Of a DNA stretch of 51,062 bases, positions 1 through 51,062 are shown piece by piece. The stretch covers positions 113,284-164,345 of the forward strand of contig NZ_JACSQQ010000001.1 of NCBI RefSeq assembly GCF_014836555.1, in the 5' to 3' direction. Position 1 is the first letter of the stretch. Every line of letters starts with the position of its first letter. The stretch comes from Oerskovia rustica. GTDB taxonomy: Bacteria > Actinomycetota > Actinomycetes > Actinomycetales > Cellulomonadaceae. The notes below the pieces were generated by a model. That model was not told the DNA's origin. It made no database searches and saw only the letters and a program-made list of their open reading frames with translations. Both the position numbers and the translations under genes were made by a program.

Positions 1-924
1 CGCGCGGCGGGCGCGGTCACGATCCGCTCGGCGGGCCCGCTCGGGCTCGCGGCCCGCCAGGTCTCGCTCGACGTCCCGGGGCGGCTGCGCGTGCTGCCCG
101 AGTTCGCCTCGCGCCGCCATCTGCCGAGCCGGCTCGCGCGGCTACGCGAGATGGACGGCCGCTCGGCCGTCCAGGTGCGCGGCGAGGGGACGGAGTTCGA
201 CTCGCTGCGCGAGTACGTGATCGGTGACGACGTCCGGTCGATCGACTGGCGGGCCTCGGCCCGCCGAGCGGACATGGTCGTGCGGACCTGGCGCCCCGAA
301 CGTGACCGCCGTGTCCTGATCGTCCTCGACACCTCGCGCACGTCGGCGGCCCGTATCGGCGACGAGCCACGCCTCGACGCGAGCATCGAGGCGGCGCTGC
401 TGCTCTCGGCCCTCGCAGGTCGCGCGGGCGACCGGGTCGAGCTGTTCGCGTACGACCGCGGCGTGCGGGCCCGTGTCGCGGGCGCGGCCGGTCCTCGGCT
501 CATGCCCGCCCTGGCGGACGCGCTCGCCCCCGTCCAGCCGGTGCTGCTCGAGACCGACTGGCCGGGGCTCGTCGGCTCGGTGCACCAGCGGCTCTCGCAG
601 CGCGCGCTCGTCGTGCTCCTCACGACCCTCGACCCGGCCGCGGTCGAGACGGGCCTGCTGCCCGTCGTCGGTCAGCTCACGGCCAAGCACCAGGTGGTCG
701 TCGCCTCGGTGGCGGACCCGGAGGTGGCGGCCCTGCGCGACGCACGCGACTCGAGCGCCGAGGTATACGACGCCGCGGCCGCCGCGCGCGTCGAGCTCGA
801 ACGCACCGCGGTGCGGACCGTGCTGTCCCGCAAGGGGGTCGAGGTCGTCGAAGGGCTGCCCGAGGAGCTCGCACCGCGGCTCGCCGACACGTACCTCGCG
901 CTCAAGGCCGCGGGACGCCTCTGA
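1..924 (+). CDS. DUF58 domain protein, 5' end missing
   Basis: The reading frame is open from the first base, so the true start lies upstream of the window; about 307 residues are visible. It carries the DUF58 core, with a GTEFDSLREY segment followed by GDDVRSIDWRASAR, and then a von Willebrand A-like stretch (VLIVLDTSRT). The family usually sits beside a MoxR AAA+ ATPase and transglutaminase-like membrane proteins, with a role in envelope or chaperone function that is not well defined. The SpoIIM and RDD genes about 3 kb downstream are common companions of MoxR-DUF58 loci in actinobacteria, which supports the call. The stop is TGA at 922-924. No terminator is obvious after it. Confidence 0.9.
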   Translation, partial: RAAGAVTIRSAGPLGLAARQVSLDVPGRLRVLPEFASRRHLPSRLARLREMDGRSAVQVRGEGTEFDSLREYVIGDDVRSIDWRASARRADMVVRTWRPERDRRVLIVLDTSRTSAARIGDEPRLDASIEAALLLSALAGRAGDRVELFAYDRGVRARVAGAAGPRLMPALADALAPVQPVLLETDWPGLVGSVHQRLSQRALVVLLTTLDPAAVETGLLPVVGQLTAKHQVVVASVADPEVAALRDARDSSAEVYDAAAAARVELERTAVRTVLSRKGVEVVEGLPEELAPRLADTYLALKAAGRL

Positions 925-1035
925 CGACGCCGTCAGGACGAGCGTGCCCTCCGGGTCCTCGCGGCCTGTCGGCTCGTCCGCCCGGCTCTCACCCCACCGT
1001 CACACGGTCCCGGCGGGATACCCCCACCCCACGGC

Positions 1036-1041
1036 CTAGGC
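1036..1041 (+). promoter_or_regulatory. TAGGCT -10 box of the small membrane-protein gene
   Basis: TAGGCT fits the actinobacterial TANNNT -10 consensus. A start about 7 bases downstream would leave a leader of roughly 30 bases that contains the GAGGAG ribosome site at 1066-1071. No clear -35 is visible. Confidence 0.45.
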
Positions 1042-1078
1042 TGGTGGCAGAGACCCCCGACTCCCGAGGAGCAGCACC

Positions 1079-1198
1079 GTGACCCGACCGGCCACCCCGC
1101 GCGACCGTGAAGCCCGCAACCGACGGGTCGCGATCATCGTGATCTTCGCGCTGTCCGCGACCTTCGTCATCCCGGCGCTGGGCTTCCTCATCTTCTGA
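1079..1198 (+). CDS. 39-residue single-pass membrane protein, unknown function
   Basis: A short GTG-started frame encodes a basic N-terminus (about 16 residues, rich in Arg) followed by one hydrophobic helix (residues 17-39, from VAIIVIFAL to the end). GAGGAG at 1066-1071 lies 7 bases before the GTG and a TAGGCT box lies further upstream, so the signals of a real gene are complete. The charge pattern predicts an N-in membrane peptide. I do not recognise a family. It stands alone between the DUF58 gene and a convergent lipoprotein gene. Confidence 0.65.
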   Translation: MTRPATPRDREARNRRVAIIVIFALSATFVIPALGFLIF

Positions 1199-1265
1199 CG
1201 GGTGCCCTTCCGGCACTCCGGCGGTACCGTCCGGCACCACGACCGGGGACCTCGCGCATCGCTCG

Positions 1266-1730
1266 CTAGGCCCCGATCGCGAGGCATTCGCTGACGCTCA
1301 CCCAGCCGCGCGGAGCGCGCTCGGCGACGTCCCCGTGGGAGTCGTAGAGCACGCTCACCCCTGCGTCCAGGAAGCTCGCCTGCACCCACCCGCCGGCGCA
1401 CCCGCTGCCGACGAAGTCTCCGTCGCGCTCGACCCACACGCACACGTCCGCGTCCTGCGAGGGCCACTCGGCCAGGTAGACGGAGAGGTCGTCCTGCTCG
1501 TGCAGGAGCCTGGTCTGACCGAGCTCGTCGACGGTCACGTCCGTGGAGCCTGCGCCGACGGCGTCGTGCGGCCCCGGTGCGGTGGCGAACACCTGTGACG
1601 GTGCGCAGTCCGGCGTCGGGCTGCACCCAGCGAGAGCACCGGCCAGGACCACGACCACCGCCGCACCGCAGAACGCTCCACGGCGCGCGAGGGGCGCGCG
1701 CGACGGGTCAAGCAGAACTTTGCGTCTCAT
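1266..1730 (-). CDS. Small secreted lipoprotein, unknown function
   Basis: The 154-residue product starts with basic residues, a hydrophobic stretch (AAVVVVLAGALAGC) and a lipobox LAGC, so it should be lipid-anchored on the outer face of the membrane. The mature part has about 115 residues with further cysteines (PDCAPS, VCVWVE, GSGCAGG, SECLAI) that could form disulfides. No domain is recognised. Upstream the minus strand has two TTGAC elements 11 bases apart and TAGGTC just before the ATG. It is transcribed away from the HTH_42 gene. Confidence 0.75.
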   Translation of the reverse strand: MRRKVLLDPSRAPLARRGAFCGAAVVVVLAGALAGCSPTPDCAPSQVFATAPGPHDAVGAGSTDVTVDELGQTRLLHEQDDLSVYLAEWPSQDADVCVWVERDGDFVGSGCAGGWVQASFLDAGVSVLYDSHGDVAERAPRGWVSVSECLAIGA

Positions 1731-1858
1731 CCGACCTACCGAATCAGAACGTCAAGAATCGGTCAAGCCTGCCGCGCGCCCTCGGCCGCTGCCCGGAGCC
1801 CACCTCGCGGCCGGCGTGAGCCGCGGCGCGGTCGCCGTCCTCACGGCAGGATGACTCC

Positions 1859-3040
1859 ATGACCGCCGCCGGCCGCCACGGGCCCAGCCTCACCCTCGAC
1901 GACCTCAACCGGGCGCTGCTGGCCCGCCAGCACCTGCTCTCCCCCGCCTCCTCGACGCCCGTCGCCGAGGTCGACCACCTCGTGGGCCTCCAGTCGCAGG
2001 CACCGACGAGCCCCTACCCGGGACTGTGGTCGCGCCTCGACGGCTTCCGGACCGACGACCTCTCGCAGCGGTTCCTCGACCGCTCGGTCACCCGCATCGC
2101 GGTCATGCGCGGCACGGTCCACCTCGTCACGGCCGACGACGCCCTGGAGCTCCCGGGCGCGCTGCGCCCCCTGCTCGAGTCGGGGGTCCGGACGGGCAGC
2201 GCGCACGCCAAGGCACTGGCGGGCACGAACCTCGACGCCGTCGCCGCCGCAGCGCGAGACCTCCTGACCGGGTCCCCCCTGACCTCGGGCGACCTGGGGC
2301 GACTGCTCGGCGAGCGCTGGCCCGACGTCCATCCCCAGCACCTGGCCTACACGGCCCGTTGCTTCCTCCCCCTCGTCCAGGTCACCCCCCGCGGGCTGTG
2401 GGGCGCCAACGGCCCCGGCACGACGACGACCTGGACCACGGCCGACGCCTGGTTCGGACGGCCGAGCCGCGCGCTCCTCGACCCCGACGAGCGCGCCGCG
2501 GCGCTCGTGCGCCTCGTCCGCCGCTACCTCGCGGCGTTCGGCCCCGCCACGGTCATGGACGCCCAGCGGTGGTCCGGGCTGACGGGCCTGCGCGACGCCG
2601 TCGGGCGGCTGCGGCCAGAGCTCGTGACCTTTACCGGCCCCGACGGCAAGGAGTATCTCGACCTGCCCGACGCTCCGCGCCCCGGCGCGGGCGCCCCCGC
2701 TCCCCTGGTGCTCGTGGCGGAGTTCGACAACCTGGTGCTGGGCCATGCGGACCGCACGCGCGTCGTCGACGACGTGCGGCGCAAGGCGATCACGACCGTC
2801 AACGGGCAGGTGCCCGGGACGGTCCTCGTGGACGGCTACGTGGCCGCGACGTGGAAGGTGCGCCGCGTCGGGACGCGGCCGACCACGACGCCCGACGCCG
2901 TCGCGCACCTCGACGTCTCCCCGCTCGGCCACACGTTCACGCGCGCCCAGCGAGCCGCCCTCGACGCGCGCGGCACCGAGCTGCTGCGGTTCGTCGCGCC
3001 CGAGGCGTCGGAGCACGTCGTCACCGTCACGGCCTCGTAG
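1859..3040 (+). CDS. Winged-helix DNA-binding protein of the HTH_42 (AlkZ/YcaQ-like) family
   Basis: The 393-residue protein has the family hallmarks: an N-terminal LNRALLARQHLLSP segment, then VDHLVGLQSQAPTSPYPGLWSRL, and VMRGTVHLVTADD near residues 80-95. The family is related to the E. coli YcaQ/AlkZ and Streptomyces AlkZ interstrand cross-link DNA glycosylases, but most actinobacterial members are uncharacterised. A repair or DNA-binding role is therefore an inference. The ATG at 1859 has only a weak GGCAGG upstream. The gene runs convergently into the SpoIIM gene. A direct repeat CGGCCTCGTAG occurs at its stop codon (3030-3040) and again at 3056-3066. Confidence 0.88.
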   Translation: MTAAGRHGPSLTLDDLNRALLARQHLLSPASSTPVAEVDHLVGLQSQAPTSPYPGLWSRLDGFRTDDLSQRFLDRSVTRIAVMRGTVHLVTADDALELPGALRPLLESGVRTGSAHAKALAGTNLDAVAAAARDLLTGSPLTSGDLGRLLGERWPDVHPQHLAYTARCFLPLVQVTPRGLWGANGPGTTTTWTTADAWFGRPSRALLDPDERAAALVRLVRRYLAAFGPATVMDAQRWSGLTGLRDAVGRLRPELVTFTGPDGKEYLDLPDAPRPGAGAPAPLVLVAEFDNLVLGHADRTRVVDDVRRKAITTVNGQVPGTVLVDGYVAATWKVRRVGTRPTTTPDAVAHLDVSPLGHTFTRAQRAALDARGTELLRFVAPEASEHVVTVTAS

Positions 3041-3088
3041 CGGTGGCAGATGACGCGGCCTCGTAGTGCGGCCCTCGCCGGGGACGGC

Positions 3089-4078
3089 TCAGCCCGCGAC
3101 CGGCGCGACGTCCCCCGCGTGGTCGGCCGAGAGGTCGCCCGTCTCCCCCGCCCGTACGGCCCGGCGGCCGAGCACGATCGTGTAGGCCCAGAAGGCCGCG
3201 AGGGCGATCGCGCCGATGACGATCTTGAGCCACCATGCCATCCCCGACCCGGTGACGAACCCCTCGATGAGGCCCGAGACGCCCAGGACGACCACGAGCC
3301 CCACCGCGACCGTGAAGAGCGCGCGCCCCTCCTCCGCCAGGGCCCGGAGACGAGTCCGCGGCCCCGGGTCGACCATGGTCCAGAACAGGCGCAGCCCCGC
3401 GGCCCCCGCGACGAAGATCGCGGTGAGCTCGAGCAGGCCGTGCGGGGCGATGAGCGTGAGGAACGTGTCGAGCTCGCCGTAGTACGCCATCATGCCGCCC
3501 GTGGACCCGACGCCCACGGCGTTGGCGAACAGGACGTACGCCGGGAAGACGCCCGAGATCCCCAGGGCGATGCACTGCGCGGCGATCCAGGCGTTGTTCG
3601 TCCAGACCACCGTCGCGAAGTCCGCGCCCGGGTCGTAGTAGCTCGCGAAGGCCTCGTTGACGTAGGCCTCGCGTTCGCTGGGCGTGCCCATCGACGCGAG
3701 CGCGTCGGGAGTCGTCGCGACCCACCAGCCCGCGACGAGGGCGACGAGGAGGAACAGCACCATGACCGTCACGGTCCACCACCGGATCCGGTACAGCGCG
3801 GCCGGCACCGAGACGGTGGCGAAGCGTGTCACGTCGCGCCAGGCAGGCTCGTGCGCCCCCGCGAGACGTCCCCGCGCGCGCCCGAGGAGGTCGGAGAGCC
3901 GCGTGATGAGCACGGGGTCGGGGGCTGACGAGCGGATCGTCGACAGGTGCGTCGCGACCGACTGGTAGAGGCGGACGAGCTCGTCCGCCTCGGCACCGTC
4001 GAGCGAGCGCTTCTTGGTCAGCTCGGCGAGCCGCGACCACTCGTCGCTGTGCACGGCGCTGAAGGCATCGAGGTCCAC
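3089..4078 (-). CDS. SpoIIM-family (stage II sporulation M) integral membrane protein
   Basis: The roughly 329-residue protein has a soluble N-terminus with a conserved acidic helix (DEWSRLAELTKKRSLDGAEADELVRLYQ) and then several membrane helices, matching SpoIIM/DUF95 proteins. In non-sporulating actinobacteria these proteins accompany RDD, MoxR and DUF58 genes; their function is unknown. I chose GTG at 4078 because GGCAGGG lies 7 bases upstream. A second in-frame GTG at 4096 adds six residues. The gene is divergent from the RDD gene, about 120 bp away, which is the usual arrangement for this pair. Confidence 0.88.
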   Translation of the reverse strand: MDLDAFSAVHSDEWSRLAELTKKRSLDGAEADELVRLYQSVATHLSTIRSSAPDPVLITRLSDLLGRARGRLAGAHEPAWRDVTRFATVSVPAALYRIRWWTVTVMVLFLLVALVAGWWVATTPDALASMGTPSEREAYVNEAFASYYDPGADFATVVWTNNAWIAAQCIALGISGVFPAYVLFANAVGVGSTGGMMAYYGELDTFLTLIAPHGLLELTAIFVAGAAGLRLFWTMVDPGPRTRLRALAEEGRALFTVAVGLVVVLGVSGLIEGFVTGSGMAWWLKIVIGAIALAAFWAYTIVLGRRAVRAGETGDLSADHAGDVAPVAG

Positions 4079-4103
4079 GCGGCTACCCTGCCACACCTTG
4101 CCC

Positions 4104-4109
4104 TACAGT
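4104..4109 (+). promoter_or_regulatory. TACAGT -10 box of the RDD gene
   Basis: TACAGT lies in the divergent region between the SpoIIM and RDD genes and would give a leader of about 80 bases before the GTG at 4197. The -35 is not clear. Confidence 0.35.
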
Positions 4110-4196
4110 GGGCCGGACCCCCCTCGTCGTCACCGGCCACCGTCCGGGAGCGGCGACGATCCCTCGACCTGTGTCGACGACCCTGGAGGAGCAAGC

Positions 4197-5018
4197 GTGC
4201 GAGACGGCATCCTGACCGGCGAGGGCGTGGTCCTCGACGCCCGGCCGGCGTCCTTCGTGACGCGCGCCCTGGGGGCCGTGATCGACCTGGTCGCGCTCGG
4301 GACCTTCCTCGTCCTGGTGCTCGTCGCGGTGGCGGGCGCGGCGCTCAACGCCGTCAGCATCGACTTCGCGCCCGCGGTGTGGATCGTCCTCCTGGTCCTG
4401 GTCATGGTCGGCATCCCGACGACCGTCGAGACCCTCTCGCGGGGCCGGTCGCTCGGCAAGCTCGCGACCGGCATCCGGGTCGTGCGCGACGACGGCGGCC
4501 CCGTCCGCTTCCGGCACGCCTTCATCCGTGCGCTCGTGGGGGTGGGCGAGCTGTGGATGACGTTCGGCTCGGTCGCGATCGTCGCGTCGCTGTCGAACGA
4601 CAAGGGCAAGCGGGTCGGGGACATGCTCGCCGGGACGTACGCGATCCGGGTGCGCGGCGGGAAGCCGACGTACGCGGCGATCGCGATGCCGCCCCACCTG
4701 GCGGGGTGGGCCTCGCACGCCGACATGCGCAGGCTCCCGGACGGCCTGGCCCTCGCGGTCCGCCAGTTCCTCGGGCGTGCTGCCGGGCTCAACCCGGCCT
4801 CGCGTGTCCGGATCGGTCAGGACCTCGCGGGCCGGATCGAGCAGTACGTAGCCCCGGGCCCGCCGCCCGGGACGCCGCCCGAGGACTTCCTGTGCGCGGT
4901 CCTCGCCGAGCGACGCAGCCGGGACTGGGTCAGCGCCCAGCGGGGACGCGTGCTCGCCCAGGAGCAGGGCGAGATGCTGCACCGCCTGCCGTACTCGGTG
5001 CCCGACCCCCGGAGCTGA
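4197..5018 (+). CDS. RDD-family membrane protein
   Basis: The 273-residue protein contains an RDD domain: an Arg-rich entry (RPASFVTRALGAVIDLVAL), two hydrophobic helices, and the SRGRSLGKLATGIRVV and KGKRVGDMLAGTYAIRV segments typical of the family. The C-terminal 110 residues are soluble. RDD proteins have been linked to Na+/H+ exchange in a few bacteria, but most are unassigned. GTG at 4197 has GGAGGA 6 bases upstream. Its last 89 bp overlap, tail to tail, the coding end of the convergent acyltransferase gene. Confidence 0.9.
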   Translation: MRDGILTGEGVVLDARPASFVTRALGAVIDLVALGTFLVLVLVAVAGAALNAVSIDFAPAVWIVLLVLVMVGIPTTVETLSRGRSLGKLATGIRVVRDDGGPVRFRHAFIRALVGVGELWMTFGSVAIVASLSNDKGKRVGDMLAGTYAIRVRGGKPTYAAIAMPPHLAGWASHADMRRLPDGLALAVRQFLGRAAGLNPASRVRIGQDLAGRIEQYVAPGPPPGTPPEDFLCAVLAERRSRDWVSAQRGRVLAQEQGEMLHRLPYSVPDPRS

Positions 5019-6333
5019 CGGGCACGCTCCGCGCCCCCGCGCGGCGCGGAGCCCCCGCCTCGAATCGCCCGAACGCCAGCACGAGCGCACCGAGCACGAG
5101 CGCGGCCGCGCCGAACCACAGGGGCCGGCTCGCCCACCAGTCGGCGCTCCACGACGCGGGCAGAGGGGTGCCGAGCCCCAGCAGGACCACCCCGAGCACC
5201 ACGAACATCGCGGTCAGGTGCCACAGGTACAGCGTCATGGACCGACCGGCGACCCACCCCACGAGGGCTGCTCCACGCCCCTGCGCCCAGCGCACGACGA
5301 CGTCGCGCACGGCGAGCGCCACGCTCACCTGGAGCACGGCATGGGTCACGGCGAGAGCCGTGGGCGGCCCGAGGTTGGAGATCGCGTCGCCCGGCATCCC
5401 GATGAGGCTCAGGGGGTAGGGACCGACGACGAGGAGGGCAACCATCGCGGCGAGCGCGCCGGTGGCCACGAGGGCGAGCGTGCGCCGGGAGGGCAGCGCG
5501 TCACGCCGGACGAGGTCGACGTAGACGATCCCCAGGACGTAGGGCACGGCCCAGCCGAGCAGGACGTTCGCGACGGCCACGTGCTCGACGCCCGCCCCGA
5601 AGCGCAGCACGTCCACGACGAACGGCGCGGCGACGACGACCACGACCATGCGCCAGCCCCACACCTGGTAGGCCCGCAGCAGGGCAGGGGTGACTGCGAG
5701 CAGCAGCAGGTACACCCCGAGGAACCACAGGAGCTGCGGCGCGATCCGGGCGACCTGCAGCACGGCCGTCTCCGGCACGCCTGCGGCGACCAGCACGACG
5801 GCGGCCACGGCCCACGCACCGACGAAGGCCGCGACCGGCTTCCAGATGCGCGGCATCCGGCGCCGCACGACGTCCCGTCCGGCCGCGACGAGACCCCGTG
5901 CGGCGCCCTGGCGACCTGCCGCCGGGAGGCGAGCGGCGCCGTCGGGCCCGTTCGCCGTGCCCGGGCGCCAGAGCTGGTACGCCGCCGACGCCCCGGCCGC
6001 GAAGAACAGCAGCGGCAGGACCTGCAGGACCCACGTGATCGTCCACGCCCCGCCGTGGGCCAGGGCGTTGCCGATCCCGAGGCGCTCGCCGTCCCACGTG
6101 ACCTCGGGCATGAGCCAGTGGACGCTCAGGACCGCGAGGGTCGCGAGCGCGCGCACCGCGTCGACGAACACGTCGCGCCGGGCGGGTGCACCCGCGACGG
6201 CCCGACGGCGGGGCGCCGGCGCCGGGCGAAGGGCCGGCGGCGCCGCAGCGAGGGGGGACGGGCGGGCGGGCCGGGACGGACGGGGTGTCCGGGCGGGCCG
6301 GAACGGAAGACGAGGGACGTCGACGACGGCCAC
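4930..6333 (-). CDS. Acyltransferase family 3 (AT3) membrane protein
   Basis: The 467-residue protein has a Pro/Arg-rich cytoplasmic N-terminus (about 55 residues), then the AT3 signature RRDVFVDAVRALATLAVLSVHW with the catalytic-type histidine, and about ten hydrophobic helices ending in an Ala/Pro-rich tail. AT3 proteins move acyl groups to sugars or lipids across the membrane. The substrate here is unknown and the gene is not beside glycan genes. GTG at 6333 has GAGGAG about 6 bases upstream. Upstream lie a GAGACT -10 and a palindrome shared with the two-component operon, suggesting that operon's regulator may control it. Confidence 0.85.
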   Translation of the reverse strand: MAVVDVPRLPFRPARTPRPSRPARPSPLAAAPPALRPAPAPRRRAVAGAPARRDVFVDAVRALATLAVLSVHWLMPEVTWDGERLGIGNALAHGGAWTITWVLQVLPLLFFAAGASAAYQLWRPGTANGPDGAARLPAAGRQGAARGLVAAGRDVVRRRMPRIWKPVAAFVGAWAVAAVVLVAAGVPETAVLQVARIAPQLLWFLGVYLLLLAVTPALLRAYQVWGWRMVVVVVAAPFVVDVLRFGAGVEHVAVANVLLGWAVPYVLGIVYVDLVRRDALPSRRTLALVATGALAAMVALLVVGPYPLSLIGMPGDAISNLGPPTALAVTHAVLQVSVALAVRDVVVRWAQGRGAALVGWVAGRSMTLYLWHLTAMFVVLGVVLLGLGTPLPASWSADWWASRPLWFGAAALVLGALVLAFGRFEAGAPRRAGARSVPVSSGGRAPSTAGGAASRPAPGRARVPAGR

Positions 6334-6371
6334 GGGATGCTCCTCGGGACGGAGGGAAAAGGTTCCCCACC

Positions 6372-6377
6372 AGTCTC
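6372..6377 (-). promoter_or_regulatory. Candidate -10 (GAGACT) of the acyltransferase gene
   Basis: On the minus strand the sequence reads GAGACTGGTGG. The same AGACTGGTGG string follows the candidate -10 of the histidine kinase gene at 8735-8740. The shared core suggests two related promoters. Confidence 0.4.
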
Positions 6378-6443
6378 GAAAATCCCGGTACGTCCCGGAA
6401 CGGGAGCCTCCCCCGAGGCCACGGCGGCGGTCCGGTGACCTCC

Positions 6444-6461
6444 GCGGGGGATGTCCCCCGC
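6444..6461 (+). promoter_or_regulatory. Perfect palindrome GCGGGGG-ATGT-CCCCCGC
   Basis: Seven-base perfect arms flank ATGT (ACAT on the other strand). It lies 111-128 bp upstream of the acyltransferase start and 20-37 bp after the response regulator stop. It matches the palindrome at 8785-8802 in core, arm length and orientation. It could be an operator of the response regulator or a U-less terminator hairpin. The paired promoter similarity makes me lean to an operator. Confidence 0.5.
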
Positions 6462-6480
6462 AGGCACCGCCGCGACACGC

Positions 6481-7140
6481 TCAGTCCCGCAGGTACCTGA
6501 GCACCGCGAGCACCCGGCGGTGGTCCCCCGCGTCCTGCGGCAGGCCGAGCTTGCCGAAGATCGCCGTGACGTTCTTCTCCACGGCCCCGTAGGACAGGAA
6601 CAGGTTCTCCGCGATCGCGGTGTTCGAGCGCCCCTGCGCCATGAGCTCGAGCACCTCGCGCTCGCGGGGCGTGAGGCGCGCCAGGCCGTCGTCCGAGCGT
6701 GAGGCGCCCATGAGCTGGCTCACGACCTCGGGGTCGAGCACCGTCTGCCCCGCGGCGATGCGCGTCAGGGCGTCGAGGAACTCGCTCACGTCCGCGACAC
6801 GGTCCTTGAGGAGGTACCCGACCCCCTCGGCGCCGCCCGTGAGCAGCTCGCTCACGAACCGCGTCTCGACGTACTGCGAGAACAGCAGCACCCCCAGCCC
6901 TGGCGACGCGGCGCGCAGGGTGAGCGCCGCGCGCAGTCCCTCGTCGGTGAACGTCGGGGGCATGCGGATGTCGATGATGACGACGTCGGGCAGCTCGCCG
7001 AGCGTGGCCAGGCGCGCGACCTCCGCGACGAGCGCGTCGCCGTCGCCCACGGCCGCCACGACCTCGTGGCCACGACGGGTGAGCAGGGCGACGAGCCCGT
7101 CGCGCAGGATGACGGAGTCCTCGGCGATCACGAGCCGCAC
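6481..7140 (-). CDS. NarL/LuxR-type response regulator
   Basis: The 219-residue protein has a receiver domain (residues 1-120) with acidic pair E7/D8, phospho-acceptor D57 in VVIIDIRMP, S88 and K112, followed by a LuxR-type helix-turn-helix (about 155-210, LTPREREVLELMAQGRSNTAIA). It is the DNA-binding partner of the kinase encoded 79 bp upstream on the same strand. GTG at 7140 is preceded by AGAAGAGG about 7 bases away; the open frame extends further upstream but has no family similarity there. Palindromes at 6444-6461 and 8785-8802 are candidate binding sites. Confidence 0.95.
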   Translation of the reverse strand: MRLVIAEDSVILRDGLVALLTRRGHEVVAAVGDGDALVAEVARLATLGELPDVVIIDIRMPPTFTDEGLRAALTLRAASPGLGVLLFSQYVETRFVSELLTGGAEGVGYLLKDRVADVSEFLDALTRIAAGQTVLDPEVVSQLMGASRSDDGLARLTPREREVLELMAQGRSNTAIAENLFLSYGAVEKNVTAIFGKLGLPQDAGDHRRVLAVLRYLRD

Positions 7141-7219
7141 GGTGGTACCTCTTCTGTGTCGATGGTTCGGCCCGGGCGCCTCGGTCGAGACGTCCGGGCC
7201 GCTCCGCGGGTGGGGCCGG

Positions 7220-8695
7220 CTACACCCTGCTCGGCAGGACGACCGTGACCACGGTAGGCCCACCGACCGGGCTGACGAGGTCCAACGTGCCGTCGACCGA
7301 ACGAACCCGCTCCTCGAGGCCAGCGAGCCCCGACCGGTGGCCGCGCGCGTCGGGCGTCGAGATGCGCGCACCGCCCTGTCCGTCGTCGCGCACGCGCAGG
7401 CGCAGCCGCGAGCCCTGCTCCTCGACGAGCACGTAGACGCCCGAGGCGCGCGCGTGCTTGGCGGCGTTCGTCACGAGCTCGGCGACGCAGAAGTACGCGA
7501 TCGTCTCGACGGCCGGCGACGGCGTGATGCCCGGGTCGACGTCGACCGTCACAGGCAGCGGGGACCTGGCCGCGAGCGTCTCGAGGGCGACCGCGAGGCC
7601 GTTGTCGAGCGCGGGCGGGTGGATGCCCCGAGCGAGCTCGCGGAGCTCGACGAGCGCCTCCTTGGTCGACGCGTGCGCATTGTCGACGAGCTCGAGGGCC
7701 TCGGACGCGTCGCCGCCCGCCGCAAGCTGCTCCTTGGCCTCGCCGAGCTGCATCGCCACCGCGACGAGCCGGGCCTGGGTGCCGTCGTGCAGGTCGCGCT
7801 CGATGCGGCGCAGCTTGGCGTCCGCGTCCTCGACGGTCTTGCCGCGGGACTTCTCGAGGTCGGCCACGCGCAGGCTCGCCCGGGTGGGGCCGAGCAGGTT
7901 GACCGACAGGAGGCGGAAGAGCTGCGCGAACCCGCGCACGAGCTGCGGCCACAACCACCACAGCGCGATGCCCACGGCCGCGAGCGCCGACTGGCGCAGC
8001 GGGGTGTCGACGTACCAGTCGGTCCCCATCTGCGCGCCGCGGTGCCACGTGCCGTCGGCGGCCATCTGCGCGGGCAGGAACTGCGACCAGAACCAGTGAG
8101 TCGCGGCCCCCAGCGAGACGAGGAAGAACGTCACGGACACGACGAAGGCGACGAGCGCCAGGAAGAAGCTCACGAACATGAACGTCATGGCCCGCCACCC
8201 GGGACCGTCCGACAGGTTCGACCAGAGCATGCGCCAGAACCCGCGGCGCGGCGTGTGCGGCGTGGGTGGCAGCACGTCGACCGACAGCATCGAGCGCGCC
8301 ATCGAGCGGTACATGCCGCCCCAGCCGCGCGCCCCGAGGACCAGGCCGCCCGAGACCACGAGCCCCACGACCGTCACGAGGATCCCCACCGTGAAGCTCA
8401 CGGTGAACATCACGTAGGTGAACGCGAAGGGCGCGACGAACAGCGACAGCCACAGGTAGCCGAACTCGCGCCAGGTCTGGCGCGCGAACGGCGCGGCCAG
8501 GAAGCCGACCGGCTCGCGCAGGTCCACGTAGCGCGGGTCGAGCCCGTCGGGGACGTGCCGCAGGTCGCCGGCGGGTTCGGCCGGCTGGGTCTCGAAGGAC
8601 AGGAGAGGCTCGGTCGGCGGCGCGTACCCGGGCGAGGGTTCGCCGTCGGGCGCGGCGTCGCCGAGCGGCGGCTGGGGGGATGTCACAGCAGACAT
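7220..8695 (-). CDS. Sensor histidine kinase with PF13796-type sensor domain
   Basis: The 491-residue protein has a Pro-rich cytoplasmic N-terminus, a membrane sensor module with about four to five helices (residues 60-260), a HisKA_3 dimerisation segment RIERDLHDGTQARL with H303, and an ATPase domain (N-box with N410 in AELVTNAAKHA, G1 DDGQGG, G2 GHRSGLAGLEER). It should autophosphorylate H303 and pass phosphate to D57 of the adjacent regulator. The stimulus is unknown. ATG at 8695 is preceded by CAGGAG about 10 bases upstream. A second GGGGGGATGTC half-site lies inside the first codons (8674-8684). Confidence 0.95.
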   Translation of the reverse strand: MSAVTSPQPPLGDAAPDGEPSPGYAPPTEPLLSFETQPAEPAGDLRHVPDGLDPRYVDLREPVGFLAAPFARQTWREFGYLWLSLFVAPFAFTYVMFTVSFTVGILVTVVGLVVSGGLVLGARGWGGMYRSMARSMLSVDVLPPTPHTPRRGFWRMLWSNLSDGPGWRAMTFMFVSFFLALVAFVVSVTFFLVSLGAATHWFWSQFLPAQMAADGTWHRGAQMGTDWYVDTPLRQSALAAVGIALWWLWPQLVRGFAQLFRLLSVNLLGPTRASLRVADLEKSRGKTVEDADAKLRRIERDLHDGTQARLVAVAMQLGEAKEQLAAGGDASEALELVDNAHASTKEALVELRELARGIHPPALDNGLAVALETLAARSPLPVTVDVDPGITPSPAVETIAYFCVAELVTNAAKHARASGVYVLVEEQGSRLRLRVRDDGQGGARISTPDARGHRSGLAGLEERVRSVDGTLDLVSPVGGPTVVTVVLPSRV

Positions 8696-8734
8696 GGTGG
8701 CAGGACTCCTGGGTCTGGTTCGAGCGGTACCACC

Positions 8735-8740
8735 AGTCTT
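8735..8740 (-). promoter_or_regulatory. Candidate -10 (AAGACT) of the kinase-regulator operon
   Basis: The minus strand reads AAGACTGGTGG, sharing AGACTGGTGG with the acyltransferase promoter. The palindrome centre at 8793.5 is about 53 bp upstream of this box, a usual distance for an upstream activator site. Confidence 0.4.
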
Positions 8741-8784
8741 GCCGACCGGAGTCCGCGCGCCCAGGGTGCGCTCCGCCGTCGTGC

Positions 8785-8802
8785 AGGGGGGATGTCCCCC
8801 CT
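8785..8802 (+). promoter_or_regulatory. Perfect palindrome AGGGGGG-ATGT-CCCCCCT
   Basis: Seven-base arms flank the same ATGT core, in the same orientation, as the palindrome at 6444-6461. It lies 90-107 bp upstream of the kinase start and 12-29 bp after the stop of the upstream membrane-protein gene. Operator and terminator are both possible readings. Confidence 0.5.
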
Positions 8803-8813
8803 CTGCGGCGTGC

Positions 8814-10265
8814 TCAGCGCGCGACGGGCGTCGCGGCCTCCTCCTCGGCGGAGCCCTCCTGCTCCGTGGAGCCTCCCACCCCGACGGCGCCGCCCGGCCC
8901 CTCCGGTCCGGTCGCCCTCGCTGCACCGCGGGCCGGCGCGGACACCACCTGGATCGCGACCACCAGGACGGCCGCGACCAGCGCGATGACCAGGATCGTG
9001 CTCCCGCTCGGGTAGCGCGAGAACACCAGGACGGCCAGCGCCCCGGCCAGGACGAGCGCGATCAGCGGCCAGCGCAGCCTCGCGACCCAGACCTCGAAGG
9101 GGTGCGGGGGGCGCCCGCTGTCGCCCGCGTGGCCGCGGCTGGCCGCGCGCACGAGCCAGTTGAACCCGCCGCGCACCGCGACCGCCGACCGGCTGGGCCC
9201 CGTGAGGTACGCGGCGAGCACGACGACCACACCGAACGCGAACACCGCGCGCAACGACGTGCGCAGCGGGACCAGCACCGCGTCGATCAGGGCCGTCGCC
9301 GCCGACGGCGACAGGGCGTCCGACGGCACGGCGCCCAGGTACAACGACCGGCCGACCGTGATGGCGATCGCGAGGATCGCCATCGCGACGACGTACGTGA
9401 CGCCCGCGAGGATCACGGCCCGGCGACGCCGCCCGCGCGGGGCCGCCCACACCGCGCCGGCCGCGACGAGGAGCGAGAGCCACGGCAGGACGTTCGCCGC
9501 CTTGCTCAGGGCGGCCACCGCACGCTGCGCCGTCACGACGTCGTCCGAGGTGAACAGCACGAACTGCGGGTTGATCGACGGCAGGTTCTCGACGAACGTG
9601 AAGCCCCGCGCCGAGAGCCGCTTCGTGACCTCGTCGATCATGGGCCCGAGCGAGAGCGTGACCTGGCCGTTCGCGTCGGCCGTGACCGCCGTGCCGCCCT
9701 CGCCCGTGAGGACCGAGACGAGGTTCTTGTGAGCCTGGCGGTTCGCGACGATCCACAGCTCCTCGAACGTCGGCGACGTGACCATGCGGTCCACGGTCGA
9801 GCGGACGAACGACTCGCCCTGGCTCGCGAGGAGCGGGGCCAGGCCCTGCACCTGAGGTGGGACCTGGTCGACGTTCTGCGTGAGCGTCGCGAGCGCCTGC
9901 GTCGTCACGGTCTCGAGGTCGATCCGCTCGAGGATCGCGTCCGAGACCTTGGTGCTGATCTCGGCCTGGATCGCGGGGTCCGAGCCCAGCGGTGTCACGG
10001 TCGCGACGTAGTGGTCCGTGTCGAGGATCTCGCCGCGCACGTACCGGGCGACGACCGAGCCCAGCATGAGGACCCCCGCGAGCACCAGGAGCACCGTGAC
10101 GGCGGTCCAGCGGAGCCACCCGCCGCGGCGGGGCGCCGCGTCGGGGACCGTCCCGGAGGGCGGGGCGGGGCGCTCGGCACGCAGGCGCCGGACCTCCGCA
10201 CGCAGGGCCTCGAGCTCTGCTCGTTCGGAGTCGCTGATCGTGGGCTCGCTCGGGATCGTCGCCAT
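8814..10265 (-). CDS. Large integral membrane protein, unknown function
   Basis: The 483-residue protein begins with a charged coiled-coil-like helix (SDSERAELEALRAEVRRLRAE), then a membrane helix near residues 50-72, a long extracytoplasmic domain (about 75-240, with LDTDHYVATVTPL), and four to five further helices. The C-terminus is an acidic Gly/Glu-rich tail. Similar proteins are annotated only as hypothetical membrane proteins in actinobacteria. ATG at 10265 has AGGAGA about 6 bases upstream. The 22-bp array at 10322-10431 lies just upstream of its promoter, so that array may regulate it. Confidence 0.8.
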   Translation of the reverse strand: MATIPSEPTISDSERAELEALRAEVRRLRAERPAPPSGTVPDAAPRRGGWLRWTAVTVLLVLAGVLMLGSVVARYVRGEILDTDHYVATVTPLGSDPAIQAEISTKVSDAILERIDLETVTTQALATLTQNVDQVPPQVQGLAPLLASQGESFVRSTVDRMVTSPTFEELWIVANRQAHKNLVSVLTGEGGTAVTADANGQVTLSLGPMIDEVTKRLSARGFTFVENLPSINPQFVLFTSDDVVTAQRAVAALSKAANVLPWLSLLVAAGAVWAAPRGRRRRAVILAGVTYVVAMAILAIAITVGRSLYLGAVPSDALSPSAATALIDAVLVPLRTSLRAVFAFGVVVVLAAYLTGPSRSAVAVRGGFNWLVRAASRGHAGDSGRPPHPFEVWVARLRWPLIALVLAGALAVLVFSRYPSGSTILVIALVAAVLVVAIQVVSAPARGAARATGPEGPGGAVGVGGSTEQEGSAEEEAATPVAR

Positions 10266-10296
10266 CGTCTTCTCCTGTCGGCGCGCTGCTGGGACC

Positions 10297-10302
10297 ATCC
10301 TT
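10297..10302 (-). promoter_or_regulatory. Possible -10 (AAGGAT) of the membrane-protein gene
   Basis: The minus strand reads AAGGAT about 32 bases before the ATG at 10265. The first unit of repeat array A begins 20 bp upstream (10322). The ahcY promoter and array B have almost the same spacing. The box itself is weak. Confidence 0.3.
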
Positions 10303-10321
10303 GCGCAGGAGTGCCGGAAGC

Positions 10322-10431
10322 GCCCACGGTGGCGTGCCCATCCGCCGAGGGCGACGTCCCCGACCCCCGAGGGTGACGTGCCCACCCGCCGAGGGCGACG
10401 CGACGCCCCGCCCAGGGCGACCGCACGCGAA
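10322..10431 (+). repeat. Array A: five tandem 22-bp units, core GCCGAGGGYGACG
   Basis: Units begin at 10322, 10344, 10366, 10388 and 10410, exactly 22 bp apart. The first 13 bases of each unit fit GCCGAGGGYGACG, with the outer units degenerate. The last 9 bases vary more, often CCC-rich. The period is not a multiple of three, so the array is not coding. It fills most of the 234-bp gap between ahcY and the membrane-protein gene. Confidence 0.85.
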
Positions 10432-10499
10432 GGGCCGGGCTCCTCCCGGAACCCGGCCCTCCGCCGTCGGGCCCCCTGCTCAGGGGCGCTCGCGACCGC

Positions 10500-12032
10500 T
10501 CAGTAGCGGTAGTGCTCCGGCTTGTACGGCCCCTCGACCGGGATGCCGAGGTAGTCCGCCTGGCTCTTCGAGAGCTCGGTGAGGCGCACGCCCAGCGCGT
10601 CGAGGTGCAGGCGCGCGACCTTCTCGTCGAGGACCTTGGGCAGGCGGTAGACCTGGCGCTCGTACGTCCGCTCGCCCTCCGGGCGCTTGCTGTCCTCGAA
10701 GAGCTCGATCTGGCCGATGACCTGGTTCGAGAACGAGTTGCTCATCACGAACGACGGGTGGCCCGTCGCGTTGCCCAGGTTCAGCAGGCGCCCCTCCGAC
10801 AGGACGATGATCGAGCGGGCCTCCTCGCCGTCGGCCGCCGGGAACGTCCACTCGTGCACCTGCGGCTTGATCTCGGTGCGCGTGATCCCCGGGACCTGGG
10901 CCAGTCCGGCCATGTCGATCTCGTTGTCGAAGTGACCGATGTTGCCGACGATCGCCTTGTTCTTCATCGCCGTCATGTGCGCGGCAGTGACCACGTCCTT
11001 GTTGCCCGTGGTCGTGATGAAGAAGTCGGCCTCGCCCAGGACGTCCTCGATGCGCGCGACCTGGTAGCCGTCCATCGCGGCCTGCAGCGCGCAGATCGGG
11101 TCGACCTCGGACACGATGACGCGCGCGCCCTGACCGCGGAAGGCCTCGGCCGCGCCCTTGCCCACGTCGCCGTAGCCCGCGACGAACGCGACCTTGCCGC
11201 CCATGAGGACGTCCGTCGCGCGGTTGATGCCGTCCGGCAGCGAATGACGGATGCCGTACTTGTTGTCGAACTTCGACTTGGTGACCGAGTCGTTGACGTT
11301 GATCGCCGGGAACAGCAGCTCGCCCGACTCGGCGAGCTGGTACAGGCGGTGCACGCCCGTGGTCGTCTCCTCCGTCACGCCGAGCAGCTGGTCCGCGACG
11401 GCGGTCCAGCGCAGCGGGTCGGCCGCGAGCGCCCGGCGCAGGACCGAGCGCACGACGTTCATCTCGTGCGTGTGGTCGGGCTCGCCCGGCAGGGTGTCCG
11501 GGGGGACGGTGCCGAGGCGCTCGTACTGCAGCCCCAGGTGGACGAGCATGGTCGCGTCGCCGCCGTCGTCGAGGATGAGGTTCGCCCCCTCGGCGCCGTT
11601 GCTGCCCGGCCACAGCAGGATCTGCTCGGTGCAGTCCCAGTACTCCTCGAGGCTCTCGCCCTTCCACGCGAAGACCGGGACGCCCTGGGGGTCCTCGGGC
11701 GTGCCGTGCGGGCCGACGACGATCGCCGCGGCGGCCTCGTCCTGCGTCGAGAAGATGTTGCAGCTCGCCCAGCGCACCTGAGCTCCGAGCGCGACGAGGG
11801 TCTCGATGAGGACGGCCGTCTGGACGGTCATGTGGAGCGAGCCCGCGATGCGCGCGCCCGCGAGCGGCTGCGACGCGCCGAACTCGGCCCGCAGCGCCAT
11901 GAGCCCGGGCATCTCGTGCTCGGCGAGGCGGATCTGGTGGCGTCCCGCTTCGGCGAGGGACAGGTCTCGGACCTTGTAGCGGCCGGGGACCTCGTCGAAC
12001 GAGGCCTGGGCGGCGGGCGTGGCAGAAGACAT
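10500..12032 (-). CDS. ahcY: S-adenosylhomocysteine hydrolase
   Basis: The 510-residue cytoplasmic enzyme splits S-adenosylhomocysteine into adenosine and homocysteine, removing the product inhibitor of methyltransferases. Visible features are the NAD-binding motif GYGDVGKG (residues 287-294), the substrate region [13 protein letters not shown] (248-260), GHFDNEIDM (367-375), the actinobacterial-type insertion around residues 195-230, and the invariant HYRY end. ATG at 12032 follows GGAGCACC; the open frame upstream is repeat DNA and not conserved protein. A TAGTCT -10 lies at 12068-12073. Phased 22-bp repeats flank it on both sides. Confidence 0.98.
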
Positions 12033-12067
12033 GGTGCTCCGAACGACGGTTCTGACGGTGTCGCTCC

Positions 12068-12073
12068 AGACTA
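12068..12073 (-). promoter_or_regulatory. TAGTCT -10 box of ahcY
   Basis: TAGTCT on the minus strand predicts a transcript start near 12061 and a leader of about 29 bases with GGAG near the start codon. Repeat array B begins 21 bp upstream of this box at 12094 and occupies the -35 and upstream activator region. Confidence 0.5.
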
Positions 12074-12093
12074 CCGGGGGCGGCTCGCCGCGC

Positions 12094-12203
12094 GCCGACG
12101 GTGACCACCGTGGGAGCCGAGGGTGACGGACCTGTCTGCCGAGGGTGACCGGCAGGGGTGCTGAGGGGGCCCGCAACCTGCGCCGACGGGTGAGGCCGGG
12201 CTC
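12094..12203 (+). repeat. Array B: five 22-bp units, forward orientation
   Basis: Units start at 12094, 12116, 12138, 12160 and 12182. The two best units (12116, 12138) carry GCCGAGGGTGAC followed by G or C; units 1, 4 and 5 are degenerate. Orientation is the same as array A, so the array points away from the ahcY promoter in the same geometry as array A does from its neighbour gene. Confidence 0.8.
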
Positions 12204-12239
12204 TCGTCGGGGAGCAGCGGGCCCGACGGCGCCGCTCAC

Positions 12240-12349
12240 CGTCGCCGTCGGCGCACCAGTGCGTCACCCTCGGCGCACCGGCGTGTCACCCTCGGCGGGC
12301 GGGAGCGTCACCCTCGGCGTCGAGGAGTGTCACCCTCGGCGTCAGCACC
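12240..12349 (-). repeat. Array C: five 22-bp units, inverted relative to array B
   Basis: On the plus strand the core reads YGTCACCCTCGGC, at 12240, 12262, 12284, 12306 and 12328, again with an exact 22-bp period; a very degenerate sixth unit may sit at 12218. Arrays B and C converge, so about 250 bp form a large imperfect inverted repeat. It ends about 40 bp before the promoter-like AT-richer DNA of the betaine operon. Confidence 0.85.
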
Positions 12350-12388
12350 AGATCAACAGTTCGCGCCCGCGCGCGATAACAAATCTGC

Positions 12389-12418
12389 TTGACCATATCA
12401 AGGTCACGAAGCGATAAC
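12389..12418 (+). promoter_or_regulatory. Candidate promoter and operator of the betaine operon
   Basis: TTGACC (12389-12394), an 18-bp spacer and GATAAC (12413-12418) form a plausible promoter in the only AT-richer stretch nearby. The -35 overlaps imperfect dyads (CTTGA..TCAAG and TGACC..GGTCA). The word GGTCAA recurs at 12431-12436 and 12462-12467, and its complement is the -35; the offsets of 42 and 31 bp are near whole helical turns. A GCGATAAC direct repeat occurs at 12373 and 12411. Confidence 0.5.
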
Positions 12419-12777
12419 GATCCCGTGAATGGTCAAAACCGCGCGCTTTCAACGATTGTACGGTCAAGCATCTCCCTCGAAACCGCCATGCACACCGGCC
12501 ACTCGGTAGCAATTCGCCCTGGGATCGGGCAGGGTGCTGGAGACAGATCGACCTGTCCAGGGCCGGCTCGCGCCGACCCCACGACAGGTCAGCGCCCGCT
12601 GCGCCTCGCGGCGGCCACCCACCCGGGTGGCCCCCGGCGGCGGGCCTCGATCCGGTGGACCGTGACGCGCCTCGCGGCGCTGAGCGCACCGGGAGGTCGC
12701 AGCCAGGTCACCCTGGCGCCCTCCGCGGAGCGTTCCGGACCCGCCACGACACCTGGAAGGTGGCGAGACCCGCCAGC
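12419..12777 (+). other. Long leader of the betaine operon, no gene found
   Basis: About 360 bases separate the candidate promoter from the first start codon. I see no convincing coding frame and no riboswitch consensus that I recognise. It contains a perfect 8-bp hairpin with a 4-base loop at 12613-12632 and a 13-bp direct repeat GCGCCTCGCGGCG at 12601-12613 and 12667-12679. The length and structure would permit RNA-level control, but nothing proves it. Confidence 0.5.
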
Positions 12778-14178
12778 ATGACCGCAAGCAGCACCAGCAC
12801 GAGTACGAGCACCGAGCCACCTACGAGCACCGCCCCCGTCCTCATCCCCGTGGAGACCGAACCCTTCCCCGGCGCCCACGGCACCGACCCCCTGCCGGAC
12901 GACCGGCCCGTGGCCGTGAGCGTCCAGGGCGTCTACAAGGTCTTCGGCCGCCGCCCGCAGGAGGCCGTCCGGCGACTCAAGGACGGCGCGGGCCGCGCCG
13001 ACGTCAAGTCCCTGGGGACGGCCGCCGTCATCGACGCGAGCTTCGACGTCAAGCAGGGCGAGATCTTCGTCGTCATGGGCCTGTCGGGCTCGGGCAAGTC
13101 GACGCTCATCCGCATGCTCAACGGCCTGTGGAAGCCCACGGCCGGCCACGTCCTCCTGGGCGACGACGACCTCGCGACGGTGAACGCCAAGCAGCTGCGG
13201 GCCCTGCGGCGCAGCCGCGTCAGCATGGTGTTCCAGCACTTCGCCCTGCTCCCCCACCGCACGGTCCTGGACAACGCGGCGTACCCGCTCGAGATCCAGG
13301 GCATGGGCAAGGCCGAGCGCCGCGAGAAGGCGCAGCAGGCGCTCGACCTCGTGGGCCTGGGGGGCTGGCAGGACTCGCTGCCCTCGCAGCTCTCGGGCGG
13401 CATGCGCCAGCGCGTGGGGCTCGCCCGTGCGCTCGCCGCGGACACCGACGTGCTGCTCATGGACGAGGCGTTCTCCGCGCTCGACCCGCTCATCCGGCGC
13501 GAGATGCAGGAGCAGCTCCTCGACCTGCAGCAGACGCTCGGCAAGACCATCATCTTCATCACGCACGACCTCAACGAGGCCATGCACCTGGGCGACCGGA
13601 TCGCCGTCATGCGTGACGGCCGCACGGTCCAGATCGGCACGGCCGAGGAGATCCTCTCCGACCCCGCGAACGACTACGTCGCGCAGTTCGTCGCCGACGT
13701 CGACCGCACCCGTGTCCTGACCGCCGCGTCGGTCATGGTCCGGCCGACCGCGGTCGTCCCGCTCGGCGGCGGCCCCCGCGTCGCGAGCCGCACCATGCGC
13801 GAGGCACAGGTGTCGGCGGCCTACGTCGTCGACCGTCAGCGCGTCCTGCGCGGCGTCGTCCGCGACGCGGACGCGGTCGCGCTGCTCAAGTCGAGCGGCG
13901 ACCACGCCACGAGCATCGAGTCGATCGTGCACGACGGCGTCGCTCCCGTGAGCGTCGACACCCCCCTCGCGGAGCTCTTCGCGCCGGCGGCCGAGTCTCC
14001 TCTGCCCGTCGCCGTGACGGACGACAAGAACCGCCTGGTCGGGGTCATCCCGCGCGTGACCCTGCTCGAGGCCATGGTGCCGCCCACGCTCGAGGAGCCC
14101 GACGCCGTCGGGCAGGACACGACCGAGGACGCACCCGCCCCGCAAGACACCACCTCGACGGAAGGAGCAGACGCGTGA
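12778..14178 (+). CDS. proV: Glycine betaine/proline ABC transporter ATPase with CBS tail
   Basis: The 466-residue protein is a ProV/OpuAA-type ATPase energising osmoprotectant uptake. It has Walker A GLSGSGKST (101-109), Q-loop Q153 (VFQHFALLPHRTV), signature LSGGM (205-209), Walker B VLLMDE (225-230) and H263. A C-terminal CBS-like region (about 300-430) is typical of ProV proteins that sense ionic strength. The first 45 residues are an unusual Ser/Thr/Pro-rich, repetitive extension. ATG at 12778 has no strong ribosome site, so an internal start near the ATPase domain remains possible. The stop overlaps the next start by GTGA. Confidence 0.92.
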   Translation: MTASSTSTSTSTEPPTSTAPVLIPVETEPFPGAHGTDPLPDDRPVAVSVQGVYKVFGRRPQEAVRRLKDGAGRADVKSLGTAAVIDASFDVKQGEIFVVMGLSGSGKSTLIRMLNGLWKPTAGHVLLGDDDLATVNAKQLRALRRSRVSMVFQHFALLPHRTVLDNAAYPLEIQGMGKAERREKAQQALDLVGLGGWQDSLPSQLSGGMRQRVGLARALAADTDVLLMDEAFSALDPLIRREMQEQLLDLQQTLGKTIIFITHDLNEAMHLGDRIAVMRDGRTVQIGTAEEILSDPANDYVAQFVADVDRTRVLTAASVMVRPTAVVPLGGGPRVASRTMREAQVSAAYVVDRQRVLRGVVRDADAVALLKSSGDHATSIESIVHDGVAPVSVDTPLAELFAPAAESPLPVAVTDDKNRLVGVIPRVTLLEAMVPPTLEEPDAVGQDTTEDAPAPQDTTSTEGADA

Positions 14179-15050
14179 GCGCCACCGACACGTTCGTCCC
14201 CCGCCTGCCCCTCGGTGACTGGGTCGCCGTCTTCGTCGAATGGTTGACCGCGACGTTCAAGCCGTTCTTCGCGGTCGTCAAGGACGTCCTGCTGGGCTGC
14301 TACGACGCTCTCGCAGCGGTGCTCCAGGGCCCGCCCTTCCTCGTCGTCGCACTCGTGCTCGCAGCCCTGGCGTTCTTCGCCAAGGGCTGGAGGCTGGGCG
14401 TCACGGCCCTCGTCGGGTTCGTCGTGATCGCGAGCGTCGACCAGTGGGACAACGCCATGGACACCCTGGCGCTCGTGCTCGTCGCGAGCGCGATCGCACT
14501 GCTGATCGGCATCCCGCTGGGCATCTGGGCCGCCCGCAACGACACCGTCTCGCGGGTCCTGCGCCCCGTGCTCGACTTCATGCAGACCATGCCCGCGTTC
14601 GTGTACCTCATCCCGACGGTCATCATCTTCCTCACGGGCGCCGTCCCGGGCATCGTCGCGACCGTCGTGTTCGCGCTCGCTCCGGGTGTCCGCTTCACCG
14701 AGCTGGGCATCCGCCAGGTCGACCGGGAGGTCGTCGAGGCCGGGCACGCGTTCGGCTCCACGCCGGGCCGCATCCTGCGCCAGATCCAGCTCCCCCTCGC
14801 GATGCCGACCATCATGGCGGGCGTCAACCAGGTCATCATGCTCTCGCTCTCGATGGTCGTGATCTCCGGCATGGTCGGCGCGGCCGGCCTGGGACGCGAC
14901 GTGGTCGCGGCCCTCCAGCGGGTCAACATCTCGCTCGGCTTCGAGGCGGGTCTGTCCGTCGTGATCCTCGCGATCTTCCTCGACCGCGTGACGTCGGCCC
15001 TCAGCACCCGCTCGCCTGTCGCCAAGGCCCTCGCGGCCACCGCCGTCTGA
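14175..15050 (+). CDS. proW: Glycine betaine/proline ABC transporter permease
   Basis: The 291-residue protein has about six to seven membrane helices and the MetI-like EAA-type loop (VVEAGHAFGSTPGRILRQIQLPLAMPTIMAGV) that docks onto the ATPase. FMQTMPAFVYLIP and GMVGAAGLGRDVV are typical of the ProW/OpuAB family. It starts at GTG 14175 and overlaps the ATPase stop by 4 bp, so the two are translationally coupled. Together with the binding lipoprotein downstream it makes one importer. Confidence 0.95.
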   Translation: MSATDTFVPRLPLGDWVAVFVEWLTATFKPFFAVVKDVLLGCYDALAAVLQGPPFLVVALVLAALAFFAKGWRLGVTALVGFVVIASVDQWDNAMDTLALVLVASAIALLIGIPLGIWAARNDTVSRVLRPVLDFMQTMPAFVYLIPTVIIFLTGAVPGIVATVVFALAPGVRFTELGIRQVDREVVEAGHAFGSTPGRILRQIQLPLAMPTIMAGVNQVIMLSLSMVVISGMVGAAGLGRDVVAALQRVNISLGFEAGLSVVILAIFLDRVTSALSTRSPVAKALAATAV

Positions 15051-15059
15051 GGCTCCCCC

Positions 15060-15090
15060 GTCGGGGTCGGCACCGTCGTCCGGCCCCGAC
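15060..15090 (+). other. Intercistronic hairpin between permease and binding-protein genes
   Basis: Seven-base arms GTCGGGG / CCCCGAC enclose 17 bases, some of which could pair further. It sits in the 139-bp gap inside the operon and has no U-run. It may stabilise or separate the transcripts of the abundant binding protein. Confidence 0.35.
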
Positions 15091-15189
15091 ACCGCCGGGC
15101 ACCCAGCACGCCCTCGCACTTCCCCGTACCACCACCAACCCAGGTGGGCACCGCCGCACCTGCGGTCGGCCCACCGAAGGAAGGACACC

Positions 15190-16110
15190 ATGTCTCCCGC
15201 ACGTCACCACCAGGCTCGTCGTCGCACCGCGATCGTCGCGTCCTCGCTCGCCCTCGGGCTCGGCCTCTCGGCCTGCGCCTCGGGCACCGACGCCGGCTCC
15301 GGAGGCGAGGCCGACAAGGACATCACGATCGCGATCCACTCTGGCTGGGACGAGGGCATCGCGGTGTCGCACCTCTTCAAGGCCATCCTCGAGGACGAGG
15401 GCTACACGGTCCGCACCGAGACGGCCGACCCCGGCGTCGTCTACACGGGCATGGCCGGAGGCGACTTCGACGTCAACTTCGACATGTGGCTGCCCCTCAC
15501 GCACGCCGACTACAAGAAGCAGTACGGCGACGACCTCGAGGACCTCGGCTACTGGTACGACGACGCCAAGCTGACCATCGCGGTCAACGAGGACGCGCCG
15601 ATCGACAGCATCGACGAGCTCGCCGCGAACGCCGACCTGTTCGGCAACCGCATCGTCGGCATCGAGTCGGGCGCGGGCCTGACCCGCATCACGCAGGACG
15701 AGGCCATCCCGGCCTACGGCCTGGAGGGCATGGACTTCGTCATCTCCTCGACCCCGGCCATGCTCGCCGAGCTCAAGGGCGCGACCGACGCGGGCGAGAA
15801 CGTCGCCGTCACGCTGTGGCGTCCGCACTGGGCCTACGACGCCTTCCCCGTCAAGGACCTCGAGGACCCGAAGGGTGCCATGGGCGAGGCCGAGAAGATC
15901 CACTCGGTCGCCCGCACCGGCTTCACCGAGGACCACCCCGACGTCGCGTCGTGGATCTCCGCGCTCACGCTGAGCGACGAGCAGCTCTTCTCGCTCGAGA
16001 ACATCATGTTCAACGAGAACGAGGGCGCGGACAACGACGCCTCGGTGCGCGAGTGGCTCGAGGCCAACCCGACGTTCGTCGACGACCTCAAGGCCGCCGC
16101 GGAGGCCTGA
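15190..16110 (+). CDS. proX: Glycine betaine-binding lipoprotein
   Basis: The 306-residue OpuAC-type protein has a lipoprotein signal peptide with lipobox LSAC (C29). Trp-rich segments (HSGWDEG, DMWLP, LWRPHWAYD) are of the type that forms the aromatic cage for quaternary ammonium groups. It captures betaine-like osmolytes outside the membrane and delivers them to the permease. ATG at 15190 follows GAAGGAAGG. The ATPase-permease-binding protein order and a strong hairpin after the stop (16129-16157) close the operon. Confidence 0.93.
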   Translation: MSPARHHQARRRTAIVASSLALGLGLSACASGTDAGSGGEADKDITIAIHSGWDEGIAVSHLFKAILEDEGYTVRTETADPGVVYTGMAGGDFDVNFDMWLPLTHADYKKQYGDDLEDLGYWYDDAKLTIAVNEDAPIDSIDELAANADLFGNRIVGIESGAGLTRITQDEAIPAYGLEGMDFVISSTPAMLAELKGATDAGENVAVTLWRPHWAYDAFPVKDLEDPKGAMGEAEKIHSVARTGFTEDHPDVASWISALTLSDEQLFSLENIMFNENEGADNDASVREWLEANPTFVDDLKAAAEA

Positions 16111-16128
16111 GCCTCCCGGGACGCGACC

Positions 16129-16157
16129 GGCCCGCCCCCCCCCGGGGGGGGCGGGCC
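16129..16157. terminator. GC-only hairpin, nine C then eight G in the centre
   Basis: GGCCCG, C9, G8 and CGGGCC form an almost perfect self-complementary block between the convergent betaine operon (stop 16110) and CDF gene (stop 16184). It has no U-run. A near-twin lies at 17247-17266 on the other side of the CDF gene. Confidence 0.7.
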
Positions 16158-16183
16158 CGTCGTGCGTCCCCGGCCCGCAGCCT

Positions 16184-17128
16184 TCAGTCCGGGGCCACCG
16201 CGCCCGGGACACCGGGCTCGGCCCGGCGCAGGTCCGGCTCGAGATAGATGGAGCGCGCGATCGGGACGGCCGCACGGACGCGTTCCTCGGCGGCGTCGAT
16301 GGCCCGCGCGATCGACGCCCCGTCGGTGGTCGCCGTGACCTCGATCTTGGCCGCGACGAGCAGCTCCTCGGGTCCGAGGTGCAGCGTCTTGAGGTGGATG
16401 ACGGACGCGACGCCCTCGCCCACGAGAGCCGTGCGGATCGCGGCGACGTCGGCGCTGGTCGCGGACTCGCCGAGCAGCAGCGAGCTGGTCTCCAGGGCCA
16501 GGACGATCGCGATGAGGACCAGCAGGATGCCGATGCACGCGGTGCCGGCGGCGTCCCAGCGCCCGTCCCCCGTGACCAGGGTCAGCCCCACGCCACCGAG
16601 GGCGAGGACCAGGCCGATCAGTGCGCCGAAGTCCTCGAGGAGCACCACGGGGAGCTCGGGCGCCTTGGCGTTGCGGACGAACGACGGCCACGACTGCTCA
16701 CCGCGCACGGTGTTCGACTCACGGATCGCGGTGCGGAACGAGAACCCCTCCATGCCGATCGCGACCAGCAGGACCGCGATGGGGACCCACTGCCACTCGG
16801 TGATGGGGTGCGGGTCCTGCCACTTGTGCCACGCCTCGTACAGAGCGAACAGCCCACCGACCGTGAACAGCACGATCGAGACGATAAACGCGTAGACGTA
16901 GCGTTCGCGGCCGTACCCGAAGGGGTGCTCCTCGTCGGCCGCCCGTCGCGACCGTCTCCCGCCGAGGAGCAGCAACGCCTGGTTGCCCGAGTCGGCGAGC
17001 GAGTGCACGCCCTCGGCGAGCATCGACGAGGCTCCGGTGAGGCCCCACGCGACGAACTTCGTGACGGCAATGCCCATGTTCGCGAGCAGTGCCGCGACGA
17101 CCGCCTTGGTGCCGCCCTGAGCTGACAT
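16184..17128 (-). CDS. Cation diffusion facilitator family transporter
   Basis: The 314-residue protein has about six hydrophobic segments and CDF signatures HSLADSGNQALLLLG (metal-site H and D) and HPFGYGRERYVYAF, followed by a cytoplasmic C-terminal domain (about 220-300). It most resembles the ZNT9-like branch. It probably exports a divalent metal such as zinc, cobalt or manganese in exchange for protons; the metal cannot be read from sequence. ATG at 17128 follows AAGGAGA by 8 bases. It is bounded by GC hairpins on both sides and seems to be a single-gene unit. Confidence 0.93.
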   Translation of the reverse strand: MSAQGGTKAVVAALLANMGIAVTKFVAWGLTGASSMLAEGVHSLADSGNQALLLLGGRRSRRAADEEHPFGYGRERYVYAFIVSIVLFTVGGLFALYEAWHKWQDPHPITEWQWVPIAVLLVAIGMEGFSFRTAIRESNTVRGEQSWPSFVRNAKAPELPVVLLEDFGALIGLVLALGGVGLTLVTGDGRWDAAGTACIGILLVLIAIVLALETSSLLLGESATSADVAAIRTALVGEGVASVIHLKTLHLGPEELLVAAKIEVTATTDGASIARAIDAAEERVRAAVPIARSIYLEPDLRRAEPGVPGAVAPD

Positions 17129-17246
17129 GGCGTGGCTCTCCTTCGACTCGGGACGTCGCAGGGCGCGGCCCGCGGCGAGTGCTCGGTCCAGCATCGCACC
17201 GCGGGCTCACCGTGGGGACGGGAACCGTGGAACACGCCGCGGGCCC

Positions 17247-17266
17247 CCGCCCCCCCGGGGGGGCGG
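17247..17266. terminator. GC-only hairpin with C7/G7 centre
   Basis: A perfect 10-base palindrome arm (CCGCCCCCCC and its complement) lies 39-58 bp after the Trm112-like gene stop and 120 bp before the CDF start. It probably ends the manB-Trm112 transcript. Like the 16129 hairpin it lacks a U-run. Confidence 0.65.
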
Positions 17267-17304
17267 CGCTCGCGCCCGTCGTCGTCGAAGGACGGCGCAG
17301 GTCC

Positions 17305-17523
17305 CTAGAGGGCCCGCGCGTCGCCTTCGAGCAGCACGGGGATCCCGTCGCGGACCGGGTAGGCGAGCGGGCGCTCCGGGTCGGTCGAGCGGAGCTCTGG
17401 GCTGCCGTCCGGAGCCGTGCCGTCCACGAGCGTGGCTCCGGTCACGGGGCACCGCAGCGCCTCGCGGACCCACGGGTCGAGGGTGACCGGCCCGGGGGTG
17501 CCCGGCGTCGTGTCGTTGCTCAT
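17305..17523 (-). CDS. Trm112-family small protein
   Basis: The 72-residue protein has the family pattern: LDPWVREALRCPVTGATL near the start and RPLAYPVRDGIPVLLEGDARAL at the end. Bacterial Trm112-like proteins are thought to act as small partners or stabilisers of enzymes, including methyltransferases. Only one of the usual paired cysteines is evident (C25), so a zinc site is doubtful. The ATG lies 10 bases after the manB stop, so the two genes are cotranscribed. Confidence 0.85.
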   Translation of the reverse strand: MSNDTTPGTPGPVTLDPWVREALRCPVTGATLVDGTAPDGSPELRSTDPERPLAYPVRDGIPVLLEGDARAL

Positions 17524-17533
17524 GTGCTCGGCC

Positions 17534-19000
17534 TCAGCTCTCGTTCTCGGTGGCGCGCACGAGCGACAGGACGTCGTCTCGCACCTTCTCCATGATGTCC
17601 TCGTCGGCGGCCTCGACGTTGAGCCGCAGGAGCGGCTCGGTGTTGGACGCACGCAGGTTGAACCACCACTGCGGGTGGGAGTCCCAGTGGGAGACGGTGA
17701 GGCCGTCGAGCTCGTCGACCACGACCGGCCCCGCCCCTTCCTCGGTCACGTACGCCTGGACCACGCGGGCCCGGGCGGCGGGGACGTCGTCGACCTGGGA
17801 GTTGATCTCGCCGCTCGCGGTGTAGGGCTCGTAGACCTCGCCGAGCGCGGACAGCGGGTGCTCCTGCCCGCCCAGGGCCGCGAGCACGTGCATGGCCGCG
17901 AGCATGCCCGTGTCCGCGAAGAAGAAGTCGCGGAAGTAGTAGTGGGCGCTGTGCTCGCCGCCGAACACCGCGTCGTTGTCGGCCATCTGCGCCTTGATGA
18001 ACGAGTGGCCGACACGCGTGCGGACGACCTTCGCCCCTGCCGCGGTCATGAAGTCCGGGACGGCGCGTGACGTGATGAGGTTGTGGATGATCGTCGGGAC
18101 CCGCCCCGCGGCCTTCTCGCGCTCGACCTCGCGCAGTCCCACGAGGGCCGTGATCGCGGACGGGGACACCGGGTCGCCGTGCTCGTCGATCACGAAGCAG
18201 CGGTCGGCGTCGCCGTCGAACGCCAGGCCCAGGTCCGCGTCGTGCTCGACGACCGCGGCCTGCAGGTCCAGCAGGTTCTTGGGGTCGAGCGGGTTCGCCT
18301 CGTGGTTCGGGAACGTCCCGTCGAGCTCGAAGTACAGGGGCACGACGTCGAGCGGCAGCGCCTCGAGACCTGCCGCGGTCCCCAGGACCGCGGGTGCCGT
18401 GAGGCCGCCCATGCCGTTGCCCGCGTCGATCACGACCTTGAGCGGGCGGATGCCCCGCAGGTCGACGAGCGAGCGCAGGAACGACGCGTAGTCCGCGAGC
18501 ATGTCGCGGTCGGTGATCTCGCCACGGTCCGCGACCGGGGCGGGCAGCTCGCCGTCGAGGTACTCCTGGGCGAGCTCGCGCACCGTGACCAGGCCCGAGT
18601 CCTGCCCCACCGGTCGGGCGCCCGCACGGCACAGCTTGATGCCGTTGTAGACCGCCGGGTTGTGAGAGGCCGTGAACATGGCGCCCGGGACGTCCAGCGC
18701 GCCCGACGCGTAGTAGAGGCCGTCGGTCGAGCACAGCCCGATCCGGAGCACGTCCACGCCGGCGTCCGCGAGGCCCTCGGCGAACGCGTCGACGAGCTCG
18801 GGTCCGCTGTCGCGCATGTCCCGCCCGACGGCGACGCTCGGGCGGGCGGTCGCCTCACGCCCGGTGGTGGTCGCCTCGGGGAGGACCACGACACGGGCGA
18901 AGGCCGCGCCGATCGCACGGGCGACCTGTGGGTTGAACTGGTCCGGGACGGTGCCTCGGACGTCGTAGGCCTTGATGAGCTGGGTCAGGTCGATGGGCAC
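17534..19000 (-). CDS. manB: Phosphomannomutase / phosphoglucomutase
   Basis: The 488-residue enzyme interconverts hexose 6-phosphate and 1-phosphate, feeding mannose-1-phosphate or glucose-1-phosphate into wall glycan synthesis. Signatures are TASHNP (110-115, phosphoserine S112), metal loop DGDADR (262-267), sugar-binding GGEHS (347-351) and the phosphate loop RASNTEP. GTG at 19000 lies 6 bases after a TAGGCT box with no ribosome site, so the mRNA is probably leaderless. In many actinobacteria manA and a SIS-domain gene follow; here only the Trm112-like gene does. Confidence 0.96.
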   Translation of the reverse strand: MPIDLTQLIKAYDVRGTVPDQFNPQVARAIGAAFARVVVLPEATTTGREATARPSVAVGRDMRDSGPELVDAFAEGLADAGVDVLRIGLCSTDGLYYASGALDVPGAMFTASHNPAVYNGIKLCRAGARPVGQDSGLVTVRELAQEYLDGELPAPVADRGEITDRDMLADYASFLRSLVDLRGIRPLKVVIDAGNGMGGLTAPAVLGTAAGLEALPLDVVPLYFELDGTFPNHEANPLDPKNLLDLQAAVVEHDADLGLAFDGDADRCFVIDEHGDPVSPSAITALVGLREVEREKAAGRVPTIIHNLITSRAVPDFMTAAGAKVVRTRVGHSFIKAQMADNDAVFGGEHSAHYYFRDFFFADTGMLAAMHVLAALGGQEHPLSALGEVYEPYTASGEINSQVDDVPAARARVVQAYVTEEGAGPVVVDELDGLTVSHWDSHPQWWFNLRASNTEPLLRLNVEAADEDIMEKVRDDVLSLVRATENES

Positions 19001-19006
19001 CCGGTC

Positions 19007-19012
19007 AGCCTA
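19007..19012 (-). promoter_or_regulatory. TAGGCT -10 box of manB, leaderless
   Basis: TAGGCT is followed by only 6 bases (GACCGG) before the GTG start. With the usual 6-8 bp from -10 to the transcript start, the mRNA would begin at the start codon. Confidence 0.6.
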
Positions 19013-19035
19013 GCCGGGACGGCCGGGGAGCGCGT

Positions 19036-19389
19036 TCAGTCGCCCTCGGCGCGCAGGACCCGCAGGTGACCTCGGCGCCCGACCTCGGTGACGTCGTCGG
19101 GCTCAGGACCGGGACGCGGGCGTCCCGCCTCCCGGACGGCCTCGGCGAGCGCCGAGAGGTCGTCGGCGCTGGGGCCGGTCTCGACGAAGTGCTGCGCGAG
19201 ACGCACGACCTCCCAGCCACGGGGCGCGGTGAGGCGCTCGGCGTGCTCGGCGCACAGGTCGTAGCTGTGCGGCTCGGCCAGGTGGGCCAGGGGCCCGAGC
19301 ACGGCGGTCGAGTCCGCGTAGACGTAGGTGAGGGTCGCCACCGAAGCACGGGTGCATGCGGTGCGCGAGCACTGTCTGACGGATCTCAC
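19036..19389 (-). CDS. DUF3499 protein
   Basis: The 117-residue actinobacterial protein has the family signature CSRTACTRASVATLTYVYADS, then PHSYDLCAEHAERLTAPRGWEVVRL. The conserved C..C/C..H set could bind a metal such as zinc. Function is unknown. The gene is conserved next to phosphomannomutase in this phylum, as here. GTG at 19389 lies exactly 6 bases after TAGTGT, so it too appears leaderless. Confidence 0.9.
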   Translation of the reverse strand: MRSVRQCSRTACTRASVATLTYVYADSTAVLGPLAHLAEPHSYDLCAEHAERLTAPRGWEVVRLAQHFVETGPSADDLSALAEAVREAGRPRPGPEPDDVTEVGRRGHLRVLRAEGD

Positions 19390-19395
19390 GGGCTG

Positions 19396-19401
19396 ACACT
19401 A
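19396..19401 (-). promoter_or_regulatory. TAGTGT -10 box of the DUF3499 gene, leaderless
   Basis: TAGTGT on the minus strand, 6 bases (CAGCCC), then GTG. It has the same geometry as manB. Confidence 0.55.
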
Positions 19402-19496
19402 CGCCCTGCGGGGTGGTCGCGGTGCCATACACGCCGTGCGCCCGTCCCGCACGTCGTGGTCACGGCGCGGTCGCGGCGGACGCCCGGCGGTTCGTC

Positions 19497-19502
19497 TAGG
19501 CT
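19497..19502 (+). promoter_or_regulatory. TAGGCT -10 box of the metallopeptidase-family gene
   Basis: TAGGCT is followed by 7 bases (CGGAGGC) and then GTG at 19510. A purine-rich GGAGG lies in that gap, but it would not be fully transcribed if initiation is at the usual distance. Confidence 0.55.
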
Positions 19503-19509
19503 CGGAGGC

Positions 19510-20061
19510 GTGCCCGGTCACTCGCCCTCCCCCGCCCCGCACGGTTCGCGCCGTCGCCCTGAGAAGGCATCGACCGACGCCCCGGCGCCGCTCGTCGCGT
19601 CTCTGCAGATCCCACCGCGCGGGCCGGACCTCAACGACGTCGGACCGCACCCGCGACGTCGCGACCGGCGCGGACGCGGCGTCCGCGGGCCGCTGCTCCC
19701 GCCGTCGGCCCCTGCGAACCGCACGCGCGGCGAGAAGTTCGACGAGCACGTCATCGCGACCATCAGCCTGCTCGAGCGCGGATGGTCCCGCCAGCTCCAC
19801 GGCACCGAGTTCGCGGTCGAGGACGTCCCGCCCTCGGACCCCGCCCCCTGGGAGGACGCCGGGGTCCCCCTCGGGCGCTACTTCCCTGCCGACGCCGGGC
19901 AGCCGGCCCGCGTCGTCGTCTACCGCCGCCCCGTCGAGTCCCGGGCGTTCGACGACGACGACCTGGCCGACCTGGTGCGCGACGTCGTCGTCGAGCAGGT
20001 CGCGCACATGCTCGCGCGCACGCCCGAGGAGATCGACCCCCGCTACCAGGGCGGCCGCTGA
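19510..20061 (+). CDS. Metallopeptidase-family (zincin-like PF06262) protein without HExxH
   Basis: The 183-residue product has a basic disordered N-terminus (about 70 residues) and a C-terminal domain with PARVVVYRRPVESRA, then LADLVRDVVVEQVAHMLARTPEEIDPRY. This aligns with the actinobacterial branch of the PF06262 minimal zincin-like family, where the HExxH helix is replaced by V-E-Q-V-A-H. Catalysis is therefore doubtful. It is divergent from the DUF3499 gene, a conserved pairing. The start GTG is chosen from the TAGGCT promoter 7 bases upstream. Confidence 0.8.
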   Translation: MPGHSPSPAPHGSRRRPEKASTDAPAPLVASLQIPPRGPDLNDVGPHPRRRDRRGRGVRGPLLPPSAPANRTRGEKFDEHVIATISLLERGWSRQLHGTEFAVEDVPPSDPAPWEDAGVPLGRYFPADAGQPARVVVYRRPVESRAFDDDDLADLVRDVVVEQVAHMLARTPEEIDPRYQGGR

Positions 20062-20065
20062 CGGG

Positions 20066-21763
20066 TCAGCCGGGCAGCCCCGCGGTCCGCGTGGCGCGCA
20101 CGTCCACGCTCCCCTGGCTCTCGGCCGGAGGAACCGGTAGGAGCACGGAGACCAAGGTCCCCGGCGCCCCCTCGGGCGCGCCGGTGAGCGGGGCACCGGC
20201 CGTCGCGAGGACCGACCAGACAGGCTCCGGTCCGGTCCCGTCCTCGCCCGCGTCGAGGGTCAGGACGGCGGGTTCGGTACCGGCCCCCAGCACCGCGGCG
20301 TCGAACGTGGCGGTCGAGCCCGCAGGAACGTCGAGGGCCTTCTCCCCGAGCAGGGCGCCGTCCGGCCCGTAGGCACGCAACGTGCCGCGGAACGCCCCCG
20401 TCGGGTCGGAGTCATCGGAGCGCTCCCGAGGGACCGCGCCCACGCGGACCAGGCTCGACGTACCGGGCACCAGCGTGACGGTGCCGCGGTCGTGCGTCCC
20501 GCGCGACCCGGCGGGCGTCTCGTCGCCGGTGGCGGCCGCAGCGACCGGGATCGACGCGATCCACGCGCGATCGACCGGCACCGCGCCCGAGGGCGAGTCC
20601 TCGACGGCGTCGCCCGCCCGGGCCTCGGACGCCCCGGCCACGACCGGCACCGTGGCGTCCACCACGACCGTGTACGACCCGGCGGGCAGCCCCCCGAGCG
20701 ACTGGTCGGTCACGACTCCCGGGGACAGCTCTACCTGCTCACCCCCACGTACCCGGACGCGACCGTCCGCACCATAGACCGTCAGCGTCGCGGTCCCTGC
20801 CTCGGCCCCCGGTGCCAGAAGCCTGACCTGCGGGGCGAGCGCGTCGTCGACGGCCTCCCCCGAGCTCGTGAACCCGACGGCCGTGCTGAGCGACGGCGCA
20901 GCCCCGGGGACCACGTAGTCGACGCCGAGCGGCACGAGGCCCGCGAGCGTGCTGTGCTGCAGGTAGGCCGCGACCGTCCCTCCCGTCGACTCGACGCGGA
21001 CCGCGAGCCGGCGCTGCTCGGGCGCTGCCGCCTCGACCAGCGTCACGACCTCCTCGCCGGGCGGGACCAGGTACTGGCCCCCGCCGCTCAGGACGACCTG
21101 GCCCCCGGGGCCCCACACCTCGATCCGCACGGTCGCAGGCGTGCGGCCGGGGTTCTGGAGCACGAGCTGCGCGCTGCTGCCGACCTCGGTGCTCCCTCCG
21201 ACGAGCCAGTGGTCGATGTCCGGTGTCGCGCAGCTCGCCGCCGCGAGCCCGCGCAGGTCCCCCGCGGTCGTCGTCGACGCCACGGCGGCCGCGACGCGAG
21301 TGTCGACCGGCATCCCGGCGCCGACCCGCAGCGCCTGCCCCTCGGAGACGTCGGCCAGCGAGACCACCGTGGCACCCGCGTCGTCCGGTTCGAGCGGCGC
21401 CGCGTCGAGCGCCTCGAGCCCCGTGAGCGTCACGGGCGTCTCACCGGGAGCCCCCGTCGTCGAACCCCCACCGACCACACCGGCGCGCAGCACGGTCGCC
21501 GTCTCGACAGGCGCGGCGCCGAACTGGGCGTCGCCCACCTGTGCCGAGTCCGCCAGGCGGACGGGCGCGGGGCACACGAGGGTACGTTCGGGCGTCGACG
21601 CCTCGATCTGCTCGACGTCCGCCGCGGCACCGGGGACAGTCCCGAAGTCGTCCGGAAGCCCGACGGCGGCCACCGCACCCGTGAGGGCGACGGCCACCAG
21701 GCCGGTGCCGATCGTCGCCACGCGGCGCAGCAGGGGGTGCGGTCTGGCGCTTCTGGTGGTCAC
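20066..21763 (-). CDS. DUF5719 secreted/membrane-anchored protein
   Basis: The 565-residue protein has an N-terminal membrane anchor or signal (LLRRVATIGTGLVAVALTGAVAAVGL) and an extracytoplasmic part built of beta-rich segments (WGPGGQVVLSGGGQYLVPPGEE, YLQHSTLAGLVPLGVDYVVP). Such proteins always seem to follow a large glycosyltransferase/membrane protein in Micrococcales, as here. Function is unknown; a wall-glycan role is inferred from context. The GTG at 21763 is 5 bases after the upstream stop, with GAGG inside the upstream gene, so translation is coupled. The 3' end is only 4 bp from the convergent metallopeptidase gene. Confidence 0.82.
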   Translation of the reverse strand: MTTRSARPHPLLRRVATIGTGLVAVALTGAVAAVGLPDDFGTVPGAAADVEQIEASTPERTLVCPAPVRLADSAQVGDAQFGAAPVETATVLRAGVVGGGSTTGAPGETPVTLTGLEALDAAPLEPDDAGATVVSLADVSEGQALRVGAGMPVDTRVAAAVASTTTAGDLRGLAAASCATPDIDHWLVGGSTEVGSSAQLVLQNPGRTPATVRIEVWGPGGQVVLSGGGQYLVPPGEEVVTLVEAAAPEQRRLAVRVESTGGTVAAYLQHSTLAGLVPLGVDYVVPGAAPSLSTAVGFTSSGEAVDDALAPQVRLLAPGAEAGTATLTVYGADGRVRVRGGEQVELSPGVVTDQSLGGLPAGSYTVVVDATVPVVAGASEARAGDAVEDSPSGAVPVDRAWIASIPVAAAATGDETPAGSRGTHDRGTVTLVPGTSSLVRVGAVPRERSDDSDPTGAFRGTLRAYGPDGALLGEKALDVPAGSTATFDAAVLGAGTEPAVLTLDAGEDGTGPEPVWSVLATAGAPLTGAPEGAPGTLVSVLLPVPPAESQGSVDVRATRTAGLPG

Positions 21764-21768
21764 GGGCA

Positions 21769-24700
21769 CTACCTCGTTCCGGTCCGACGACGTCCCACCG
21801 GTACGGCGAGGAGCACGAAGATCAACAGGGTCAGACCCGCCACCGCGAGCCAGGGCAACCGGTGCTCGGGGACGAAGCCGATCGAGAGCGCCCCCTCCTC
21901 GGAGCCGAGGAGGAAGGCCTGGCGGCCGTCGACCTCGGTGCGTTCGAGGACGCGACCGTCGAGCGTCGCGGTCCACCCGGGATCCGCGGTCTCGGCGAGC
22001 ACGATCGCGCGCTCAGCACCACCCGCCTCGACGCGGGCCGCGACGGACCGGTCGTCAGCAGGGAGGAGCCGTTCGACCACGACGGGCTCGTCGGTGGCGC
22101 CCGGGGCCGCGACCGGCAGCGTCTCGACGACACGCGCCCACGCCGGGGCGTCCGTCTCCAGCGGGCCGGGAGCGACCCGCCACAGCACCGACGTCTGCCC
22201 CTCGGTCACCCGCTCGAGACCCGGCACCATGTCGAGACGCGCCACGAGCTCGGCACGCTCACGCTCGGCGACCGCGTCCTCGGTCGTCGAGGTCGGCAGC
22301 ACGACGGCACCGACGCCCAGGTCACCGAGCTCGCGCGCCGCGCCGGCAGCACTCCCCGTCGCCATGCCCGCCACGATCGCCGGGAGGTCCCCCTGCGCGT
22401 ACGACGGGTCGAGCATGGCCCGCGCCTGCACGACGCTCGACGCGTCGATCATCTGGGGCCCGTCTCCTCGCAGGAGCGCGTACTCGAGGACTCCGCCGGG
22501 GGCGAGCTCGAGCGACAGCACGCGCACCTCGCGCTCGGATTCCTGCATCTGCTGGCCGACCTTCGGGACGACAGGCTCGGTCACGACGGCCAGGTCTCCG
22601 ACGGTCCCGTCCCGGTCGGTCGCCGTCAGGGTCCACGACGTCACCGACGCGACGGGGACGAGGACCGCGACCAGCGCGAGCAGGCCGACGCCGCCCGCCC
22701 GCCACCCGGCGAGCGCACGGTCGCGACGGGCCGTGCGGCGAGGGTGCTTCTCGACAGGCTGCCGTGCTCCCGTCGTGCTGGACGTGGGAGCCCCCTGCGT
22801 CTCCGCGGCCCCGGCCCCCGCGGGGGCGTCCGCGGTGACCTGCGGGTCGGCCGATCGGGCGTGCCGCAGCCCAGGAGCCCCGAGCAGCGCGGCCCCCAGG
22901 AGCCCCAGGACGACGACCGAGACCCCTGCGCCAGGCCAACCGCGGACAGGGCCGTCCGCCGAGACGGCGACCTCGACCGCCCCGGTGACGACGGCGGCGG
23001 CGAGACCCAGTGCGGCGACGAACCAGGCGCAGGCCACGCCGGCCACCCGCGCACGGAAGAGCGCGAGCACTGCGAGCGTGGCGACCAGTGTTCCCGTCGC
23101 CAGGGGCGCGAAGCGGGCGACCTCGCCGACCACCCCGCCGTCGAGGCCGAACCACGGGGCCGCCTCGACCGGCATCCCGAGGAGCTGCTGCCACGCCGGT
23201 GCCGCTTCCGAGCCGACCGGCACGCCTGGACCGGTCGCCAGGAGGCGCCACCCACCGTCGGTCCAGGTGGTACCGACGTGATACCAGAAGGGAGCCAGGA
23301 GCACGAGGGAGGGAAGCAGGACCAGGAGCAGGTACCGGCGGTGCTGCCGCGCCGCCACGGCGACGACGCCCAGCGCCAGGACGAACACCGGGAGGAGGAC
23401 AGGGGCCCCGCACACCGCGACGAGCAGAGCGAGCCCCGCGGCTGCCGCCGCGCCGACCGAGCCTGGCCGCCGCCGCCTGAACGCTCGCCGGCCCGCCTGC
23501 GCACGGCCGCCCACCGGCCCGAGCGCAGGGCTCAGCTCGTCGTACGCCTGAACTCCCAGGGCGCGCAGGATCCCCAGCGCGACCCATGGAAGGGCGGCGT
23601 GCGCGACGAGGGCGCCGAGCCGTCCCTCGCCGAGCGCGAGGACGAAGGACGGGGCAGCAACCCACACGAGCGCGGCCCAGGCCCGCAGCCAGACGGAGCG
23701 GGTCACCCCGCCCGCCGCGAACCAGGCACCCAGCCCCGCGACCACGAACGACAGCACCACCAGGACACCGACCGCCGGCTGGAGCGATCCCCCGCCGAGC
23801 AGCGCCAGCGGGAAGAGGAACGTCGTGAAGGGGTCGGCAGGTGCGGGCGAGCCCAGCCCGTCCGCGACCCAGCCACCGGTCGCTGCCTGCCAGATGGCCG
23901 CGAAGCTCCCGTCCGCCGGGAGGAGCTCGCCACCGACGAAGCGCCCACCGGCGGCGAGGGTCCCGAGGACCGACCCGAAGACGACCGCGGTCAGTGCGAG
24001 GAGGGCGAGCGTCAGCAGCCCGAGCATGGTGCGACGCCGACGACCGATCGCGCGGAGCTCCGCCCGCTCGAGATCCGTGGGAGCCGTCGACACCCGGTGC
24101 TCCTCGGCGTTCGCCAACCGGTGGTCCCTGCGCTCCCCGAGGACGTCGCGCCAGGTGCCCTGGAGGGGGGTCAGCGCACGTCGGGGAAGAACGCTCGTGC
24201 GGCGGACCGACCGGCGGGACCGAGCGAGCGCGGGGAGCCGGACGACCGCCCAGAGCGGCGCGAGGAGCTCGTCCCGCGCCTGCGCCGGCCGCTTGATCGC
24301 GAGTCGGTACATGGCCTGGAACGGTGCCCACAGGATCATGGCGATCACGGCGGGTACGAGCATCGGCCAGGCGACGCTCACGAGCCGGTAGTGCAGGTGG
24401 CTGCGACGCCGGGGCCCGTACGACGCCTCGACGTCCGGCACCCGGGGCTCGTCGTCGTCCTCGTGGCGCCCTTCGTCGCGGAGGTCGAGGAGCGACGCCT
24501 GCGCGTGCCGGACCACGGCACGCGGGACGACCACGACCCGGTGCCCGGCGAGGCGCGCGCGGCGGCAGAGGTCGAGCCCGTCTCCGAACACCCCGTACTC
24601 GGGGTCGGTGCCCTCCAACGCCTGCCAGACCGAGGTGCGCACGAGCGCACCGGCGAGGCCCACGGCGAAGACGTCCTCGCGAGCGTCGTGCTGCCCCTGG

Positions 24701-25299
24701 TCGATCTCGTGCTCGTCGATCCCGGTCATCCTGCGACCGAGCGGGGACACCGTGAAACCGACCTCGAGGAGCACCCCGTCGGAGTCACCGTCCAGGTCCC
24801 AGCGGCGCTGCTTCGCACCGGCGATCGCCACCGCGTTCGAGTGCTCGACCGCCCGGAGCAGCTCCGCCAGGGCGCCGGGCTCGGGGGTGGAGTCGTCGTG
24901 CAGCAGCCAGATCCAGGTCGGTGGGTCCTGCGCACCGCGGGACGCGAGCGCGATGTCCACGGCCTGCCCGAAGGTGCGCGCGTGAGGGGCTGCGAGGAAC
25001 CGCGCGCCACCGAGCTGGAGCTCCTGGTACTCGCTCATCGCCTGGGACGCAGCGACGTCGACCACGATCACGGTGTCCGGCACGGCCGACTGGGACCGGA
25101 CGGCGTCGAGCGTGTGCGGCAGGTAACGGGTGTGCCCCTGGGTGACGACCACCGCAGTCACCGAGACGACGGCGGGCACCGAACCGGTCACCGCCGCGAC
25201 GGCGTGGGGCGACGCACCACGTGCGCGCTGCTGCGCCGCACCTGGCTGGTGGTAGGGACCGGTCACCGTGGTCGTGTCTGAAGAAGTCATCCTGGCCAC
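21769..25299 (-). CDS. Giant GT2 glycosyltransferase fused to a polytopic membrane protein
   Basis: The 1176-residue protein joins a GT2 domain (residues about 45-300; VTAVVVTQGHTRYLPHTLDAVRSQ, WIWLLHDDSTPEPGAL, GDGLDLCRRARLAGHRV) to about a dozen membrane helices (about 315-880) and an extracytoplasmic C-terminal domain of about 250 residues that ends in one more helix. It likely transfers a sugar to a lipid-linked or wall acceptor; donor and acceptor are unknown. The start is GTG 25299 or ATG 25290; neither has a clear ribosome site. It is translationally coupled to the DUF5719 gene. Confidence 0.87.
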   Translation of the reverse strand: MARMTSSDTTTVTGPYHQPGAAQQRARGASPHAVAAVTGSVPAVVSVTAVVVTQGHTRYLPHTLDAVRSQSAVPDTVIVVDVAASQAMSEYQELQLGGARFLAAPHARTFGQAVDIALASRGAQDPPTWIWLLHDDSTPEPGALAELLRAVEHSNAVAIAGAKQRRWDLDGDSDGVLLEVGFTVSPLGRRMTGIDEHEIDQGQHDAREDVFAVGLAGALVRTSVWQALEGTDPEYGVFGDGLDLCRRARLAGHRVVVVPRAVVRHAQASLLDLRDEGRHEDDDEPRVPDVEASYGPRRRSHLHYRLVSVAWPMLVPAVIAMILWAPFQAMYRLAIKRPAQARDELLAPLWAVVRLPALARSRRSVRRTSVLPRRALTPLQGTWRDVLGERRDHRLANAEEHRVSTAPTDLERAELRAIGRRRRTMLGLLTLALLALTAVVFGSVLGTLAAGGRFVGGELLPADGSFAAIWQAATGGWVADGLGSPAPADPFTTFLFPLALLGGGSLQPAVGVLVVLSFVVAGLGAWFAAGGVTRSVWLRAWAALVWVAAPSFVLALGEGRLGALVAHAALPWVALGILRALGVQAYDELSPALGPVGGRAQAGRRAFRRRRPGSVGAAAAAGLALLVAVCGAPVLLPVFVLALGVVAVAARQHRRYLLLVLLPSLVLLAPFWYHVGTTWTDGGWRLLATGPGVPVGSEAAPAWQQLLGMPVEAAPWFGLDGGVVGEVARFAPLATGTLVATLAVLALFRARVAGVACAWFVAALGLAAAVVTGAVEVAVSADGPVRGWPGAGVSVVVLGLLGAALLGAPGLRHARSADPQVTADAPAGAGAAETQGAPTSSTTGARQPVEKHPRRTARRDRALAGWRAGGVGLLALVAVLVPVASVTSWTLTATDRDGTVGDLAVVTEPVVPKVGQQMQESEREVRVLSLELAPGGVLEYALLRGDGPQMIDASSVVQARAMLDPSYAQGDLPAIVAGMATGSAAGAARELGDLGVGAVVLPTSTTEDAVAERERAELVARLDMVPGLERVTEGQTSVLWRVAPGPLETDAPAWARVVETLPVAAPGATDEPVVVERLLPADDRSVAARVEAGGAERAIVLAETADPGWTATLDGRVLERTEVDGRQAFLLGSEEGALSIGFVPEHRLPWLAVAGLTLLIFVLLAVPVGRRRTGTR

Positions 25300-25397
25300 A
25301 TCATGACCCGCGCTCAGCGCAGATCGTGGGACCTCGACACGGCAGGTCGTCTACCCGAGCGACAGTTCGCCCGCTCCCGGGCTGCGGGACGTCGCGC

Positions 25398-25727
25398 TCA
25401 GACCACCCGGCGCTTGAGCTTGCGACGCTCGCGCTCGGAGAGCCCGCCCCAGATGCCGAAGCGCTCGTCGTGCTCGAGCGCGTACTCGAGGCACTCGGCC
25501 CGCACCTCGCAGCCCGTGCAGACCTTCTTGGCCTCGCGCGTCGAGCCCCCCTTCTCAGGGAAGAACGCCTCAGGATCGGTCTGGGCGCACAGCGCGCGCT
25601 CCTGCCACCCCATCAGCCCGTCGTCCACGACCTCACCGAAGAGAGGCAGCACAGGAGCCACCGTCTCTACCGGCCGACCCGCATCCGAGGGAAAGACCCC
25701 CAGATCATCGCCCAGCACGTTCCACAT
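25398..25727 (-). CDS. whiB: WhiB-family iron-sulfur regulator (WhiB2/WhmD type)
   Basis: The 109-residue regulator has the four Fe-S cysteines C47, C70, C73 and C79, the GIWGG turn (91-95) and a basic RERRKLKRR tail for DNA or sigma-factor contact. The sequence WQERALCAQTDPEAFFPEKGGSTREAK identifies the WhiB/WhiB2/WhmD branch, which controls septation and cell division in Streptomyces and mycobacteria. ATG at 25727 is chosen because AAGGGG lies about 7 bases upstream; alternative upstream ATGs lack a ribosome site. The neighbourhood matches mycobacterial whiB2. Confidence 0.95.
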   Translation of the reverse strand: MWNVLGDDLGVFPSDAGRPVETVAPVLPLFGEVVDDGLMGWQERALCAQTDPEAFFPEKGGSTREAKKVCTGCEVRAECLEYALEHDERFGIWGGLSERERRKLKRRVV

Positions 25728-25770
25728 GATGCGCCCCTTCATGCCGTTATATGAAAACTGCATTAGAGAA

Positions 25771-25799
25771 ATTACACGCGTGTCATCCACGTCCGTCAA
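25771..25799 (-). promoter_or_regulatory. whiB promoter with a palindrome in the spacer
   Basis: TTGACG (25794-25799), a 17-bp spacer and TGTAAT (25771-25776) form a good promoter on the minus strand. The perfect palindrome ACACGCGTGT (25774-25783) overlaps the -10 and spacer. It resembles a BldD half-site pair (TTAC...GTCA), but the gap is 6, not 5. A second box TATAAC lies at 25746-25751. Confidence 0.5.
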
Positions 25800-25864
25800 G
25801 CCGAAATGTGCTATCCGGGCGATTCGGTGGGTGAAATCACGACGTCGGACGTCTCGGCGCGTCC

Positions 25865-25870
25865 TAGGCT
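25865..25870 (+). promoter_or_regulatory. TAGGCT -10 box of the TIGR03089-type gene, leaderless
   Basis: TAGGCT is followed by GGGCCGC (7 bases) and ATG at 25878, giving a leaderless or near-leaderless mRNA. Confidence 0.55.
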
Positions 25871-25877
25871 GGGCCGC

Positions 25878-26657
25878 ATGGCCGCAACCTCGACCCCTCC
25901 TATGCACATCGCTGACCTGCAGCGTCTCATCACCCGAGACCCCGGCCGCCCACGCCTGACCTGGTACGGAGACGACGGCGAGCGCGTCGAGCTGTCGGGT
26001 GCGGTGCTGCACAACTGGGTCAACAAAACCGTCAACCTCCTCGTCGAAGAATTCGACGCCGCCCCCGGGACACGCGTGCTGCTCGACCTTCCCCCGCACT
26101 GGCGCGCGGTCGTCTGGGCGCTCGCCACGTGGCGGACCGGAGCCACGCTCGTGCTGCCGCCGACCACGGAGGGGAGCGCCGTCGTCGGGCAGGAGCAGGA
26201 CCGAGGCGTCGCCGACGTCGATGTCGTGGTCACCTCGCACCCCACCTCCTGGACGGGCACCAGCGCACAGCTCGTCGCCGTCCCCCTGCCCGCGCTCGCA
26301 CGCCGGTTCGACGGCGACCTGCCGCCCGGGACCATCGACGCCGGCTCCGCCGTCATGACCTACGGTGACCAGATCGGCTGGGTCGAGGAGATCGACCCGA
26401 CGGCGATCGCGGTCGAGCCCGCCCTCCGCCACGAGGACCTGGTCACGTGGGCGCTCGCGTGCACCCCACGCCCGACGGCCTCCGAGCCGCGGACGCTCGT
26501 CGGCGAGGACCACCCCCTCGTCGTGCTCCGCCGGACCCTGCAGGCGCTGTCCCTCGACGGTTCCGTGATCGTGACGTCCGTCGCGAGCACGACCGCGTTC
26601 GCGGACGAACCCGAGCGCCTCGACCGTCTCCGCGCGACCGAACGCATCACCGACTGA
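25878..26657 (+). CDS. TIGR03089-family protein
   Basis: The 259-residue actinobacterial protein resembles a cut-down N-terminal part of AMP-binding (acyl-CoA synthetase-like) enzymes: RPRLTWYGDDGERVELSGAVLHNWVNKTVNLL near the start and WRAVVWALATWRTGATLVLPP at about 75-95. It lacks the ATP-binding P-loop and C-terminal lid of true ligases, so enzyme activity is unlikely. In mycobacteria the family gene lies near the rmlD-wbbL locus, and here it also precedes a WbbL-like gene. Function is unknown. Confidence 0.85.
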   Translation: MAATSTPPMHIADLQRLITRDPGRPRLTWYGDDGERVELSGAVLHNWVNKTVNLLVEEFDAAPGTRVLLDLPPHWRAVVWALATWRTGATLVLPPTTEGSAVVGQEQDRGVADVDVVVTSHPTSWTGTSAQLVAVPLPALARRFDGDLPPGTIDAGSAVMTYGDQIGWVEEIDPTAIAVEPALRHEDLVTWALACTPRPTASEPRTLVGEDHPLVVLRRTLQALSLDGSVIVTSVASTTAFADEPERLDRLRATERITD

Positions 26658-26734
26658 TTCGCGAGAACCACCACCACACCTGCACGACCTCGTGGTTCGC
26701 GAGGACTCCACCGGTCGATAGGCTGTGCGACATC

Positions 26735-27607
26735 ATGAGCAGCTCCGCCGGCGCACCGAACGCCCTCCGTGTCATCTGCGTGATCTACAACCCCGGGCCG
26801 GAGCTCGTGGAGTTCGCGACATCGCTCAGGACCGCGACCTCCCGCGCGACCGAGCTCGTCCTGGTCAACAACGGCGGCCCCAGCGAGCTCGCGGAACGGC
26901 TCGCGCACGAGCCCGGCACGCGTCTGGTCGAGTCCGGCGGGAACCTGGGCTACGGTCGCGCCGCGAACCTGGGGGCGCGCGGGGCCACCGGCGAGTGGAT
27001 CGTCGTCGCCAACCCCGACCTCGTCTGGACGCCCGGTTCTCTCGACGCGCTCGTCGCGGCGGGTGCACGACACGAGCGTGCCGGCGCACTGGGTCCTCGG
27101 ATCCTCAACACGGACGGCACCGAGTACCCCTCCGCGCGCGCCATCCCGTCCCTCCGGCTCGGTGCGGGCCACGCCCTGCTCGGCAGCCTGTGGCCCGAGA
27201 ACCCTTTCTCCCGCGCGTACCGGAGCGCCAACGCCCCCGGGGACGCGACGGAACGGGTCGCGGGATGGCTCTCCGGCGCGTGCCTCCTGCTGCGCCGTGA
27301 CGCGTTCGAGCAGGTCGGCGGATTCGACGAGGGCTACTTCATGTTCTTCGAGGACCTCGACCTGGGCGACCGGTTGTGCCAGGACGGCTGGGAGAACGTC
27401 TTCGTCCCCTCCGCCGAGGTCACGCACGTCCAGGGCGTCTCGTGGAAGAAGGACCCCGCACCGATGATCCGCGCGCACCACGTCAGCGCGCACCGCTACC
27501 TGTCGAGACGGTACGGCGCGTGGTACCAGGCGCCGCTGCGCTGGGCGCTGACCGTGGGCCTCTTCGTCCGCGAGCGGCTCGAGATCCGGGGCGCACGGCG
27601 CCGATGA
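26735..27607 (+). CDS. wbbL: GT2 rhamnosyltransferase, WbbL-like
   Basis: The 290-residue GT2 enzyme has [55 protein letters not shown] (metal site within NPD) and [20 protein letters not shown] with the catalytic acidic cluster. This pattern matches WbbL, which adds L-rhamnose from dTDP-rhamnose to GlcNAc-PP-polyprenol. The rml genes on both sides fit that role, but other rhamnosyl transfers are possible. ATG at 26735 follows a TAGGCT box at 26719-26724 with only a few transcribed bases between them. Confidence 0.82.
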
Positions 27608-27633
27608 GCGGCACATGCGGCACAATGGCCCGC

Positions 27634-28500
27634 ATGCGTGGAATCATCCTGGCCGGCGGATCCGGCACTCGTCTGCACCCGATCACTCTCGGCATCAGCA
27701 AGCAGCTCGTCCCCGTCTACGACAAGCCGATGATCTACTACCCGCTCTCGACCTTGATCCTCGCGGGTATCAAGGACATCCTCGTCATCACGACGCCTCA
27801 CGACGCCGACCAGTTCCGTCGGCTCCTCGGCGACGGGTCCCAGTTCGGCGTGTCGATCGAGTACACCGTCCAGGCCGAGCCCAACGGGCTCGCCCAGGCC
27901 TTCGTCCTCGGCGCCGACTTCATCGGCAACGAGCCGGCGGCCCTGGTGCTGGGAGACAACATCTTCTACGGCCCCGGGATGGGGTCGACGCTCTCGCGCT
28001 ACGCAGACCTCGACGGCGGCGCCGTCTTCGCGTACCGCGTCGCCGACCCGACGGCGTACGGCGTCGTCGAGTTCGACGCCGACGGTCGTGCGCTCTCGCT
28101 CGAGGAGAAGCCCGCCGCCCCGAAGTCGAACTACGCGGTCCCCGGCCTCTACTTCTACGACAACGACGTCGTCGCGATCGCACGCGACCTCGCCCCGTCC
28201 GCGCGCGGCGAGTACGAGATCACGGACGTCAACCGGACCTACCTGGAGCAGGGGCGCCTGCAGGTCGAGGTCCTCCCCCGCGGCACCGCCTGGCTCGACA
28301 CCGGCACCTTCGACTCCCTCGTGGAGGCCTCGGACTTCGTCAAGACGATCGAGCACCGCCAGGGCCTCAAGGTCGGCGCACCCGAGGAGGTCGCCTGGCG
28401 CCGTGGCTTCCTGAGCGACGACGAGCTGCGCGAGCGTGCGGAGAAGCTCGTCAAGTCCGGCTACGGGACCTACCTGCTCGGCCTGCTCGAGCGCGACTGA
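27634..28500 (+). CDS. rmlA: Glucose-1-phosphate thymidylyltransferase
   Basis: The 288-residue enzyme makes dTDP-glucose from dTTP and glucose-1-phosphate, the first step to dTDP-L-rhamnose. It has GGSGTRL (8-14), KPMIYYPL, the [10 protein letters not shown] loop, the SLEEKP lysine motif and [14 protein letters not shown] use ATG at 27634, which gives the family-standard start MRGIILAGG; an ATG at 27625 adds three residues. CACAAT at 27621-27626 lies 7 bases before it, so a leaderless start is possible. It follows the rhamnosyltransferase by 26 bp. Confidence 0.97.
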
Positions 28501-28551
28501 CCAGCCACCACGAAGGCCCCCCGGCGACCCCCCGCGGGCCGTCGTCGTCCA

Positions 28552-28572
28552 CGCCCCGGGCTCTCCGGGGCG
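28552..28572 (+). terminator. Hairpin after rmlA
   Basis: Perfect 8-bp arms CGCCCCGG / CCGGGGCG flank the loop GCTCT; outer GTCGT / ACGAC can extend the stem across a bulge. It lies 52 bp after the rmlA stop and just before a TAGACT box (28580-28585) that may drive rmlC. Confidence 0.6.
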
Positions 28573-28640
28573 ACGACACTAGACTCGACCCTTGGCCGTG
28601 GTGGATGTCCACCGCCCGCAACCGCTGAAGGAGCTGTCCC

Positions 28641-29261
28641 GTGGAGTATCGCGAACTGTCCGTCCCTGGAGCCTGGGAGATCACCCCGAAGCAGTTCGGT
28701 GATCCTCGCGGGGTGTTCCTCGAGTGGTTCAAGTCGGAGAAGTTCGAGGAGTCGCTCGGGCACCGCCTCGACCTCCAGCAGGCGAACATGTCGGTGTCCT
28801 CGGCGGGAGTCCTCCGTGGCATCCACTTCGCCGACACCCCTCCGGGGCAGGCGAAGTACGTCACGTGCCCCAAGGGCGCGGTGCTCGACGTCGTGGTCGA
28901 CATCCGCGTCGGGTCCCCGACCTTCGGGCAGTGGGACTCCGTCCTGCTCGACGACACGGACCGACGGGCGATCTACCTCGGCGAGGGGCTCGGGCACGCC
29001 TTCCTCTCGCTCGAGGACGACTCGACCGTGGTGTACCTGTGCTCGACGGGCTACTCGCCGGGTCGCGAGCACGGCATCCACCCGCTCGACCCGGAGGTGG
29101 GTATCGAGTGGCCGACGTCGGCCAGGGACGGCTCGCCGCTGACGCCGATGCTCTCGGAGAAGGACCTCGTGGCCCCCGGGCTGGGCGAGGCCGCGGCACA
29201 GGGCCTGCTGCCGACCCTCGAGCAGGTCAACGAGCACCTCGAGTCGCTGCGCTCGTCCTGA
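28641..29261 (+). CDS. rmlC: dTDP-4-dehydrorhamnose 3,5-epimerase
   Basis: The 206-residue cupin enzyme catalyses the third step of dTDP-L-rhamnose synthesis. Visible motifs are VLRGIHFADTPPGQAKYVTC (base histidine), DVVVDIRVGSPTFG, GEGLGHAFLSLED and YSPGREHGIHPLDPEVGIEWP. GTG at 28641 follows GAAGGAG by about 7 bases. It is separated from rmlA by a hairpin and may have its own TAGACT promoter. Confidence 0.96.
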   Translation: MEYRELSVPGAWEITPKQFGDPRGVFLEWFKSEKFEESLGHRLDLQQANMSVSSAGVLRGIHFADTPPGQAKYVTCPKGAVLDVVVDIRVGSPTFGQWDSVLLDDTDRRAIYLGEGLGHAFLSLEDDSTVVYLCSTGYSPGREHGIHPLDPEVGIEWPTSARDGSPLTPMLSEKDLVAPGLGEAAAQGLLPTLEQVNEHLESLRSS

Positions 29262-29265
29262 CCGT

Positions 29266-29304
29266 CTGCGGGCCGCAGGTGGTCGGACCACCTGCGGCCC
29301 GCAG
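29266..29304. terminator. Very strong bidirectional hairpin, 19-bp perfect arms
   Basis: The arms begin CTGCGGGCCGCAGG and are perfectly self-complementary over 19 bp around a single central G (29285). It lies between the convergent rmlC (stop 29261) and GT4 gene (stop 29313) and should stop transcription from both sides. Confidence 0.85.
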
Positions 29305-29312
29305 CACGCCGA

Positions 29313-30434
29313 TCAACGCACCGAGGCCGCCTCGTAGGTCTCCGCGTGGAGGCCTGCGGCGACGGCCCACGTGAATCCTGCAGCACGCTCCGCCCCCGCC
29401 TCGGCCAGGAGTGCCCGCCGCTCGGGGTCGTCGAGCAGAGCGGCGAGCTCACGGCCGATCGACGCCGCATCCGTGCCGCAGTACGCGACCGCGTCCCCAC
29501 CGACCTCGGGGAGCGACAGCTCCCTCGTCGTCAGCACCGGCGCACGACAGGCCATCGCCTCCAGGACCGGCAGGCCGAAGCCCTCACCCAGGCTCGGGTA
29601 GGCGACCACGACGGCTCCGCCCAGGAACGCCGGCAGGTCCTCGAGCGGCAGGAAGCCGGTCCGGCGGACCGTGAGGTGTGCCGGGACCTCGTCGATCACG
29701 GCGTCGATCCTCTCGTCCCAGCCTCGCCCACCTGCCAGCAGGAGCACGGGCGGGTCCGCCCGGTCCTCGCACGCCGCGACCCAGCCCTGGATCAGCGCGG
29801 GCACGTTCTTGCGCGGCTCGAGCGTGCCGAGGAAGCCGACGTAGGTGGTCGCCGACAGCCCGAGGGACTCCTTGACACGGGTCTGCTCCTCCACGCTCGT
29901 CGGACGGAAGAGATCGTGGTCGACGCCGTGGTAGGCGACGGTGAACTTCTCGGGGCGGGCGCCGACGAGGCGAACGACCTCGTCGCGGGTCGCGCGGGAC
30001 GGGACGACCAGGCGTGCCGCGCGTCGGGCCGCGATCCGGATCGCCGTCCGGAAGAAGACCGCCTTGGACCGCAGGTGCAGCTCCGGGGTCGTGAAGAAGG
30101 TCGCGTCGTGCAACGTGACGACCACCGGGGTGCGGGTCAGCAACGGCATCGTGTAGTGCGGGCTGTGCACGACGTCGGGCCTGATCCGTCGGACGAGGGC
30201 GGGCAGCCCCACCTGCTCCCAGAGCAGGCGCGCCGGGCGGCGAGCCGTCCAGGCGGGAGCTGCGACGACCCTCGCACGGGGAGCCAGTCGTCGGTAGTGC
30301 TCGACGTCGCGACGTTGGACGACGAGCGTGAGGTCGAGCTCGGCCGTGTCGAGCTCGGGCACCAGCTCGTCGACGTAGCGCCCGACACCTCCGCGGTCGG
30401 CGGGGACGGCGGTCGCATCGAGCAGAACATGCAT
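29313..30434 (-). CDS. GT4-family glycosyltransferase
   Basis: The 373-residue GT-B enzyme has DADRGGVGRYVDELVPEL-type N-terminal features (GGVGRY loop), DVVHSPHYTMPL, then TYVGFLGTLEPRKNVPAL and the EGFGLPVLEAMACRAPVLTT donor-nucleotide motif near residues 285-305. Such enzymes are often mannosyl- or rhamnosyltransferases in O-antigen-like clusters. ATG at 30434 is preferred over GTG 30440 because GAGG lies 5 bases upstream. It is transcribed divergently from the polyprenyl-phosphate GT2 gene. Confidence 0.88.
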   Translation of the reverse strand: MHVLLDATAVPADRGGVGRYVDELVPELDTAELDLTLVVQRRDVEHYRRLAPRARVVAAPAWTARRPARLLWEQVGLPALVRRIRPDVVHSPHYTMPLLTRTPVVVTLHDATFFTTPELHLRSKAVFFRTAIRIAARRAARLVVPSRATRDEVVRLVGARPEKFTVAYHGVDHDLFRPTSVEEQTRVKESLGLSATTYVGFLGTLEPRKNVPALIQGWVAACEDRADPPVLLLAGGRGWDERIDAVIDEVPAHLTVRRTGFLPLEDLPAFLGGAVVVAYPSLGEGFGLPVLEAMACRAPVLTTRELSLPEVGGDAVAYCGTDAASIGRELAALLDDPERRALLAEAGAERAAGFTWAVAAGLHAETYEAASVR

Positions 30435-30505
30435 GAGCACCTCGTGGAGCAGGGTCGAAGGGAGGACGCCTCACCGCAGGAGCTCTCCCGGGCGGGGCCG
30501 GTGCC

Positions 30506-30511
30506 AGCGTA
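30506..30511 (-). promoter_or_regulatory. TACGCT -10 box of the GT4 gene
   Basis: TACGCT on the minus strand gives a leader of about 65 bases to ATG 30434. It is paired with the divergent TAAGAT box 40 bp away. Confidence 0.35.
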
Positions 30512-30548
30512 CTTGGTCGTCGATACGGGCCACCGGACGCTCCGACGC

Positions 30549-30554
30549 TAAGAT
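30549..30554 (+). promoter_or_regulatory. TAAGAT -10 box of the GT2 gene, leaderless
   Basis: TAAGAT is followed by CCTCCG (6 bases) and GTG at 30561. The geometry equals that of manB. Confidence 0.6.
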
Positions 30555-30560
30555 CCTCCG

Positions 30561-31301
30561 GTGACCAGTGACCGCACAGCAGACGTTCTCATCGTCGTTC
30601 CAGCATGGAACGAGCAAGAGGCCCTACCCGGAGTGCTCGACGAGCTGCATGCAGCCCTCCCCCAGGCCGACTACCTCGTCGTCAACGACGGATCGACGGA
30701 CCAGACGTCGGTCGTTGCGCGACGGGGACGGACGATGGTGCTCGATCTGCCCGTGAACCTGGGGGTCGGCGGTGCCATGCGCGCCGGCTACAAGTTCGCG
30801 GCCCGCCGGGGCTACGACGTCGTGGTCCAGGTCGACGGCGACGGACAGCACGACCCCGCCGACGTCGCGCGGGTGGTCGAGGCCCTGGCCACCGACAACG
30901 CCGACATCGTGATCGGCGCACGCTTCGCGGACAAGGGCAACTACGTCGCCCGAGGACCGCGCCGCTGGGCGATGAAGCTGCTCTCGGCCACCCTGTCACG
31001 GGTGGTCGGTACGCGGCTGACCGACACGACCTCCGGGTTCAAGGCCTCGAACAAGCGGGCGATCGCCCTGTTCGCGGTCGACTACCCGGCCGAGTACCTC
31101 GGCGACACCATCGAGTCGATGGTCATCGCCTCCCGCGCCGGACTGACCATCCGACAGATCGGGGTCGAGATGCGACCTCGAGCGGGCGGGACCCCCTCCC
31201 ACAACCCTGTCAAGGCAACCCTCTTCCTCGGGCGAGCGGTCCTCGCCCTGGTGATCGCGCTCTCGCGGCCGACCCGTCAGCCGATTGGACAGTCCTCATG
31301 A
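30561..31301 (+). CDS. GT2 polyprenyl-phosphate glycosyltransferase (DPM/GtrB-like)
   Basis: The 246-residue enzyme has VVPAWNEQEALPGVLDEL, VNDGSTDQT (41-49), the VDGDGQHD metal motif (91-98) and TDTTSGFKASN typical of dolichol-phosphate mannose synthase-like enzymes. It probably loads a sugar onto polyprenyl phosphate at the inner membrane face. No long C-terminal membrane domain is present. The stop overlaps the next start (ATGA), so it works with the DUF2304 protein. The GTG start follows a TAAGAT box by 6 bases. Confidence 0.9.
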   Translation: MTSDRTADVLIVVPAWNEQEALPGVLDELHAALPQADYLVVNDGSTDQTSVVARRGRTMVLDLPVNLGVGGAMRAGYKFAARRGYDVVVQVDGDGQHDPADVARVVEALATDNADIVIGARFADKGNYVARGPRRWAMKLLSATLSRVVGTRLTDTTSGFKASNKRAIALFAVDYPAEYLGDTIESMVIASRAGLTIRQIGVEMRPRAGGTPSHNPVKATLFLGRAVLALVIALSRPTRQPIGQSS

Positions 31302-31729
31302 GCGGCTACTACTTCGCCCTCGCCAGCTGTGTCGCACTGGTCCTCTTCCTCGTCGTCCTGCTGCGTCGCAGGAGGCTCCGCGAGAAGTACGCCATGACCT
31401 GGATCGTCGTCGCCCTCGGCGTCTGCGTCCTCGGTGCCTTCCCGCACCTGGTGGAGTCCGTCGCCTCCGTGGTCGGCGTCGAGACCCCGAGCAACCTCAT
31501 CTTCGCGCTGGCCCTCATGGTCCTGCTGGGCGTGTGCATCCAGCTCAGCGTCGAGATCACGGAGCTCGAGGAGGAGACGCGGACGCTCGCCGAGGAGATC
31601 GCCCTGGTGCGCTTCGACGTCGAACGGCTCGACGCGGCCGCGTCGAGCCGCCCGAGCAGCGCCACGGACGCCCGCGACGGACAGCCGAGCGCGAACGGTC
31701 ACGGGACTCCCGGACCGGACGCCCGCTAG
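31298..31729 (+). CDS. DUF2304 small membrane protein
   Basis: The 143-residue protein has three hydrophobic helices (about 4-22, 34-52, 64-84), a conserved REKYAMTWIVVAL loop, a coiled-coil segment (ITELEEETRTLAEEIALVRFDVERL) and a polar tail. DUF2304 genes often follow polyprenyl-phosphate glycosyltransferase genes and may recruit or support them. It starts inside the GT2 stop codon (4-bp ATGA overlap). Confidence 0.88.
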   Translation: MSGYYFALASCVALVLFLVVLLRRRRLREKYAMTWIVVALGVCVLGAFPHLVESVASVVGVETPSNLIFALALMVLLGVCIQLSVEITELEEETRTLAEEIALVRFDVERLDAAASSRPSSATDARDGQPSANGHGTPGPDAR

Positions 31730-31746
31730 CACCTCCCGGTCTCCTA

Positions 31747-31785
31747 CCGGTCGGTCGCCCCCGCGGTCCGTGGGCGACCGACCGG
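31747..31785. terminator. Bidirectional hairpin between DUF2304 and rmlD
   Basis: Perfect 14-bp arms (CCGGTCGGTCGCCC and complement) flank an 11-base loop, placed 18 bp after the DUF2304 stop and 3 bp before the rmlD stop. It serves both convergent genes. Confidence 0.8.
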
Positions 31786-31787
31786 TC

Positions 31788-32636
31788 TCAGAGACCGAGC
31801 ACCGACGGAGCCGCCAGGCTCCACCGCTCCTGCCAGGGGCCGATCGGCTCCACCCCCGCCGCACGCAACGACTCGTGCCCCAGGACCGAGTAGGCAGGAC
31901 GAGGAGCGGGGCGCACGAACGAGGCGCTCGTCGTGGGACGGACGAGCTGCGGATCCATGCCTGCGGCGGCGACCGCCGCGGCGGCGAACTCGTACCAGCT
32001 CGTGCCGCCCTGGGACGTCGCGTGGTGGATCCCACCCGGGATCTTCGCATCGACCGCACGGACGACGAGGTCCGCGACGTCGACCGTCCAGGTGGGCTGA
32101 CCGTACTGGTCGTCGACCACGTCGACCCCACCCCGCTCGGCCGCGAGCTTCACGATCGTCCGCGGGAAGCACGCACCGCCCGCGCCGTACAGGTAGGCGG
32201 TGCGCAGGACCAGGTGCTGGGCACCGAAGCTCTGCACCGCCCACTCACCGGCGGCCTTCGTCCGTCCGTAGGCCGTCGCGGGGTCCTGAGGGGCGTCGGC
32301 CGCGTACGGTGAGCGCGCCGACCCGTCGAACACGTAGTCGGTCGAGATGTGCACGAGCCGTGCGCCGACGTCCGTCGCGGAACGCGCCAGGTTCGCCGCA
32401 CCCGTGGCGTTCACCGCGAACGCCTCGGCCTCTCGTTCCTCCGCCAGGTCGACGGCCGTCCATGCGGCGCAGTTCACGACCACGTCGGCCCCCTTGAGGC
32501 CGCTCGTGCACGCCTCGGGATCGGTGATGTCGAGATCGGCACGGTCGAGCGCCACGACCGACCGCCCGTCGGCGGTCAACCGTGACACGACGTCCTGACC
32601 GAGCATCCCGGCCGCGCCGATGACGATCCACTGCAT
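31788..32636 (-). CDS. rmlD: dTDP-4-dehydrorhamnose reductase
   Basis: The 282-residue reductase gives dTDP-L-rhamnose, the last step. Motifs are the Rossmann GAAGMLGQDV (8-17), VVNCAAWTAVDLAEEREAEAFAVNA, HISTDYVFDG (catalytic T/S) and YGRTKAAGE (Y..K pair). ATG at 32636 follows GAGGAG by about 7 bases. It is 58 bp downstream of rmlB on the same strand and probably cotranscribed. Confidence 0.96.
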   Translation of the reverse strand: MQWIVIGAAGMLGQDVVSRLTADGRSVVALDRADLDITDPEACTSGLKGADVVVNCAAWTAVDLAEEREAEAFAVNATGAANLARSATDVGARLVHISTDYVFDGSARSPYAADAPQDPATAYGRTKAAGEWAVQSFGAQHLVLRTAYLYGAGGACFPRTIVKLAAERGGVDVVDDQYGQPTWTVDVADLVVRAVDAKIPGGIHHATSQGGTSWYEFAAAAVAAAGMDPQLVRPTTSASFVRPAPRPAYSVLGHESLRAAGVEPIGPWQERWSLAAPSVLGL

Positions 32637-32694
32637 GGAAGAACTCCTCGTCCTGGCCGGAGCCGGGGATGGATGGATGTGGGAGGGGTGGGAC

Positions 32695-34848
<2,154 letters not shown>

Positions 34849-34914
34849 ACCCGTCCGCACCGGTCGGGTTCTTGCTCCCTACGTCGGGGCAGGAGCCCGA
34901 CCTCGCAGGCAGGG

Positions 34915-35760
34915 CTAGGAGCGCGCGGCGAGGATCTGCTTGATCTTGCCGGCGTCGCCCCAGACCCCCGGCGAGTCGTAGGCGCGATCCGGGAACGCTC
35001 CGTACGCGAGCGTGATGTCGTAGCCGTGCCGAGCGATGTAGGCCTCGACCTCGTCGGCCAGGGACACCGGTTCCCCCGTGCAGCAGTTGATGATGCCCGT
35101 CACTTCTCGCTGGAGCGAGACCGCCGCGATCTGCTCGGCGAGCTCGCCCACCTCGATGAAGTCGTAGCGGTTCTTCCCGCTGGTGAAGGGGAACTCCTTC
35201 TGCCCCGCCTGTGCCGCCGCGGCGATCTTGCCGAAGATCGAGTTGCCCCGCTGGTCGTCGCCGTAGATGTAGTAGCAGCGCAACCACTGCACGCTGACCC
35301 CCTTGCCGTCGGTGACGACCCCCAGGCTCCGGCGCAGCGCATCCTTGGCGATCCCGTACAACGAGCGCGGGTTGGTCGGGGTCGACTCGTCGATCGCACC
35401 CTCGTGATAGCCGACCTCGTGCATGGTCCCGAGAGCCACCAGGTGGGTCACACCGGCACTGATCGCGGCCTCGAAGAACCGCAGGTGGTCCGGGAGACGA
35501 CGGATGTGGACGGGGTCGTTGTGGACGAACCCCTTCTCCCACGCGAGGTGCAGCACGGTGTCGACCTCGCCGGCCCGCTCGAACAGCCGCTCCGGATCCG
35601 CGAAGATGTCGCCCTCGACGGGGATCACCCCCTTCGGGTACCTCGAGACGGCGTCGGCCGATCGATCCGCCGCCAGTACCGTGACGCCCGCACGCAGCAG
35701 GGCAGTCACCACGTGGGCGCCGATGTAGCCGTTCGCTCCTGTCACAAGTATCCGAGTCAC
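34915..35760 (-). CDS. NAD-dependent epimerase/dehydratase (SDR family)
   Basis: The 281-residue short-chain dehydrogenase-like protein has GANGYIGAHV (nucleotide loop, 8-17), VDTVLHLAW, LVALGTMHEVG and YGIAK (Y..K pair). The product sugar is unknown; the location suggests a nucleotide sugar for the glycan. GTG at 35760 lies exactly 6 bases after CAGAAT (35767-35772), so it may be leaderless and separate from the GT chain that ends 118 bp upstream. Confidence 0.87.
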   Translation of the reverse strand: MTRILVTGANGYIGAHVVTALLRAGVTVLAADRSADAVSRYPKGVIPVEGDIFADPERLFERAGEVDTVLHLAWEKGFVHNDPVHIRRLPDHLRFFEAAISAGVTHLVALGTMHEVGYHEGAIDESTPTNPRSLYGIAKDALRRSLGVVTDGKGVSVQWLRCYYIYGDDQRGNSIFGKIAAAAQAGQKEFPFTSGKNRYDFIEVGELAEQIAAVSLQREVTGIINCCTGEPVSLADEVEAYIARHGYDITLAYGAFPDRAYDSPGVWGDAGKIKQILAARS

Positions 35761-35878
35761 GCAGCCATTCTGCCGCATCTCCGCCAGGGGCAGGACCAGC
35801 CTCCAGGACGCGGGGCGCGGGGGACGGCACGATCGGGCCGCCCCCTCTCCCGGCGCACCAGCCCCTCGGCGGCCCGGG

Positions 35879-36844
35879 CTAGTCGCCGAAGGGCGCGCCC
35901 AGGCCTCCTTGTGCTTCGAGGCCTCGGCGGGCAGGCCGGGCACGAAGCCGCTCTCCCCCTGCACGCCGCACCGCGTCCACCAGGGCGCGGGCCCGTGCGC
36001 GCAGGAGCTCTGGCCGCTCGTCGCGACGCAGGACGTGAAGCACAGGGGCGAGCGCCTGCCGTGCGAAGGCCTTCACCACGACGGGCAGCGGTGCGTAGCG
36101 CGCGAACACGAGGAGCGCGTTGCGGTTGTTGTAGTAGCGGAACAGCGCGCTCGTCGAGTCGGAGCTCTGGGCGTGCCGGTGCCAGGCGACGGCCTCCCTC
36201 TCGAACAGGATCCGCCATCCCCCTGCACGGAGACGCCAGGACAGGTCCGTGTCCTCGTAGTAGAGGAAGAGGGAGTCGTCGAAGTGGCCCACCTGCTCGA
36301 GCGCCGTCGTCCGCAGGACCACGGCGCCACCGCAGAAGCCGAAGACCTCGGGCCGGGCGTCCAGACGCTCGAGGGGTGTGAGCCAGTCGCGGTCCGTGGC
36401 GGAGCCGGAACGAGAGACGACGTTGCCCGTCGAGTTGACCAGCCTGGTCCCGTCCGGGGCGGTGTCCTCCAGCAGGAGCAGAGCCGTCACCGCCCCGACG
36501 TCCTCGTTCCCAGGGGCCTCGAGCACGTCGATCATCCGACGAACAGCATCCCGGTCGAACCGTGCGTCGTTGTTGAGCAGCACCACGTAGGGGGCCTCGA
36601 GATCCTCGAGCCCAGAGTTGACCCCCCCGGCAAAGCCCCGGTTCGTCGAGTTCTGCACGAGCCTCGCGTCCGGGAAGTCCCGACGCACGAGGTCGACCGA
36701 GCCGTCGTGGGAGTCGTTGTCGACGACGACGACCTCGAGAGCACCCGGGGGAAGGTCCTGACGGACGAGCGAGTCCAGGCAGGTCGGCAGGAGGTCCTCG
36801 CCGTTCCAGTTGACCACGACGGCCCGGACCAGAGGCGTGGTCAC
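35879..36844 (-). CDS. GT2 glycosyltransferase, rhamnosyltransferase-like
   Basis: The 321-residue enzyme has VRAVVVNWNGEDLLPTCLDSL, VVVVDNDSHDGSVD, NRGFAGGVNSGL, VVLLNNDARF (metal site) and HFDDSLFLYYEDTDLSWRL. This resembles rhamnosyl- and galactofuranosyl-type GT2 enzymes. The C-terminus is Arg-rich and basic, probably at the membrane surface. It begins with a GTG inside the stop of the upstream GT4 gene (GTGA overlap), the last gene of the export-cluster chain. Confidence 0.88.
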   Translation of the reverse strand: MTTPLVRAVVVNWNGEDLLPTCLDSLVRQDLPPGALEVVVVDNDSHDGSVDLVRRDFPDARLVQNSTNRGFAGGVNSGLEDLEAPYVVLLNNDARFDRDAVRRMIDVLEAPGNEDVGAVTALLLLEDTAPDGTRLVNSTGNVVSRSGSATDRDWLTPLERLDARPEVFGFCGGAVVLRTTALEQVGHFDDSLFLYYEDTDLSWRLRAGGWRILFEREAVAWHRHAQSSDSTSALFRYYNNRNALLVFARYAPLPVVVKAFARQALAPVLHVLRRDERPELLRARARALVDAVRRAGGERLRARPARRGLEAQGGLGAPFGD

Positions 36845-37959
36845 GAGATCACCTCCCGATAGGCGGCGGTCGTGGCCGCGACGGCCGCGTCCCACGTGAA
36901 ACGGGCGCTGTTCGCCAGCCCCGCGCTCGACAGCTCGTCGTGGCGAGAGTCGGCGGCGAGCATCAACGCCTCGGCCAACGCCCGGGTGTCGCCGGGATCG
37001 ACCGCCAGAGCACTCGCTCCACAGATCTCCTCCATCGACGTCCCGCGCGACGTCACGACCGGCGTGCCATGCGCCTGGGCTTCCAGGACGGGCAGGCCGA
37101 ACCCCTCCCAGACGGACGGGAAGCAGAACGTCCGGGCACCGGCGTAGGCGGCCTGGAGGTCTTGCTGACTCAGCTTCCCCAGCCGGTGGACCCGGTCGCG
37201 ACCCAGTGTGCCGACCGCATGGTCGACCTCCTCCGCCGTCTCGCCCCACCCCTGGGGACCGACGAGGACGAGATCCAGGTCGGTGCCCTCCGACCGGAGC
37301 GCCCCGTATGCCCTGAGCAGCGCGGGGAGGTTCTTTCGCGGCTCGAGGGTACCGACCCACAGGACATAGGGTCGCTCCAGACCGTGACGTCGCCTGAAGG
37401 TGGCGACCTCGTCGTCCGACGTCGGCAGCGCAGCGACCCCGTGCGGGATCACGCGCACCCGGCTCCGCTCGATCCCCGCCGCCGTGCAGTCCTGCGCCGT
37501 CGCCTCGGACGGCACGATCACGACCGCGGCCTCGTCCCGGGTGAGCGCGAGCGCGTCCCGGAAGTAGGCCGCACCGTGCTTCGTGAAGTGCTCGGGCTCC
37601 CGCAGGAAGGCGAGGTCGTGCACCGTCACCACGAGGGGGGCCGACGCGGGCGGGACCGCCCAGGTCGTGGCGTGGACCAGGTCGGCCGTGCGCCAGCCGG
37701 GGACCCGTGGCGCTCGGAGGCGGCGCCAGGACTCGTACAGGGCCCGGCGCGGCAGGTGCGACATGTCGACCCGTACCTCGGGAGCCAGGCCCCGGCGGTC
37801 GCCGACCGCCCCGCGGGCCCGGACACCGCGGGGCTGCACCTGACCTGCCGCCGCGAGGCCGTTGGCGAGCTCGCGGACGTAGGTGCCGGAGCCGCCGGGT
37901 ACGGGCTGCCAGAGCTGTTCGACGACCAGGGCGACGTGCGGGCCGTCAGCTTGCGGCAT
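36841..37959 (-). CDS. GT4-family glycosyltransferase
   Basis: The 372-residue GT-B enzyme has VVEQLWQPVPGGSGTYVRELANGL at the N-terminus, ADLVHATTWAVPPA, VLWVGTLEPRKNLPALLRAY and the PSVWEGFGLPVLEAQAHGTPVVTS nucleotide-sugar motif. It should add one sugar (perhaps mannose or rhamnose) during chain synthesis. Its ATG overlaps the end of wzt by 14 bp, and it shares GTGA with the next GT2 gene. Confidence 0.9.
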   Translation of the reverse strand: MPQADGPHVALVVEQLWQPVPGGSGTYVRELANGLAAAGQVQPRGVRARGAVGDRRGLAPEVRVDMSHLPRRALYESWRRLRAPRVPGWRTADLVHATTWAVPPASAPLVVTVHDLAFLREPEHFTKHGAAYFRDALALTRDEAAVVIVPSEATAQDCTAAGIERSRVRVIPHGVAALPTSDDEVATFRRRHGLERPYVLWVGTLEPRKNLPALLRAYGALRSEGTDLDLVLVGPQGWGETAEEVDHAVGTLGRDRVHRLGKLSQQDLQAAYAGARTFCFPSVWEGFGLPVLEAQAHGTPVVTSRGTSMEEICGASALAVDPGDTRALAEALMLAADSRHDELSSAGLANSARFTWDAAVAATTAAYREVIS

Positions 37960-39193
37960 CGACGACGTCGTCCCTGGGCGACGTGACCATCGGTCGCGGG
38001 GGCGTCAGCTTCTCGAAGTGGGAGCCGAACACCACGTAGCCGCCCGACTCCGTCCGGCCCGTGGGCACGACGGTGAAGGTCACACCCCGCAGGAGCCCGT
38101 CGACCAGGTGCGACGTCCCCGGCGCCTGGATCGACGCGGACAGGGTGTACGTGTCGGGGCGCAGCGGAAGGCTGGGGATCACCACGTCGATCGATCCGTC
38201 ACCGGGTTCGATGCTCTCGGGGACGTAGTCGGAGTCCTGGGCGTGATGCCCCCAGATGAGCCTGTCGTCGAGGGTCTGCACCGAGACCCCGAAGACCGGG
38301 CGCTCGATCCGCTCGGACGCGGAGTAGTGCAGCCGGATCCGGATCTCGTCGCCCGTCCGGCAGACGTGCGCGTCACGACCGTCCTGGTGGAGCCACTCCA
38401 TCTGCGTGATCTTCGCCCCGCCGGACCCGATGCGCATGCCCCCGCCCTCGACCGGCTTCGCCAGGTGCGACGCCTCCGAGTAGCTCTCGATGACCTCGTT
38501 GACCGGCCCCGTACCCATGAGCCGACCGTGCGAGAGCCACGCGGCCTCGTCGCAGAAGTTGCGCATCTGCTCCAGGCCGTGGCTCACGACGACCACCGTC
38601 CGCCCCTCCCGACGGAAGTCGGCGAACTTGCCCATGCAGCGTTCCTGGAACTCCGCGTCACCGACGGCGAGGATCTCGTCGACGAGCAGGATCTCGGGCT
38701 CGACGTGGATCGACACCGCGAACCCGAGACGGACGTACATCCCGGAGGAGTAGTTCTTGACCGGCTGGTCGATGAAGTCGCCGATACCGGCGAAGTCCAC
38801 GATGTCGCCGAACTTGCGGTCGACCTCCTGCCGGTTCATCCCGAGGATCGACCCGTTGAGGTAGACGTTCTCCCGCCCGGTCAGCTCGGGATGGAAACCG
38901 GAGCCGACCTCGAGCATCGCAGCCATGCGACCACGGCTGACGATGCTGCCCTTGTTCGGCGTCAGGATCTTCGCGATGCACTTGAGAAGGGTCGACTTGC
39001 CCGAGCCGTTGTTGCCCAGGAGGCCGAAGGTCTTGCCCTCCGGGATCTCCAGATCGACGTCCCGCAGGGCCCAGAAGTCCTCGTACTTGGTCCGGTTGCG
39101 GTCGACGAACAACGACTTGAGCGACTGGCTCCTGTTCGTGTACATCCGAAACGTCTTCGAGACGTCGTTGACGGAGATGGCTGAGTTGCTCAC
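37946..39193 (-). CDS. wzt: Polysaccharide ABC exporter ATPase with Wzt C-terminal domain
   Basis: The 415-residue protein powers export of a finished lipid-linked polysaccharide. The ATPase part has Walker A GNNGSGKST (60-68), signature YSSGM (148-152), Walker B EILLVDE (167-173) and H205. Residues about 255-400 form a beta-rich Wzt_C-type domain (IRIRLHYSASERIERPVFGVSVQTL) that in known systems recognises the chain terminus. GTG 39193 overlaps the wzm stop by GTGA. The presence of this domain suggests a chain-capped, Wzm/Wzt-exported glycan. Confidence 0.95.
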   Translation of the reverse strand: MSNSAISVNDVSKTFRMYTNRSQSLKSLFVDRNRTKYEDFWALRDVDLEIPEGKTFGLLGNNGSGKSTLLKCIAKILTPNKGSIVSRGRMAAMLEVGSGFHPELTGRENVYLNGSILGMNRQEVDRKFGDIVDFAGIGDFIDQPVKNYSSGMYVRLGFAVSIHVEPEILLVDEILAVGDAEFQERCMGKFADFRREGRTVVVVSHGLEQMRNFCDEAAWLSHGRLMGTGPVNEVIESYSEASHLAKPVEGGGMRIGSGGAKITQMEWLHQDGRDAHVCRTGDEIRIRLHYSASERIERPVFGVSVQTLDDRLIWGHHAQDSDYVPESIEPGDGSIDVVIPSLPLRPDTYTLSASIQAPGTSHLVDGLLRGVTFTVVPTGRTESGGYVVFGSHFEKLTPPRPMVTSPRDDVVDAAS

Positions 39194-40077
39194 AGTGCCT
39201 CCACGATCCGTGCGCTGTGCTTGCGGAACACCAGGATCCCGACAGCGAGCGCGAGAACCGCCCACGCGAGGCAGCCGAGCCACACTCCGAGCGACGGTGC
39301 AGAAAAGTCGTACAAGATGCTCCGATACGCCTCGATATAGAGCTGGGCAGGGTTGAGACGAGCGATCTGTGCGAGCGGGATCGGTTCGCCGTTGAGCTCC
39401 CAACCCTTCTCGTAGAGATCGTTCTGGACGCTCACCAGCAGCGTGAGCGGGAAGACGATTCCCGAGATGTAGAGCCAGATCTGGTTGAAGATCCCCCAGA
39501 GGTACGACAGGTCACGGAAGTAGACCATGCCGAGGGAGAGCGTCAGACCGACCCCCGTCGCGAAGAGTCCCGTGAGCAGGACGACTCCGAGGAGCAACGG
39601 GACGAGCGGAAGCACCCCAGGTCCTCCGACCAGGAGGACCAGCACGATCAGGATGCCGATCTCGGGGAGGTGGTTGATCGTGTTCGCGACCATCTCCGCG
39701 ACGAGGAGGACCCAGCGGGGGAAGTACACCTTCGTCAGCAGCGCCGTGTTGGAGGTCAGGGAGTTCATCCCCGACATGATGGACCCCGAGAGGTACCCCC
39801 AGGCGATGACCCCGATGGCGATCCACACCGCGAAGGAGGTGATCCCCGAGTTCGTCCCCGGCGCGACGCCACCCCGCATCACCAGCCCGAACACGAGCGA
39901 GTAGATGGCGATCGAGGCCAACGGGTTGAGCAAGGACCACAGACGGCCGAGGGCCGTCCTCTTGTACTGCGAGCCCAGCTGGCGTCGAGCGAGATTCCAG
40001 ATCAAGCCGATCGTCAGCCGGAACTCCTCACTCCCCGTAGGTTCGGACGCCGTTCTCTCAGTACTGCTCACTGCCAT
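39190..40077 (-). CDS. wzm: Polysaccharide ABC exporter permease
   Basis: The 295-residue ABC-2 permease has about six helices and an N-terminal amphipathic region (LIWNLARRQLGSQYKRTALGRLWSLLNPLASIAIYSLVFGLV) diagnostic for Wzm/RfbA-type exporters. It forms the channel with Wzt. The ATG overlaps the upstream epimerase by 20 bp and has no good ribosome site of its own, so coupling is likely. Confidence 0.95.
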   Translation of the reverse strand: MAVSSTERTASEPTGSEEFRLTIGLIWNLARRQLGSQYKRTALGRLWSLLNPLASIAIYSLVFGLVMRGGVAPGTNSGITSFAVWIAIGVIAWGYLSGSIMSGMNSLTSNTALLTKVYFPRWVLLVAEMVANTINHLPEIGILIVLVLLVGGPGVLPLVPLLLGVVLLTGLFATGVGLTLSLGMVYFRDLSYLWGIFNQIWLYISGIVFPLTLLVSVQNDLYEKGWELNGEPIPLAQIARLNPAQLYIEAYRSILYDFSAPSLGVWLGCLAWAVLALAVGILVFRKHSARIVEAL

Positions 40078-41116
40078 CGATCCAATCGCACAGTAGGCCA
40101 ATCCCACGTTCCACCGGCACGGCGGGACGCCATGCCAGGGCGGCCTGCGCCGCTTCAATGTCTGCCACGCCTGATCTGACGTCCCCGTCGCGAAACTCCC
40201 CGGTGACATGGGGCGCCGGAGCGCCGTACCGGGCGGCGATCCAGGTCGCGAGCTGCATGATGCTCGTCCCGCTGCCTGACCCGATGTCGAACGGGTCGGC
40301 CGTGGAGCTGTTCAGTCCGGTTCCGGCGACGATCGCCGACGCGACGTCGTCGATGAAGACGAAGTCCCGGACGATGTCACCGTCCTCGTAGACCGGGATG
40401 GACTTCCCGGCCTTGGCGATCCGCGCGAAGAGCGGGACGATGCCGGTGTAAGGGTTGCTCAGCGACTGCCCCGGCCCGTAGACGTTCTGGAGCCGGAAGA
40501 GCACCGAGGCGACCCCCATCGACTGGCACCACGCCGCCACGAGGTTCTCCTGGCACAGTTTAGTCGAGCCGTAGATGCTCGACGGCGCCGGTCGCACGGT
40601 CCGCGAGCCGTGCGGAACCGGCTCGAGGCCCGGGAACTCCCACTGCCCGGACGTGAGCATCGCGTGGGAACGCTGTCCCGGATAGCTGATCCCACCGGTT
40701 CGCCGGTCCCGCCATGCCCCTTCGCCGTAGACCGCGCGGGACGAGGTCAGCACGATCGACCGCGGTCGCACGTCGCGGGTCGCCAGGGCATCGAGCATCC
40801 GCGTGGTGCCGACGACGTTGACGAGCCCGTGACGGCTCGCCTCGGTCAAGGACTGAGCGGTCCCCGTCTCAGCAGCCAGGTGCACGATCACGTCAGGCGT
40901 GACGTGATCGAGGAGGCGCTCCCAGTCGGAGGCCACGGTCACGTCCCCGCGGAACAGCTCGACGCGCTGGTCCAGCCCCGGAGGGCGTACCTGATCCGCA
41001 TGGACCTGCGGGTGCAGGTTGTCCAACGCGACCACCCGGTCGAAACGGTCCGCGAGCGCGGTCGAGAGAGCGCAGCCGATGAATCCGGCTCCTCCGGTCA
41101 CCACACACGTCGTCAT
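40058..41116 (-). CDS. NAD-dependent epimerase/dehydratase (GalE-like)
   Basis: The 352-residue SDR enzyme has GGAGFIG near the start, VVALDNLHPQVHADQVRPP, VIVHLAAETGTAQSL, SSRAVYGEG and YGSTKLCQEN (Y..K). It is similar to UDP-glucose/nucleoside-diphosphate-sugar epimerases and could supply one of the non-rhamnose sugars. ATG at 41116 is preferred because GGAGGGAG lies upstream; GTG 41137 adds seven residues. It is 60 bp downstream of the AlgX-like gene. Confidence 0.88.
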   Translation of the reverse strand: MTTCVVTGGAGFIGCALSTALADRFDRVVALDNLHPQVHADQVRPPGLDQRVELFRGDVTVASDWERLLDHVTPDVIVHLAAETGTAQSLTEASRHGLVNVVGTTRMLDALATRDVRPRSIVLTSSRAVYGEGAWRDRRTGGISYPGQRSHAMLTSGQWEFPGLEPVPHGSRTVRPAPSSIYGSTKLCQENLVAAWCQSMGVASVLFRLQNVYGPGQSLSNPYTGIVPLFARIAKAGKSIPVYEDGDIVRDFVFIDDVASAIVAGTGLNSSTADPFDIGSGSGTSIMQLATWIAARYGAPAPHVTGEFRDGDVRSGVADIEAAQAALAWRPAVPVERGIGLLCDWIDGSEQY

Positions 41117-41176
41117 CGATCCGTACTCCCTCCACACATGCCGTGCATGCCCATCCAGGGTCCTCTCACCAACGGA

Positions 41177-42385
41177 TCAGTTGAGGATCGTGGGCGGCTG
41201 CAGGCTCAGATATCTCTCCGTCAGCTCGAAGACGACCAGGTCGGCGTCGGACTGACGTGCTGCGTCGAGCACGTTGGCGCGCTGGCTCGGGTCGTCCAGG
41301 AAGTGACGGATCTGGACGGTCGACTCGAACGAGCCTGCCCAGAAGGCCGACAGAGCAGTACCTTGCGAGTCGCCGACGACGAGCGCCTTCTTGGCCATCT
41401 CGCCCCCGGACGTGGTCACGGGAAGCTCGAGCAGGTCGACGCCGGCCGGCCAGACGAGGTCCGTCGTCGTCCCGTCGCCGGCAACCTTCGTGGTCGTCAC
41501 GGGGCCGGGGTCGAGCGTCGGTACCGTCCAGTCGTCGCGCGGCGCGGCGCCACCCCCCGCCGCGAACTCGTTCGGCGGGGCCTGGACATCGACCCCGACG
41601 ACGTCCGCGCTCGCGAGCCCGTCGTAGTCGGAGTCCGGGTACAGGTCCTGGAGGCACTCGCTGATCGACTGCCACGCCACCGATGCCCCGTAAGGGGTCC
41701 AGTGGCTGTTGACGGCGCTGTAGACCCACTCGTCCTCGGCAGCGTCCTGCATGGTCCCTCGGACGTCCACGATCGGCAGGTCACCCGAGACGGCGAGCAG
41801 CTGGTCGAAGTGGGTCAGACCCCGCAGCGGCTGTGCCCAGTCGGGCAGCATCTCCGGGTAGACGGTTCCCGAGGAGGGGGCGACGACGACGAGCAGGTCG
41901 GTCCCCTCGCGGGCCAGCCCCGCACGCAGGTCGGCGAAGTAGTCACGCCACTGGTCACGCTGCTCGTCGAGCCACGGAGCCCGCCCGAGCATGTCGGAGA
42001 AGTTGTTGGCCTGCAGGTCCGACCAGAACATGAAGCCCTCGCGGCCGGGGACGCCAGGGAACGGGAGATTCGTGGTGTTGGCCGCGAAGACCGCCTCCGA
42101 CTCGGGTGTCCTGGGGCCCGTCCAGATCGTCGGGTCCCCCGGGACGAGGTCGGAGCGGCAGGTGTCCGGGGTGTTCGCCTCCACGGCAGCCTCGGCATCG
42201 AGCCAGCCCTTGCTCGACGCGAGCCCGAGTCCTGCCATGATCGCGGAGACCACGACGAGGGCCGTGAGCGGGATGTAGGAACGACGCGGCAGCAGCGCGG
42301 CACGCGGACGCACCGTGGGCTGCACGGTCGGCGTCGGCTCTGGCACCGGGGTGGGGTCTCCTGTGCCCTGCTGGGTGTCGCTCAT
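41177..42385 (-). CDS. AlgX/AlgJ-like SGNH-type acetyltransferase, membrane-anchored
   Basis: The 402-residue protein has a Pro/Thr-rich cytoplasmic N-terminus, one membrane helix (about 37-56) and an extracytoplasmic domain with YSAVNSHWTPYG (H228) and VVGDSQGT (S340), the His and Ser of AlgX/AlgJ-type O-acetyltransferases. It probably moves acetyl groups onto the polysaccharide outside the cell. It overlaps the preceding AT3 gene by ATGA, and the pair parallels AlgI/AlgJ or PatA/PatB in logic, though the membrane partner here is an AT3 protein. Confidence 0.85.
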   Translation of the reverse strand: MSDTQQGTGDPTPVPEPTPTVQPTVRPRAALLPRRSYIPLTALVVVSAIMAGLGLASSKGWLDAEAAVEANTPDTCRSDLVPGDPTIWTGPRTPESEAVFAANTTNLPFPGVPGREGFMFWSDLQANNFSDMLGRAPWLDEQRDQWRDYFADLRAGLAREGTDLLVVVAPSSGTVYPEMLPDWAQPLRGLTHFDQLLAVSGDLPIVDVRGTMQDAAEDEWVYSAVNSHWTPYGASVAWQSISECLQDLYPDSDYDGLASADVVGVDVQAPPNEFAAGGGAAPRDDWTVPTLDPGPVTTTKVAGDGTTTDLVWPAGVDLLELPVTTSGGEMAKKALVVGDSQGTALSAFWAGSFESTVQIRHFLDDPSQRANVLDAARQSDADLVVFELTERYLSLQPPTILN

Positions 42386-43653
42386 GACTGTCCTTCTGCT
42401 GACTGCCGCTGCTTGCGCAGCCGACTGGCGTACGGCGTGGACGAGAAGTCCGGGTTGACGAGCTCCTCACGCAAGAACGTGGTGGCCGGCCTCATGAAGG
42501 TCAGCCCGCGGTCCAGCAGCCGTGGCGTCCAGTTCTTGAGGCTCATGGCCGGGCTCTCGATCAGGTGCCAGGAGAGATAGGCGAGGACGTGCGTCGCCAC
42601 GATCACCACGACGTGATAGACCAGCCAGCCGGAGTCCTGGAGGCCGAAGAACGCTCCGAGCGTCATCACGGGCCAGGCCGTGATGTAGATCCCGTAGCTG
42701 AAGTCGCCGTGCTTCTCCCAGTTGGTGATCCTTCCTCGGACGGCGAACCACATGAGGAAGTAGAGGAAGCCGAACTGGCCGATGACGTTCCAGCCACCGT
42801 AGGCGTACGTCAGTGCCCCGAGAGCGAGCGCACCGATCGCCAGGCGGTCGTCGACCGGGATGCGGTCGCCGAACAGGGTGAACAGGACCCCGAAGCAGAA
42901 CGGAGCGAGGAACATCAGGAGGAACGGGTCCGAGAAGATCGGGTTGACCGACCACAGGGTGCCGGCACCCGACCACTGCATCGCGTTGAGCACCAGGACC
43001 ACGGCGCAGAAGATGCCGCCGATCATCCGGTTCGCCAGAGCACCGAAGAGTCCCAGCACGGCGACGACGATGTACGCCAGGAACTCGTAGCGCAGCGTCC
43101 AGGCCGAGCCGTTCCAGTCGTACCCTCCGTGGAGCTGCGAGTACGGGAGCTCGGCACCCATGCCGGCGATGTTGCGCTGCCCCAGGTCGAGCCACATGTT
43201 GTTGTAGAAGTAGGTGAGCGGGGACTCGAAGTTCACGCTCCAGTAGCCGGTGAGCGACCCCGTCGTGTGCCACCAGGCGATCGGCGCGAAGACGAGGACC
43301 ACGAGCAGGAGCGTCGCCCAGAACGCGGGGAAGATGCGTAGGCAACGACGCCACAGGTAGCGCCAGATGGTCGACGAGCCCATGCGCGAGCGCGCGATCA
43401 GGAATCCGCTGAAGAAGAAGAAGCCGGCGACGGCCACGCCGCCGATCGACTGCTCCGAGCTGATCTGGACGCCGAGGTCGTGACCGCCGTAGAAACCGGC
43501 GATCGGACCAGCGTGGCTGAAGATCACGAGGAACGCCATGAGCCAGCGCAGGAACCCGATGCTGTTCGCACGCGGGTCGAAGGCCTCGACGAGCGAGAGC
43601 GGCCCGCCCTGGAGCCTCAGCTTGCGCGGGACGGAGAACACACCAGCAGTCAC
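42382..43653 (-). CDS. Acyltransferase family 3 (AT3) membrane protein of the glycan cluster
   Basis: The 423-residue protein has the AT3 entry FDPRANSIGFLRWLMAFLVIFSHAGPIAG (His motif), then FFFFSGFLIARSRMG and about ten helices. It should carry acyl groups from cytoplasmic acyl-CoA to the outer face, where the AlgX-like partner may use them. The start GTG 43653 lies inside the RgpF stop (GTGA), so both genes are coupled to the rhamnan gene. Confidence 0.92.
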   Translation of the reverse strand: MTAGVFSVPRKLRLQGGPLSLVEAFDPRANSIGFLRWLMAFLVIFSHAGPIAGFYGGHDLGVQISSEQSIGGVAVAGFFFFSGFLIARSRMGSSTIWRYLWRRCLRIFPAFWATLLLVVLVFAPIAWWHTTGSLTGYWSVNFESPLTYFYNNMWLDLGQRNIAGMGAELPYSQLHGGYDWNGSAWTLRYEFLAYIVVAVLGLFGALANRMIGGIFCAVVLVLNAMQWSGAGTLWSVNPIFSDPFLLMFLAPFCFGVLFTLFGDRIPVDDRLAIGALALGALTYAYGGWNVIGQFGFLYFLMWFAVRGRITNWEKHGDFSYGIYITAWPVMTLGAFFGLQDSGWLVYHVVVIVATHVLAYLSWHLIESPAMSLKNWTPRLLDRGLTFMRPATTFLREELVNPDFSSTPYASRLRKQRQSAEGQS

Positions 43654-45548
43654 GTGAGGTCCTCGTCCGCTCGCTTCTCGGCCGTCGTGCCGCCCTTGAT
43701 GCTCCGGACCACGGCGCCAGGAAGGCGACGGACACCTCGAGCACCCCTGTAGGCAGGGCGGAGGATGTTGGCTGCGCGGGGGTGGCGCAGCGCGACGGAA
43801 CGCTTGATCGCAACCAGCACGTTCGGCAGCCCGGTGATCGACACCAGGTACTCGTACTGCTCGGTGATGGTTCCAGGGAGGCGGGAGCTCAGGGCGCTGA
43901 GCTTGTACTCCAGGAAGTTGTAGTTGATCGCGGCGTTCGTGGTGTTCATCACCGAGTGAACAGTGTACTTCTCGGAGAGAGACGCATAGCTGAACAGCCG
44001 CTCGACCACGTGCGCGAGCGATCCGTCCCCGTACTGGCCCTCCATGGGGAAGTCCGCCCAGCGGAACCGGGCGTCGAGCAGCGGCCTCAGCGCCTCCGGC
44101 CGGAAGTAGAACATCGAACCGTAGGGCGACAGGGGCGTGTTCGCGTCGAAGGGAACGTCGATCCCGAGTCGCTTGGCGAGAGCCGCGGCCGGCTTCTTGT
44201 TGCTGTACCAGGCCTTGCCGAGCGTGGGATAGCCGATCTGCACCACCGGGGGGAACACCATCCCGACGGACTCGTCGTCACCGAAGAGGTCCAGGACGTT
44301 CTGGACGTACCCCGGGGAGCTGAGCAGGTTCTCCATGAGGTGGCGCTTGAACCACTCCCCGACCGCGAAGCCGTCCTGGGCGGACTTCTTGGAGTGGACC
44401 TTGAGCATCACGTCGTACTTGGGGTCCTGGAGGACGTCACGGAGCCCGATCAGGAACGCGGTGATGTCACGACCGCGGTTCGACTCGAGGACCCGGACGT
44501 CGAACTGCTCCCGCCCCCGCGCGGCGAGCCGACGCTCGATGTACTCCTTCTTGATCGCGTCCGTCGTCGTGATGTACAGGTCGTACGGGACGGGCACGTT
44601 CTCGACCGAGTCCATCATCTCGTCGATCATCGACTCGTAGAAGACGTGCATCAGGACGGCCATGGAGAGGTTCGCACCGCTCCCGGTGCCGGTCGGCACG
44701 TCGGGAAGCACGTGCGTGAGCGTCATGTTCGTCGACACGACCCGCGGCTCGGCAGTGTGCGAGATGTTCTGCCAGACGAACCTCAGCGGGTAGTCCGTCG
44801 ACTTGACCTTCTCGATGACGTCCCGGCCGATGACGGCGTTGTCGTTCAGGTACAGCGGGTCCTGGAAGAACAACCTGCGCTTGATGATCGGGCAGCGGTC
44901 GTTGAGCAGCAGCACCGGCAGGTCGATGGCCGGGTGCTTGCTGGGGTAGTTGCGCTCGGGGAACGCCACCATGCTGCCGAACCCGAGGCTCTCGAAGTGA
45001 TGGGTGAAGCGGGCCTCGTGATGGTCGACCGAGTCGTTGTACGACTCGATGAGCGGCATCGTCGCCCAGTACTCACGGAACGCGTCGGTGTCGAAGAGCG
45101 AACGACGGACGGCGATCCAGTGGGACTGGATGTGCGCGTGCATGGTCTTCTTCGCGGCGAACGGGTGGGGCGTCACCGATCCGTGGTCGGTCAGTCCCCA
45201 GAAGTCGACGTTCCAGGTCTCCGAGCGCTCGAAGACCTCGGCGAACGGGTAGATCGGACCGAAGAACGTGTAGTTCATGAGGATGAGCTCGTCGTACTCG
45301 CGCAGCCGTTCGGCACCGAAGCGCGCCAGGGCGTCCTGGTAGCCCCCGACGTCGTATCCGACGTTCTCACGCTCGACGATCTCGCTGACGAGAGGCGCTA
45401 TGCGCGCACGCGAGTCGTCGTCCAGTGGGCCGTTGGACACGAAGACGATTGTCTCGACGCTGCGTCCCAGGTCCTCAAGACAGTATGGGATGTAGTCGTC
45501 CGCATGACCGTCGGCGGCCCAGAACAGGTAAAAAGCAACGCGCTTCAA
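43650..45548 (-). CDS. rgpF: Rhamnan synthesis protein F (RgpF family)
   Basis: The 632-residue protein has the family start KRVAFYLFWAADGHADDYIPYCLEDL, LILMNYTFFGPIYPF, NVDFWGLTDHG, and a second half with DLYITTTD, LESNRGRDITAFLIGL, KVHSKKS and GSMFYFRPEALRPLLD. RgpF proteins take part in rhamnose-glucose polysaccharide assembly, and the second half looks like a GT-A domain. The start is TTG at 45548 with GGAGGA 5 bases upstream, an unusual codon that may hold expression low. It heads the whole operon. Confidence 0.88.
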   Translation of the reverse strand: MKRVAFYLFWAADGHADDYIPYCLEDLGRSVETIVFVSNGPLDDDSRARIAPLVSEIVERENVGYDVGGYQDALARFGAERLREYDELILMNYTFFGPIYPFAEVFERSETWNVDFWGLTDHGSVTPHPFAAKKTMHAHIQSHWIAVRRSLFDTDAFREYWATMPLIESYNDSVDHHEARFTHHFESLGFGSMVAFPERNYPSKHPAIDLPVLLLNDRCPIIKRRLFFQDPLYLNDNAVIGRDVIEKVKSTDYPLRFVWQNISHTAEPRVVSTNMTLTHVLPDVPTGTGSGANLSMAVLMHVFYESMIDEMMDSVENVPVPYDLYITTTDAIKKEYIERRLAARGREQFDVRVLESNRGRDITAFLIGLRDVLQDPKYDVMLKVHSKKSAQDGFAVGEWFKRHLMENLLSSPGYVQNVLDLFGDDESVGMVFPPVVQIGYPTLGKAWYSNKKPAAALAKRLGIDVPFDANTPLSPYGSMFYFRPEALRPLLDARFRWADFPMEGQYGDGSLAHVVERLFSYASLSEKYTVHSVMNTTNAAINYNFLEYKLSALSSRLPGTITEQYEYLVSITGLPNVLVAIKRSVALRHPRAANILRPAYRGARGVRRLPGAVVRSIKGGTTAEKRADEDLT

Positions 45549-45602
45549 TCGATTCCTCCGTATCGCGAACTCGCTCGGCAGAGCCGCGCCGAGGACTGCA
45601 CG

Positions 45603-45608
45603 ATGCTA
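45603..45608 (-). promoter_or_regulatory. TAGCAT -10 box of the rgpF operon
   Basis: TAGCAT on the minus strand would give a leader of about 48 bases ending in GGAGGA and the TTG start. It is the best promoter candidate for the eight-gene chain. Confidence 0.45.
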
Positions 45609-45621
45609 CCCCACCCCTGGA

Positions 45622-47214
45622 CTACGACCGGGTGGGCTCCAGGGCCTGCGGTGCGGTCGCGACCTCGGCAGGTGCGGCCGTCCCACCCGTCGCCGGGTCC
45701 GGCGTGATCTCGACGGCGCCAGGCCGCCGAGGACCGGACAGGGCGATCAGGAAGGCCGCCACCGCGACCCCGTAGATGACGACCGCAGGCATGAACCCGA
45801 GGTTCGACGACCAGGCGGGGTCCGTCGTCGCGTAGGGGCCGTCGATGCCGACCGCGTAACGACGGGCCGTGCCGTAGAAGGCCAGCACGTGGGCGACGCC
45901 GAGCGCCGGGATCATGCCTCGGGCGATACGTTCCGCGACGCTGGTGCCCTCTCCCCCACCCGGTGCGGAGATGAGCCAGGCCGCCAGGAGAGGCAGACCG
46001 ATCGCGATCGGGAGCGTGTACCTGCCCTGCCAGACCAGCCCGGCGTCGGCAGCCCCGGGGAGCTGGATCAGCATCGGCCCGACGACGACGCCCACGAACA
46101 GCACGCACAGGGCGAGCTTGCCCGAGACCTGCCCGCGACGCTGCAGCGCGTGTGCGGCCAGCATGCCGAGAGAGATGGTCCAGACGAGGAGGGTCAGGAG
46201 AGGAACAGGAGAGTCGAACCACCCCTGGTTGCCGATCATCTGCTCGTACTGCCTGCTCAGGGAGAGCACCATGTCGGTGACCGCCAGCACCCGGTCCTGG
46301 TACTGCGGCCAGATGCCCTCACCCGTCAACAGCGTCCCGTAGCGCAGGGACCACAGGATCGCGGGCAGAGAGACCGCCGCCACGAATGCGAAGCTCCCGA
46401 GGAGCAGCGGACGTCGGTCCCGCCAGAGCGCGCCGAGCTGACCGCTGCCCAGGGCCGCGATCGCGACGATGACGATCGCCCAGAGCGGGGACAGCCCACG
46501 CACGTTGGCGAGCACCGCGAAGCTCACGGCCGCGATCGCGTACACGTGCTTCGGCGCCTGGCCGCGGGCACGGAACACGGCCCAGATCGACGCCCAGGCG
46601 GCGAAGGCCGCCGAGATCTCGAGCCCGTTGGGGTTGATGGTCCCGAAGAGGAACAGGGACATCGGGGTCAGCGCGGTGACCGCTCCCCACCGCACGACCC
46701 GGCTCGCACGGGTGGCCCGCAGCGCGATCAGCCCGGCGACGACGAAGATCGTGGACACCGCGCCGGACACCAGGCGCATGACCAGGATCCCCGGATCGGC
46801 AGGCATGAGAGTGCTCGGCCAGCCGACGAGCAGGTAGTAGAGCGGCGGGTAGTGCCCCGCTGCGGTCTGGGCCTCGGCGAACGACGTGTGATCACTGGGC
46901 AACGCCGGCATGCACGAGGCGTCCTGGTCCGGGATCGCCACGTAGCAGCCCAGGTCGGCCACGGTTGCGTAGTCGGCGGGGATCTCGACCGTCGTCATCG
47001 CCCCCGGGATCATCCACGTCGTCGGCCGAGGACCGATGTCCCCGACGAGCTCCCCGTGAGCCACCGCCACGGCCTTCACGGCGTGGCTGGGCTCGTCCGG
47101 CGAGGACATCGCGGGGGTGGCGATCGCCCACAACGAACACATCGCGAAGAGCGCGGCCGACACGACGAGCCAGCGCAGACCGTCCATCGGCCGACGCACG
47201 GAGTGACGCGTCAC
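45622..47214 (-). CDS. DUF2142 polytopic membrane protein
   Basis: The 530-residue protein has about 11-12 helices, the DUF2142 motif SSPDEPSHAVKAVAVAHGELVG after helix 1, and an outside loop with HYPPLYYLLVGWPS. The family resembles GT-C glycosyltransferases or their partners that use lipid-linked sugars outside the membrane. GTG at 47214 is preferred because it lies in the stop codon of a leaderless uORF (GTGA). There is no good ribosome site, and GTG is otherwise hard to justify. In-frame alternatives are 47247 and 47187. Confidence 0.87.
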   Translation of the reverse strand: MTRHSVRRPMDGLRWLVVSAALFAMCSLWAIATPAMSSPDEPSHAVKAVAVAHGELVGDIGPRPTTWMIPGAMTTVEIPADYATVADLGCYVAIPDQDASCMPALPSDHTSFAEAQTAAGHYPPLYYLLVGWPSTLMPADPGILVMRLVSGAVSTIFVVAGLIALRATRASRVVRWGAVTALTPMSLFLFGTINPNGLEISAAFAAWASIWAVFRARGQAPKHVYAIAAVSFAVLANVRGLSPLWAIVIVAIAALGSGQLGALWRDRRPLLLGSFAFVAAVSLPAILWSLRYGTLLTGEGIWPQYQDRVLAVTDMVLSLSRQYEQMIGNQGWFDSPVPLLTLLVWTISLGMLAAHALQRRGQVSGKLALCVLFVGVVVGPMLIQLPGAADAGLVWQGRYTLPIAIGLPLLAAWLISAPGGGEGTSVAERIARGMIPALGVAHVLAFYGTARRYAVGIDGPYATTDPAWSSNLGFMPAVVIYGVAVAAFLIALSGPRRPGAVEITPDPATGGTAAPAEVATAPQALEPTRS

Positions 47215-47318
47215 GCCGCCACCCGCCGGTCGGACGCCGCTGCACACCTGAGCACGGCACAGGTGTCGGTACGGGGCGCTGGGGTCTGCGACGCTTCGCC
47301 GAGGAGGGGGAACTTCAT
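47211..47318 (-). CDS. Leaderless 35-residue upstream ORF, coupled to the DUF2142 gene
   Basis: ATG at 47318 lies exactly 7 bases after a TATAGT box (47331-47326) and encodes 35 residues, starting MKFPLLGEASQTPAP and containing two cysteines five apart (TCAVLRC). The stop TGA (47213-47211) overlaps the DUF2142 start as GTGA. A 7-bp hairpin (ACACCTG / CAGGTGT, 47244-47266) lies inside it. The arrangement suggests a regulatory leader peptide; the peptide itself matches nothing I know. Confidence 0.65.
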   Translation of the reverse strand: MKFPLLGEASQTPAPRTDTCAVLRCAAASDRRVAA

Positions 47319-47325
47319 GGCGGCC

Positions 47326-47333
47326 ACTATAGT
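47326..47333. promoter_or_regulatory. Shared divergent -10 ACTATAGT
   Basis: This palindromic octamer gives TATAGT on both strands: 47328-47333 forward (towards GtrA) and 47331-47326 reverse (towards the uORF and DUF2142). The two promoters overlap and should compete for polymerase. Confidence 0.55.
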
Positions 47334-47408
47334 CTGGGGCTGGTCCGCCTCCCGGGTGGCCAGGCGAGGCCCGGCGCAGGGGCGCACGGCGAAAGGTGGC
47401 ACGAAGCG

Positions 47409-47855
47409 ATGACCGAGGTACAGCCGAGCGACGACGTCTCCGCCCCCCGGCAGGAGGCCTCGAAGGCTGATTCCATGCCTCGGCGCCTCGCGAGACACCC
47501 TCTGGTGAAGTACATCAGCATAGGGGGCCTATGTTTTGTCATCGATGCTGGCCTTCTCTGGTTCTGCACCGGCGTCCTGGGCTGGGACGTCTGGTTGGGA
47601 GCGACGATCGGGTACTGGACCGGGGTCCTGGTCAATTTCACGCTGAACCGCACGGTCATGGCGCGCGAAGGTGGCAACCTTCTGCGACAGACCACCCGCT
47701 ACGGGATCCTGCTGGGGTTCAACTACCTGGTCACCCTCGCGTTCCTCCACCTGACGGCCATGCTCGGCATGCCGGTCGTGGCCGGCAAGACGGTCATCGT
47801 CGCGGCGAGCACGTGCTGGAACTACCTGCTCTACAGGTTCTGGATCTTCGTCTGA
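47409..47855 (+). CDS. GtrA-family small membrane protein
   Basis: The 148-residue protein has a polar N-terminus and four helices (KYISIGGLCFVIDAGLLWFC, GATIGYWTGVLVNFTLNRTV, YGILLGFNYLVTLAFLHL, VIVAASTCWNYLLYRFWIF), matching GtrA. GtrA proteins are thought to flip polyprenyl-phosphate sugars or assist their transfer. This fits the GT2-DUF2304 pair at 30.5 kb and the DUF2142 gene next door. ATG at 47409 has only a distant AAAGG. Confidence 0.92.
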   Translation: MTEVQPSDDVSAPRQEASKADSMPRRLARHPLVKYISIGGLCFVIDAGLLWFCTGVLGWDVWLGATIGYWTGVLVNFTLNRTVMAREGGNLLRQTTRYGILLGFNYLVTLAFLHLTAMLGMPVVAGKTVIVAASTCWNYLLYRFWIFV

Positions 47856-47914
47856 CCGACCCGCGCGCCGGGGTGACGACCTGCCCTCGACGCGCCGTCC
47901 CGTGGTCGGCGACC

Positions 47915-47920
47915 TATCCT
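47915..47920 (+). promoter_or_regulatory. Possible -10 (TATCCT) of the lipoprotein/LGFP operon
   Basis: TATCCT in the 190-bp gap after GtrA predicts a leader of about 120 bases. No -35 and no terminator are clear in this gap. Confidence 0.3.
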
Positions 47921-48045
47921 GCCAAGGAACGCCGCTCCCGCATTCGTCTAGCCCGACCGGACGATCCATCGACGCCGGTGCACGTCCGGACGGACCGGGC
48001 TCCTCGATCGTCGCGAGCCGCCCACCGGACCCAGGAGGCGCGCCC

Positions 48046-48609
48046 ATGACCATCAAGGCAGTGATCTCGACCACGGCACTCGTCCTCGTGCTGGCAGGCG
48101 TCGCGAGCGGGTGCTCGACCGGCGGACAGAGCCCGGAGGGGGCCGACACCTCCTCCCCGACCGCGGTCGAACCGAGCCCCACGACCACGGACGACGCGGT
48201 CTCTCCGGACCCCGGTCCGTCCTCGCCCGCCCCGTCCGCCCCGTCCACCCCGTCCCCCTCGCCCACCTCCGCTCCGGCTCCCTCGTCGTCCCCGGGCCCG
48301 GCCAAGCCGACGGTGGGGAGCATCGACGTCATGATCTCCAACTCGACCTGGGACCCTGCCGCGGGAGTGGTCGTGCGGGGGTTCGCCGACACCGTCGACA
48401 CGGAGGCGACCTGCACGCTCGAGCTGTCCCTGTCCGGGGTCGTCCGGAGCGTCACGTCCGAGGCCCTCGAGGGGCCGACGACGATGTCCTGCGGCGAGCT
48501 GATCGTGAGCTCCGCCGAGGTCTCCCCCGGTGACTGGACCGCGGTCCTCTCCTACGAGTCGACGACGGCGTGGGGGGCCTCTGCTCCCGTCGTGGTGACC
48601 GTGTCATGA
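48046..48609 (+). CDS. Secreted lipoprotein with Pro/Ser/Thr-rich linker
   Basis: The 187-residue protein has a lipoprotein signal (lipobox ASGC, C23), a low-complexity Ser/Pro/Thr stalk of about 60 residues and a beta-rich C-terminal domain of about 95 residues with two cysteines (ATCTLEL, MSCGEL), Ig-like in character. The stalk would span the wall. AGGAGG lies about 7 bases before ATG 48046. Its stop overlaps the start of the LGFP gene by ATGA, so the two products likely work together. Confidence 0.8.
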   Translation: MTIKAVISTTALVLVLAGVASGCSTGGQSPEGADTSSPTAVEPSPTTTDDAVSPDPGPSSPAPSAPSTPSPSPTSAPAPSSSPGPAKPTVGSIDVMISNSTWDPAAGVVVRGFADTVDTEATCTLELSLSGVVRSVTSEALEGPTTMSCGELIVSSAEVSPGDWTAVLSYESTTAWGASAPVVVTVS

Positions 48610-50999
48610 CCGGCCCGGGTCCGCGCTCAGGGCGCGCACGCTCCCTCCTGGCCGCTCTCACGTCGCTCGCGCTGGTGCTCACCGGTGCGCTGTTCTCCAC
48701 GGCCCCGGCCTCCGCCGTCTCGGGCTCCGACTTCAACCCGGGCTTCATCATCTCCGACGCCGTGTTCTACGACTCGGGCGCGATGAGCACGAGTCAGATC
48801 CAGTCGTTCATCGAGACGAAGGGGGCCCGGTGCACACCTGCGGCGGGCAACACCTGTCTCAAGAGCTATCGCGAGTCGACCAACACGATCCCTGGTGACA
48901 GCTACTGCGCGGCCTACCAGGGAGCGCCGTCGGAGACCGCGGCGCAGATCATCGCCAAGGTGTCGGTCGCCTGCAAGATCAACCCGCAGGTTCTCCTGGT
49001 CACCCTTCAGAAGGAGCAGGGGCTCGTCACGTCGACCGCCGGGAAGCCGGCGGCGACGTTCCGCCGTGCTCTCGGCTACGGGTGCCCGGACAACGCAGGG
49101 GGCTGGTGCGACCCGAGCTACTCGGGCTTCTTCATCCAGATGCAGCGCGCAGCCCGTCAGTTCCAGCTCTACAAGGCCCGGCCCACCAGCTACTCCTACG
49201 TCGCGGGCCGGACGAACACGATCCTGTACCACCCGAACACCGCGTGCGGGACGACCCAGGTCCACATCCAGAACCAGGCCACCGCGGCGCTCTACAACTA
49301 CACCCCCTACGTGCCGAACGCGGCGGCTCTCGCCGCAGGGTACGGCACGGGGAACTCGTGCTCGAGCTACGGGAACCGCAACTTCTTCCTGTACTTCGGC
49401 GACTGGTTCGGCTCCTCCGGGTTCGTCATCTCCCCCTACATCTGGAACTGGTACCAGGTGGCGAGCAACAGGGCCGCGGCCGGAGACCCGACGACGGCGG
49501 CCTCGGTGGTCGCGGGCGGGGTCAGGCAGGGCTTCCAGGGCGGCTCGGTGTACATGTCCGGGTTGTTCGGGGTCCAGATGGTGCCCGCGGGGCTGCTCGA
49601 CCTCTACTACAACACCCTGGGCGGGCCGGCCGGCGTGCTGGGGTTCCCCACCGGCTCCCACTCCGGTCCCGCCGGCGGGCTCTCGCAGCCGTTCCAGAAC
49701 GGGACGATGTTCATCTCCGGAGCGACGGGGTTCACGTTCGTCTCAGGGTGGATGCTCGACGTCTACACGTCGAACGGCGGACCGGCCGGTGCTCTGGGCT
49801 TCCCGACGACCCCGGGCTCCGTCGTCGCCGGTGGGCTGACGCAGTCGTTCCAGGGGGGGACGGTCTGGATCTCCGGCTCCGCAGGCGTGCACACCCTCCC
49901 GCCCGCCGTGCAGACCGCCTACGTCGCCGCTGGCGGGCCCGCCGGGCCGCTCGGCTTCCCCACGGGTCGGACGACCTCGGACGGGGTCGAGGTCCACCTG
50001 TTCCAGCACGGTGCGATCTACGGCTACGGCGGCGGCTACCACCCGGTGTCCGGGTGGATGTACGACCTCTACCGGGCCAACGGCGGGACCAAGAACCCGT
50101 TGGGTCTGCCTGTCGGGGGCCAACGGGTCGAGGCTGGTGGCATCGTCCAGACGTTCGAGCGCGGGACGGTCTACATCGCCGGTTCGACGGGCATCCAGAC
50201 GGTCCCCACGGCGATCCAGACCGTGTACGCGTCGACCAAGGGACCGGCGGGCCCCCTCGGCTTCCCGACGGGCCCTGCGACGACCGCGAACCCCGTCACC
50301 TACCAGCCCTTCCAGTCCGGGGTGCTCTACACCGACGGGAGGTCGAGCGGGTACGTCGCGCGGGGGATGATGGCCGACGTCTACGCCTCACGTGGTGGCT
50401 ACAAGGGGTCGCTGGGCCTCCCCACCAGCAACACGAGCTTCGTAGGAGGCGGGATCGTCCAGGCGTTCACGAGCGCCACGGTGTACGTCTCCGGCTCGGG
50501 CGGCATCCAGAGCAACCCGACCGGAGGCCTGGCCGAGATGTACTTCCGGTCCCTCGGCGGTCCGACCGGGACCCTCGGGTGGCCCGCGGGTCCTGAGCGC
50601 GGCGTCGCGGGCGGGATCGTCCAGCCGTACACGAAGGGCACGATGTACATCTCCGGCTCGACGGGGTTCAACTACTCGTCGGGTTGGATGGGTGACGTCT
50701 ATCGGGACCGCGGAGGCCCTGCGGGCACTCTCGGGTTCCCGACGAGCAGCCCGCGCGTCGAGGCGGGTGCGATCGTCCAGTCCTTCCAGACCGGGACGAT
50801 CTACATCGCGGGAACGACGGGGATCCAGACCGTCCCCACGGTCGTCCAGGCGGCGTTCGTCGCGAACGGCGGTCCTGCTGGTCGCCTCGGGTTCCCTGTC
50901 GCCGCGGCGGTGGTCTCGGCCTCCGGGACGTCCCAGCGGTTCCAGAACGGGACCATCACGGTGTCGTCGGCCGGGGCCGTCACGGTCACGCCGGGGTAG
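48606..50999 (+). CDS. Secreted wall protein: lysozyme-like domain plus nine LGFP repeats
   Basis: The 797-residue protein has a Sec signal peptide (cleavage after APASA, about residue 38). Residues about 40-270 form a conserved actinobacterial extracellular domain (VLLVTLQKEQGLVTS with a possible catalytic Glu, GYGCPDNAGGWCD, QNQATAALYNYTPY, YGNRNFFLYFGDWF). The rest holds nine LGFP-type repeats with motifs such as GGPAGVLGFPT, about 53 residues apart, known to bind or tether to the cell wall. It could act on peptidoglycan or hold the glycan in place. Confidence 0.92.
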   Translation: MTGPGPRSGRARSLLAALTSLALVLTGALFSTAPASAVSGSDFNPGFIISDAVFYDSGAMSTSQIQSFIETKGARCTPAAGNTCLKSYRESTNTIPGDSYCAAYQGAPSETAAQIIAKVSVACKINPQVLLVTLQKEQGLVTSTAGKPAATFRRALGYGCPDNAGGWCDPSYSGFFIQMQRAARQFQLYKARPTSYSYVAGRTNTILYHPNTACGTTQVHIQNQATAALYNYTPYVPNAAALAAGYGTGNSCSSYGNRNFFLYFGDWFGSSGFVISPYIWNWYQVASNRAAAGDPTTAASVVAGGVRQGFQGGSVYMSGLFGVQMVPAGLLDLYYNTLGGPAGVLGFPTGSHSGPAGGLSQPFQNGTMFISGATGFTFVSGWMLDVYTSNGGPAGALGFPTTPGSVVAGGLTQSFQGGTVWISGSAGVHTLPPAVQTAYVAAGGPAGPLGFPTGRTTSDGVEVHLFQHGAIYGYGGGYHPVSGWMYDLYRANGGTKNPLGLPVGGQRVEAGGIVQTFERGTVYIAGSTGIQTVPTAIQTVYASTKGPAGPLGFPTGPATTANPVTYQPFQSGVLYTDGRSSGYVARGMMADVYASRGGYKGSLGLPTSNTSFVGGGIVQAFTSATVYVSGSGGIQSNPTGGLAEMYFRSLGGPTGTLGWPAGPERGVAGGIVQPYTKGTMYISGSTGFNYSSGWMGDVYRDRGGPAGTLGFPTSSPRVEAGAIVQSFQTGTIYIAGTTGIQTVPTVVQAAFVANGGPAGRLGFPVAAAVVSASGTSQRFQNGTITVSSAGAVTVTPG

Positions 51000-51006
51000 G
51001 TTCCGG

Positions 51007-51023
51007 CGAGGCCCCGAGCCTCG
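51007..51023 (+). terminator. Small hairpin after the LGFP gene
   Basis: CGAGGC and GCCTCG flank the 5-base loop CCCGA, 8 bp after the stop. There is no U-run. A longer GC-rich tail follows to the end of the window. Confidence 0.4.
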
Positions 51024-51062
51024 GCACGGGTCGGTCGGGCCCCGCACCGCACACCAGCGGTG

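Follow-up and report, generated by a model that had tools for sequence, protein, structure and literature searches.

A dispersed family of phased 22-bp repeat arrays in Oerskovia, with three members around ahcY

Three short repeat arrays surround ahcY in the 51,062-nucleotide stretch of the Oerskovia rustica genome analysed here (the window). They are part of a family of phased DNA arrays scattered through Oerskovia genomes, present in six of the seven genomes of the genus that were examined and rare elsewhere in the samples searched. Each unit consists of a core, C-GCCGA[G/C]GG[T/C]GAC-G, and a spacer of 9–10 bp, such that a word of 12–13 letters recurs every 22 (sometimes 21) letters. We favor, at a probability of roughly 45%, an iteron-like phased platform that would be read by an Oerskovia protein, with units multiplied by recombination and with no role as a regulator of ahcY. 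A literature search of open-licence papers returned no description of such arrays.

Results

Arrays at the ahcY locus

The first-pass annotation described three arrays totaling 15 units at an exact 22-bp pitch. The three arrays and the pitch stand (Table 1), but only 13 units qualify when a unit is counted at ≤3 mismatches in the 13-mer with Y allowed at position 9; the copies at 12160 and 12182 are in phase with Array 2 and too degenerate to count (4 and 5 mismatches). Exact matches to GCCGAGGGYGACG account for 5 of the 15 units originally claimed. That Array 3 runs in the opposite direction to Array 2 went unmentioned in the annotation. The window has 14 copies of the 13-mer at ≤1 mismatch, where shuffles average 2.17 and reach at most 7, and 25 dinucleotide shuffles of the window contained 0 arrays each.

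Table 1 Features of the ahcY locus, in window coordinates
Feature	Position	Strand	Description
Array 1	10322..10421	+	Five units, at 10322, 10344, 10366, 10388 and 10410; between ahcY and the neighbouring gene
Array 2	12094..12149	+	Three units, at 12094, 12116 and 12138; upstream of ahcY
Array 3	12241..12340	− (core strand)	Five units at 22 bp; faces Array 2; upstream of the ABC-transporter gene
ahcY	10500..12032	−	ORF and gene calls; neighbour, outside the element
Neighbouring gene	8814..10265	−	Membrane-like product, judged by eye; no Pfam match
ABC-transporter ATPase gene	12778..14178	+	Pfam ABC_tran and CBS
Hairpin 3' of ahcY	10427..10464	−	Fold, and stretch conserved between species

By our own gene finder all three window arrays lie between genes, with Arrays 2 and 3 in the divergent gap between ahcY (which we take to be the S-adenosylhomocysteine hydrolase gene, as the first-pass annotation also named it) and the ABC-transporter ATPase gene. 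O. turbata has all arrays of the locus at matching places, among them an orthologous Array 1 and a three-unit counterpart of Array 3. Array 1 is partly decayed in genome G095, decayed in G073 and O. douganii (G085), and absent from O. merdavium (G023). The product of the neighbouring gene is 85–92% identical in O. enterophila, O. merdavium, O. douganii, and O. turbata, and 39–50% identical in the ten other loci listed. The hairpin 3' of ahcY is kept also in genomes where Array 1 is absent or decayed, and is likely the ahcY terminator. After ahcY, a short GGGCCCGACGGCGGAG-like stretch (10459-10478, minus strand) recurs near 5830 and 8990 of locus L042 and by some arrays; it may be another dispersed element or part of the terminator.

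In O. turbata (L063:4012-4977) and in G043 (G043:C5:128238-129200), Arrays 2 and 3 are separated by a 321-residue ORF, the two copies being 81% identical. The window lacks this ORF there, and its Arrays 2 and 3 sit close together. The ORF has no match in Pfam (threshold 0.001) or in the PDB (up to E 1), and its two NCBIfam matches, at E 0.13 and E 0.15, fall well short of the cut-offs. It was considered as a driver of the arrays and rejected, given distant relatives in all seven Oerskovia genomes, the array-less one included.

A link between the arrays and ahcY was part of the original claim. Cooperative transcription-factor sites controlling ahcY and other adjacent genes could be phased in this manner, since cooperative binding suits phased sites, and upstream of ahcY a TAGTCT hexamer, which we read as a putative −10 box, stands ~20 bp from the end of Array 2. 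The comparison across species goes against it. O. douganii, O. merdavium, and G073 all keep ahcY with decayed or no arrays, and the arrays therefore do not look like ahcY regulators. Array orientation and distance to start codons are not fixed, and arrays also occur between convergent genes and inside ORFs. We consider regulation of adjacent genes improbable.

The unit, its pitch, and the facing arrangement

Core frequencies were estimated from 100 internal units of the O. rustica genome (G000) as C82-GCCGA[G76/C23]GG[T80/C17]GAC-G71. The bases between cores had been described as variable, and in these units the spacer carries a weak bias to C and G; its letters are nearly free and its length is held. 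Fetched stretches of four genomes, many of them picked for holding arrays, contain 135 arrays and 526 units. Contiguous stretches gave 7 arrays in G000 contig 11 (267 kb), 8 in G095 (400 kb), and 11 in G059 contig 2 (343 kb), with 0 in the reversed-sequence controls, which lose codon structure.

The pitch had been staked on its recurrence elsewhere in the genome, and this claim survives because the phase is conserved there. O. rustica has 143 places with two cores at a 22-bp step (≤3 mismatches) as compared to 0 for the reversed pattern, and 122 exact 13-mers as compared to 5. In the three contiguous stretches, 54 of 62 pairs of same-strand cores lying 14–30 bp apart (≤1 mismatch, summed by hand) are separated by exactly 22 bp, with the remainder at 21 bp (3), 18 bp (3), and 24 bp (2). 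Our array rule admits only steps of 21–23 or 43–45 bp, and this step spectrum and the period scan below were run without that limit. Under the rule, non-coding steps measure 22 bp in 291 of 302 cases, 21 bp in 8, 23 bp in 1, and 43–44 bp in 2; looser clustering also returns steps of 19, 20, 27, 32, 37, 38, and 40 bp. A core-independent scan of periods 14–40 places 22 bp at the top in four of five Oerskovia sets, the set from G095 showing none at 22.

Opposite neighbouring arrays also keep a defined geometry. On part of the stretches above, all 23 such pairs within 300 bp face each other and 0 stand back-to-back. Facing core pairs fall at gaps of 5–8, 26–30, or 49–52 bp in 61 of 93 cases, that is, in register modulo 22; the reversed control has 0 facing core pairs.

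Distribution across genomes

Single cores are weak evidence of an array because the C-variant core also encodes Ala-Glu-Gly-Asp. All distribution counts come from genome samples of the phylum, order, and family. In the family sample, scored at ≤2 mismatches, 14 of 150 genomes were positive and six of these were Oerskovia; the seven genomes of the genus have 264 places in G059, 127 in G000, 86 in G043, 53 in G095, 27 in G073, 7 in G023, and 0 in G085. The eight positive genomes outside Oerskovia have 1 to 4 places each, among them a short array in G035 and two units in G108. Another of the eight, G010, from a second genus of the family, carries facing arrays of a variant core, GCCGAGTGTGACG, at 21–22 bp (L038; G010:C1:294091 and 2534700).

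A three-core GNGYGAC pattern was found in 16 of the 150 family genomes, five of them Oerskovia; six of the other eleven have one place each, and the reversed control has 1 place each in G043 and G025. This pattern also matches a different short tandem repeat, GGGCGACGGC-like with an 11-bp period, at G000:C29:15305-15366. In the phylum sample, two T-type cores (≤1 mismatch) were found in 1 of 396 genomes, O. rustica itself. A relaxed core returned 4 of 297 genomes in the order sample, namely three Oerskovia and a single place in G456. Two exact T-type cores at 22 bp were found in 0 viral contigs. As O. douganii is without a match in the family survey and other species have few, the arrays are dispensable.

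Evolution at orthologous sites

Arrays at orthologous places differ between species by whole units. Intergenic site-length differences fall within 2 bp of a multiple of 22 in 17 of 33 cases (7.5 expected), and coding differences in 2 of 5. Duplicated three-unit blocks are seen in O. turbata.

In three clean comparisons, spacers diverge faster and cores more slowly than neutral proxies. Equal-length arrays of the G000–G059 pair (two arrays) differ at 7 of 132 core and 27 of 89 spacer positions, and those of the G059–G043 pair (one array, counted by eye) at 2 of 48 and 15 of 30. The corresponding G000–G059 proxies are 416 of 3395 (12.3%) four-fold sites of nonribosomal peptide synthetase (NRPS) genes and 1122 of 15758 (7.1%) positions of array-free intergenic DNA. 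A less clean automatic comparison gave core and spacer differences of 24/227 and 34/130 for G000–G059, 4/84 and 19/50 for G043–G059, and 4/24 and 3/10 for G000–G095; for G000–G043, with facing arrays partly misaligned, the order is reversed (12/48 and 3/20). The array-free intergenic DNA has 245 indels for its 1122 substitutions, or 0.22 per substitution, and it is against this rate that a fixed spacer length with free letters stands out.

Similar spacers recur in three genomes above the level of 60 column shuffles, in which neighbour correlations are lost. Between arrays, alike pairs number 24 of 4973 in G000 (shuffle mean 10.4, maximum 23), 51 of 5100 in G059 (22.7, 37), and 12 of 457 in G043 (1.7, 6), and 0 of 41 in G095, which contributes ten spacers. 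Within arrays, pairs with ≤1 mismatch number 4/77, 25/153, 11/39, and 0/4 in the same four genomes. There is thus some support for copying between arrays.

These data bear on a serious rival to the platform reading, namely a selfish or neutral interspersed minisatellite that spreads by recombination, slippage, or template switching and has no host function. On this view the cores resemble each other because only matching cores can exchange, or because copying picks out the well-matched units. Recurring spacers and the duplicated blocks of O. turbata are in line with this view, as are a copy number that runs from 264 to 0 within one genus and arrays in NRPS reading frames and in gaps of every orientation. 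Whole-unit copying alone, however, leaves divergent spacers with constant cores and constant spacer length unexplained, and does not account for facing pairs in register. We regard selfish or neutral spread as a substantial minority possibility.

Position relative to genes

The arrays had been described as intergenic. This holds in the window, but arrays elsewhere also lie inside ORFs. Of 98 arrays placed (hand count), 66 are between genes (14 divergent, 14 convergent, 38 tandem), 25 are within predicted ORFs, 6 lie over an ORF edge, and 1 is unclassified; the sample is partly array-chosen, some of the 25 ORFs have low scores, and distances from the home-made gene finder are approximate. Of the 26 arrays in the three contiguous stretches, 2 are within ORFs and 3 at an ORF edge. 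Arrays occur in both orientations and some are antisense to genes, and with divergent, tandem, and convergent gaps all represented, a tie to one gene class finds no more support than a tie to ahcY. Beside a PALP+CBS-domain gene, the array at L043:17733-17803 (G000:C11:249733-249803) has an unusually conserved spacer, CGCCACCnAy, in G000, G023, G043, and G095, and with changes in G059.

Many arrays start at gene ends, and 7 of the 98 have their predicted stop codon in the TGA of the first core. Facing arrays could be pictured as long RNA hairpins that end or protect transcripts. Ten stretches were folded against approximate shuffles. Four facing stretches fold at z −4.4 to −13.9, with Arrays 2 and 3 of the window together at −9.8, and Array 3 alone reaches −2.8. 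Single-direction arrays, on the other hand, fold no better than shuffles (z −0.8, −0.8, −0.4 for Array 1, and 0.3 for Array 2), so that a hairpin above shuffles is not a property of all members among the ten stretches. Arrays also occupy divergent gaps and run antisense to genes, and ahcY has a hairpin of its own. Additionally, Rfam gave no match at gathering score across window positions 8000-15000. An RNA-level element is, in our estimate, very improbable.

Arrays inside reading frames

NRPS genes of G000, G059, and G043 hold stop-free arrays (in G000 with Pfam Condensation, AMP-binding, PP-binding, and Thioesterase matches). Depending on direction, the encoded peptides read AEGDxPARRGRPxxxPTVTD or HPRRxGxSPSAGxxVTLGG. 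An NRPS cluster with in-frame arrays is present in at least three species (L040:1-16001, L175, L177), some arrays lying within or beside condensation and adenylation domains.

Several length changes in these frames follow the unit. The G000–G059 comparison shows two NRPS array gaps of exactly 22 residues, which is three units or 66 bp, and a third of 23 residues, and one NRPS site differs by 66 bp between G073 and G043 (102 and 168 bp). Other coding length differences, which partly include flanking linkers, are less regular (0, 12, 24, 27, 29, 48, 52, and 69 bp). Units of 21 bp are also used: L254 has ten in an ORF, encoding a seven-residue repeat, and in-ORF arrays combine four 21-bp steps and one of 22 in L261, three and one in L052, and four of 21 near 1226 of G059 contig 2. 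Three NRPS sites were compared across five species. At two of them the shorter forms (G000, G073, and G095 at site 2; G073 at site 3) are without an array and have at most one core-like sequence, which suggests that the NRPS arrays grew from a seed, with loss as the alternative.

Inside ORFs it is the DNA word that is conserved and not the peptide. Of the 44 Gly codons in in-frame cores, 36 are GGT, as compared to 4117 of 38722 Gly codons overall (10.6%) and to 4 among 44 motifs outside arrays that encode a similar peptide. Detection of in-frame cores took T and C equally, with GGA and GGG scored as mismatches. The in-frame units of one array are related by duplication, and the codon count is therefore made up of non-independent events. 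Nonetheless, retention of this rare codon leads us to conclude that the DNA word, and not the peptide, is kept.

Comparison with known systems

Plasmid iterons are the nearest working parallel for a phased platform, should the analogy hold. Iterons of R6K and pPS10 are 22 bp long and bound by Rep initiators, come as two to seven units, and are bound cooperatively and sequence-specifically in a manner dependent on helical position, an added half-turn between two iterons abolishing the cooperativity (PMC4980987). Both kinds of element are direct repeats at about two helical turns. Unlike iterons, the Oerskovia arrays number dozens on the chromosome, have nearly free spacers, face each other, and enter reading frames. 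No initiator or origin was found, and the dispersed chromosomal places argue against a replication origin.

With REP and BIME elements the arrays share short length, abundance, places often behind genes or within some of them, close opposite units, and CGTC at one core end. REPs are palindromes of 20–40 bp; those of the CGTC super-family have an 8–9 bp stem and a 4–5 nt loop and are without a linked transposase, and Actinobacteria are not among the phyla given for them (PMC3733652). The Oerskovia units differ in standing head-to-tail at a fixed pitch and in having no such stem: Watson–Crick stems at the best candidate loop average 1.64 bp over 354 units (0.78 with shuffled spacers), 139 units have none, and 1 unit reaches 7 bp, the scan maximum. 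Mobilization by a RAYT was rejected, as a profile limited to this transposase family, Y1_Tnp, matched in 0 of 7 Oerskovia genomes and in 5 of 14 control genomes.

Mycobacterial MIRU-VNTR minisatellites likewise vary in unit number between relatives, and some of their units overlap stop codons; the Oerskovia arrays are distinct in their conserved core with free spacer, helical pitch, 22-bp unit, and facing arrangement. Unit number at one locus does vary between relatives in Oerskovia, as in a VNTR. Within an array the cores are alike; of the spacer pairs, only those in the within-array counts above agree to within one mismatch.

The ends of Tn7 and Mu carry transposase sites of ~22 bp repeated near two opposed ends, and facing arrays might similarly be the ends of a mobile element, or a REP-type element, with transposase sites. 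The facing arrangement is compatible with such an origin, and so is the ORF that O. turbata and G043 carry between Arrays 2 and 3. Against it, Y1 transposase (PF01797) is absent from all seven Oerskovia genomes, distant relatives of the ORF occur irrespective of arrays, one C alone is strongly conserved outside the first unit, and lengths change by units and not by insertion of a fixed element. Unlike Tn7 and Mu ends, moreover, the arrays have no terminal sequence, no linked transposase was seen, unit number is variable, and single-direction arrays lie inside genes. We leave a mobile-element origin only a slim chance.

The recognition site of NmeAIII is GCCGAG. An MmeI/NmeAIII-type (type IIL) enzyme was rejected as a candidate; matches are found in three of seven genomes (G023, G059, G085), over the cut-off in G023 only, and no MmeI-type methyltransferase was found in G000, G043, G073, or G095.

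REP/BIME habits without RAYT and stem, VNTR-like variation in unit number, and RNA structure only when arrays face each other lead us to class the family as variant dispersed phased repeats.

Discussion

The earlier proposal of a protein-binding platform can be kept in part. The phase is conserved and a phased platform at the DNA level is favored here too; the tie to ahcY and the rule that arrays are intergenic are dropped. Steps of 21 and 22 bp are both close to two helical turns. Because these steps dominate, facing pairs are in register, and a rare codon is retained, we infer a reader of double-stranded DNA that works on one face of the helix. Our searches found no reader protein for the cores. 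Also weighing against a platform are the dispensability of the arrays, the decay of cores at the ahcY locus in G073 and G085, the less clean automatic comparison, the limited share of intergenic length differences that fit the unit (17 of 33), and the off-pitch steps within clusters.

In the iteron-like reading, an Oerskovia DNA-binding protein would dock on each core, two helical turns apart and on one face of the DNA, and the docked proteins would build a nucleoprotein platform much as initiators do on plasmid iterons. Arrays would arise from core-like seeds, and lengthen or shorten by recombination or slippage between cores. They would settle where harm is small: behind stop codons, between genes, and in loops of NRPS proteins. 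Their job would be architectural or general, with no particular control of ahcY.

A more far-reaching version, which we hold to be unlikely, is that one sequence-specific protein system of Oerskovia reads the arrays and also multiplies them, measuring two helical turns from a core such that new cores are fixed only at 21–22 bp. If true, the arrays would be a self-extending chromosomal platform that rewrites its spacers, even in NRPS frames, and preserves its own word. Such a phased repeat would be of a new kind, distinct from a transposon, REP, iteron, or plain minisatellite.

The arrays are also a natural experiment, in which rare-codon retention and in-frame steps of 66 bp and 21 bp separate constraint at the DNA level from constraint at the protein level, a separation that in our judgment is seldom possible for bacterial repeats. 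The array-poor sister species let the gene of a putative reader be looked for by presence and absence. If a protein does read the arrays, Oerskovia has a chromosome-wide nucleoprotein system defined by its pitch.
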